A stretch of 41,607 nt of DNA from Desulforudis sp. GTDB taxonomy: Bacteria > Bacillota > Desulfotomaculia > Desulfotomaculales > Desulforudaceae. The notes under the pieces are model-generated. The model saw only the letters and a list, made by a program, of their open reading frames with translations, searched no databases and was not told the origin of the DNA. Shown here piece after piece: positions 1 through 41,607 of this stretch. Within the stretch, counting starts at the first letter, position 1, and each line of letters starts with the position of its first letter. Both the position numbers and the translations under genes were made by a program. The DNA is taken from contig JAHRFU010000120.1 in NCBI GenBank assembly GCA_019084485.1, forward strand, positions 1 to 41,607. The letters run 5' to 3'.

Positions 1-131
1 CAATACGGGACGTCACCGGGATCAACGTTGAAAAAATCAAAATTCTGGTGGAGAGCATTGCCTCGACCAAGGGTCGTGTTGAATAGGGGGATGGCAGTGG
101 ATTTTAATTGGCAGGCGTTGTTGAGATACCA
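1..131. repeat. Left arm of a 131-bp perfect inverted repeat
   Basis: Bases 1-131 are the exact reverse complement of 228-358 (base i pairs with base 359-i), with a 96-base centre at 132-227. The arm carries a mirrored copy of the end of amaP on the + strand (stop at 84-86) and the first codons of the DUF2273 gene from 91. The repeat is still perfect at base 1, so it probably extends beyond the window. An exact fold-back of coding sequence at a contig edge is the usual signature of an assembly or amplification chimera rather than a biological repeat. Confidence 0.9.
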
Positions 132-268
132 ATGGTCACTGCCACGAATATCGCCTTCAACAGCCCGTAGGTGATGGCAAACCATCCGAAGACCAGTCCA
201 AGTATCACTCCAAGTATCTTGCCCCAATGGTATCTCAACAACGCCTGCCAATTAAAATCCACTGCCAT
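132..268 (-). CDS. DUF2273 small membrane protein, 3' end lost
   Basis: The ATG at 268 lies four bases after the amaP stop and has a run of G just upstream as ribosome binding site. About 46 codons are native: a short polar start (MAVDFNWQALLRYHWGK), then a hydrophobic stretch (ILGVILGLVFGWFAITYG) typical of the two-helix DUF2273 proteins that accompany Asp23 and AmaP. From base 131 on, the frame runs into the inverted-repeat arm and stops at 104 after eight unrelated residues, so the real C-terminus is not in this window. The family's exact role is unknown; its place suggests the Asp23/AmaP envelope complex. Confidence 0.7.
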
Positions 269-358
269 CCCCCTATTCAACACGACCCTTGGTCGAGGCA
301 ATGCTCTCCACCAGAATTTTGATTTTTTCAACGTTGATCCCGGTGACGTCCCGTATTG
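228..358. repeat. Right arm of the 131-bp inverted repeat
   Basis: This arm matches 1-131 in inverted orientation without mismatch. It is the native-looking copy, because it continues without a break into the rest of amaP and the asp23 gene. Confidence 0.9.
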
Positions 359-791
359 AATTCTGTACGGTCTCTTGTATCGCCTTGGATGTGTCGGGGA
401 TGTTGATGTCCGGCGTAACAGCAGCCTTAATCTCGATGGCGATGATGCCCCGGTCGGAAACCACCTTCGGTTTAACCTCCCTGATTCCGGGAATCGGCGC
501 TACCACCTTCGTGATTAAGCTTTCAATGGCCGTAAGCGTGATCTTAACCTGTCCCAGGGCATTATCATCCACCACAGCCTGTCGTTCCGGCTTCTTTTGA
601 CCGGTTGTCCAAAGCAGCCGCAAACTGACCAAAAGGAAAACGCCTAGCACCGCAATGGCCACATCACGGGTAATTATGGTGACCAACGGATCAGGCGCGA
701 TCAGACCGGTAAGCAACAAAAGCCCCAAGACCGCAGCAACCGAGATCGTAACAGTGTATATGGCCAGCAACATTCGGTCGAACGGCCCCAT
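273..791 (-). CDS. amaP: AmaP, membrane anchor of Asp23
   Basis: This 172-residue protein has two N-terminal membrane helices (about residues 7-30 and 42-61) and a soluble alpha/beta region (about 85-170) related to Asp23. That is the layout of AmaP, which anchors the alkaline shock protein Asp23 at the membrane in Staphylococcus. It follows asp23 after 23 bases and is followed by the DUF2273 gene, the usual asp23-amaP-DUF2273 order. A GGAGGAG lies 11 bases before the ATG. Its last 86 bases are duplicated in mirror image at the window edge. Confidence 0.85.
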   Translation of the reverse strand: MGPFDRMLLAIYTVTISVAAVLGLLLLTGLIAPDPLVTIITRDVAIAVLGVFLLVSLRLLWTTGQKKPERQAVVDDNALGQVKITLTAIESLITKVVAPIPGIREVKPKVVSDRGIIAIEIKAAVTPDINIPDTSKAIQETVQNSIRDVTGINVEKIKILVESIASTKGRVE

Positions 792-814
792 TCCTCTATT
801 CTCCTCCTCAATAA

Positions 815-1231
815 CTACCGCACCCGAGCCGGGGCTTCCGCTTCCTCTTCCACTTCCTCTTCCTTCGAGAAGACGACACCCTGGACGTGTACGTTTACTT
901 CTACCACCACTAGTCCGGTCATTGTCTCGATGGCCCGCTTAACCGAACTCTGGATCTGGTTGGCAACTTCCGGAATACGTACCCCGTATTCCACTATAAC
1001 GAAGATATCTACTGCTGTTTCTTTCTCCCCGACCTCAACCTTGACGCCGCGGCCCAGATTCTTACGGCCAAGCTTTTCAGCTATGCCTCCAGCCAATCCG
1101 CCGCTCATCCCCGCGACGCCGGGCACCTCAGTGGCCGCCAGACCAGCTACAATAGATACCACCTCGTTTGCGATCCGAACCGCCCCCAATTCACCCTGCA
1201 ATTCAGAGGCTACCTTTGTCTGAGCTGTCAT
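815..1231 (-). CDS. asp23: Asp23/Gls24 family envelope stress response protein
   Basis: This 138-residue protein shows the Asp23 fold signature: GAVRIANEVVSIVAGLAATEVPGV near the start, a central VDIFVIVEYGVRIPEVANQIQ, and VVVEVNVHVQGVVF. It ends in an acidic tail (KEEEVEEEAEAPARVR). Asp23 proteins form membrane-associated assemblies in the Gram-positive cell-envelope stress response and need AmaP, the next gene. In many Clostridia the gene lies downstream of accB-accC and spoIIIA, as here; 69 bases separate it from accC. Confidence 0.9.
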   Translation of the reverse strand: MTAQTKVASELQGELGAVRIANEVVSIVAGLAATEVPGVAGMSGGLAGGIAEKLGRKNLGRGVKVEVGEKETAVDIFVIVEYGVRIPEVANQIQSSVKRAIETMTGLVVVEVNVHVQGVVFSKEEEVEEEAEAPARVR

Positions 1232-1300
1232 AATCTTTCACCTCCATCTTCATAGATACACTTAACATTATATCCCATCCAGAAAAATTTAACAAGTCCG

Positions 1301-2650
1301 TCAACTTTCGGACGACATGCGTCGCTGGATAAAATTCGTATAAACCTCACCCCGACGGAAGAAGGCGTTGGCTAACACCCGCTGGTGAAAGGGTATTGTA
1401 GTGGTTACACCTTCGATTACAAACTCGGCCAGTGCCCGTTGGGCCCGCTCAATCGCTTCTGACCGTGTGGGAGCCCAGACAATGAGCTTAGCGATCATCG
1501 AGTCGTAGTAGGGACTAACTACGTGCCCGGGGAACAGCGCGCTGTCTACCCGCACACCCGGCCCACCCGGGGGTAAATAGCTAATCACCAGCCCTGGACT
1601 GGGCAGAAAGTTGTTCCGGGGATCCTCCGCATTGATCCGGCATTCAATCGCCCAGCCTCTGACCTCCACTTCTTCCTGAGTGAAGGACAACGGTTGGCCG
1701 GCGGCAATCCGAATCTGCTCTTTGACCAAGTCGATGCCGGTGACCATTTCCGTAACCGGGTGCTCAACCTGAATCCGGGCGTTCATCTCAATGAAATAAA
1801 AATCCTGATGGCGGTCCAACAAGAACTCAACGGTTCCGGCATTTTGGTAGCCGACATTCCCGGCTAGACGCACGGCGGCTTCACCCATCTTCCGGCGAAG
1901 CTCCGGAGAAAGAGCCGGCGAAGGAGCTTCTTCCAGCAGCTTTTGATTGCGGCGCTGAAGAGAACAATCCCGCTCACCCAGATATACAAGGTTACCGTAT
2001 TTATCCCCCAATACCTGAATCTCGATGTGCCTCGGCTCTTCCACATATTTTTCCATATAGACATCCGGATTTCCAAATGCGGCCCTAGCCTCGCTCTGTG
2101 CCGTCTGAATAGCCTGCATCAGGTCGGCCTTACTGTGTGCCAGACGCATCCCCCGGCCCCCACCGCCTGCCGAAGCCTTAATCAAAACCGGGTATCCGAT
2201 TTCTTCAGCTAAATGCAAGGCTTCCTCGGCCTCACGCACAACCCCCTCAGACCCGGCCACCACCGGAACGCCGGCTGCTATCGCCGCATTACGGGCCTGG
2301 GCTTTGGCTCCCATCATTTCGAGAGCGGCGAGCGGCGGGCCGATAAACACGATCCCACAGCTTTCACAGACCTCGGCAAACCCGGAATTCTCAGACAAAA
2401 AACCATAACCGGGATGTACGGCGTCGGCACCGGAGATTTCAGCCACGCTGACGATCGACTGGATGTTGAGGTAGCTCTTGTCCGGATTGGCCGGTCCGAT
2501 GCAGAAGGCCTCGTCGGCGAGACGGACGGGAAGACTGTCCCGGTCCGGCTCGGAGTAAACCACCACGGACTGAATGCCCATTTCGCGGCACGCTCGGATA
2601 ATACGGAGGGCGATCTCCCCCCGGTTAGCGACCAGTATTTTTTTAAACAA
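1301..2650 (-). CDS. accC: Biotin carboxylase AccC
   Basis: This 449-residue protein has the family's normal length. It carries the N-terminal [20 protein letters not shown], the glycine-rich ATP-grasp loop [12 protein letters not shown] (near residue 160), the HIEIQVLGD and [19 protein letters not shown] segments and the active-site region [14 protein letters not shown]. It uses ATP and bicarbonate to carboxylate biotin on a carrier protein. The start is a TTG with GGGGGAAG upstream, 17 bases after the carboxyltransferase-BCCP gene. No accA or accD is present, so its partner here is the upstream carboxyltransferase, which points to pyruvate carboxylase rather than only acetyl-CoA carboxylase. 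Confidence 0.95.
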
Positions 2651-2667
2651 ATCTTCTTCCCCCGGGT

Positions 2668-3135
2668 CTATGTCTTTTTCTTGGTAATTACAAAAAGAGG
2701 CTGCCCATACTCCACCGGATGTCCGTTCTCCACCAGAATCGCGGACACCACACCCGCACTATCGGCCTCAATCTCGTTCATCAGTTTCATAGCCTCGATA
2801 ATGCAGAGGGCCTGCCCAGGCTGTACGGTATCACCCAGTTCTACGTAGGGTTGCGCATCAGGACCGGATGTGCGGTAAAAGGTACCCACCATTGGTGACA
2901 CCACGGTGGCACTGTCCTCATCCGCGCTCGCATTGGTCCCGGCTTCGGGTACGTCCGGAGCGGCCTCGACCGCTGCCGCATTCGCCTTAGGTATGGCCTC
3001 TACGGGCTGGGTAACTTCCACACCGCATTTACCCTTCTTAATGGTGATCCGGATCCCCTGACTCTCCATGGAGAACTCGGAGACGTCGGTCTGATCAAGG
3101 AGCTTAATCAGCTCTCTAATTTCTTCAAGATTCAT
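2668..3135 (-). CDS. accB: AccB (BCCP) as a possible separate product from an internal start
   Basis: Inside the fusion gene an ATG at 3135 begins [17 protein letters not shown], the standard N-terminus of free-standing AccB. A perfect AAGGAGG ends 11 bases before it and is read by the fusion frame as Lys-Glu-Ala. Translation from here would give a 155-residue biotin carboxyl carrier protein with the biotinyl lysine at about K117. This suggests that accB was, or still is, translated on its own, and that the stop codon of the upstream gene was lost. Whether one or both forms are made cannot be told from sequence. Confidence 0.5.
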
Positions 3136-4548
3136 GCTATCTTCTGCCTCCTTGGCTGTGTTGCCCGGGACGACGCCACCCTGGGCCGACTTTTTGGCTG
3201 GCCCCGGTCTCCCGCATCCGGTCACCCGCGCTTCAAAGAACTTTCTCGAGACGTGGGGAAATAGGGCATACGAAAGAACGTCATCTTCGTTGGTAGCTTC
3301 CTTACCGATCTCTTCCCTCATTTTTGCCAATCGCGCTGGCAATAAGTCACCCGGACGATCCGTGATGGGTTGTTTGTCGCCTAATATCTTCCGTACTATC
3401 CCAGGATCCAAGTCTGCCGGGGCCTTCCCATAGTACCCCATTAGATAGTTCTTTACTTCACCTGGTACCAACTTATAACGTTCGCCCGCGAGCACATTCA
3501 GCACGGCTTGGGTACCCACGATCTGACTGGTCGGGGTGACCAGTGGGGGATACCCCAGTTCCGCCCTCACCCGCGGAATCTCAGCCAGTACCTCTTCCAA
3601 ACGGTGCAGAGCCTTCTGCTCTTCCAACTGAACGATCAGATTGGAAATCATCCCGCCCGGGACCTGATGGTCAAACACCCGCATATCGTGGAGGCGGGTA
3701 ACCCCCCGTTCGTAGCCTTTTTTCTTCCGGAGCTCCTCAAAGTATTCAGCAATTTCAAACAGCTTCTTCAGATTTAAACCGGGCGCATGCTCTGTCCCTT
3801 CCAGCACCCTGACCACCGTCTCCACCGGAGGCTGCGAGGCTCCGAAGGCTAGTGGCATCGAAGCAGTGTCAACGACATCAATCCCCGCCTCGGCTGCTTT
3901 CAAATACGCTCCGACGGCCATGCCGCCAATATAGTGGCAATGCAACTGAACCGGAATGGACAACCGCTGCTTGAGTAGCTTGACCAATTCGTAAGCATGA
4001 TAAGGGGTGAGCAGTCCCGCCATGTCCTTGATGCAAAGCGAGTCGGCTCCGAGATCAGCCAGGCGCACTGCCGTCTGCAGATAGTGCTCAGTGGTATGCA
4101 CCGGACTAACTGTATATACTACGGTGGCCTGCACCAAACCTCCTGCTTTTTTGGTAAATTTCATTGCCGGTTCCAAATTTCGGATGTCGTTCAGGGCATC
4201 AAAAATACGGATAATATCGATGCCGTTCTCGACAGCGTGATGGACAAAGGCCTCTACGACATCGTCCGGGTAATGACTGTACCCAACCAAAGACTGACCC
4301 CGCAATAACATTTGGAGAGGAGTCTTCGGTGCGTGCTGTTTGATCAGGCGGAGACGCTCCCAAGGGTCTTCCCTGAGATAACGCAGGCAAACGTCAAAAG
4401 TAGCGCCTCCCCACATCTCCAGCGAGTGATAACCGACCGCATCGATCTGCGCGATGATCGGCAGCATATCCTCGATTTCCATACGCGTCGCCCACAGACT
4501 CTGATGCGCATCCCGCAAGGTAGTGTCAGTGATCCCAATTCGACCCAA
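2668..4548 (-). CDS. OadA/PycB-type carboxyltransferase fused to AccB
   Basis: From a TTG start this is a 626-residue protein. Residues about 2-470 are a 5S/OadA/PycB carboxyltransferase: [16 protein letters not shown] at the start, the lysine of CIKDMAGLL (about K174) that is carbamylated in the family, and metal-binding HCH (about 203-205). Residues 472-626 are a complete AccB-type biotin carrier starting [14 protein letters not shown] and ending in a biotinyl domain with EAMKLMNEI (modified lysine about K588). With AccC next door the likely reaction is carboxylation of pyruvate to oxaloacetate; no OadB membrane subunit is seen. I chose the TTG at 4548 because GGAGGGG lies 8 bases upstream; an in-frame ATG at 4617 lies only about 5 bases after the predicted transcription start and has no ribosome binding site. 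Confidence 0.85.
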
Positions 4549-4570
4549 AAACAACCCCTCCAAAGGTACA

Positions 4571-4599
4571 GTTGGGTTGTCAGAAACTAACAACCCAAC
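4571..4599 (-). promoter_or_regulatory. Perfect 10-bp inverted repeat in the carboxylase leader
   Basis: GTTGGGTTGT at 4571-4580 and ACAACCCAAC at 4590-4599 are exact inverted repeats with a 9-base loop. They lie between the predicted promoter and the GGAGGGG site of the carboxyltransferase gene, so they would form a hairpin in the 5' leader or serve as an operator just after the transcription start. Confidence 0.6.
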
Positions 4600-4628
4600 A
4601 GCAGCTGCCCGTTGCATATTACCCTTAT

Positions 4629-4657
4629 ATTATAGAGGCACCTTCATCCTTTGGAAA
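4629..4657 (-). promoter_or_regulatory. SigA-type promoter for the carboxylase-asp23 genes
   Basis: On the minus strand TTTCCA (4657-4652) and a perfect TATAAT (4634-4629) are 17 bases apart. Transcription would start near 4622. The site lies between spoIIIAH and the carboxyltransferase gene, giving these housekeeping genes a vegetative promoter independent of the sporulation operon. Confidence 0.65.
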
Positions 4658-4687
4658 TAGGAGCTCCCGAAGTATACAATACACTTG

Positions 4688-5287
4688 TTAGCTCCCGTCC
4701 CCCCTGGCAATAACCATAATCTTTTCCGGCAGGATACTGGTCGCCCTAGCCACCAGATTGATCACCGTGGCGCCCTGTTCCGCCGTACTCAGTTCAGGTA
4801 CTACCACCGTTACCGCATCGTCATCCTGAAAAAACACGACCACGTCGTTCAGCCCCTTGGCACGGAGAATGTTTTCGACGCTTACCTCGCGGTCTATCTT
4901 AAGGGTAATATCCAGAAGGCGCTGTTGGGCGCTCTGCCGTGCCTCGGGTGAGGCATTCAGATCATTGATGATGGAGTACAACAGTTCCACCTGTTTCCCC
5001 CTCGAACGTTCCCGTTCCAGTCTATACTCCACGTAATAGTCATCAATGGCAAATCCACCAGGATCGGCGTTAACCACATCTGTCGGTTCGCCGGAATCCC
5101 GCTCATCGTCTGGAATTGTTTTATCCTCGTCATTGAACATCGTACTAGCAGATGGCTCTGTGGGTAGCTCAGGCCGGATCGAAGTGTGGCTGTTCCAACT
5201 GGCCAAAAGGAAGGCCAGTACCACCACAGATCCCAGGCCGATAATCTGAAGCAATTGCTTCTTAACGAAGTAGAGTCTCAAGTTCAT
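4688..5287 (-). CDS. spoIIIAH: SpoIIIAH, mother-cell channel protein
   Basis: This 199-residue protein has one membrane helix near the N-terminus (about 14-30), a long acidic linker and a C-terminal YscJ/FliF-like ring-building domain (about 85-195). That is the layout of SpoIIIAH, which spans the outer forespore membrane, binds SpoIIQ of the forespore and forms part of the channel that keeps SigG active. It is the last gene of the operon, 12 bases after spoIIIAG. Confidence 0.9.
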   Translation of the reverse strand: MNLRLYFVKKQLLQIIGLGSVVVLAFLLASWNSHTSIRPELPTEPSASTMFNDEDKTIPDDERDSGEPTDVVNADPGGFAIDDYYVEYRLERERSRGKQVELLYSIINDLNASPEARQSAQQRLLDITLKIDREVSVENILRAKGLNDVVVFFQDDDAVTVVVPELSTAEQGATVINLVARATSILPEKIMVIARGDGS

Positions 5288-5299
5288 CCCTCCCTGACC

Positions 5300-5911
5300 T
5301 TACAGCTTTTTAGGAACCACCAAGATCTTGTGCGCTTCCACTCCCAGGGCCGTCTGCGTAGCCTGGAACAGTTGGGCCTTAATCCTGGGATCACGGGCCC
5401 CCTCCGCCACGACAAGCACCCCGGCCACTGCCGGACTGATTTCACGCTCCATCACCGGAATTTCGTACCCCTGTTCGGCGCGGACCACCACCAGTTGACC
5501 GCTTTCGCTTTGGTCAGTGGTCACCCGCCGGGCACCTTCTTGGTCGTTCTCATCTGTTACCCGTTTATCGGTAGTGACGTTGACCGCGTATTCCGAAACC
5601 GTGGATCCTTCAAGGCGGATGCTCACATCTACCGCTCCGACACCGTTGATCTGACCGAGCATTGTCTCCAAACGTTTTGCCAGATACTCCTCCTCATCCA
5701 AAGTCTTCAGCTTGGCGGTGTCCGCTTTAACTGGAGTTTCGGATTGTGACAGGACTTTCGTTTCCGGTGGCTGGGGTGTTTGCCTACCCCCCAGACTGCC
5801 AAAAGCGAGCATCAGGATTCCCAGTACACCTAGGGCGATCAAGAACAGCTTCTGATCCTTGCGCCGGTTGTTTCCGAAGATTTTGCTCCAGACGTCCCGT
5901 TCATCCCCCAT
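5300..5911 (-). CDS. spoIIIAG: SpoIIIAG, ring-forming channel protein
   Basis: This 203-residue protein has a cytoplasmic N-terminus (KIFGNNRRKDQK), one membrane helix (about 22-42), a linker, and a C-terminal ring-building domain beginning at EEYLAKRLETMLGQINGVGAVDVSI. SpoIIIAG forms a large ring in the intermembrane space between mother cell and forespore. The last residues, VGVEAHKILVVPKKL-like in this copy (LGVEAHKILVVPKKL), are typical. It follows spoIIIAF after 15 bases. Confidence 0.9.
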   Translation of the reverse strand: MGDERDVWSKIFGNNRRKDQKLFLIALGVLGILMLAFGSLGGRQTPQPPETKVLSQSETPVKADTAKLKTLDEEEYLAKRLETMLGQINGVGAVDVSIRLEGSTVSEYAVNVTTDKRVTDENDQEGARRVTTDQSESGQLVVVRAEQGYEIPVMEREISPAVAGVLVVAEGARDPRIKAQLFQATQTALGVEAHKILVVPKKL

Positions 5912-5926
5912 TTTGTGTCTCCCCCT

Positions 5927-6487
5927 TTACTGCTGGGTTTCGTATTTTACCAACGCTTCATCAACGTTATAAAACTCTGCTACCGTCTGCCGCAGCCGGT
6001 CCCGACCATCCTCCACCCCCCTGCCCGAAACACCTATCCCGATACCGGGCGGATCCGGGGGAACATAGAGTGTGATCCTTTGCAACCGGCCGATCTCGCC
6101 GCTCTCCCCCTCTACATCGAGTACAACATCCACGTTAAGCACCTCCACATCAGGGTTTAACCTGGTCAGGGCCATTATCTGCCTCGCCAGTCCCGTCCTA
6201 AACTCATCGAGCGCCCGGGCATGGTTATCGTCCCAGCGCTGGCGGCCTTCGTCCAAGATGCTACTTGTGGCGGGCGCTGTCTGCTGTAGCGACAAGTCAC
6301 TAAACGTGCCAGACAGTTCGCGGTGCCAGAATCCCGTGGCCGCCTGTAACACGGCCACAATAATCAAAAGCCCCAGAACCATCCGCACATAACGGCTGAG
6401 ATCTCCTGCCGGAATCAGGAGTTCCAGAAAGACTGCCAAAACTGCTAGAATGACCAGCTGGGTGACTAACAGGTTAAGGGCGTCCAC
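5927..6487 (-). CDS. spoIIIAF: SpoIIIAF
   Basis: This 186-residue protein has two N-terminal membrane helices (about 6-26 and 34-51) and a soluble domain ending in YNVDEALVKYETQQ. These are features of SpoIIIAF, which also carries a ring-building domain in the SpoIIIA-SpoIIQ channel. Its identity rests mostly on the position between spoIIIAE and spoIIIAG and on the conserved two-helix start. Confidence 0.85.
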   Translation of the reverse strand: MDALNLLVTQLVILAVLAVFLELLIPAGDLSRYVRMVLGLLIIVAVLQAATGFWHRELSGTFSDLSLQQTAPATSSILDEGRQRWDDNHARALDEFRTGLARQIMALTRLNPDVEVLNVDVVLDVEGESGEIGRLQRITLYVPPDPPGIGIGVSGRGVEDGRDRLRQTVAEFYNVDEALVKYETQQ

Positions 6488-6499
6488 CGGGTTACCTCC

Positions 6500-7678
6500 T
6501 CAGTGCAGCATCACGTTCAGATTTCCCATTCCGGCGATAATGGCCAGTGAAAAGAAGAATAGGAGAGCACAGGTCGCTACCACCGCGAAAATGGCGACCA
6601 TACTGTTCCCTAACGTGTTAAGGCAGTCTGAAACCTGCTTTTCACCAATCGGCTGAACCAACGCCGCAGCAAGTTTGTAGATCAGCACCAAGCTGACGAT
6701 TTTCAGAAGTGGGAAGATGGCTATCAAAAAGATAACCAGCAGACCGGCCATTCCCACTGCGTTCTTCACAAGCAGGGAAGATCCGATGACCGCTTCCATC
6801 GCATCGGAAAACATTTTACCGACAACCGGCACGAAAGCTCCCGTTGCGTACTTGGCAGTCCTGAAGGCTACCCCTCCGGCGACAGCACCTGCTACCCCCT
6901 GGATGGCGAGCATACCCAAAAATATCGTCGTTAACATCCCCATAATCCCAAGCCCGATGTTCCGGAAGAAATCCGCCAGACGGGAAAGCGAGAATCCGCT
7001 AGCCAAGTGGCTGACTGCTCCTAAAATGGCGGAGAAGAGGATTAACGGCAAGACTATGTTCTGAACCAGGTTGGCCGAGGCATTCAAGACGATGATGATC
7101 ACCGGGTGCAGCAATGCGGCACTGGTAAAACCCCCTACCGCACACAAGAGAGTAATCATCACCGGCAGCATGGCGTGCATGAACACCACCATGTTCTCAA
7201 CCGCTTCCCTGGCCATCTGCAGTACCGCGACGAACGAGCCCAGGGCCAGGGTAAGCAGTGCCAGGTAGACAGTAACGTGAGCCATCCTGCTGGTGGTGGA
7301 CTTTTCAAACGCACTGGATATGTTGTGCAGGACAGCCGCGATCACAGCTAAGACTACAAGTTTCCCAAGCAATGCGGCGTTCGCAATCACCTCATGAAAC
7401 AGGTAACGAAGCAGAGAGTTTAGCACATCCAACGGGCGATACCCAATCTCGCCCCGAGCCAGAGACAGAGCCAGACTCTTAAAGTCCACATCTGGAATGG
7501 CGGCATCGATTTCGCTGTTCAGTTCCCGTACCGATTCTTCAATACGAGACAAATCTACGTCACCCAGCACTCCTTCGGCCGAGAGCAAACCTACCGGCTT
7601 TTCGCTTTCGACAGCCCAGGCCGCACCGGGCATAGAAATCAAGGCCGCGGTTATTACCAGTAAGGCGATCCAACGCAT
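6500..7678 (-). CDS. spoIIIAE: SpoIIIAE, polytopic channel protein
   Basis: From the ATG at 7678 this is a 392-residue protein with a cleavable signal peptide (MRWIALLVITAALISMPGA, likely cut after AWA), then a soluble stretch and several membrane helices from about residue 90 to the end. SpoIIIAE is a multi-spanning component of the mother-cell export complex. I prefer this ATG to the in-frame GTG at 7690 because a GGAG lies six bases upstream and the signal peptide then begins directly. Confidence 0.9.
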   Translation of the reverse strand: MRWIALLVITAALISMPGAAWAVESEKPVGLLSAEGVLGDVDLSRIEESVRELNSEIDAAIPDVDFKSLALSLARGEIGYRPLDVLNSLLRYLFHEVIANAALLGKLVVLAVIAAVLHNISSAFEKSTTSRMAHVTVYLALLTLALGSFVAVLQMAREAVENMVVFMHAMLPVMITLLCAVGGFTSAALLHPVIIIVLNASANLVQNIVLPLILFSAILGAVSHLASGFSLSRLADFFRNIGLGIMGMLTTIFLGMLAIQGVAGAVAGGVAFRTAKYATGAFVPVVGKMFSDAMEAVIGSSLLVKNAVGMAGLLVIFLIAIFPLLKIVSLVLIYKLAAALVQPIGEKQVSDCLNTLGNSMVAIFAVVATCALLFFFSLAIIAGMGNLNVMLH

Positions 7679-7715
7679 TGCATACTCCACCCAACATTTA
7701 ATGAGCCTCCGGGTA

Positions 7716-8102
7716 CTAGCCCAGGATTTTCAGCAAGGTATCCAACACCGCCATTACAATCGGGACGGCTAAGACCAGAATTAAGACCTTTGCCGCGAAC
7801 TCGATCTTTGAAGCCAAGGCCCCCTCACCGGAATCACGACAGATCTGAGCCCCAAAGTCAGCGATGTAGGCAATACCAACAATTTTCAGGATGGCTCCGA
7901 GATAAAGCATGTTGATGTTAGCCCGTGTAGCCAGGTCTTTGAGCACAGTCACCACGGCTGCGACCTTGTCCAGCACAAACAGAAAGATGACCACACCCGC
8001 TGCAATACTAACCAGCATCGCCACCTCGGGCTTCTGATGGCGCAGGATGACTATAAGCACGGCGGCAACCAGTCCAAAACCAACTATCTGAAGAATCTCC
8101 AT
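7716..8102 (-). CDS. spoIIIAD: SpoIIIAD
   Basis: Starting at the ATG at 8102 (MEILQIVGFGLVAAVLIVILR) the product has 128 residues and is nearly all membrane helices, the usual size for SpoIIIAD. The frame is open upstream to 8174, but the extra 24 residues (MSASPAGRQTVATG...) are unlike the family. Together with SpoIIIAC it forms a small membrane module of the SpoIIIA complex. Confidence 0.9.
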   Translation of the reverse strand: MEILQIVGFGLVAAVLIVILRHQKPEVAMLVSIAAGVVIFLFVLDKVAAVVTVLKDLATRANINMLYLGAILKIVGIAYIADFGAQICRDSGEGALASKIEFAAKVLILVLAVPIVMAVLDTLLKILG

Positions 8103-8185
8103 ATTGCTCTCACCGCCTGTGTCTTCTAGGATGCCTGTGGCTACTGTCTGCCTGCCCGCGGGGCTTGCCGACACAGGGGGGTCAA

Positions 8186-8383
8186 CTAGAATAGCTTAAA
8201 GACATTCTTGACCTCGCTGAACAGGGTTCCTAAAAGGTCAATTACCCAAAACAGCACGATGGCCACAGCGGCGAGCGTGACCAAATTGGCCACTTCCTCT
8301 CTCCCGGCGTGCTTCAACAGGGAGTGCAGTACCGCTGCCAGGATCCCCACCCCCGCAATCTTAAAGATCAAATCAACGCTCAT
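8186..8383 (-). CDS. spoIIIAC: SpoIIIAC
   Basis: This 65-residue protein has two membrane helices (about 5-24 and 33-53) joined by KHAGREEVANLV, matching SpoIIIAC, which resembles the N-terminal half of SpoIIIAD (compare LRHQKPEVAMLV there). It is separated from spoIIIAB by about 160 bases that hold a REP-like inverted repeat, an unusually long gap for this tight operon. Confidence 0.9.
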   Translation of the reverse strand: MSVDLIFKIAGVGILAAVLHSLLKHAGREEVANLVTLAAVAIVLFWVIDLLGTLFSEVKNVFKLF

Positions 8384-8416
8384 TCGATTCAGCCTCCTCA
8401 GCAGATAGTCCGGGTA

Positions 8417-8539
8417 GGAATCGGGGACAGGCTACTTTTTCTCGTAGGCAAGACACATCCCCGTTCTAAGCCCGCTATGATGCAAACGATAGGTGTTAGG
8501 GCAGATTACGTCGTGAAAAAGTTGCCTGTCCCCGTTTCC
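8417..8539. repeat. REP-like inverted repeat inside the spoIIIA operon
   Basis: Arms of 25 bases at 8417-8441 and 8515-8539 are inverted copies with two mismatches (23/25). They share the core CGGGGACAGGC followed by CTTTTTC or AACTTTTTC (read inward). The 73 bases between them do not code for anything recognisable. The right arm ends five bases from the spoIIIAB stop codon. The palindromic, intergenic nature resembles REP/BIME elements mobilised by RAYT transposases; no such transposase gene is in the window. Confidence 0.75.
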
Positions 8540-8544
8540 TGCCC

Positions 8545-9063
8545 TTAAATCAGAATCAGGGTGACAGCCAGGCCGCCTGTAAATCCCAGGCACTGCCAGA
8601 GCTTGACATTGCGTTTAGCCTCATCATCAGCCTTATGGCCTTGTGCCTTAAGCCTCTCTATCGCCAGTCGAAGATGCTTGAGCTGGTCGGCGCGGTCTGA
8701 AGCGCCCAACACCTCACCCAGCCCCTTGACAACGGACAGGTCCTCTTCTTTTAGAAACGTCTCGGGCCGGAAACCATTCAAGGCAAACCCCCAAGCCTCT
8801 CTGACCGTGGCCCCATAACCGGCCGAAAGCTCTCGTGCCACTTCGGACATGAAGCGCCCAACCGGTGAAGGCACCCTGGTAGAGACATTGTCCAGCGCTT
8901 CGACCAGCGGTGTGGCTCCGTAGGCAATTTCGGTCTCCAAAAGGTGCAGTGCCGTCTGCATATCCCGGAGTTCACGAGGACGGTTCTGATAAGCATTGGC
9001 CACAGTCAGCCCCAGGAACCCAGCTGCTCCGATCACAAACATGGCCCCTATAATCTTGTACAC
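8545..9063 (-). CDS. spoIIIAB: SpoIIIAB
   Basis: This 172-residue protein has an N-terminal membrane helix (about 4-24), a helical soluble region with LRDMQTALHLLETEIAYGATPL, and a C-terminal hydrophobic segment (CLGFTGGLAVTLILI). This is the SpoIIIAB layout, related to GspF/PilC membrane proteins. It starts three bases after spoIIIAA ends. Confidence 0.9.
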   Translation of the reverse strand: MYKIIGAMFVIGAAGFLGLTVANAYQNRPRELRDMQTALHLLETEIAYGATPLVEALDNVSTRVPSPVGRFMSEVARELSAGYGATVREAWGFALNGFRPETFLKEEDLSVVKGLGEVLGASDRADQLKHLRLAIERLKAQGHKADDEAKRNVKLWQCLGFTGGLAVTLILI

Positions 9064-9066
9064 TGA

Positions 9067-10080
9067 TTACGCACCCCCACAGTCACCATTGCTTATGACC
9101 TGCATCGTTCTCCCGTTAACTATCTTTTCAACAGTTCCCGGCCCTTTTGACCTCCCCAGCATTACCAGCCTCTCAAAGACCCTTATCGAAAGAATATTGC
9201 GCAGGACCGGCCGGTGCATTAGTTCCTCCAGCGAGGCGGCGTGGGCGGTGGAAATAATCGCGACTCCGGCATTGATCACTTCTTCCAGCGCCGACACGTC
9301 CTCCGTCCTTCCGATCTCATCACTCACAATCACTTGCGGCGCCATTGCCCGCAGCATGATGAGCATCCCCAAAGCCTTAGGGCAGGCGTCCAGGACGTCC
9401 GTGCGCGGGCCTACATCGCGCTGCGGAATGCCACGGTAACACCCTGCTAGTTCAGAGCGCTCGTCAACCAGCCCCACGGTAATACCAGGAAACCCCAACG
9501 CCGGGATGCCGTTTGACACCTGGCGCGCTACGTCTCGCAGGATTGTGGTCTTTCCACAACCTGGTGGAGACACGATCAGGGTATGACGTACCCGCTTCCG
9601 ATCCAACAAGTATGGCATTAAGGAATCCGCCGCCCCGGTCACCTCCCTGGAGATGCGTAGGTTAAGTGCGGTAAACTGTTTAAGGGTCTGGATGCGGTCC
9701 CCGTCCATCACCGTCCGCCCCACCACACCGACGCGGTGTCCTCCGGATACCGTGACATAGCCCGCACGCAGCTCCTCCTCTACCGCATAGAGAGAGGAAC
9801 CGGTAACCAACTGCAGGGTGCGTACGAGATCATCCGCAGATACGCTGTAGGCATCGGCCAGATTACTGACAACCTGTCCGCGCCCATCAAGCAGCAGTTC
9901 CCTGCCGGGCAGATTGATCATAATCGGGCGGTTTACTCGAAGCCGCACCTCCTCCAAGTGGCACCACGCACTGTCGGGCAGTCCCTCCAACAGACCACGC
10001 AAGTTTGGCGGCAAGTAGTTGAGAATGCCCCGCGCGGTTTGAGACTCTCTCATCAGGACCTGTGCTTTTACCGTCAACAA
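9067..10080 (-). CDS. spoIIIAA: SpoIIIAA, ATPase of the SpoIIIA complex
   Basis: This protein of about 337 residues is related to type II/IV secretion ATPases. It shows LEEVRLRVNRP, the Walker A motif SPPGCGKTT and a long ATPase core with VIVSDEIG and ISTAHAAS. It powers or gates the SpoIIIA channel. The start is a TTG at 10080 with AGGAGG 11 bases upstream; alternatives are the ATG at 10053 (no clear ribosome site) and ATG 10146 or TTG 10164, which sit on top of the preceding terminator. A SigE promoter would have to lie in 10080-10160; I see only AT-rich candidates there. Confidence 0.9.
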   Translation of the reverse strand: MLTVKAQVLMRESQTARGILNYLPPNLRGLLEGLPDSAWCHLEEVRLRVNRPIMINLPGRELLLDGRGQVVSNLADAYSVSADDLVRTLQLVTGSSLYAVEEELRAGYVTVSGGHRVGVVGRTVMDGDRIQTLKQFTALNLRISREVTGAADSLMPYLLDRKRVRHTLIVSPPGCGKTTILRDVARQVSNGIPALGFPGITVGLVDERSELAGCYRGIPQRDVGPRTDVLDACPKALGMLIMLRAMAPQVIVSDEIGRTEDVSALEEVINAGVAIISTAHAASLEELMHRPVLRNILSIRVFERLVMLGRSKGPGTVEKIVNGRTMQVISNGDCGGA

Positions 10081-10162
10081 GTGTTTGTCCCCCTCCTGGG
10101 TATATGCATATTTGCGGTTCTCCCAATGTATTCCAAACGGGATCATCCCCTCCCCCCATAAC

Positions 10163-10193
10163 AAAAAGACAGCGCCCCGAAAGGGGCGCTGTC
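10163..10193 (-). terminator. Strong terminator between the CD1247-like gene and spoIIIAA
   Basis: GACAGCGCCCC at 10168-10178 and its exact complement at 10183-10193 form an 11-bp G+C-rich stem with a four-base loop, followed on the minus strand by TTTTT (10167-10163). It ends transcripts from efp and the CD1247-like gene and so insulates the sporulation operon. Confidence 0.9.
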
Positions 10194-10239
10194 AGCGATT
10201 TCCTATTGATCTCAAATAACGAACCGTTACCGGTTGAGC

Positions 10240-10626
10240 TTAAAAGTGCTCCCCCTGGCCCGCCACATCGTGTGTTACACCGTGGTGGTCGCGGATCAGC
10301 TCAGCGGTCGGGATATCATCGTCTTCAATCTCCATGGCTTCCGTACAGCCGCACTCAGGGCATTCAACCTCCAGGATGTGTTCGCAGTCATCCTCGTCCT
10401 CGACCTCGTTGAGCCGGCTCTCCAAGGTGTAAAGATCCTCGTCGATACTCTCCAGATAATCCTCCAGGCTGTCCTGCGAGTCACCTAGTTCCTCAACAGA
10501 GTTAGCGAACTCAACCAGGACGTCAACGATACCGGATAAGAGTTTACCTTCCTTGCTTTCGGCCGCCATTTCCAGTCCGGCCGCCAGCCCCTGCAGATAA
10601 GCCACGCGGGATTTAAGATTTCCCAA
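10240..10626 (-). CDS. CD1247-like acidic protein
   Basis: This 128-residue, strongly acidic protein starts NLKSRVAYLQGLAAGLEM, the start of the CD1247 N-terminal domain family of Clostridia, then LSGIVDVLVEFANSVEEL and a Glu/Asp-rich region. A VECPECGC knuckle near residue 88 may be half of a zinc site. The function of the family is unknown. The start is TTG with AAGGGGGG nine bases upstream; that site is also the descending arm of the efp terminator. Confidence 0.75.
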   Translation of the reverse strand: MGNLKSRVAYLQGLAAGLEMAAESKEGKLLSGIVDVLVEFANSVEELGDSQDSLEDYLESIDEDLYTLESRLNEVEDEDDCEHILEVECPECGCTEAMEIEDDDIPTAELIRDHHGVTHDVAGQGEHF

Positions 10627-10630
10627 AGTG

Positions 10631-10678
10631 AAAAACCCCCCTTCTCACCGGGTATTATAACTCCCGGCAGGGGGTTTT
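10631..10678 (-). terminator. efp terminator overlapping the next gene's ribosome site
   Basis: On the minus strand a stem of CCCCC with GGGGG (10670-10674 with 10636-10640) continues inward, after an internal loop, as CCGGG with CCCGG (10663-10667 with 10648-10652) around a 10-base loop, and is followed by TTTTT. It lies directly after efp. Its descending arm contains the AAGGGGGG ribosome site of the CD1247-like gene, so an intact hairpin would hide that site. Confidence 0.75.
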
Positions 10679-10681
10679 AAA
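10654..10681 (-). promoter_or_regulatory. Possible promoter with its -10 box in the terminator loop
   Basis: A perfect TATAAT (10659-10654, minus strand) lies in the loop of the efp terminator. TTTAAA (10681-10676) is 16 bases upstream as a weak -35 box. RNA started here would lack the 5' arm of the hairpin and leave the ribosome site of the CD1247-like gene free. Confidence 0.4.
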
Positions 10682-10683
10682 CA

Positions 10684-11241
10684 TTAAGCCCGCTTTATGT
10701 AGTCACCGGAACGGGTGTCGATATGCAAAACGTCACCGGCTTCTATGAAGAACGGCACCTGAACCACGAGACCGGTTTCCAGCGTCGCTGGTTTTGAGCC
10801 GCCGGAGGCGGTATCGCCCTTGATTCCCGGCTCTGTCTCCACAACCTCAAGCTCAACGGTGTTGGGCAGGTCTACACCCAGAATTTTTTCGCCGTGAAAG
10901 ATCACATGGATACTCATGTTTTCCTTGAGAAACTTAATATTGTCACCTAACTGCTCAGCATTCACACCAATCTGTTCGTAGCTCCCAATGTCCATGAAGT
11001 TGTAGTTGTCGCCGTCGTTGTACAGGTAGTGCATCTCCCGCTTGTCCAAGTGCGCCTTTGATACTTTTTCGCCAGCGTTGAAGGTACGTTCGGTAGTACT
11101 CCCGGTACGCAGGTTCCGGAGTTTGGAGCGTACAAAGGGCGACCCCTTACCGGGCTTTACATGCTGAAAGTCAATAACCTGGAACACGTCACCATCTAGT
11201 TCGATCGTTAGTCCGGTTCTAAAATCATTGGTGGATATCAC
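10684..11241 (-). CDS. efp: Elongation factor P
   Basis: From the GTG at 11241 the protein is exactly 185 residues, the standard EF-P length, and AAGGAGG lies seven bases before it; an upstream in-frame GTG at 11262 would add seven residues that encode the ribosome site. The modified loop reads [14 protein letters not shown] with K32, the residue that carries the modification in Bacillus subtilis EF-P. EF-P relieves ribosome stalling at proline runs. It follows an M24 peptidase gene, a common pairing in Firmicutes. Confidence 0.97.
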
Positions 11242-11287
11242 AACCCCGCCTCCTTGTGTCACTATGCCAGTGTTATTATAACAAATC

Positions 11288-12364
11288 TCACACTCTACAT
11301 AGGAAATTGTTTGGTGTTGTGGTCAACATTTCTGCACCGTCCTCACGAACCACTGCCACATCTTCTATTCGAACCCCGCCTTTACCGGGAAGGTAAATCC
11401 CCGGTTCGACGGTGATGACCATCCCGGCTTCCAGAACATCCTCGGAGGTTGCACCCAGGTGCGGCGCTTCGTGCACGTTGAGACCCAGTCCATGCCCCGT
11501 GCCATGACCGAAATAGGCTCCGTATCCCGCTTGATTAATGATCCCCCGTGCGGCCGCATCGACCTCATCGGCTCGAACTCCGGGTCTAATCTTGGCGATG
11601 GCTGCCAGTTGCGCCTCCAACACCACTTGATAAATGTCGCGCTGCCACTCCTCAGGATCCGCATCAACCAGCACCGTACGGGTGAAATCGGAAGCATAGC
11701 CTCCGCACACCACGCCCAAATCCAAGACCACCAAGTCGCCCCTGGCGATCGCCTTGTCTGAAGCTACCCCGTGCGGGAGTGCCGAGCGCATTCCGGAAGC
11801 GACTATGGTGTCGAAGGACATCCCCTCTCCACCGCGCCTGCGCAAGGCAAACTCCAGTTCCAGCGAGACTTCCCTTTCCAGGGTGCCCGGCCGGATGGTC
11901 TTACAGATCGCAGGAAAGGCCTCATCTACCATCAGCACACCCTGCCGGATCAGTGCAATCTCGCCTTCGTCCTTGACGACACGCAGACGGTCCACCGCCG
12001 TCTTAACATCTTCCAGTTGCACCCCAGCCAACGTCTCCGCCAGCGTTTGGTACAGCCGATAAGTCAGGTGTGACCCTTCAAAACCGATTCTGTTATAGGA
12101 CCTAAACGCGATAGTGTCGCGCAGGGTCTGGACCCATGTCTTCTCCACCCGGACGGTATCGAATTCTGAGCACTCGCGCTCAGCTTGTTCGACGTAGCGA
12201 AAATCGGTCAGTAGCCGGTGCTCATCAGCACTGATCAGGAGCACTCCGCTCGTTCCCGTGAAGCCGCTCAGATACCGGCGGTTGTCCGGGCTGGACACGA
12301 GTATGGCGTCCAAGCCCTGCTCACTGATAACTTGTCTGACCCGACTCAGACGCTCCTGGTTCAC
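11288..12364 (-). CDS. Xaa-Pro peptidase, M24 family (first copy)
   Basis: This 358-residue protein has a creatinase-like N-terminal domain (about 1-130) and an M24 'pita-bread' catalytic domain. All five metal ligands are visible: two Asp in [17 protein letters not shown], His in [17 protein letters not shown], and Glu in [18 protein letters not shown]. It removes or cleaves X-Pro N-terminal units in the cytoplasm. The GTG start overlaps the aroQ stop (GTGA). The same gene stands before efp in Bacillus (yqhT). A second, more distant M24 gene is at 34633-35826. Confidence 0.9.
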
Positions 12365-12816
12365 GACTGCTCACGCTCGGAAGCCTTGGACACGGCTGCA
12401 CGTAATCCCAGGAGGTAACTCTCCAAGCCCAAGCCGCTGATTTGTCCGGCGGCGACCGGTGCGATCACCGAATGGCGCCGAAACTCTTCACGGCTGTGTA
12501 CATTTGAAAGATGAACCTCGATAACCGGAATTCCCACCGCGGCCACCGCATCCCGCAAGGCATAGCTGTAGTGGGTATAGGCACCGGGATTGATGACTAC
12601 CGCCTCCGCATCCCGCCCCGCCTCGTGAAGCCAATCAATCAACCTGTCTTCAGCATTAGATTGAAAACACCGGACCTCAGCACCCAGTTCACCGCCCAAC
12701 GTCTGCAGTGCCCGGTCTACGGCCTCCAAGGTAAGCCGGCCATAAACCTCAGGCTCCCGACTTCCCAGCAGGTTCAAATTCGGCCCATGTAACACATAGA
12801 TCAGCAAAGCTTTCAA
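12361..12816 (-). CDS. aroQ: 3-Dehydroquinate dehydratase, type II
   Basis: This 151-residue protein has the family's length and motifs: [17 protein letters not shown] with the catalytic tyrosine, [32 protein letters not shown] and [17 protein letters not shown]. It dehydrates 3-dehydroquinate to 3-dehydroshikimate. It lies about 11 kb from aroB, aroK, aroC and aroE on the same strand. Position D in SNAED is G in many homologues, a conservative-looking change. Confidence 0.95.
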
Positions 12817-12850
12817 CTCCCTCTACAGCAACGCCCCACATCCTATACCC

Positions 12851-14200
12851 CTAGGCACCGCTGACCATCATCTGCCGGACACGCACCGTGGGAGCACCCT
12901 TGCCGCCGAAAAACTGCAAGTCACTGCCCACCGCATCTATTTTCATTAGGAGATCCGTGATATTCCCGGCAATGGCCATCCCCCGTACCGGATGAGACAC
13001 ACGGCCATTTTCGACCCACAGACCCGAGGCGCCGACGGAGAAATCGCCGGAAATGGGGTTGGCGGTATGCATCCCCATTACCTCCGTCACCAGAAGCCCC
13101 GAATCCAGCTCTTCAAGCAGTTGTTCACGTTCAGTCTTACCAGGAGACAAGTAGAAGTTAGTCGTACCGACCTCCGGTGACCCTTTAAACGATCCGCGTA
13201 CCCCGTTTCCGGTCGAGACCAGACCGTCCTTGGCGGCAGTGTAGGTGTTGTGCAGGAAGCTAGTCAACACCCCATGCTCTATCACTACCGTACGGGACGT
13301 GGGCACCCCTTCTCCGTCGCAAGGGCCGGAATTGATTCCTCCCGGCAACGTGCCGTCATCCACTATGGTTACCAGGTCGGAAGCAACCCTTTCACCCATC
13401 CGACCCGCAAACAGGGACCGACCTTTCTGGACGGCTTCCCCGGAAAGCGCCGGGGCCAGCACCCCTAGGAGACTAACCACCACGTAGGGCTCCAAGACCA
13501 AAGTAGTTTCCCGGCTGTCCTGCTGCCGCGCCCCGAGCATCCGAACCGCGCGGTGGGCTGCCTGGCGGCCAACCTCTTCTGGATCCAAGTCCGCGAACCG
13601 AAGCCGGAAATCCAGCGCAAAACCGGTCTGGCTCTCACCGTCCTCACCGGCGGTCAGGGACGCATATACGCCGCAGGCTCCGCCCTGGAAGTTGAAGGCC
13701 AACCCCTTACTGTTCGCGATGGCCACATCCACAACGCTGTCCTGGTAGGTTGAGCTTTCAATCACCTCGACTCGCGGGTCATAAGCTCGGGCAGCCTGCT
13801 CTACGCGCCTGGCCAGTTCCATCTTCTCTTCCACGCCGCGTGTCATAAGTTCCGCATCCAGCGTTTCCACCTCGGGATATGGCCCCAGGATATCCGGAAG
13901 GCGCAGGTACTGATCCGGTTCGGTCTGACCGGCATTGGCAATGGCCCTACGTACTGTGTCCGAGATTCCATCCGTGTCCAGCGTGGTGCTGTAGGCGAAA
14001 CCCACCTGGCTGCCGCAGAATACGCGCAGCCCAATTCCGTGTTCCTCAGCACTCTTGATCGTATCTATCTTACCGTCCCGGACGTCAATCTCAATGTCCC
14101 GGCCCTTTTTCACGTAAGCTTCGGCCATGCCCACCCCGGATACGGCTGACGCCTTCTCCACCGCACTACGGGCAATACTCAACAAGTTTTCTTTACGCAT
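12851..14200 (-). CDS. tldE: TldE/PmbA family metalloprotease partner
   Basis: This 449-residue protein is a TldE/PmbA homologue (RDGKIDTIKSAEEHGIGLRVF near the start, NGVRGSFKGSPEVGTTNFYL, GMHTANPISGDFSVGASGLW near the end). It lacks the HExxxH site, as expected for the non-catalytic partner. In E. coli TldD and TldE form a protease that trims unfolded or modified peptides. It follows tldD after about 200 bases with a hairpin in between. Confidence 0.9.
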   Translation of the reverse strand: MRKENLLSIARSAVEKASAVSGVGMAEAYVKKGRDIEIDVRDGKIDTIKSAEEHGIGLRVFCGSQVGFAYSTTLDTDGISDTVRRAIANAGQTEPDQYLRLPDILGPYPEVETLDAELMTRGVEEKMELARRVEQAARAYDPRVEVIESSTYQDSVVDVAIANSKGLAFNFQGGACGVYASLTAGEDGESQTGFALDFRLRFADLDPEEVGRQAAHRAVRMLGARQQDSRETTLVLEPYVVVSLLGVLAPALSGEAVQKGRSLFAGRMGERVASDLVTIVDDGTLPGGINSGPCDGEGVPTSRTVVIEHGVLTSFLHNTYTAAKDGLVSTGNGVRGSFKGSPEVGTTNFYLSPGKTEREQLLEELDSGLLVTEVMGMHTANPISGDFSVGASGLWVENGRVSHPVRGMAIAGNITDLLMKIDAVGSDLQFFGGKGAPTVRVRQMMVSGA

Positions 14201-14335
14201 GAATCAATTGCACCCTTTCACATAACGTAAAACGTCCTGTTTCTATTATGTCTCATCAATGGACGCTTAACATTTTGTTCGCCGCAAATCGCCATAATCC
14301 CTGCAAATGGAAAGCCGCAGGGTGGGAAAGGTAAA

Positions 14336-14360
14336 GGGGAACAGCCTGCGCAGGTTCCCC
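14336..14360 (-). terminator. Hairpin between tldD and tldE
   Basis: GGGGAA at 14336-14341 pairs with TTCCCC at 14355-14360, and inside it CCTGCGCAGG (14345-14354) is a perfect palindrome. No long U run follows on the minus strand, so it may stabilise or attenuate the tldD message rather than end it. The rest of 14201-14408 shows only a weak CATAAT -10 candidate for tldE. Confidence 0.5.
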
Positions 14361-14408
14361 CCTAGTTCTCGCTTAACACCATTCACTGTTGGAGTTCACA
14401 GTATTACC

Positions 14409-15869
14409 TTAGATCCGCCGAATCTCGGGTTGTTTATGCAGTTCGGCATTGGCCTTACCCCTCATTTTGGTGCCGCCGACACTGATCGGAAGATCCTCAT
14501 CCTGATCTGCGGTAAAGAGTAGGGTCGGTTGAGCATCACTCACCGGAACGCCCTGGCCCTCTTTGCCGCAGGTTCCGATGGTAAAGCCTAAGTCACTCCC
14601 TACTGCGGAGACCCTACGGAGCACCTCGGGTCCGTTTCCGGTCAGGGTGGCACCCCGGATCATGGATCCGACTTCCCCGTCCTGGATCAGGTACCCCTCG
14701 GCCACTTCAAAGACAAAATCACCTGTGGTGGTATTCACCTGGCCGCCTCCCATCTTGCGCACCAGTACACCCTCCGCCACATCCTTGATCAGGCCTTCCG
14801 GATCGGCCTTTCCAGGGGCAATGTAGGTGTTGGCCATCCGGGGCACCGGTTTATGCTGGTGCGACTCACGACGGCCGTGGCCGTTCGATTCCCGCCCCTC
14901 TTTGCGGGCGGTAAGGCGGTCGTACAGGAAGTCAGTCAAGACCCCGTCCTTAATCATGGTTACGGGTTGTGACTGCACCCCCTCGTCATCGAAAGCATAG
15001 GATCCATAACGATCCGGCAGCGTGGCATCGTCGATCACCGTCACCGAGGGATCAGCGACGATTTCACCAAGCATCCCCGAATAAACCGAAAGCCCCTTCT
15101 GTAGCAGATCGGCCTCCAGTCCGTGTCCACAAGCCTCGTGCACCATCGTCCCGCCGGCCTCACCGGCCAAGACCACCGGCATTTTACCGGAAGGCGCCGG
15201 CTCGGCATCGAGCAGACTCTTCGCCCGCTGTGCCGCAGTTGCCGCCATTTGGGTCGGATCGTACATTTTGAACAGTTCAAAGCCGGTGACGGTACCCACC
15301 GCCTCGTATCCGGTCTGGATGACCCCGTCCTTCGCCGCCACCGCGTTCACTAGGAAGCGGGTGCGAACGCGGCGATCCTCAACAAACACTCCCTCACTGT
15401 TTCCCACCGTTACTTCCTGCACCACGTCACCGTAACCGACCATCACCTGTTTGATAACCTCCCGGTCGACTGCACGCGCCGCCCGGTCCGCCTGGCGCAG
15501 CACATCAACCTTGTGTTCGGCGGTGACCTCATCCGGCGCCTCGGACACCGGGAACTCTACCGTAGGACGCAGGGTGCGCAGGTCAAAGCTGCGGCTCTCA
15601 TCACCGTTTCCGAGAGCCCGTGCTACCACATCCGCCGACCGGAGCAACCCTTCCCGGCTCAGTTCGTTCGTATGGGCGTATGCCGTCGCCTCTCCGGAAA
15701 TGACCCTGATACCGGCACCGATGTCGGTACCGGACTGCATCCGTTCAATTTTACCATCTTCCAGGCCGATCCCCGTAACGCGCTTGTTCTCCACAAATAC
15801 TTCGGCGAAGTCGCCTCCTCTGGACAGGGCAACCGACAAGATCTCTTCGATCAGTTCCTTTGATATCAA
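14409..15869 (-). CDS. tldD: TldD metalloprotease
   Basis: This 486-residue protein carries the zinc-binding motif of TldD, HEACGHGLE (HExxxH), near residue 260, preceded by VLAGEAGGTMV. Other family segments are RVISGEATAYAHTNELS and GGGQVNTTTGDFVFEVAEGYLI. With TldE it forms a heterodimeric protease in a chamber-like complex; in E. coli it matures microcin B17 and CcdA. No peptide precursor gene is seen next to it. It follows pilO after 40 bases. Confidence 0.95.
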   Translation of the reverse strand: MISKELIEEILSVALSRGGDFAEVFVENKRVTGIGLEDGKIERMQSGTDIGAGIRVISGEATAYAHTNELSREGLLRSADVVARALGNGDESRSFDLRTLRPTVEFPVSEAPDEVTAEHKVDVLRQADRAARAVDREVIKQVMVGYGDVVQEVTVGNSEGVFVEDRRVRTRFLVNAVAAKDGVIQTGYEAVGTVTGFELFKMYDPTQMAATAAQRAKSLLDAEPAPSGKMPVVLAGEAGGTMVHEACGHGLEADLLQKGLSVYSGMLGEIVADPSVTVIDDATLPDRYGSYAFDDEGVQSQPVTMIKDGVLTDFLYDRLTARKEGRESNGHGRRESHQHKPVPRMANTYIAPGKADPEGLIKDVAEGVLVRKMGGGQVNTTTGDFVFEVAEGYLIQDGEVGSMIRGATLTGNGPEVLRRVSAVGSDLGFTIGTCGKEGQGVPVSDAQPTLLFTADQDEDLPISVGGTKMRGKANAELHKQPEIRRI

Positions 15870-15909
15870 AACCGAATCCCTCCAACTAACGCCAATAGCT
15901 TAGTCTACG

Positions 15910-16638
15910 TCACTGCTCGTCCATTATATACGAAATCTCAGGCTGAACACTACCATTTGTAGCCTCTGCCATTTCCTCCTCCACCTGTTCAATTTGATTT
16001 TCCGGCCGGGGGCGTCCCCAAGGCTGGAAAATATCGATCCGTTCTGGTGGACACACCGCTGCGAAGGTTGGATCTGTACTAGCCTGACTCATTGAGGCGC
16101 TTACCTGCACTTCTGCTTTAACTCGCTCTTCAGTCGCCGTAATGGCTAACCGCTGCACCCTCACTTGGAATGGTTCAGTCTCTAGACCCCGTAACAACGC
16201 CTTGACTTGTGGATACTGCCCCTCAAAGATCAGATTTAACACCACAATCTCCCCTGACTGTCCCCAACCGTCCCTAATCGGACGGAAGCCCGTTACCGAA
16301 ACGCCGGTTTCCTGGGTTAGACGATTCAAAGCTTCCAAACCGCTACCGGAGAATAGCGACTCACCTATGGGTCCGCCCGACACCGGCTGTGGTCCCGCTT
16401 CTTCTTGGGTGCGTTCCAACTCGGCTACGGCCTGCGCCACGGTCATAACGTCTGCGTTGAGCTTTTGAACTGATTGCGCCAGTTCCTCGTGATACTTAAA
16501 CTGAGGAACTAGCCCAAATAGGGTCACCACCGCGAGGATCATCCAGCCCGTCACAACTATTATAAGACGCGTGTTCCTGACAGGCCCAGAGAATGCCAGC
16601 GGTTTACAATGTTCGCTTGACCAGAATCGAAAACGCAA
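15910..16638 (-). CDS. pilO: PilO-like type IV pilus assembly protein
   Basis: This 242-residue protein has a short cytoplasmic start, one membrane helix (about 25-45), a coiled-coil segment (about 50-80) and a ferredoxin-like domain with LNLIFEGQYPQVKALLRGLETEPF, the typical PilO/GspM segment. The identification rests on this and on its place after pilM and pilN. It carries a long proline- and acid-rich tail (from about 200) not usual for PilO. The TTG start overlaps the end of pilN by 35 bases. Confidence 0.75.
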   Translation of the reverse strand: MRFRFWSSEHCKPLAFSGPVRNTRLIIVVTGWMILAVVTLFGLVPQFKYHEELAQSVQKLNADVMTVAQAVAELERTQEEAGPQPVSGGPIGESLFSGSGLEALNRLTQETGVSVTGFRPIRDGWGQSGEIVVLNLIFEGQYPQVKALLRGLETEPFQVRVQRLAITATEERVKAEVQVSASMSQASTDPTFAAVCPPERIDIFQPWGRPRPENQIEQVEEEMAEATNGSVQPEISYIMDEQ

Positions 16639-17173
16639 CGTCCCCGTCCCCCTGTTGATGGAAGTTTTCCAGCTCCACCGACCCCCCGTAACCCAAGTTC
16701 TCCATGGCTCTAATCAGTGACCCGATGCCAGCACCATTCTGAGCAAGGCCCTCAATTCTGATACTCTGAGGACTCTGCTCGGAAGCCGTTCCGGCTTGAA
16801 GCAAAGGGCCCACCCCCGGCGCAAGAGAGAAAGTCAGAGAGGTTAGCCAGACGTCCGCTGGAACGCTGTCGTCCAGCCGGTCCAACCAGGTGTATACCAG
16901 CGGTTCACCGCTGAAGACCGTCAAATCCGAATCCTGAGGCGGGCGTGGCTCTGTTGCTGCTATCGAGTGCTGCAGGGTACCTACATGGCTCGTCAGAGCA
17001 GTTATCCGCTCTTCACCGGCCTGTACGGCACTCTCCAATGCTCTTATTTCGGTGGTCAAGTAGAAACTCGCAGACAGCACCAAGAGAACCCCGCAGATCA
17101 GCAGTCGCCTCGCTACACGCATTACGACGCTTGGGGCGGAAGGCTCTCTCACGTCTCGGGGTAACATATTCAT
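16604..17173 (-). CDS. pilN: PilN-like type IV pilus assembly protein
   Basis: From the ATG at 17173 this is a 189-residue protein beginning MNMLPRDVREP, comparable with the MIxINLLP start of PilN, followed by one membrane helix (about 20-40), a coiled coil and a periplasmic-type domain. The N-terminus binds PilM. The frame is open upstream, but that region is inside pilM. It starts five bases after the pilM stop codon. Confidence 0.8.
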   Translation of the reverse strand: MNMLPRDVREPSAPSVVMRVARRLLICGVLLVLSASFYLTTEIRALESAVQAGEERITALTSHVGTLQHSIAATEPRPPQDSDLTVFSGEPLVYTWLDRLDDSVPADVWLTSLTFSLAPGVGPLLQAGTASEQSPQSIRIEGLAQNGAGIGSLIRAMENLGYGGSVELENFHQQGDGDVAFSILVKRTL

Positions 17174-17178
17174 CTCGT

Positions 17179-18129
17179 TTATCTGCTTTCTCCCCCTTTC
17201 ACCGCCAGGCCGAGGGCCGGTGCATATCTGGGATCCGTCGCCCCAGTCATCAAGGGATGTCCGTCGAGCCACTCCGGCAGCACCCTGGAGACTGTGATTC
17301 CAATCTCTGCGGCAAGACCGGCACATAACCCATCCAGATCTTCCGCTGATAGCACAATCAATAGTTCAGGCTCAGGGCCCAGCCTGCACTTGCGGCACCA
17401 AAGCAAAGAGCGCCGAACGTCCTGGATTAGCAGCGAATGATCCGGCGAAGAGCCTTCGCCTTCGCTGTTCCAACCGACCAGTGTCCGCGCATAGGTCAGG
17501 CGGTCGCCATGAAATACCGCCAATTCGGCCGCGGTCTCATCAAGCATCAGCACCCCAAACGGCGGAAGAACGTTGGGTTTTGGCAGACCGAATATGAACC
17601 GCGAAAGGGCGACTGAACGTAATTCCACGGACACCAACGGTAGATCCGCTTCCTTAAAAGCCGCATAAAGAGCGAGCATTTCCGGTCGCGGCGTAAACGC
17701 CACTATGCATCGTTGTTGATTCCGGTCACCTGACGGTGAATCGTCACCTAGTCTAACGCTGCCAAACACCAGATCATCGATGCTTCCTGGAACTAAAAGC
17801 GGCAATTGGTGGGCTAACGCCGCTTCTGTTTCCCGGTCACTCATGGTAGGCAGGCTTGTCTGTCTGACGACCACCTTGCTGCTCTCTACTGCAGCGACCG
17901 CAGTGCAACGCCGAGAAAGCCCAAGGTCTGTGACGGCCCTACGGAGCGTCCGTCCGAGATCAAACGCCCCAGTGTCACTATGCTCCGAAGAAAACCGTTG
18001 GACGATCGGAGTCTCGTACCCTAGGACGGCACGGTACTTCAATACAGCGACCAGAATTTCACTGCACCATATGTCCACCCCGATAGTGATTCGCGGCGTA
18101 TTAATAATCGGTTTCAAGCCCCTTATCAA
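17179..18129 (-). CDS. pilM: PilM-like actin-fold pilus protein
   Basis: This 316-residue protein shows an actin/FtsA-type fold start (ITIGVDIWCSEILVAVLKY), AAVESSKVVVRQTSLP and a second phosphate-type loop (FGVLMLDETAAELAVFHGDRL), as in PilM, which forms a cytoplasmic ring with PilN below the pilus machine. The TTG start overlaps the previous stop by two bases and has GGAG nine bases upstream. Divergent from proteobacterial PilM. Confidence 0.75.
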   Translation of the reverse strand: MIRGLKPIINTPRITIGVDIWCSEILVAVLKYRAVLGYETPIVQRFSSEHSDTGAFDLGRTLRRAVTDLGLSRRCTAVAAVESSKVVVRQTSLPTMSDRETEAALAHQLPLLVPGSIDDLVFGSVRLGDDSPSGDRNQQRCIVAFTPRPEMLALYAAFKEADLPLVSVELRSVALSRFIFGLPKPNVLPPFGVLMLDETAAELAVFHGDRLTYARTLVGWNSEGEGSSPDHSLLIQDVRRSLLWCRKCRLGPEPELLIVLSAEDLDGLCAGLAAEIGITVSRVLPEWLDGHPLMTGATDPRYAPALGLAVKGGESR

Positions 18130-19058
18130 TACACGTTACTCCTGTCTTTCCAATGGATGACCTTCGTACCCCGAGTGAACACCTGTGGTGCCCGGTTTTG
18201 GCAATCGCCGTCCACCGTAACACTGCTATGCGGCTCAACAAAGAGTTTTTTGGCAATAAGGCCCCCGGTTAAGCTTGCTCCCTGCTTAAGGTGAACCTCG
18301 CCTCCGGCCACGATCAAGGCCCGTACCGTATTCCCCGGCCCGATCACCACATTCTCCGGGGTTACAATCACTGCACATCCGCCCTCAAGGCGGAAGTTAC
18401 TGTCGAAGGTTACCGTTTCGGATGCTATGAACACAGTGTTCTCCGGATAGACACCCCCACCGATCTGAAGGGCTCCGTCGAAGAAATGCAGCCCGTGCCG
18501 GGGCACGCCGGCAATGTACGTATCTTCCTCGGTCACCGTTTCAGCCCGGTGCCGTAGCCATCCCATAGACAGCACCGGTACACTTCCAATCCGGTAGGCG
18601 TCTAAAGGTATCGCACCGTCGTGGATCTCTGGTTCCTCTTCCAAGACAATTGTCCCTTCAAACTGGATCGGGGGATAGATGTTAGCTTTGAACGCTATGT
18701 TGCGGCTTGCATTCTTGTATGTTCCCCTGGATTCCAAATTGAGCTCAGTGGCCCCAGCAATCTCTTTCCGGTACCCCTCGACCCGTAGGGAACCCTCTGG
18801 TGTCACCCTGTTGATCAACACCTTCTTTGACAGTGGTACACTGGACATGGATGCCCAGTCCTGGTAAACGCCACCCAGGATCTCTTCAATCCCGTTTTCG
18901 GCCAGATAATAGGCATGTACGCGATCCGCATAGAAGCACGCAGCCTTCTTTTGGGAAACGGACAGGGCCACCACAGTCATTCCCAGCAGTGAAACGACAG
19001 CGACTGTGACCGCTACCACGAGTGCCAGCTGTCCCTGGGTTTCTCGCCAACTAATCAC
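18126..19058 (-). CDS. PilX/GspK-like pilus protein with a repeat-type C-terminus
   Basis: The product (about 310 residues from a GTG at 19058) begins with a polar start and a hydrophobic stretch, GQLALVVAVTVAVVSLLGMT, then RVHAYYLAENGIEEIL, which is typical of PilX minor pilus proteins. The C-terminal 120 residues have short turns such as NTVFIASETVTFDSNFRLEG and VVIGPGNTVRALIVAGGEVHLKQGASLTGGLIAKK, resembling the right-handed beta-helix of bactofilins. The start is uncertain: GTG 19064 is also possible and there is no clear ribosome site. It overlaps the previous gene by eight bases. Confidence 0.65.
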   Translation of the reverse strand: MISWRETQGQLALVVAVTVAVVSLLGMTVVALSVSQKKAACFYADRVHAYYLAENGIEEILGGVYQDWASMSSVPLSKKVLINRVTPEGSLRVEGYRKEIAGATELNLESRGTYKNASRNIAFKANIYPPIQFEGTIVLEEEPEIHDGAIPLDAYRIGSVPVLSMGWLRHRAETVTEEDTYIAGVPRHGLHFFDGALQIGGGVYPENTVFIASETVTFDSNFRLEGGCAVIVTPENVVIGPGNTVRALIVAGGEVHLKQGASLTGGLIAKKLFVEPHSSVTVDGDCQNRAPQVFTRGTKVIHWKDRSNVY

Positions 19059-19512
19059 CGACCGCACGCACCCAAACGGTCGTCTCCAGCCGGTCCGGTA
19101 CTGCCTTCGCACGACCGCCCTCCAGAGACAACCTCACAATTCCGCTTTCCAAATCACACTCTACGGTGAAACTGTCAATCCGGTTTACAACGGCATTGGA
19201 AACGAAGTTGGACATGCGCAAGAGTTGGGTTCCGGCGGGGTCATAATAGTACCTGATCTGCTTCCCGGATGAATCTTCAATCACGATTTCATTGGACTTA
19301 AAACTTCGTATCTTGCTAGCGGAACGAATCTCACGGGACATGCGTTCGGTACCCATCCGTAGGTTGTCCCGACTTTCCAAGGTGTCTCCCTGAATACGCC
19401 AGAACACGATCCCCTGCTGGAAAAGAGCAAAGACCGCACCTAGGATTAAACTGCCGACCAGACTTGCGACCAGGACCTCGATAAGGGTAAACCCCTGATT
19501 TGGTGTCCTCAC
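19051..19512 (-). CDS. Prepilin-type minor pilin, GspJ/PilW-like
   Basis: This 153-residue protein has a type III (class III) signal, NQG cut before FTLIEVLVASLVGSLILGAV, with the glutamate at +5, then a globular domain with RMSREIRSASKI (typical GspJ/PilW) and a late strand-rich part. It needs a prepilin peptidase, which is not in the window. It overlaps the previous gene by four bases. Confidence 0.85.
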   Translation of the reverse strand: MRTPNQGFTLIEVLVASLVGSLILGAVFALFQQGIVFWRIQGDTLESRDNLRMGTERMSREIRSASKIRSFKSNEIVIEDSSGKQIRYYYDPAGTQLLRMSNFVSNAVVNRIDSFTVECDLESGIVRLSLEGGRAKAVPDRLETTVWVRAVGD

Positions 19513-19889
19513 CTTCTAGACCTCCACGCCTGAAGTACACAGACCTCATTGAGGTCCATAGTCTGGTGACTGACCGTTATTGTAATCTGAACCAGGTGCT
19601 CACCGACTAGGTCTACATCAACCTTACGGGTGTAATCTTCAAACGGAGATTCAAAGGCTTCAATACTCACGCTGGTCAGGTTACGGTAGGGCATTCGCTT
19701 AAGCTTTTCCATTTCGCCCTGAGCCAGGCTGACCGCTGTCACCTGCTCCCATCCGGCAACGGAACTCCGGCTTCCTTTTTCAAACAGACCAAGCAGCGGT
19801 ATCAGTGCGATCAACAGGACCAGCGTAGCGATCAACACTTCCGGAAGAGTAAACCCGCATTCCTTACGTGGCACTGGGTTTCTCACCAC
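19509..19889 (-). CDS. Prepilin-type minor pilin, GspI/PilV-like
   Basis: This 126-residue protein has the cleavage site KECG before FTLPEVLIATLVLLIALIPLLGL with Glu at +5, and a short domain with SLAQGEMEKLKRMPY, the GspI/PilV pattern. It is a likely initiator-complex subunit of the pilus tip. Confidence 0.85.
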   Translation of the reverse strand: MVRNPVPRKECGFTLPEVLIATLVLLIALIPLLGLFEKGSRSSVAGWEQVTAVSLAQGEMEKLKRMPYRNLTSVSIEAFESPFEDYTRKVDVDLVGEHLVQITITVSHQTMDLNEVCVLQAWRSRR

Positions 19890-20365
19890 CTGTTTTCGGT
19901 TCGTACCCTCCCGGTCACCGGCTTTACAATAACCCTACTCTCCAGCCCGGTCACCGGGTCAAACAAAATAACTGTACCGCCTCCGGGTTTCGGTGCCACG
20001 CTGCCCCAGTTGAACCAAACCCGCTCCTGGCTGCTGCCGAAGACAGCCGCTGTAATCGTAAGGTTGCCGGGCAGGTGTACGGTGTTTAGGATCTTCGTAT
20101 TACACAGCAGGCTGTATCTTTCCCTGTAGAAATAAATTCGGTACTCGTCCCCGCTTTCGCTGTTCAGAGTCATTTCCTGCGCCATCCTGATGTCTGCAGC
20201 CAACAACCGGGCCGATGTGTCCAACTGGTAGCGACTCAGGCTTATTGCAAACTTCGGCAGGGTCAGCGCACTCAGAATTCCCAACAGCAGGATCATCACC
20301 AGCAGTTCCACCAAGGTAAACCCGGCATCTTGGCGTCGTCGAGATTGGAGTCTCATGACGGTCAC
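19883..20365 (-). CDS. Prepilin-type minor pilin, GspH/FimT-like
   Basis: This 160-residue protein has the site DAG before FTLVELLVMILLLGILSALTLP and then ARLLAADIRMAQEMTLNSESGDEYRI, a GspH/FimT hallmark. A second ATG three codons in is also a possible start. It overlaps the next gene by seven bases. Confidence 0.85.
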   Translation of the reverse strand: MTVMRLQSRRRQDAGFTLVELLVMILLLGILSALTLPKFAISLSRYQLDTSARLLAADIRMAQEMTLNSESGDEYRIYFYRERYSLLCNTKILNTVHLPGNLTITAAVFGSSQERVWFNWGSVAPKPGGGTVILFDPVTGLESRVIVKPVTGRVRTENRW

Positions 20366-20369
20366 GGAA

Positions 20370-20819
20370 CTACACGTCTGCCCGATGTGAATTACTTAGC
20401 TGGGTCCATCCTTCAACAATGGTCCCATAAGGACCCTCAAGAGGCCCCTTGGTTTCGGTTACGTACCAGGTACTGCCGGTGGAAGCTACCACAAACTTAT
20501 CTGCGTTGGCGCTGACATAATACCGGTAAGACTTCGCCCAAGGGTCTCGAACCCCGTCCGAGTTTTCTGTCCAGTTAATGCCGTAGTTCCCGAGTACCCC
20601 TTTTACTGCTGAGGCGGCCGGGAATCCCATCGCCGGATTCTCAACCTTGTATATCTCCAGTGCGGCCTTAATCGCTTTAAGATCGGCCTGTGCTACGGCG
20701 GCCCTTGCCTTCTCCGGCTGTTGAGCATATTTGGGGACCAGTATTGCGCCCAGGATTCCGATCATTAAGACCACTATGAGCAGTTCCACTAGCGTGAACC
20801 CAGCATCCCTCTTTAGCAC
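20370..20819 (-). CDS. Major prepilin, GspG/PilA-like
   Basis: This 149-residue protein has a short leader (MLKRDAG) before FTLVELLIVVLMIGILGAIL, then ARAAVAQADLKAIKAALEIYKVENPAMGFP and a C-terminal GVRDPWAKSYRYYV, resembling GspG and the major pilins of Clostridia. As the first pilin gene after pilC it is the best candidate for the main fibre subunit. GTG start with GGGGAGGG nine bases upstream. Confidence 0.85.
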   Translation of the reverse strand: MLKRDAGFTLVELLIVVLMIGILGAILVPKYAQQPEKARAAVAQADLKAIKAALEIYKVENPAMGFPAASAVKGVLGNYGINWTENSDGVRDPWAKSYRYYVSANADKFVVASTGSTWYVTETKGPLEGPYGTIVEGWTQLSNSHRADV

Positions 20820-20837
20820 GTGGACAAACCCTCCCCT

Positions 20838-22040
20838 CTAATAGATGCTCCAGATCATATCAAACATCGGTATCAGCACCGCAAACAGGATCAAGGCCAC
20901 CACCCCACTAACCCCTACCAGTAACGTGGGCTGAAGTATGGTGGTGATCCTGGCCACCTGCCGATCCGCTTCTTGATTCGCGTAGCAAGCTACACGGCCT
21001 AACAAAGAATCTAAGGCACCTGTTGCCTCACCCACCGCAAGCATCTCCGATACGATTCCGGGAATCAGCCGTTCCGTTTTAAAGGCATTCGCCAGTGGTC
21101 TCCCCTCACTGACTTCACTCCTTGCCCTGACCAGCACCGGGGTCAGTGCCTGGTTACCGGTCAAGCGTTCAACGATCTCCAAAGCGGAAATAATTGGTAC
21201 TCCACTAGCAATCAATCCGCTGAGCGTATCACAGATTCGGGAAACAGCACTGTGGAGAGCTAGACTGCCAATGACCGGAATGCGTAAAAACAGCCGGTCT
21301 AGGATGAGGCGTGACGGCTTGTGGTTCCAATAGGCTATGGTTACCGCGGTCAAGATGGTCGTCATTATCCCGATCAGCAACACTGTGTGTTGCTGAACAA
21401 ACAGACTGACCGCAAACACTGCCGCGGTGGAGGCCGGCACATCCGCATTCAAAGTGCTAAACATGTTGTGAAAGGTGGGCAGAACGAAGGTAAAGAGGGC
21501 AATTAGGACAGCAGCAGCGACGAAACTTACCAGCGTGGGGTAGGCTAGAGCCTGAAGAACCCTGGAGTTGATTTCGGCGTCCCGCTCGTAATGGCCAGCC
21601 AGCCTGTTGAGAGCAGTGACCAGTTGACCAGTGAACTCTCCAGCTTCAACGATACTGCTGAAGGGGCCGGAAAAGACTCTCGGGTGCGACGCAAAGGCTG
21701 CGGATAGACTCACCCCTTCGTCCAGTTGCACAAGTACTTCCTGCAGGGTTCGGCGCAGATCAGGTCTCGTCCCCTCACGAGCAAGGACTCTAATCGCACC
21801 CCTCGGCGACACTCCGGCCTGAACCAGAGCGGACATCTGGTGGCAGAAAGTGGCAAGTTCTAGAGCCGAGGTCCGGTTACGGAAACGGGTTTTCAGCGTC
21901 CGCCTTGGGCCGATATCAATAACCCATATCTGACGCCGAACGAGAAGTTCTACCGCTTCGCTCTTATTGCCAGCCGTTACAGTGCCGCGAACGGGTCCGC
22001 CATGCCAGCCCCGACCGCTGTACCGGTATACACATGCCAC
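20838..22040 (-). CDS. pilC: PilC/GspF inner-membrane platform protein
   Basis: This 400-residue protein has two T2SSF domains (about 65-190 and 270-390) and three membrane helices (about 168-190, 220-240 and 370-395). ELATFCHQMSALVQAGVSPRGAI and the C-terminal ILFAVLIPMFDMIWSIY are typical. It is the platform that PilB turns or pushes to add pilins. A 122-base gap separates it from pilB, without an evident terminator. Confidence 0.92.
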   Translation of the reverse strand: MACVYRYSGRGWHGGPVRGTVTAGNKSEAVELLVRRQIWVIDIGPRRTLKTRFRNRTSALELATFCHQMSALVQAGVSPRGAIRVLAREGTRPDLRRTLQEVLVQLDEGVSLSAAFASHPRVFSGPFSSIVEAGEFTGQLVTALNRLAGHYERDAEINSRVLQALAYPTLVSFVAAAVLIALFTFVLPTFHNMFSTLNADVPASTAAVFAVSLFVQQHTVLLIGIMTTILTAVTIAYWNHKPSRLILDRLFLRIPVIGSLALHSAVSRICDTLSGLIASGVPIISALEIVERLTGNQALTPVLVRARSEVSEGRPLANAFKTERLIPGIVSEMLAVGEATGALDSLLGRVACYANQEADRQVARITTILQPTLLVGVSGVVALILFAVLIPMFDMIWSIY

Positions 22041-22162
22041 TGGAATCCCCAGCCTTCAAATTACGTTTGGATCACTAATTTCTCCAAAGGTATCGGGGAA
22101 TTCCTGCCTGATTGTGTAAATTAATTCCACTAAGAATGTCGAAATAGCGGTAATCTCATCGT

Positions 22163-23848
22163 CTACACGTTGCTGTGCCGGATCCGCATCAACTCACTGA
22201 GAGTAGTGATACCTTGGGAGATCTTCGCAAATCCGTCGTCAACCAGCGAAACCATCCCGGCAGAACGGGCCGCACCATGGAGTGTGGCAAGAGGCACCTT
22301 TCGACAGACCAGATCTCGCAGAACGGAATTCACGACCAACAACTCCGCAACCGCCACCCTGCCCCGGTACCCCGAACCATCGCAATGGTCACAGCCTACT
22401 GCCCTGAATATCGGGTTTGAATCACTATAATGGGTACCCATGAAGAAGCGCTCTCTTGAGTCAGCTTCAGGCACATACGGCTCCCGGCAGTGCGGACATA
22501 CCACGCGCACCAGCCGTTGAGCCAGCACGGCTAAAACAGAAGAGGCTACCATAAACGGTTCGACCTCCATATCGGTAAGCCTGGTCAGCGCACCAGCCGC
22601 GTCATTGGTGTGCATTGTGCTAAATACCATGTGACCGGTAATCGCCGCCCTAGCGGCTATCTTTGCGGTCTCGACATCGCGTATTTCCCCGACCATGATC
22701 ACCTCTGGATCCTGTCTCAGGACGGAGCGCAGGCTCCGGGCAAAGTCCAAACCGACCTTGCGGCTAATCTGAATCTGATTAGCTCCCTTTAGGATGTATT
22801 CGACTGGATCCTCGATGGTAACAATGTTAACCCCCGGCGTGTTTAGCTCCTGAAGAATAGCATAGAGGGTAGTAGTTTTGCCACTACCTGTCGGTCCAGT
22901 CACCAGGAACATACCATACGGATCCCTGATCATCTCGCGCATCGTTTGTAGGCACGTTCCGCTCAGCCCCAGCTCATCGAGTCCCAGCAGCAGTCTGGAA
23001 CGATCCAGCAACCGAACCACCGCCTTTTCTCCATACACCGTCCTGATTGTGGAGACACGGAGATCCACCTCTCGTGACCCAACCTGTACCTGTACACGTC
23101 CGTCCTGAGGGAGGCGTTTCTCCGATATATCCAGTTCAGCCATAATCTTCAGACGCGCGATCAGGGGCGTACTCACTCCGACTGAGACATCCCTCACCGG
23201 CTGAAGTATTCCATCTATTCGAAAACGCACTCGAAGCCCATCTCGTCCAGGTTCGAGGTGGATATCGGTAGCATCGCGCTGCACCGCCTGGATGATTAGG
23301 GTCTGCATCAATCGCGCCACCGGTCCTTCTCCTACCACCGCTTCGACCGATTGGTAACGCCCACCCTTAGCATTCCCTCCGACTTCCTCATCGGGCCTGC
23401 AGCTCTCCACCAACCGATCCAGCAATGCACCTCCGAATAGCCTTTCAATGGCCCGGTCAACAAGCTCCCGCGGTACATAGAGCGGATTGATCCTCCTACA
23501 GCCGCTTGCCAGGCGTACATCATCTGCGGCGTCCACATTCAGCGGATCAGCCATCGCCAGTACCAGCTGCCCGCCTTCCATCAGAAGTGGAAAAACCTGA
23601 TGCCGACGCATCAGGTCCTCAGGGATAAGCTCAATTATTGCGGCATCAGGCGATAGCATGGGTAGAACCTCACTCAGAGTCTCATAAAACTCTACGAGGT
23701 CGGCGGTCGTTATCCAACCCTGCGCTACTAACACCTCCGGCAGCGGTTCTCCGTTTGATTTCGCGATCTCCGCCGCCTCTTCCAACTGACTGGGCTTGAT
23801 TACACCCGTTGACACCAGGAGATCGGCCAGTTTCCGCTCAATCTCCAT
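22163..23848 (-). CDS. pilB: PilB/GspE assembly ATPase
   Basis: This 561-residue protein has an N-terminal MshEN/GspE-N domain (about 1-140), then the ATPase with Walker A GPTGSGKTTT (near residue 320), Asp box VEYILKGANQIQ, Walker B LRQDPEVIMVGEIRD, His box STMHTNDAAGALTRL, and a four-cysteine zinc site (CPHC ... CDHC). It drives pilus extension. The start is 17 bases after the aroB stop, so aro and pil genes are likely on one message. No PilT retraction ATPase is seen here. Confidence 0.93.
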   Translation of the reverse strand: MEIERKLADLLVSTGVIKPSQLEEAAEIAKSNGEPLPEVLVAQGWITTADLVEFYETLSEVLPMLSPDAAIIELIPEDLMRRHQVFPLLMEGGQLVLAMADPLNVDAADDVRLASGCRRINPLYVPRELVDRAIERLFGGALLDRLVESCRPDEEVGGNAKGGRYQSVEAVVGEGPVARLMQTLIIQAVQRDATDIHLEPGRDGLRVRFRIDGILQPVRDVSVGVSTPLIARLKIMAELDISEKRLPQDGRVQVQVGSREVDLRVSTIRTVYGEKAVVRLLDRSRLLLGLDELGLSGTCLQTMREMIRDPYGMFLVTGPTGSGKTTTLYAILQELNTPGVNIVTIEDPVEYILKGANQIQISRKVGLDFARSLRSVLRQDPEVIMVGEIRDVETAKIAARAAITGHMVFSTMHTNDAAGALTRLTDMEVEPFMVASSVLAVLAQRLVRVVCPHCREPYVPEADSRERFFMGTHYSDSNPIFRAVGCDHCDGSGYRGRVAVAELLVVNSVLRDLVCRKVPLATLHGAARSAGMVSLVDDGFAKISQGITTLSELMRIRHSNV

Positions 23849-23865
23849 TCAAATCCCTCCCTCAC

Positions 23866-24948
23866 TTACAGCACCAGGTCCAATACTTCGGTCGGAGTGG
23901 CCGGATAGATGGAGGCCTGCCCAATGGCCCTCGGGACGATGAAGTTGATGCGCCCGCCCCGGGCCTTCTTGTCGTGGGCGATCGCCGCTTCCAAGCTCGA
24001 GCGCCCCAATTCTGCTGAAAGAGTGACCGGCAGTCCCGCCCGTTCGAGCAGGCTCTTTATTCTCTCGACATCCTGTGCGTCCAGATAGCCCAGTCTTTGC
24101 GCGGCCCTGGCCGACAGCACCATCCCCACCGCCACGGCCTCACCGTGCCGGAAGACCCCGTACCCGGTGAGAGACTCCAGAGCATGTCCCATGGTGTGGC
24201 CGTAGTTCAGAAGCTGCCGGACGCCCTTGGCGCTCTCGTTTTCGTCTTCCTCGACCACAGAGGCCTTGATCCGACAGCAGACCTCTACCAGGTGGCCTAG
24301 TGCCTGCTCATCCAGTCTGAGTATCGCCTCCAGGTTCTCCTCCAGCCAGGCGAAGAAGGATCCATCGCGGATTACCGCGCACTTGATCACTTCCGCCAAG
24401 CCGGCCGCAACTTCGCGTGGCGGCAGCGACTGTAGAGTGCTGATGTCAGCCAGCACCAGCCGGGGCTGGTGAAAGGCCCCGATCACATTCTTGCCGCGGG
24501 GATGGTTGACCCCCACCTTACCCCCCACGCTGGAATCCACCTGTGCCAGGAGGGTGGTGGGAACCTGGACGAAGGCGATACCGCGCATATAGGTCGCGGC
24601 CACAAAGCCGGAGATATCCCCAACCACTCCGCCGCCCAAGGCTACGACCGCCGATGAGCGGTCCAGTCCGGCCTCGAAGGCGTGGTCGTACAGGAATGCT
24701 ACCGTGTCCAGATTCTTCAGGCTTTCGCCGTCCGGGATCTTGACCCAGGCAAACCCCAGTCCGGCATCGATCAGGGACTGGGAAAACTGCTCGCGGTAGA
24801 TAGCAGATACTACCGGATTGCTGACCACCAGCAACCGCCCGGAGACAGCCTCAGCAATCCGGGCCCCGGCCTGGGCCAAGAGTCCCGGTCCGACAAGAAT
24901 CGGGTAAGACCGTTTACCCAACCCGACCGTCAACTGCCTCATCATCAA
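23866..24948 (-). CDS. aroB: 3-Dehydroquinate synthase
   Basis: This 360-residue protein has the AroB motifs: ALGGGVVGDISGFVAATYMRGI, PTTLLAQVDSSVGGKVGVNHP, KNVIGAFHQP, NYGHTMGHALE (metal-binding His) and the late HDKKARGGRINFIV. It turns DAHP into 3-dehydroquinate with NAD and a divalent metal. The ATGATG start overlaps the aroK stop. Confidence 0.97.
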   Translation of the reverse strand: MMMRQLTVGLGKRSYPILVGPGLLAQAGARIAEAVSGRLLVVSNPVVSAIYREQFSQSLIDAGLGFAWVKIPDGESLKNLDTVAFLYDHAFEAGLDRSSAVVALGGGVVGDISGFVAATYMRGIAFVQVPTTLLAQVDSSVGGKVGVNHPRGKNVIGAFHQPRLVLADISTLQSLPPREVAAGLAEVIKCAVIRDGSFFAWLEENLEAILRLDEQALGHLVEVCCRIKASVVEEDENESAKGVRQLLNYGHTMGHALESLTGYGVFRHGEAVAVGMVLSARAAQRLGYLDAQDVERIKSLLERAGLPVTLSAELGRSSLEAAIAHDKKARGGRINFIVPRAIGQASIYPATPTEVLDLVL

Positions 24949-25460
24949 ATGTATCCTCGCTCCCTCAGATAGTCCACAATCGCTCTGGCGTTTTGCTCGG
25001 GTGTGCCGAAGTTCGTATCCAGCGTAAACTCGGCCACATCGTAGGCTCCGGCGCGCTCACGGAGCAGTTCCTTAATCCGTTCCAGCTTGTTTCCCCCACG
25101 CAACAGCGGTCGGTTTCCCCGAAGGCCAACGCGCTGCAGGATCACTTCGGGATCGGCGGACAGCCCGATCAGGATGCCGGCTTCTCTAAGTCTATCCACG
25201 TTTTGAGGGTTGAGCACGATTCCGCCCCCGGTAGCGATCACAAGACCCTCCTGCCGGGCCAGTTTGGCGCACAGAATGCTCTCCTCGGAACGAAACCGCG
25301 CCTCTCCTTCTTCCGCGAAGAGCTGTCTGATCGACTTCCCGGTCGCACGTTCGATCTCGGCATCCGTATCCACAAAATCCCGTTTTAAGATGCGCGCCAG
25401 GCGGCGTCCGACCACCGTTTTACCCGTGCCCATAAACCCGATCAAGATAATGTTCTTCAA
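24945..25460 (-). CDS. aroK: Shikimate kinase
   Basis: This 171-residue protein has Walker A GFMGTGKT at residues 8-15, DTDAEIE, the substrate-binding [13 protein letters not shown] segment and a lid with [11 protein letters not shown]. It phosphorylates shikimate. Its ATG overlaps the aroC stop (ATGA) and its end overlaps aroB, indicating translational coupling. Confidence 0.96.
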
Positions 25461-26620
25461 TCTAGACCGCCCTTTAATGAAGCCCGGTAACGCTCCCAGT
25501 TCCCTTTAAGCTCAGCAAATGTATCCCCGCCGAACTTCTCAACGGCGGCTACAGCCAGTTCCCAGGATACTACCGCCTCCCCGATTACGCCGGCGGCCGG
25601 TACCGCACAGATGTCCGATCGCTCATAGGCCGCCTCAACGGCTTCCCGAGTGCTGATGTCCACGCTCCTGAGCGGTCGGCGCAGGGTCGGAATCGGCTTC
25701 ATCGCCGCTCTAATGATGAGCGGTTCACCGTTCGTCATCCCGCCCTCGAGACCGCCGGCCCGGTTTGATTCCCGGTAGTACCCCCGGTCTTCATCATAGA
25801 AAATCTCGTCCTGCACTTCCGAACCCGGACGGGACGCTCCCTGAAATCCAACACCGATCTCGACGCCCTTAATGGCCTGAATGCTCATCAGCGCCCCGGC
25901 CAGACGCCCGTCCAACTTACGGTCCCACTGAGCATAGCTACCCAGTCCCGGCGGCAGGTTAAATACCCGGATCTCAAAGACGCCGCCCAATGAATCTCCT
26001 ACGTCACTAATACGGTCAATGTGCTCCATCATTCTGTAGCTGGAGACCGGGTCAGGACACATTACGCTGGAAGTCTCGGCCCGCTCTTTAAGGACATCCG
26101 GCGGCAAATCCGGAATATCGGCTTCGACCTTACCAATCCGGCGCACGAAACCGATGACCTCAACGCCCATTTCAGCTAGGAGGCGGCGGCCCACGGCTCC
26201 GACCGCCACCCGGATCGCTGTTTCCCGGGCACTGGCCCGCTCCAGGACGTTACGTAGGTCACGGTGACCGTACTTCATCAACCCGGTTAAATCAGCGTGT
26301 CCCGGACGCGGACGGGTCACCACCCGGTCATCCAGGCGTGCCGACACACCGGGATCCATGGTCTCTTTCCAGTTCACCCAGTCCTTGTTCTCAATCTGCA
26401 GGCAGACCGGCGAGCCCAGGGTGACCCCTCCGCGCACGCCTGCCAGAAAGCGCACCCGGTCCTGCTCGATGCTCATTCGCTTTCCCCGGCCGTATCCGCC
26501 CTGACGACGGGCCAACTGCCGGTCTATGCAGTCCGCCTCCAGAGGCAGGCCCGCGGGTAGCCCTTCAATGATTGCCGTTAAGGCCGGACCGTGGGATTCA
26601 CCGGCCGAGAGATAGCGCAT
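25457..26620 (-). CDS. aroC: Chorismate synthase
   Basis: This 387-residue protein starts [22 protein letters not shown] and carries [61 protein letters not shown] and [16 protein letters not shown], all of the chorismate synthase family. It makes chorismate from EPSP using reduced FMN. A TTG one codon earlier (26623) fits the GAGGTGA ribosome site equally well. Confidence 0.97.
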
Positions 26621-26660
26621 CAAAACACTCTCACCTCATCCAAAACTTTATCTTTCAGTT

Positions 26661-27527
26661 TTAACTGCCGCCCGGTTGTAATGCTTCACGGAGCGCCTGC
26701 CGCATCACCGCTAGTGGTGCCTCACGTCCGGTCCATAATTGAAAAGAAAGTGCTCCCTGATGGAGTAGCATCCCAGACCCGCTAATGGTAGTAGCCCCGG
26801 ACTGGCCCGCGATCTCCAGGAACCTGGTCCGGCTGGGGTTGTACACCATATCGTACACTAATTGGCCCTGCCTAAACCACCTGGGATCAACAGACGGACA
26901 GCTCTCCACTTCGGGGTGCATACCAAGGGTTGTGGTCTGAACCACCAGATCCGCGGAACTCATTTCCTGTTTCAGCCGACCGCTCTGCTCCCACGAGAGG
27001 GCCGCTGCCTCCACGCCCTGCTGGCTTACCAATTCCGCCATGGCCTCTGCCCTGGCCGGTGTCCGGTTAACAAATACCACACGCCCGGCCCCACTGATAG
27101 CGAGTTGCACCCCAGCCGCTCTGGCCGCGCCGCCAGCTCCGAGAACCACCACCTTTGTTCCAGGAACGGAAAATCCGGCTTCGGTCAGGGAACGAAGAAA
27201 GCCCCCCGCATCCGTGTTGTGACCCACCAGCTTCCCGTCCTCCAGCACAATGGTATTCACGGCACCGATCAGCCGCGCCTCTTTAGCGAGTTGGTCAAGG
27301 AACGAACCTACGGTTTCCTTATGGGGAACCGTGACGTTTACTCCACCCAGATTCAAGGCCTTAATCGCTGCCACCGCACTCTCCAAGCCTTCCGGAGGAA
27401 CCGGGAAGGCTGCATACACGCCGTCCAGTCCCAGGGCCGCAAAGGCCGCGTTGTGCATCGCCGGTGAGACCGAATGCCCCACCGGGAATCCAAACAATCC
27501 GTACACCCTGGTCCGTCCGCTAATCAC
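26661..27527 (-). CDS. aroE: Shikimate dehydrogenase
   Basis: This 288-residue protein has the substrate site FPVGHSVSPAMHNAAF, the catalytic lysine region NVTVPHKETV, GAVNTIV, NTDAGGFLRSL and the NADP-binding loop VLGAGGAARA followed by NRTPARAEAMA. It reduces 3-dehydroshikimate. GTG start overlapping the yqeG stop by eight bases; 40 bases before aroC. Confidence 0.96.
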   Translation of the reverse strand: MISGRTRVYGLFGFPVGHSVSPAMHNAAFAALGLDGVYAAFPVPPEGLESAVAAIKALNLGGVNVTVPHKETVGSFLDQLAKEARLIGAVNTIVLEDGKLVGHNTDAGGFLRSLTEAGFSVPGTKVVVLGAGGAARAAGVQLAISGAGRVVFVNRTPARAEAMAELVSQQGVEAAALSWEQSGRLKQEMSSADLVVQTTTLGMHPEVESCPSVDPRWFRQGQLVYDMVYNPSRTRFLEIAGQSGATTISGSGMLLHQGALSFQLWTGREAPLAVMRQALREALQPGGS

Positions 27528-28050
27528 GACCGGGTCTCCGGCTCAGGCCCACCCGCCGCCTGATCCTGGGCATGAATATGCGCTCCAACTGGCGCGTGAT
27601 CAACGTGGTGCCGATAAACTCCTTACCCTTCATCGGTACGGTCAGAATGGTAAACATCCCTAAACGATTCCCCCCGACAACATCACTGAAAATCTGATCG
27701 CCAACAACCGCCGTCTCACGCGGATCGGTGCCGATCATGCGCAGAGCCGCCTTAAAGGGAGTCCGTCGGGGTTTGACCGCATTGAACACGGCGGGGATGC
27801 CGGCCTCTTCGACCATGCGCTCAGCTGTTCGAGTCCGGTTGTTGGACACTATTGCGATTTTCAGGCCGCGCTCCTTCAAGGCGTTCAGCCATTGAATCAC
27901 CTCGGCTGTAAACTCCGGGGCACCCCTTTCGATGATCGTGTTGTCCAGGTCGAAGATAAGGCCTTTGATGCCCTTGCGTTCCAGCTGCGAAATGTCGATA
28001 TCAAAGATGCTGGAAACATACTGGCTTGGATAAATGAGTCGGTGCAACAC
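27520..28050 (-). CDS. yqeG: YqeG-family HAD phosphatase
   Basis: From a GTG at 28050 the product has 176 residues. AAGGAGG lies six bases upstream and is itself inside an in-frame extension to 28071, so the later start is preferred. Motifs: FDLDNTI (HAD motif I), IVSNN (motif II), KPRRTPF (motif III lysine) and VVGDQIFSDVVGGNRLGM (motif IV). The family is a phosphatidylglycerol-phosphate-like phosphatase group (YqeG/GEP4). In Bacillus yqeG is also next to aroE-containing genes. Confidence 0.92.
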   Translation of the reverse strand: MLHRLIYPSQYVSSIFDIDISQLERKGIKGLIFDLDNTIIERGAPEFTAEVIQWLNALKERGLKIAIVSNNRTRTAERMVEEAGIPAVFNAVKPRRTPFKAALRMIGTDPRETAVVGDQIFSDVVGGNRLGMFTILTVPMKGKEFIGTTLITRQLERIFMPRIRRRVGLSRRPGRD

Positions 28051-28077
28051 TAGAGTCCTCCTTACGGCCAATCTTGA

Positions 28078-29193
28078 TCAGATAATGGGTAGACCAAGCC
28101 TTTCGATTATGGCTCGGGCCAATCCATGCGCATCATCCCGGTCAAAAGCGGGCACGTCCAGCCCAGGAGGCACATCGCCCGCCACCGCAAATATCCCCTC
28201 CGGATTGCCCTTCCAAGGGATGCCGGTACTTACCAAAATCTTCGGATGGGGGAGGTACTTATACCCCTCCACCAGCACCATATCCGTACCGTTGAAATGA
28301 GCCACAACCTCTTCCAGTGTTGGCTCCCCCTCTTGGGCGCGGAATAGGGCCATTCCTCGAGGACTGACCACTGCCGAGACCTCGGCCCCGGCCTGGGCGT
28401 GTTTCCAAGAATCCTTCCCCGGCACATCCAGATCCGCTCCGTGCGGCGCATGCTTTACGGTACCCACCCGAACCCCGAGGTGCTTTAGCTCGGTGACAAT
28501 CTTCGTCACCAGCGTCGTCTTCCCTGAATCCGAGGTACCAACCACACACACCATGGGCAATGTCTTGGCGCCGGCCTGTTCTGTGTCTGCTGGCTCCGAC
28601 TGTTGTACTAATTCCCGCACCCTGGCCCAGTCCTCCGGGTAGTTAACATTAAAGAAAATCTTTTCGGGTTCGCCCAGTTTCCGGATTTCCGATTCTGAAA
28701 TATACTTTACCCTAACTGTGGAAAATAAGTCAGCAACCCGCCGCCGGCCGCTGGAAAGAAACTCCTGCACGTGGGGTAGGCAGTTCTTCCCATAGACGGC
28801 GTACAGCGGCTCTGGATGGCTCCTGATCACCGGCACCACACAATCATATCCTTCGGCCTGCGCTACGAGGAATGCGGCCACCCGGACGCTTATGAAGGGC
28901 ATGTCACAAGCCACTACGAACACATACGGATTTACGGCGTGCGTTAGCGCGGCGTGAATTCCGCTCAAAGGGCCCTGATACGGGATGACATCCGGAATCA
29001 CACGGGCTTCGAGGTGTGCATAGCGTTCCATCTCATTCGCAATCACCAGGACCTCGTCAAAAGTGCTGTACAGACCGTTAAGGGTGCGTTGAATGATCGG
29101 GCATCCGTCGACCGCCAGAAAGGCCTTGTGCGTCTTCATCCGGGTGTTTCGTCCCCCGGCCAGGATAGCCGCCGAAACTGCAGCGTCTGCCAC
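28078..29193 (-). CDS. MobA-MobB fusion, molybdenum cofactor guanylylation
   Basis: This 371-residue protein joins MobA (about 1-200: AILAGGRNTRMKTHKAFL, PYQGPLSGIHAAL, VVACDMPFI, NVNYPEDW) to MobB (about 212-371: Walker A GTSDSGKTTLV, KHAPHGADLD, LVEGYK). MobA attaches GMP to molybdopterin to make the bis-MGD cofactor of formate dehydrogenases and related enzymes; MobB is a GTPase that assists. Fused MobA-MobB occurs in several anaerobes. The usual RMG of the GTP loop is RMK here. No Mo-enzyme gene is in the window. GTG start with AGAGGAGG about 10 bases upstream. Confidence 0.92.
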   Translation of the reverse strand: MADAAVSAAILAGGRNTRMKTHKAFLAVDGCPIIQRTLNGLYSTFDEVLVIANEMERYAHLEARVIPDVIPYQGPLSGIHAALTHAVNPYVFVVACDMPFISVRVAAFLVAQAEGYDCVVPVIRSHPEPLYAVYGKNCLPHVQEFLSSGRRRVADLFSTVRVKYISESEIRKLGEPEKIFFNVNYPEDWARVRELVQQSEPADTEQAGAKTLPMVCVVGTSDSGKTTLVTKIVTELKHLGVRVGTVKHAPHGADLDVPGKDSWKHAQAGAEVSAVVSPRGMALFRAQEGEPTLEEVVAHFNGTDMVLVEGYKYLPHPKILVSTGIPWKGNPEGIFAVAGDVPPGLDVPAFDRDDAHGLARAIIERLGLPII

Positions 29194-29313
29194 GGACTAT
29201 CTGCCTCCTCTGTTTTAGGTGAATGCTATCCCTTTTTCGTCAGTGATCGCCCTACTTCCTGCCCTGGCTTGTTCCAAAGTCTCTCCAGTAGACGGAAACC
29301 AGTTATAGACAGG

Positions 29314-29341
29314 CACAATTCGACACATGCGGCCATACATT
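29314..29341 (+). promoter_or_regulatory. SigE/SigK-like promoter before sigK
   Basis: CATACATT (29334-29341) fits the SigE -10 consensus CATACAMT and also the SigK form CATAnnnTA with the next base. CACAATT (29314-29320), 13 bases upstream, is a partial SigE -35 box. The site ends 33 bases before the sigK start, as expected for the mother-cell cascade. Confidence 0.55.
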
Positions 29342-29374
29342 AACTTACAGTCCATATTTACAGGAGGTATGCTA

Positions 29375-30085
29375 ATGCTCCCTCTTGCTTTGCTTGGCAT
29401 TGGTCTGGTGTCCCTAATCAACGGTATCACCCTGCTCCTCTCCTACATTACTAACAACACTTTTCCCCAGCCTCTTTCACGCGAAGAGGAAAGAAAGTAC
29501 CTGCAGCGCATGCTGGCCGGTGACACGGAGGCTAAGAACGTGCTCACCGAAAGAAACCTTCGGTTAGTTGCACACATCATCAAGAAATACGACAACACCG
29601 GGGAAGACATCGACGACTTGATTTCCATCGGTACCATCGGCCTGATCAAGGCTATCAACACCTTCAACCCGGACAAGGGGGCCAGGTTAGCTACCTATGC
29701 CGCCCGTTGTATTGAGAATGAAATCCTCATGAGCCTGAGGATGGCCAAAAAGACCCGTTCGGCTGTGTCCCTTCAGGATCCCATCGGGGTGGATAAGGAA
29801 GGCAACGAGATTTCATTGATAGACGTTATGGGAACCGAATCCGACATAGTGGAGGATGAAGTCGAGTCCCGGTTTGAGCAGCAGCGCCTGCGTGAGAAAA
29901 TGAAGAAACTATCCCGACGGGAAAAACACGTCTTAAGTCTCCGTTTTGGACTGTGTGACGGTATCCGACAAACCCAGCAGGAAATTGCGACCGACATGGG
30001 GATCTCCAGGAGTTACGTCTCCAGAATCGAAAAACGAGCGATCAATAAGTTAAACAAGGAACTAGGTTTTGAGGGCACACCCTAA
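29375..30085 (+). CDS. sigK: Sporulation sigma factor SigK with pro-sequence
   Basis: From the ATG at 29375 (AGGAGG seven bases upstream) this is a 236-residue sigma factor. It begins with a hydrophobic pro-sequence ([20 protein letters not shown]) followed by [12 protein letters not shown]; by comparison with Bacillus pro-SigK the cut would fall at S23/Y24. Region 2 ([44 protein letters not shown]) and region 4 ([22 protein letters not shown]) are complete. It directs late mother-cell transcription. The gene is whole, without a skin-type insertion. An ATG at 29369 sits too close to the ribosome site. Confidence 0.95.
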
Positions 30086-30111
30086 TCCGCACAATCTTAC
30101 TATTAAATACA

Positions 30112-30137
30112 AAGCGCAGGATCGAAATCCTGCGCTT
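30112..30137. terminator. Bidirectional hairpin between sigK and the convergent gene
   Basis: AAGCGCAGGAT (30112-30122) and its exact complement (30127-30137) form an 11-bp stem with a CGAA loop. It lies 26 bases after sigK and 48 bases after the end of the convergent minus-strand gene. Neither side has a long U run; T-rich bases follow in both directions. Confidence 0.75.
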
Positions 30138-30185
30138 AATTGGTGTTTACAGTCTCTGGTAGCGTTCGGTCAAATGGACCACAGA

Positions 30186-30488
30186 CTACTCATCCAGATC
30201 GATGACTAATGCGCCTTCCTTTTCATCGTACTTACAGGCATACTTGCCCTTCGCGGTAATGTCAAAGTGACTGCGAAACCTGTTAGCTAAGACTTTATTC
30301 TTACTGACCGTAAAACCTTCTCCCTCTGCCTTAGCAATTTTAACCTGTTTACTTTCATTGTCATAGTACAACAGAACGTTATTGGCGTCCAGGGCAGTCG
30401 CCGCTTTGGGAGACAATGTAAAGTGGTGCTTACTGAGGGCTACGTACATTTCCGATGTTTTACGTGGTCTGAATACCTGCCAAGCCAT
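30186..30488 (-). CDS. Small conserved-looking protein of unknown function
   Basis: This 100-residue protein (MAWQVFRPRKTSEMYVALSK ... GALVIDLDE) is well supported as a gene: GGAGG lies seven bases before the ATG and a good SigA promoter lies just upstream. It appears to be a compact alpha/beta protein with LSPKAATAL, VLLYYDNESKQVKIAKA and FTVSKNKVLANRF. The pattern recalls small regulators with a swapped-hairpin fold, but I do not recognise the family and assign no function. Confidence 0.7.
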   Translation of the reverse strand: MAWQVFRPRKTSEMYVALSKHHFTLSPKAATALDANNVLLYYDNESKQVKIAKAEGEGFTVSKNKVLANRFRSHFDITAKGKYACKYDEKEGALVIDLDE

Positions 30489-30517
30489 GAAACTACCTCC
30501 AATTACAATATAGTTGT

Positions 30518-30546
30518 ATTATAACCAGGACTCTGTAAATTGTAAA
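30518..30546 (-). promoter_or_regulatory. SigA-type promoter of the 100-residue protein gene
   Basis: On the minus strand TTTACA (30546-30541) and a perfect TATAAT (30523-30518) are 17 bases apart. The transcription start would fall about 23 bases before the ATG, leaving room for the GGAGG site. Confidence 0.75.
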
Positions 30547-30750
30547 CCAATGTACACAATAATATAGTATTCCGGACGCCCTGTCATAAGAGAGTGTTTA
30601 TGAACACTTGTCGGAATGGTATCTTGTTTAATGTCCAGAACCCCCATCCAGGCAACTCTGGCACCAACGCTAGTTACCGAATTGCCTGCACTTGTGACAA
30701 AAACTGTGTCATAATACAAAGATAAAGCTCAGGATTAACGGCCCAGAGAA

Positions 30751-30770
30751 CAACGGTTATTGAACCGTTG
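30751..30770 (+). promoter_or_regulatory. 8-bp inverted repeat upstream of the ferredoxin gene
   Basis: CAACGGTT (30751-30758) and AACCGTTG (30763-30770) are exact inverted repeats with a four-base loop, 41 bases before the GTG start. It could be an operator or a leader hairpin. Confidence 0.5.
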
Positions 30771-30811
30771 AGATTGGCAGAATAGGATCAATGGAGCAAG
30801 GAGGGACTTAG

Positions 30812-31201
30812 GTGGTTAAGCGAAAGATTGTTCGTATTGATGATGACCTCTGTGACGGCTGCGGCCAGTGCGTATCACCGTGCGCGGAAGGCGCAATCGA
30901 ACTTCGTGATGGTAAAGCTAAAGTAATCCGGGATGAACTCTGCGACGGAGCGGGGTTTTGTTTGGGTGTCTGCCCAACCGGAGCCTTATCCATCGAGGAG
31001 CGGGAGGCCGCAGCCTTCAACGAAGGGGCAGTGGAAGAGCACTTGGAAAGCTGCCCCAAGACAGAAAGGTTAGGCCATGAAATTAACTGCCACAACTGTG
31101 GTGCTGATGACACCGACCGTGCCCTGTTCCCGATCCGCAAAGGCGGCGAAAGCACCTGGGTATGTGTCCGCTGTCTTCCGGCCCTGATTCACGGTCACTA
31201 G
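30812..31201 (+). CDS. Two-cluster ferredoxin with C-terminal zinc ribbon
   Basis: This 129-residue protein has a first iron-sulfur motif C14-x2-C17-x2-C20-x3-C24 and a second, C44-x5-C50-x3-C54-P, in which the second cysteine is replaced by Ala47. The first part (to about 78) ends EEREAAAFNEGAVEEHL, familiar from a clostridial ferredoxin family whose second site often has this CDGxGxC form. Residues 93-121 add a C-x2-C ... C-x2-C zinc ribbon (CHNC, CVRC) in place of the usual short tail. It is probably a cytoplasmic electron carrier; the partner is unknown. GTG start with AAGGAGG seven bases upstream. Confidence 0.85.
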   Translation: MVKRKIVRIDDDLCDGCGQCVSPCAEGAIELRDGKAKVIRDELCDGAGFCLGVCPTGALSIEEREAAAFNEGAVEEHLESCPKTERLGHEINCHNCGADDTDRALFPIRKGGESTWVCVRCLPALIHGH

Positions 31202-31228
31202 AACCGACGATTATCTGTTGGATAGGAG

Positions 31229-31417
31229 GTGAATGAGCTGGGCAAAAAGCGTGATGAACTGGACGAAAAACTGGTGATGCTGAACAACGACCCGCCGGGC
31301 CGGTTGGAAGTCGAAGACTACAAAAACCGAATCGCCGCCACCAGACCTGTTGTTGAGCCGGCAAACAAGAAAAGAACCAGGAAAGAAGATACCGAGCAAT
31401 GGCCACCCCGATTCTAA
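31229..31417 (+). CDS. Possible small charged protein after the ferredoxin
   Basis: An open frame of 62 codons (NELGKKRDELDEKLVMLNND ... EQWPPRF) lies 27 bases after the ferredoxin gene. It is very rich in Lys, Glu, Asp and Arg, and the first 18 residues could form an amphipathic helix. A strong TAGGAGGTGA precedes it, but the in-frame GTG overlaps that site; a non-standard CTG at 31238 would be at the right distance. It is not recognised. Confidence 0.4.
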   Translation: MNELGKKRDELDEKLVMLNNDPPGRLEVEDYKNRIAATRPVVEPANKKRTRKEDTEQWPPRF

Positions 31418-31444
31418 AACGTGAGAACTGTGGAGGTGGAAAAG

Positions 31445-31475
31445 CGGGACAGGGTGGAAAACGGGGACAGTCGCC
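31445..31475. repeat. REP-like half-element
   Basis: The stretch contains GCGGGACAGG and then GGAAAACGGGGACAG, close to the arm core at 8417-8441 and 8515-8539 (GGAAACGGGGACAG). No second inverted arm is seen nearby, so it may be a single or decayed REP unit. Confidence 0.45.
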
Positions 31476-31559
31476 CATTCCGTCTACGACCGGCACCACG
31501 AATGATGAAAATTGATACTCCCTATCGTTTGTTCCGGCAATACCCTCAGCGCGCACTGC

Positions 31560-31684
31560 ACCTTCCAGGTGTTGGTATTGGAAGGTAGGCCAGTGACAAC
31601 ACTGGGGTTGTCCAAGCGCTTTGGACCTCATCGAGGGCTCCCAGTGAGGACTGGGGGTCAAATGCCTGGTTCAGAAAACTGGGC
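31560..31684 (+). ncRNA. Candidate structured RNA: six consecutive hairpins
   Basis: Six stems follow one another with at most eight bases between them: ACCTTCCA/TGGAAGGT (31560-31586), CCAGTG/CACTGG (31590-31605), TCCAA/TTGGA (31611-31625), CCTC/GAGG (31626-31636), CCCAGT/ACTGGG (31640-31655) and GCCTGGTT/AACTGGGC (31664-31684). The last stem is complete only with two G-U pairs on the + strand, which favours + orientation. It matches no RNA family I know. It may also be the remains of a repeat. Confidence 0.35.
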
Positions 31685-31687
31685 GCC

Positions 31688-31804
31688 TTAGTAAAGCTGT
31701 TGCCGACGCCGACTTTCTCTGGAGAGTTGATCCAAACCGTTGCGCCATAAGGACAACCAATTCAGGAATTCCCGTGCTGTTCCCTTAAAGGTCATCAAAA
31801 CCAT
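31688..31804 (-). CDS. Possible 38-residue small protein
   Basis: An ATG at 31804 with AGGAGG nine bases upstream opens a frame of 38 codons (MVLMTFKGTAREFLNWLSLW, then a basic, glutamine-rich end). It has an aromatic, amphipathic middle and a strongly basic tail (SRESRRRQQ). It lies 75 bases after the endonuclease-like gene on the same strand. The product is not recognised. Confidence 0.3.
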   Translation of the reverse strand: MVLMTFKGTAREFLNWLSLWRNGLDQLSRESRRRQQLY

Positions 31805-31879
31805 CTGCCTCGCCCTCCTATTGCACTAAGCTTTACCAGTTTGCCAATTACTATGAGGCCGTGTTGACATAAATGTCCA

Positions 31880-32599
31880 TTATGGCATTCTCCAGCAGCT
31901 AGTAATGGCAAGGTCGCCGTACAGGGGGAGATGGTCAGAAGCCGAACTGGCGAATACCTTGACCGCCTCCGGTCTAAAGGGTTCGGACACAAAGATGTAG
32001 TCCAGTCGCTTCTGTGGATCTGTAGAAGGATATGTCGGGCTAGATGCGGGTTCTTCCGAGACTTCGCGAAACCTGCGCAGTACAGGCTGCAGTTCAGATG
32101 CTCGCGGCCGACAGTTGAAATCACCGGCCAGAATCACGGGTATCCTTACCCGATCAAGGCATTTCAGGATTGCAGTCACTTGGCCCGAACGTTCTTCCCG
32201 GTTTAGTCCGAGGTGTGTACAGCCGAGCCAGACCTGCAGTCCATCAATGTCAAGCCATGTTTCAAGCAAACTGCGCTGTTCGGCGATACCGGGCAGGAGA
32301 GTTCGACTGTATTTCGCGATCGTGAAACGGCTGAGCACCGCATTGCCATAAGCACCGACACCCTGAAAGCGCCGATTTTCCCCAAATACATAGTTCATTC
32401 CCAGTGCCTCTCCGAGAATTCGGGCTTGGTCCCTGAAGCCGGATCGGGTACGAAACCGGTCAACTTCCTGAACTGCTACTAAATCCGGGCGAAGCAGCGT
32501 CAGTGTTCGAATGGTTCTGTCCAGTGAGACCCGACCGTCGATGCCCCGCCCATGCCGGATATTGTAGCTGATGATGCGAAGCAAGGTCTGCACCCCCAT
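31880..32599 (-). CDS. Endonuclease/exonuclease/phosphatase-fold protein
   Basis: This 239-residue protein has the EEP-fold motifs in order: ISYNIRHG (Asn), VAVQEVD (metal-binding Glu), GNAVLSR, GDFNCRP (catalytic Asp/Asn), DYIFVS and SDHLPLYGDL (catalytic Asp-His). All catalytic residues are present. The family covers phosphodiesterases of nucleic acids, sphingomyelin and phosphoinositides; the substrate cannot be deduced. No signal peptide is seen. Confidence 0.88.
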   Translation of the reverse strand: MGVQTLLRIISYNIRHGRGIDGRVSLDRTIRTLTLLRPDLVAVQEVDRFRTRSGFRDQARILGEALGMNYVFGENRRFQGVGAYGNAVLSRFTIAKYSRTLLPGIAEQRSLLETWLDIDGLQVWLGCTHLGLNREERSGQVTAILKCLDRVRIPVILAGDFNCRPRASELQPVLRRFREVSEEPASSPTYPSTDPQKRLDYIFVSEPFRPEAVKVFASSASDHLPLYGDLAITSCWRMP

Positions 32600-32676
32600 C
32601 GGAAGATATACCCAGTTTATGCAGCCTGCATCTTCCCGACACGACCAGTCGGTAAGTCACAAGAAAGAAAGCACAA

Positions 32677-32699
32677 CCCCCGGTCTTTCTAACCGGGGG
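32677..32699 (-). terminator. Terminator hairpin after the NadR-like ATPase gene
   Basis: CCCCCGGT (32677-32684) and ACCGGGGG (32692-32699) are exact inverted repeats with a seven-base loop. They lie 12 bases beyond the stop of the minus-strand ATPase gene and are followed by T-rich sequence on that strand. Confidence 0.75.
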
Positions 32700-32711
32700 C
32701 ACTTTCCCTCC

Positions 32712-33356
32712 CTAGAGGCGCTCCGGAGGGTCATCCATGCCAAAGGGTAGCGGCACCGCGTAGTTCACCGGGATCGGTCTAAATCCTCCGACGACACCCC
32801 CCTCTTCTTTGACTATTTCTATCAAGTCTAAGGCACGTTGCACGCGTTCCTCCAGTGTGCCGGTCAGTTCCGCTAATCGGGATGGCTCAACCAACCCCCG
32901 GACTACGGTACGAATCAGCCAGTCCATCTCGTCCCGGTAATCCACGTTCGTGCTACGAAACCCGTCTGCGTGGAGCGGTATTTCAGGGGGGATGTAAAAC
33001 ACCACGTCGTAGGAGCGGCTATGCTTCTCACACTCCAGATAGTAGCCGAGGTTGTCGTGACTGGAGGAACGCCCCGAACGCCACTTGATCCAGTAGGCGG
33101 CGTTGTCCATCACCGTGCGGTCAGCGATAAAGGCATCAAGCTGTTTCTCTACCTCAATCTGACGGATCAGGCATTCCCACTGAAAACGCCTGGAGAGCTG
33201 CGGTCGTCCTTTCAGGTTACACGGACGTTCAAGTCCGAGATCGCGAACCACCACCCTGGCCTGTTCTTCGATCAGCGGGAAATCCAGGCGTTTGGATAGT
33301 TCTCGGGCCAGCGTAGTCTTTCCCACGCTCTGTGCCCCGGTCAGGCCGATACGCAC
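32712..33356 (-). CDS. AAA/NadR-like nucleotide-binding protein
   Basis: This 214-residue protein begins RIGLTGAQSVGKTTLARELSKRL, a Walker A motif (GAQSVGKTT), followed by FIADRTVMDNAAYW (a DRx kinase-type motif) and VVFYIPPEIPL. This resembles the AAA_28 group and the ribosylnicotinamide kinase domain of NadR. It may be a small-molecule kinase, but no substrate can be named. GTG start with AAGGAGG seven bases upstream. Confidence 0.8.
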   Translation of the reverse strand: MRIGLTGAQSVGKTTLARELSKRLDFPLIEEQARVVVRDLGLERPCNLKGRPQLSRRFQWECLIRQIEVEKQLDAFIADRTVMDNAAYWIKWRSGRSSSHDNLGYYLECEKHSRSYDVVFYIPPEIPLHADGFRSTNVDYRDEMDWLIRTVVRGLVEPSRLAELTGTLEERVQRALDLIEIVKEEGGVVGGFRPIPVNYAVPLPFGMDDPPERL

Positions 33357-33563
33357 GGCAGCGCCTCCTTGGCAATGGTATTGATGCTATGTTGCCCATT
33401 GCCAGATGGATCAACCGCCGCCATCAAATTACCTTTCTCTCAGCGCGGTTTCGGCAACGGACTGCACGTAACGTGGGAACTGGCCATCATCTCCCGCATC
33501 TACAAACCGGTGGAGATGCCGGTCCCGCCCGTGGTTAAGCCTGAAGAACACGACCGAACCGCC

Positions 33564-34187
33564 TCATCGAGCTAAACTGTCAAACTTACCAGTTAGTGAC
33601 CGAACTCTGAATCCGAACCCCAGGCTATCAGCCTTCAGTCTACACTGCTCAAGGTCAACCCCCGGCCAGTTCACCACCGTCAACACGACATTGGGGATCA
33701 AGCGCCGACACTCCTCCGTGAACTCCAACAGCGCCTGATAAGCGCCTTCACCACCGGCCGGTCGGCACAATTCGTTGTAGACGGGTCCATCGTGGGCATT
33801 CAGGCTGATCGAGATCGAATCCACGTATGGGGCAAACTCCGGAACCACATTTCGACCGTGAATCAGGTTGGCCTGCCCGTTGGTGTTGATCCGGATTTTG
33901 AGCCCCTGTTCTTTCAGAAACCTGGCCACATCAGTCACGACGTCCGGTCGCAGCAGAGGTTCCCCGTAACCGCAGAAAACAACCTCCGGGTAATTCGGAT
34001 ACCCCGGCGCAGACCGAATCGCCTCGATAACCTCTGCCGCATCGGGCTCCCGAGGCAACCAAAGCTCGACACCCAGCCCGTCTGACGTGTCCCTGATACA
34101 GAACAGGCACCTGTTGGTACACCGGTTCGTGATATTCAGATACAGCCTTTCGCTGAGCAGATAGGCAATGTTCATCTCGTTTGACAT
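33564..34187 (-). CDS. TatD-linked radical SAM protein
   Basis: This 207-residue protein starts NEMNIAYLLSERLYLNITNR and has the radical SAM cluster motif C23-x3-C27-x2-C30 (CTNRCLFCIRD), FCGYGEPLLRP and RINTNGQANLIHG, with SISLNAHDG later. It matches the short TatD-associated radical SAM family (TIGR04038) of Firmicutes, whose reaction is unknown. A tatD nuclease gene is not in the window. The ribosome site (AAAGAGGT) is close to the first ATG; the second ATG at codon 5 is an alternative. Confidence 0.85.
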   Translation of the reverse strand: MSNEMNIAYLLSERLYLNITNRCTNRCLFCIRDTSDGLGVELWLPREPDAAEVIEAIRSAPGYPNYPEVVFCGYGEPLLRPDVVTDVARFLKEQGLKIRINTNGQANLIHGRNVVPEFAPYVDSISISLNAHDGPVYNELCRPAGGEGAYQALLEFTEECRRLIPNVVLTVVNWPGVDLEQCRLKADSLGFGFRVRSLTGKFDSLAR

Positions 34188-34243
34188 AAACCTCTTTCAT
34201 CAGACATAAGAATGATTGCAAAGCTTAAGAGGAGGAATCTGAA

Positions 34244-34636
34244 ATGACGCTGAAGAGTGAGGCATCTCCCTCACAACCGCTAAACTTCCCAGCAATGGGC
34301 AAAGGACTCGTAGCCACGCTGGTATTAACCGTAGGGCTCATTGCAGTGTCCGGGCTCATCTTTCACTTTTCGAGTGCGTCCGAGAATCTCCTGCCTTGGG
34401 TAACCGCCTTAATTCTCTTCTTTAGTGTATTGGCCGGTAGCGGACTAGCCGCAATGCAGGCCGGGACTAAAGGGCTGGTACACGGCATCGGCGTTGGTAT
34501 CCTGTTTTTCCTCGCCATCTGGTTTCTGGTAGTGCTTCTGCCCGGTTCTTTCGCCGTCGTCGGTCTGGCTTATAAGCTCCTGATCGCCGTAGCCGCCGGA
34601 GCCTTGGGCGGTGTTCTGGGTGTGGCCCTCTCCTAG
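34244..34636 (+). CDS. TIGR04086 family membrane protein
   Basis: This 130-residue protein has four membrane helices after a short polar start (about 22-44, 50-70, 80-101 and 107-128). It fits the TIGR04086/YrzE family of small Firmicutes membrane proteins of unknown role. AAGAGGAGG lies seven bases before the ATG. Its TAG stop overlaps the stop of the convergent M24 gene at a shared CTAG. Confidence 0.85.
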   Translation: MTLKSEASPSQPLNFPAMGKGLVATLVLTVGLIAVSGLIFHFSSASENLLPWVTALILFFSVLAGSGLAAMQAGTKGLVHGIGVGILFFLAIWFLVVLLPGSFAVVGLAYKLLIAVAAGALGGVLGVALS

Positions 34637-35826
34637 AGGCGACAGATTGCATCCGGATAATTCGTGAATCGCCGAACCCCCTGGCCGGTAATCGCCACGG
34701 TGTTCTCAATACCGACCAGGCCCTGCCCGGGAAAGACAAACTTAGGCTCGAGGGCCAATACCATCCCGGCTTCCAGGGTACTCTCCACGCCCTCTGCCAC
34801 TACCGGCATTTCGTTAAGCTCAAGCCCGACACCGTGCCCGACAAACCGAACCTGGTGCTCATGTCCCATGAAGTGACGTCCCAGACCAGCCTCGTCCGCC
34901 ATCCGGCGCGCCAACTCGTACAGCCGCCCCAAAGGTACCCCCGGAACACACTCGCGGATGATCGCATTCTGGATGGAGAGGGCCACATCGTGCGCCCTCT
35001 CCATTTCTGACGGCATTTCGCCGATCACAAAAATGCGCGTACAGTCTACGGTGTAGCCTCCGAACACACCGGCATAATCAACCATAACGGGCTCTCCGGC
35101 CAACAGACGTTTAAACGATGGGCCGAATCCGAAGCTCTGGTCAAGTCCCGGCCCTGCACAAACCCCATCAAAGAACCCCGGAACAGTGGCATTGACCCCG
35201 GTGAGCAGTCCTCCCCACCATACTCCAACATCTGCACCGCGCCAGCGAACCATTCCCTGATGCCCCTGCGCCCTGGCTGCAGCCTCGAACCGCCCGGCAA
35301 GCGCAACCTCCGTCGCCCCTTCCTCCAACAACCCTGGAATTGCAGAAAAGGCGGCGTCCATGCGTCGACCGGCCTCGGCCAGAATGTCCAATTCAAAGTC
35401 CGACTTGATCATCCGCAGCCTGCGGATGATCGGCCAGCAGTCCACCATCTGGGTGTTTGGAAACAGGCGGTGGTAGTAGAGGTAGGTCGATACCGGCAAG
35501 ACATCGAACTCCAGACCGATGCAGGCCGGAAGGGCGTGCCCGTGGTCGGTGATCAGCGCCGGAATCTCCTTAAAGCTTCGGATCGGTACCACGTCCTCAA
35601 TGGCGGCATCCATCCTGGCTCTGCTGAATTCTCGCTTCACCATCAGGAGCGGCGTTCCGGCGGCCGGGATGAACAAGTGGGCGCTCTGAGCGGTACCCGT
35701 AAAATAGTACATGTCCGCCCCGTTCACGATCAGCGCCGCCTCGATGCCCGCCTTCCGCAGGCCGTCCTGAAACCGCCCAATCCGCTCCGCACACTCCAGC
35801 CGTCTTCGCTGCTCCTGAGGATCCAT
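34633..35826 (-). CDS. Xaa-Pro peptidase, M24 family (second copy)
   Basis: This 397-residue protein has an N-terminal creatinase-like domain (NGADMYYFTGTAQSAHLFIP) and an M24 catalytic domain with all five metal ligands: two Asp in DYAGVFGGYTVDCTRIF, His in FVGHGVGLELNEMP and Glu in ALEPKFVFPGQGLVGIENT. It is clearly distinct from the copy beside efp (different spacing and a longer centre with MVRWRGADVGVWWGGLLTG). Weak promoter candidate TTGTTC-18-TAGAAT upstream. Confidence 0.88.
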   Translation of the reverse strand: MDPQEQRRRLECAERIGRFQDGLRKAGIEAALIVNGADMYYFTGTAQSAHLFIPAAGTPLLMVKREFSRARMDAAIEDVVPIRSFKEIPALITDHGHALPACIGLEFDVLPVSTYLYYHRLFPNTQMVDCWPIIRRLRMIKSDFELDILAEAGRRMDAAFSAIPGLLEEGATEVALAGRFEAAARAQGHQGMVRWRGADVGVWWGGLLTGVNATVPGFFDGVCAGPGLDQSFGFGPSFKRLLAGEPVMVDYAGVFGGYTVDCTRIFVIGEMPSEMERAHDVALSIQNAIIRECVPGVPLGRLYELARRMADEAGLGRHFMGHEHQVRFVGHGVGLELNEMPVVAEGVESTLEAGMVLALEPKFVFPGQGLVGIENTVAITGQGVRRFTNYPDAICRL

Positions 35827-36016
35827 ACATCAGCCGCCTCTCTCAACTACTTGTCCCGATTCTAATACAGCTTCCGGGCAATGAACAACCTTTCTACGGT
35901 AAGTGAACAGGAATCACGGTTCAATGGGCCGATTGCAAGTGACAATAGTTGGTTCCCACCTTGATAGCGCTACAATCGGAACAGCCGGTACCCTCTCTCA
36001 AGCATCCTTAGGGCGC

Positions 36017-36048
36017 AAAAAACGGGCCGCTTTTATTGCAGCCCGTTT
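36017..36048 (-). terminator. glgA terminator
   Basis: On the minus strand AAACGGGC (36048-36041) pairs with GCCCGTTT (36027-36020) around a 13-base loop and runs into TTTTTT (36022-36017). It lies about 70 bases beyond the glgA stop. Confidence 0.85.
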
Positions 36049-36116
36049 AGTGGTATTTCTACTAAAGGTGCAGTGCACTACCGTTGGACAACCGATCAGT
36101 ACTGTTCCAGGGATGA

Positions 36117-37622
36117 CTACGCGATCTGAACCATCAAATGCTCCCCGTTGCGCTTGGCAATGGCTTCATTATACAGCTGTTGGTATTCCACGGCGGAGCG
36201 GGCCCAGGAGAAGTCCTGCTCCATGCCGTTTCGCACCAGTCTCTGCCAGGCGTCCGTGTCCTCGCGGTAGAGTTTCAACGCCCGCGCAATAGTGCTATAG
36301 AGTTCCCGTCCGGAGTAATCCCGGTGCACAAACCCGTTGCCGCCACCGGTCACCGGGTCGTACTCACGGATCGTGTCCGCCAGGCCTCCTGTTTCGCGCA
36401 CGATCGGTACAGTACCGTAGCGGAGCGCGATCAATTGCCCGAGACCACAGGGTTCAAAGCGAGACGGCATCAGGAACATGTCCGAGCCGGCGTAGATTCG
36501 CTGGGCCAACACCGGGTTGAACCCGATATGGACGGCCAGCCGCTGCGGATGCCGCATCTTCATTTCCGTAAAGAGCCTGTGGTAATGCTCATCACCCGAG
36601 CCGAGCATCACAAACTGGATATCCAGACGCATTAATTCTTCGCTGATTTCCGCAATCAGATCCAGTCCCTTTTGGTCTACCAGGCGGGTCACAATACCCA
36701 GTACCGGCACTTCGCGTACCGGCAATTGCATCTCCCGCTGCAGGGCATACTGGTTTTCCTTCTTGTGTTCCAAAGACTCGGCATCGTAGTTGCGGTGGAT
36801 GCGCGGATCGGTCTTCGGATTGAACTCGTGATAGTTGATGCCGTTCACAATCCCGTAGAGATCATTAGAGCGTCTGCGCAGAAGTCCTTCCATCCCTTCA
36901 CCCAGTTCTGAGGTTTGGATCTCCTTAGCATAGGTTCTGCTCACGGTGTTGATCAGGTCGGAGTACAGGATGCCGGCCTTCATGAAGCTGATATTGCCGT
37001 AGAACTCCAGCTCATCGGGATGGAAGTATTCCTGGCCAAGCCCCAGCATTCCCAGGGTTTCACGCGGGTAATTGCCCTGGTAGAAAAGGTTGTGAATAGT
37101 CTGCAGCGTGGCGATTTTAGCATAGAATGCGTTGTCCTTGTAGTGGGTCTTCAGGAAGAGCGGAATCAGGCCGGACTGCCAGTCATTACAGTGGATGATA
37201 TCCGGTTGCCACCCAAGCTGCGGCAGCATCTCCAGCACCGCCTTGCAGAAGTAAGCATACCGCTCAGCCTCATCGTCGTAAACGTAAATCCGGTCCCGGT
37301 AGTAGTAGTGGTAATTGTCGATCATATAGACCGGTATCGTATCGTGGGCGCCCTCGTAGTGAGCTTCAATCTCCTTATGCTTAATCACCGTGGTTCGGTT
37401 CCGCCCGTTGAACCACACCGGGAAATCGGTTACATACTGCGCTTCCTCAATCATCTTGTACCGAGGCATGACTACCCGGACATCGTTATGGGGCAACCCC
37501 TGGCCCACCACTGTGGATAGTGCCTTAGGTAAGGAACCGGCAACATCGGCTAAGCCTCCCGTTTTGGCGAAGGGTACCACCTCGGCTGAGACGTACAAGA
37601 TCTTCAGCGGCCTGTCATACAT
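36117..37622 (-). CDS. glgA: Glycogen (starch) synthase, ADP-glucose type
   Basis: This 501-residue GT5 protein has the ADP-glucose site AKTGGLADVAGSLPKAL (K20), NDWQSGLIPLFL, a long N-terminal Rossmann domain and the C-terminal MPSRFEPCGLGQLIALRYGT and ETGGLADTI. It extends alpha-1,4-glucan from ADP-glucose. No glgB, glgC or glgP is near, so it is a stand-alone gene here. AAGGGAGGG lies 10 bases before the ATG. Confidence 0.95.
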   Translation of the reverse strand: MYDRPLKILYVSAEVVPFAKTGGLADVAGSLPKALSTVVGQGLPHNDVRVVMPRYKMIEEAQYVTDFPVWFNGRNRTTVIKHKEIEAHYEGAHDTIPVYMIDNYHYYYRDRIYVYDDEAERYAYFCKAVLEMLPQLGWQPDIIHCNDWQSGLIPLFLKTHYKDNAFYAKIATLQTIHNLFYQGNYPRETLGMLGLGQEYFHPDELEFYGNISFMKAGILYSDLINTVSRTYAKEIQTSELGEGMEGLLRRRSNDLYGIVNGINYHEFNPKTDPRIHRNYDAESLEHKKENQYALQREMQLPVREVPVLGIVTRLVDQKGLDLIAEISEELMRLDIQFVMLGSGDEHYHRLFTEMKMRHPQRLAVHIGFNPVLAQRIYAGSDMFLMPSRFEPCGLGQLIALRYGTVPIVRETGGLADTIREYDPVTGGGNGFVHRDYSGRELYSTIARALKLYREDTDAWQRLVRNGMEQDFSWARSAVEYQQLYNEAIAKRNGEHLMVQIA

Positions 37623-37796
37623 TAAGCAAAAGCCCTCCCTTGTTGTAGTCTACGCAGCGCGATTGGAATATGAAAGGGGATCGAAACCTAATGGGAGGGT
37701 ACACCGGTTTAATTTTATTTATTCAGCCCGGGAGGAAAAAGTCACATCCAATCGAAATACTGTAGGAAATGACTGGTATGCGGGGGTTGACACATT

Positions 37797-38429
37797 TTGC
37801 CACAAGACGCTGTACAGATCAAGGGCAATCGCCAAGGGTTAGTAATCCGTCTCTATCCGAGGGCGGATCTGCAGGCCATCAAGACCGACCTGACCAGTAA
37901 ACTGGAGAGCGCTAACGGCTTCTTCGCAGGGGCCAAATTTTCGCTGCACCGGGATCAGCAGGCACTTCCGGCGAACGAACAGCAGGAGATTGAAGAGATT
38001 CTCCGCCGCTATGGATTGGTTCCGGCGATGACAATGCCCCTGACCACCCCCGAGCCGTCACGAAAGGGCAATCCTGTCGTCACTCCTGAACGTCCGCTGC
38101 CGTCCGGCACCCAGCCGGCCCAGATTGTCCGTCAGGGTCTACGGTCCGGGCAGTCTGTGACCTATGCCGGATCCGTCCTGGTCCTGGGAGACGTAAACAT
38201 GGGTGCCAAGGTTGAAGCAGAAGGCAGTGTTCTGGTTTTCGGGCGTTGCCGCGGAACAGTGATGGCCGGTACCAATGGGAACCGCAAGGCGCGTGTGGTC
38301 TGTCATTCTTTTCACGGCACGCTGGTAGCCATCGCCGACATCATCGGCTACCCTGAAGCACCGTCCGAACCAAATCAGTTTATCGCCGCCTCTTTGCAGG
38401 GCGATCAGATCGTAGTTAACCCCGCATAG
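37797..38429 (+). CDS. minC: MinC, septum-site inhibitor (orphan)
   Basis: This 210-residue protein has a short N-terminal domain (VQIKGNRQGLVIRLYPRADL) and a typical MinC C-terminal beta-helix: RSGQSVTYAGSVLVLGDVNM, GAKVEAEGSVLVFGRCRGTV and AGTNGNRKARVVCHSF. MinC blocks FtsZ at wrong sites and normally works with MinD, usually encoded next to it; minD and minE are absent here. The TTG start directly follows an in-frame stop and has only a weak GGGGG site. It is divergent from glgA and overlaps the Nudix gene end by 25 bases. Confidence 0.88.
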   Translation: MPQDAVQIKGNRQGLVIRLYPRADLQAIKTDLTSKLESANGFFAGAKFSLHRDQQALPANEQQEIEEILRRYGLVPAMTMPLTTPEPSRKGNPVVTPERPLPSGTQPAQIVRQGLRSGQSVTYAGSVLVLGDVNMGAKVEAEGSVLVFGRCRGTVMAGTNGNRKARVVCHSFHGTLVAIADIIGYPEAPSEPNQFIAASLQGDQIVVNPA

Positions 38430-38953
38430 ACCCTTTGGGCCAGAAGGAGCCCCACGATTGACTTGGCGTCGCAGATCTCCCCCCGCTCCACCATCCCCAC
38501 CGCTTCGCTTAACGGGACTTTGGTCACTTCCACAAACTCGTCCTCATCTGGGGCCTGATCACCTGTCTCCAGGCCTTGGGCCAGAAACAGGTGCATGTAT
38601 TCACTAGTAAAGCCGGGCGTGGAGAAGAAACGGAGCAGGTTCGTCCATTCACGCGCACGGTATCCGGTTTCCTCCGCCAGTTCACGCTTCGCACACTCCA
38701 GCGGATCCTCGTCCGGGTCAATCTTTCCGGCCGGTATTTCCACCAGTTCCCGACCCACCGGGTAGCGGAACTGGCGCACTAAGATCACATTTCCCTGCCC
38801 ATCCAGCGCCACCACCGCCACTGCTCCGGTGTATTCAACGACTTCCCTGGTACTGGTTTGCCCGTTTGGCAGTTCCACCGTATCGACCCGCAGGTTCAGG
38901 ATACGGCCCTTAAAGGCATACTCGGATTGCAACCTTTTCTCGGTCAGCTTCAA
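38405..38953 (-). CDS. Nudix hydrolase, ADP-ribose pyrophosphatase type
   Basis: This 182-residue protein has a full Nudix box, residues 76-98: G76-x5-E82-x7-R90-E91-L-x-E94-E95-x-G97. The preceding VILVRQFRYPVGRELVEIPAG and following FFSTPGFTSEYMHLFLAQGL are those of ADP-ribose pyrophosphatases. It hydrolyses ADP-ribose to AMP and ribose-5-phosphate. The gene often stands in the sigK/spoIIM-type neighbourhoods of Firmicutes. Confidence 0.93.
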   Translation of the reverse strand: MKLTEKRLQSEYAFKGRILNLRVDTVELPNGQTSTREVVEYTGAVAVVALDGQGNVILVRQFRYPVGRELVEIPAGKIDPDEDPLECAKRELAEETGYRAREWTNLLRFFSTPGFTSEYMHLFLAQGLETGDQAPDEDEFVEVTKVPLSEAVGMVERGEICDAKSIVGLLLAQRVYAGLTTI

Positions 38954-39070
38954 TCCCGATTCACTTCCATTCCAGAAACTTGCCGGATCCGACGCGCCCC
39001 GGGTATATTGCTTTTGGCGCGGGGTACCTTAAAACTGAGCTTATCATATTTGTGCCTAGGAGGTTTCAAA

Positions 39071-39502
39071 ATGAGTATCAGACGCTGGGATCCGATCTCG
39101 GAACTCTCCACCTTGAGGGATCAGATGAACCGAATGTGGGACTCGGTTCGCCCCGTGATGCGTGAGCCCCAGGCACCGCGCATCGACCTGCACCAGACGG
39201 AAGATGAGGTCATCGCCATCGCTGAACTTCCCGGAATCGAATCCAAGGAAGACATTGAGGTCGAGGTAACCAAGGAGGCCATCTCCTTGCGCGGAGAATT
39301 CCGGCGGCACCAAGATGTACCCGACGAAGACTACATCCATTCCGAGCGCTACATCGGGAGCTTTTCCCGTACCATACCTTTACCTGTGGAAGTAAAGCCG
39401 GAAGAGGCACAGGGCAGCTTCACCAACGGGCTGCTGGAGATTAGAATACCCAAAACCGAGGCCGGCAAGCAGAAACGCTCCTACCGAGTACCGATCGCCT
39501 AG
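39071..39502 (+). CDS. Hsp20 small heat shock protein
   Basis: From the ATG at 39071 (AGGAGG seven bases upstream) this is a 143-residue protein with an alpha-crystallin domain (about 42-135): PRIDLHQTEDEVIAIAELPG, ERYIGSFSRTIPLPVEVKPE and GLLEIRIPKTE. Open frame further upstream lies on the other strand's Nudix gene and is rejected. Hsp20 proteins hold unfolding proteins as oligomers. No CIRCE element is seen upstream. Confidence 0.95.
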   Translation: MSIRRWDPISELSTLRDQMNRMWDSVRPVMREPQAPRIDLHQTEDEVIAIAELPGIESKEDIEVEVTKEAISLRGEFRRHQDVPDEDYIHSERYIGSFSRTIPLPVEVKPEEAQGSFTNGLLEIRIPKTEAGKQKRSYRVPIA

Positions 39503-39581
39503 CAGACGTTGCGTACCTGCAACCGGCAAGACTAGCGTCGCCAAAAACATACCAGCAACAGATCCTTGGGGCAAACAAACC

Positions 39582-39608
39582 GAGAGGCGGGGCTTTTACC
39601 CGCCTCTC
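39582..39608. terminator. Hairpin terminator after hsp20
   Basis: GAGAGGCGGG (39582-39591) and CCCGCCTCTC (39599-39608) form a perfect 10-bp stem with a seven-base loop. It can serve either strand; the minus side is followed by a short T-rich stretch. Confidence 0.75.
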
Positions 39609-39901
39609 ATGCTCCGGCTAGCGACCAAACCCATCAGAATAAGCTCTGGCCAGGGGTTCTGACTGAGAGCCCCCTTGTGTGTCCCGATGAGTGCCCTATT
39701 GAAGTTGTAATTGAAAAGTATTGAGCTATTTGCGATGCTCGGAAACCGGAGTAAATAGGGCGTTTTAGGGCAGAGGCAGAAACATTTTACCCCGGCCCGA
39801 TCCAGGTTTTATGCGGGTTGTGGGGATGGGTAGCCGGCGGATTGGCAAAATTGACCCCAGAGGAGAAAAGCGAAGAAAAAGCGAAAGAGAATGAGAAATA
39901 A

Positions 39902-40140
39902 GAAGGAAAACCCCCTTTTGTGGAGAATTCTTTTTGTTGAAGCAAAAAAGAACCACAAGGAGGTTTTCCCTTATGGCTATTATACCACAACAACGCCTTT
40001 TTGGGTGGCGGGAAATTGACGAACTGGGTGACTTGGAACGTTTTTTGCTCGTAAGAAGATGAAGCTGCGACTTGGGGAATACCCATGCCGGGCGTGGGCA
40101 TTGCCCTATCGGGGGCAAAAATGGTTACAACGCAAAACGC
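39902..40140 (+). mobile_element. Insertion-sequence remnant
   Basis: AAGGAGG (39957-39963) precedes an ATG at 39973 whose translation MAIIPQQRLFGWREIDELGD resembles the start of a transposase type common in Peptococcaceae (IS1182/IS4-like; the family assignment is from memory). The frame stops after 29 codons. A further frame, about 40018-40160, reads LGEYPCRAW, similar to the YPVRAW that follows later in such proteins, so the middle seems deleted. An imperfect hairpin (39902-39970) covers the ribosome site. Element ends are not clear. Confidence 0.5.
39973..40062 (+). pseudogene. Transposase gene fragment, N-terminal 29 codons
   Basis: The fragment keeps the ribosome site, the ATG and the first 25 or so codons (ending ELGDLERFLLV) of a transposase-like gene, then reads two arginines and a TGA. 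Nothing of the catalytic domain remains. Confidence 0.55.
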
Positions 40141-40146
40141 TTAGTG

Positions 40147-40190
40147 AGCATACCCCTTGAATACCTTGAATTCTTGTCAAGGGGTATGCT
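40147..40190. repeat. Perfect 14-bp inverted repeat
   Basis: AGCATACCCCTTGA (40147-40160) and its exact complement (40177-40190) flank a 16-base loop. It lies between the insertion-sequence remnant and the HD-GYP gene. It may be an element end, an operator or an rho-independent-like hairpin; a T-rich stretch follows on the + strand (40193-40213). Confidence 0.7.
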
Positions 40191-40337
40191 ATAGTATTTT
40201 CTGGTAGTTTTTTAAGCGGTTTTTAAGTTCAGTTTATCAAAGAGGATAATCTTTCGTGCACTAATGGATATGGTCTGGGTTCACTCCGTTAAATGCCAAA
40301 CGGCACAAAACCTCGGTGAGAAGGGTAACCAGGGTAC

Positions 40338-41606
40338 CTACCCCCCCCCAATTTCTTCCATTTCTGAGGCGGGAACCCGCAGGAACGCCTCCACCACGAG
40401 CGGGTCGAATTGCCGCCCTGCTCCCCGGCGCAGCTCCTCGATTGCTTCTTCGGCCGTGCGTGGGCGCCGGTAAGGCCTGTCGGAGGTCATGGCGTCGTAG
40501 GCGTCGGCCGCGCCGATAATGCGCGCCAGGAGGGGTATCTCCTCCCCGGCCAGCCCGTCTGGGTAGCCGCCCCCGCCGTAGTTCTCATGGTGGTGCCGTA
40601 TGGCAGCGACCACCTGCGGAGGAAACCCGGACGGCTCCACGATTCTGGCCCCCACCACAGGGTGGCTCTTAACCTCCTCCCACTCCGCCGGCTCAAGGGG
40701 TCCGGGCTTTAAAAGAATGCTCTCGGGCACGCCGATTTTACCTATGTCGTGCAGGAGCGCGGTCAGGTAGAGCTGCTCCTGCTCCTCATCGCTTAGGCCA
40801 AGGACGCGGGCGCACGCCTGGGCCAGCTGGGCCACCCGCACGGAGTGCCCCCGCGTGTAGGTGTCCTTGGCCTCCAGGGCCGCTGCCAGCGCCTCCAGGG
40901 CGCTCAGGTAGTACCGGCGCAGGGACTCGTACAGGCGGGCGTTTTGCAGCGCCAGGCCCACCTGGGCCGCCACGGTGGCCAGATACCCAAGCTCCTCCTT
41001 TAACCAGCGCTTTGGTTCCGGAGAGTAGACCTTCAGGGTGCCCAGTATCTTCCCCCCCGTTCTTACCGGCGCCACGGCCATTGCCCGCACCTCGGGTGCG
41101 TAATAGGGCAGCTGCATGCCGGGCCCGGCAGCGGCCGTATCGTCCACCGCAACGGGCTCCTCTCTCCGGAGCGCTTCGCCCAGCAGGCTGCCCTCCGGCC
41201 GGGCACGGGCCGCCCTCTCCTGCAGCTCCGCGCTCATACCCGAACTGGCCTTGAGCACCAGTTCGCCCGTCTCCCCGTCAAGCAGGCGCAGCACACACCA
41301 TTGCGCGCCCAAGACATCCCTCACCCCCACCAGGGCCGTCTCGAGTACCTTGCCCTCATCAAGGTGGCCAGCCAGCGCCTGCCCCAGGTCGACCAGGCGT
41401 TCCAGCATGGCCGCCTTTGCCTGGAGCCAGCGATAAAGGCGGGCGTTCTGCAGCGTTAGCCCCAAGCCCGCGCCCAGGGTGGTCAGGAAAGCGGCCTCGT
41501 CTTCGCTAAAGGACGCGCCTTCAGGCAGGCCCGCTACGGTCAGCACACCCGTCACCTTGCCCCCTACCGTGAGGGGCACGGCTATCGCCGGCCTCCTTTC
41601 TGCGGC
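40338..41606 (-). CDS. GAF/HD-GYP protein, 5' end beyond the window
   Basis: The frame is open to the window edge, so the N-terminus is missing. What is seen: the end of a first GAF domain (RPAIAVPLTVGGKVTGVLTV), a second GAF domain (about 150 residues), and an HD-GYP domain with ARTRGHS-like RGHSVRVAQLA, HDIGKIGVPESIL, HHHENYGGGGYPDGLAGEEI and DAYDAMTSDRPYR. HD-GYP enzymes degrade cyclic di-GMP; all expected His/Asp and GYP residues are there. The gene is clearly more G+C-rich than the rest of the window. Its last codons are a run of nine C (minus-strand G) before the stop. Confidence 0.9.
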   Translation of the reverse strand, partial: AAERRPAIAVPLTVGGKVTGVLTVAGLPEGASFSEDEAAFLTTLGAGLGLTLQNARLYRWLQAKAAMLERLVDLGQALAGHLDEGKVLETALVGVRDVLGAQWCVLRLLDGETGELVLKASSGMSAELQERAARARPEGSLLGEALRREEPVAVDDTAAAGPGMQLPYYAPEVRAMAVAPVRTGGKILGTLKVYSPEPKRWLKEELGYLATVAAQVGLALQNARLYESLRRYYLSALEALAAALEAKDTYTRGHSVRVAQLAQACARVLGLSDEEQEQLYLTALLHDIGKIGVPESILLKPGPLEPAEWEEVKSHPVVGARIVEPSGFPPQVVAAIRHHHENYGGGGYPDGLAGEEIPLLARIIGAADAYDAMTSDRPYRRPRTAEEAIEELRRGAGRQFDPLVVEAFLRVPASEMEEIGGG

Positions 41607-41607
41607 C

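Follow-up and report, generated by a model that had tools for sequence, protein, structure and literature searches.

The row of six hairpins at positions 31560–31684 of a 41,607-nucleotide stretch of Desulforudis sp. DNA (hereafter, the window) is not a single array. The interval from 31451 to about 31590 is a copy of a dispersed repeat that has lost internal sequence, and hairpin 1 sits within its right end. Hairpins 2–6 (31590–31684) occupy a single-copy flank that begins at the repeat's end and has a local fold well past chance, better as + strand RNA than as its complement. On balance, we favor a composite explanation in which hairpin 1 would be part of the right end of an internally deleted RAYT/TIRYT-type repeat and hairpins 2–6 the 3′-end structure of a + strand transcript. 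An initial annotation had treated the six hairpins as one array; that interpretation is partly supported, but its unity is not. What looks to the eye like a striking row of hairpins can be the end of an element abutting host flank; if hairpins 2–6 are functional, the site would be one where a transcript end was replaced beside a mobile insertion.

Table 1. Features of the hairpin region and its neighborhood, with coordinates in the window.
Feature	Coordinates	Strand	Details
Ferredoxin-like 4Fe-4S protein gene	30812–31201	+	Pfam Fer4 families; upstream in presumed + operon
Small 62-aa ORF	31229–31417	+	last gene of + operon; 87% DNA identity to L187:825-960 (sister species G001)
Left module of repeat	31451–31514	+	GGGGACAGTCGCCC...GACCGGCACCACGAATGATGAAAATTG; ~20 own-genome copies, 82–94% identity
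Right module of repeat	31515–31590	+	ends ...GCACCTTCCAGGTGTTGGTATT..AAGGTAGGC; ~40 own-genome copies, 86–100% identity
Hairpin 1	31560–31586	+	9 bp in window copy
Hairpin 2	31590–31605	+	6 bp, CCAGTG-ACAA-CACTGG
Hairpin 3	31610–31626	+	6 bp, GTCCAA-GCGCT-TTGGAC
Hairpin 4	31627–31635	+	3 bp, CTC-ATC-GAG; weak, not in centroid
Hairpin 5	31636–31659	+	10 bp, two G-U (+ only), around CCCAGT-GAGG-ACTGGG
Hairpin 6	31664–31684	+	8 bp, two G-U (+ only), GCCTGGTT-CAGAA-AACTGGGC
Small 38-aa ORF	31688–31804	−	MVLMTFKGTAREFLNWLSLWRNGLDQLSRESRRRQQLY; convergent with + operon; stop codon 3 nt from hairpin 6
Endonuclease/exonuclease/phosphatase-family gene	31880–32599	−	Pfam PF03372, E 1.3e-21; syntenic in G001; upstream of small ORF

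Folded as + strand RNA, 31560–31684 yields five hairpins that are firm and a sixth with a stem of only 3 bp (Table 1), with a minimum free energy (MFE) of −53.7 kcal/mol in a free fold (z = −2.98). Because the claim concerns local hairpins, we then limited pairing to 30 nt; the MFE stayed at −53.7, 1000 dinucleotide shuffles had a mean of −31.7 (sd 4.7), and not one of them folded as low, which bears out the impression that the hairpins are denser than chance. Hairpins 2–6 alone, under the same limit, gave −43.4 against −26.2 (sd 4.1) for shuffles, and once more no shuffle in 1000 went as low. When the entire 41 kb was shuffled, in two versions, no tile attained the energy of 31560–31684. Within the window itself, the region ranks about sixth among 758 tiles by z-score, five tiles being stronger. 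By energy, nine further tiles of 125 nt equal it or come within 3 kcal; they fall in two or three places, at 24.75–24.93 kb and 40.45–41.3 kb, the stretch at 40.4–41.4 kb being markedly GC-rich.

The fold depends on strand, as had been proposed: over 31590–31690 the z-score is −3.43 on + and −1.39 on −, the + strand pairing better owing to the two G-U pairs in each of hairpins 5 and 6. Such pairs are therefore not confined to the last hairpin, and the stems range from 3 to 10 bp rather than from 4 to 8. Hairpins 2 and 5 do share a CCAGTG core, although the core does not have the same partner in both: it pairs with CACTGG in hairpin 2 and with ACTGGG in hairpin 5. The alternative pairings expected from this core are joined by a further stem, GACAAC/GTTGTC (31595–31600 with 31607–31612), which overlaps and competes with hairpin 2.

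The dispersed repeat was delimited by searching the window's own genome (2.34 Mb in 137 contigs). A query spanning 31540–31700 matched about 35 further places, in each case over its first 40–53 bases only, and a wider query resolved the repeat into two separate modules, left and right, which lie 50–270 bp apart in other copies and are directly joined in the window copy. Weaker copies of the left module occur in three genomes of the same family (G005, G007, and G003). A short form of the repeat (L213) is bounded by GGGGACAG...CTGTCCCC, and its outer ends read AAATGGGGACAGTCGCCC...AAGGTAGGCTGTCCCCATTT; the window copy carries GGGGACAGTCGCCC at 31463–31476 and is without the right-hand CTGTCCCC. 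Two tandem 18-bp units, GGTGGAAAA(G)CGGGACAG, stand at 31435–31470, the left module starting in the second of them, an arrangement that suggests a second partial left end.

Elsewhere, the material between the modules is itself modular, one component being a nested element that runs from GGGGACAGGCTACTTTTT to GCCTGTCCCC. At several loci (e.g., L038, L045, L052, L213, and L222) the repeat forms a mosaic in which these parts appear in varying combinations: the left end, the nested GGGGACAGGCTACTTTTT...GCCTGTCCCC elements, a module CTCACTCAGACAGGCGGTCGACGC, and another module, GGACACAGTCCAATTGAGAC...GTCATTACA. At two others (L051 and L061), two right ends stand head to head in inverted orientation, resembling paired REP dimers. 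Many copies are close to contig ends, presumably because repeats break assemblies.

Alignment of 22 right ends shows which part of hairpin 1 is kept. The best-kept pairing is CACCT/AGGTG (5 bp), with 93.6% of cells paired, against 78.9% for a longer stem, ACCTT/AAGGT. No both-sided pair change occurs in either stem across the 22 copies, so covariation supports neither. The 9-bp stem drawn in the initial annotation requires TTGGAAGG, present only in the window copy, whereas other copies mostly have TTTTCAAGG; that stem is thus private to the window copy.

The ends of the repeat point to a family of mobile elements. GGGGWSAS is the published motif of the terminal repeats on either side of TIRYT genes. 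These are genes of RAYT-like Y1 transposases (PMC3733652; PMC6006769), largely of subclass 2.1 TnpA_REP (PMC6006769); the repeat ends GGGGACAG/CTGTCCCC of the short form fit the motif. Searching the literature for GGGGACAG itself brought up unrelated papers only. The genome holds five Y1_Tnp (PF01797) genes. One of these, on contig C30, is the only one with GGGACAGGCTACTTTTT repeats nearby: two of them, from a related nested family, precede the gene, and an inverted AAAAGTAGCCTGTCCCC lies about 0.75 kb downstream. At the same locus (L209, C30:12900-16400), two tandem CCACAATAAGGGACAGGCTACTTTTT repeats precede the RAYT-like Y1 transposase gene, which makes it a candidate autonomous source of the nested family. 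No transposase or RAYT gene was found in the genome between two copies of the window's exact repeat, so the link to RAYT/TIRYT is one that we infer. The repeat would be non-autonomous, mobilized in the past by a Y1 (HUH, IS200-like) transposase of the RAYT/TIRYT type, which recognizes single-stranded structures at element ends, and the window copy, having lost its interior and its right-hand terminal repeat, is probably inert.

Hairpins 2–6 are single copy: the same genome gave no second copy at E values up to 10, apart from chance matches of 14–19 bases. By DNA, 113 genomes of the order yielded no credible match (the best other hit had E 0.008 over 21 bases), and 398 genomes of the phylum yielded none, as did phages and plasmids. 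A covariance search with a one-sequence model over the 113 order genomes returned a sole other match at E 0.066, which is not credible. As far as these searches reach, hairpins 2–6 have no homologue with compensatory changes, one of the outcomes that the initial annotation had set down as refuting it, though this does not disprove an RNA function. The earlier statement that the row matches no RNA class holds: Rfam gave no match at gathering thresholds, and permissive settings gave only a CRISPR-repeat match at 31726–31770 (E 2.3). Three other leads were pursued and rejected. These were an exact 20–24-mer search in IMG/VR, a tRNA or tmRNA identity, and a match of 31755–31792 in another genome (G049), taken as chance since the matching stretch, in L196, falls within a long reading frame that we took for a sigma-54-type regulator.

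We also folded the right flanks of 30 other copies of the repeat. Flanks less structured than hairpins 2–6 made up 29 of the 30, and the sole one equally structured relative to its shuffles (L056) reads as an ordinary terminator hairpin. The hairpins therefore do not come with the repeat or with the sites it targets, and we rejected them as a general feature of its right flank.

The position of hairpins 2–6 between the 3′ ends of convergent genes makes a leader role for a neighboring gene unlikely. Comparison with G001, a sister species of the same genus, bears on the + operon. There, an intrinsic-terminator-like hairpin, AACCGGGG...CCCCGGTT, marks the end of the small + ORF, with a predicted energy of −13.6 kcal/mol (L187:960-1015); the homologous stretch in the window (31380–31425) is predicted at −0.4 kcal/mol, showing that the putative terminator hairpin has decayed in the window genome relative to G001. 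On the − strand side, the G001 flank is unstructured and is followed by two extra genes; because the site is rearranged, the hairpin 2–6 sequence is not comparable there. A terminator scan of 31150–31950 found 0 sites, and no hairpin is followed by a U-tract on either strand, so that the combination of GC-rich stem and U-tract typical of an intrinsic terminator does not occur in this interval.

The 38-aa ORF on the − strand (MVLMTFKGTAREFLNWLSLWRNG...) is kept in G001, with 53% of aligned residues. Elsewhere in the order, conservation is weaker: several genomes have short ORFs that carry a related motif, F.GTV.EFR.WL..W. With no match in Pfam, the ORF looks like a member of an unannotated microprotein family.

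We consider that hairpins 2–6 would most likely act as the 3′-end structure of a + strand transcript, as a boundary or stabilizer, perhaps with Rho, and that they may have taken over from the intrinsic terminator that is kept in the sister species. The absence of shuffles that fold as well, the + strand bias, the convergent layout, and the decayed terminator favor this role, which would require transcription through the region. Since no U-tract is present, it would differ from classical intrinsic termination. Against it stand the lack of a U-tract or terminator site, the lack of a homologue on which covariation could be seen, and the unstructured equivalent flank in G001, though that flank is rearranged. 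The mobile-element half of the explanation is favored by the dispersed copies, the modules fused only in the window copy, the GGGGWSAS-like ends, and the five Y1_Tnp genes; what counts against it is that no RAYT gene is seen with the exact repeat at both sides.

Several other accounts of hairpins 2–6 deserve weighing. The G-U pairs that form on + only, z-scores of −3.4 to −4.5 on + and weaker ones on −, and the visible alternative pairings (the shared CCAGTG core and GACAAC/GTTGTC) would suit a lineage-specific + strand RNA with switchable stems, whether an independent small RNA or a structured 3′ UTR. We give this a minor chance, however, as neither DNA searches of the order and phylum genomes nor the structure model in the 113 order genomes found a homologue, Rfam holds no counterpart, the sole promoter-like site found is on the − strand, and no downstream + gene is present to be controlled. 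A variant seems quite doubtful: a young, species-specific + strand RNA with mutually exclusive stems, which would have arisen beside the inserted mobile repeat once the operon's terminator had decayed. The fold could also have been picked by chance from a structure scan of 41 kb, as the five tiles with stronger z-scores and the lack of detected conservation (own genome, order, phylum, and structure model) would allow. Chance keeps some weight because no independent sequence exists on which to test the pairing, but neither the 1000 local shuffles nor the two whole-window shuffles reproduced such an energy, and we hold it to be unlikely.

Debris of another mobile or palindromic, REP-like element, whose further copies were lost or diverged too far, is also improbable. 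Nested palindromic elements abound in the genome, and GTAGGCC (31585–31591), directly before hairpin 2, resembles the GTAG tag of REPs (PMC3733652). That GTAG is, however, the end of the dispersed repeat and precedes unstructured flanks too, and no second copy of the hairpins was recovered in the genome even at E 10. Finally, similarity to a protein gene had been named as a sign that the row is a decayed ORF. An open frame without a start does run on + from 31589 to about 31750 (ASDNTGVVQALW...), yet the one frame scanned through the region had no Pfam match, beyond 31688 the conserved small ORF on the − strand is the better explanation, and 53 open codons are unremarkable; a decayed gene is very improbable.

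Among known systems, terminators between convergent genes, intrinsic or bidirectional, share with hairpins 2–6 their place between two 3′ ends and differ in that there are five hairpins here, none with a U-tract on either strand. The repeat resembles bacterial MITEs in being short, non-autonomous, and dispersed, in having inverted repeats at its ends, and in including copies with internal deletions; unlike them, it has imperfect subterminal hairpins at both ends. With REPIN/BIME elements (pairs of GTAG REPs) it has in common a palindromic, intergenic, and modular make-up and a GTAG at the right end, but it is longer, has no standard GTAG REP core that we recognized, and is of moderate copy number (tens). 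The closest parallel is with TIRYTs and TIRtrons, in which terminal inverted repeats with GGGGWSAS lie beside RAYT-type Y1 transposase genes (PMC3733652). Like them, the window's family has terminal inverted repeats that fit this motif and is dispersed in many copies (about 40 right and 20 left ends), sometimes paired, in a genome with Y1_Tnp genes. It differs as a 100–400 bp mosaic of nested modules with hairpinned ends and with no RAYT gene found between exact copies, and it would add a mosaic, hairpin-ended family, from an anaerobic Firmicutes-like genome, to the poorly described RAYT/TIRYT-type elements.
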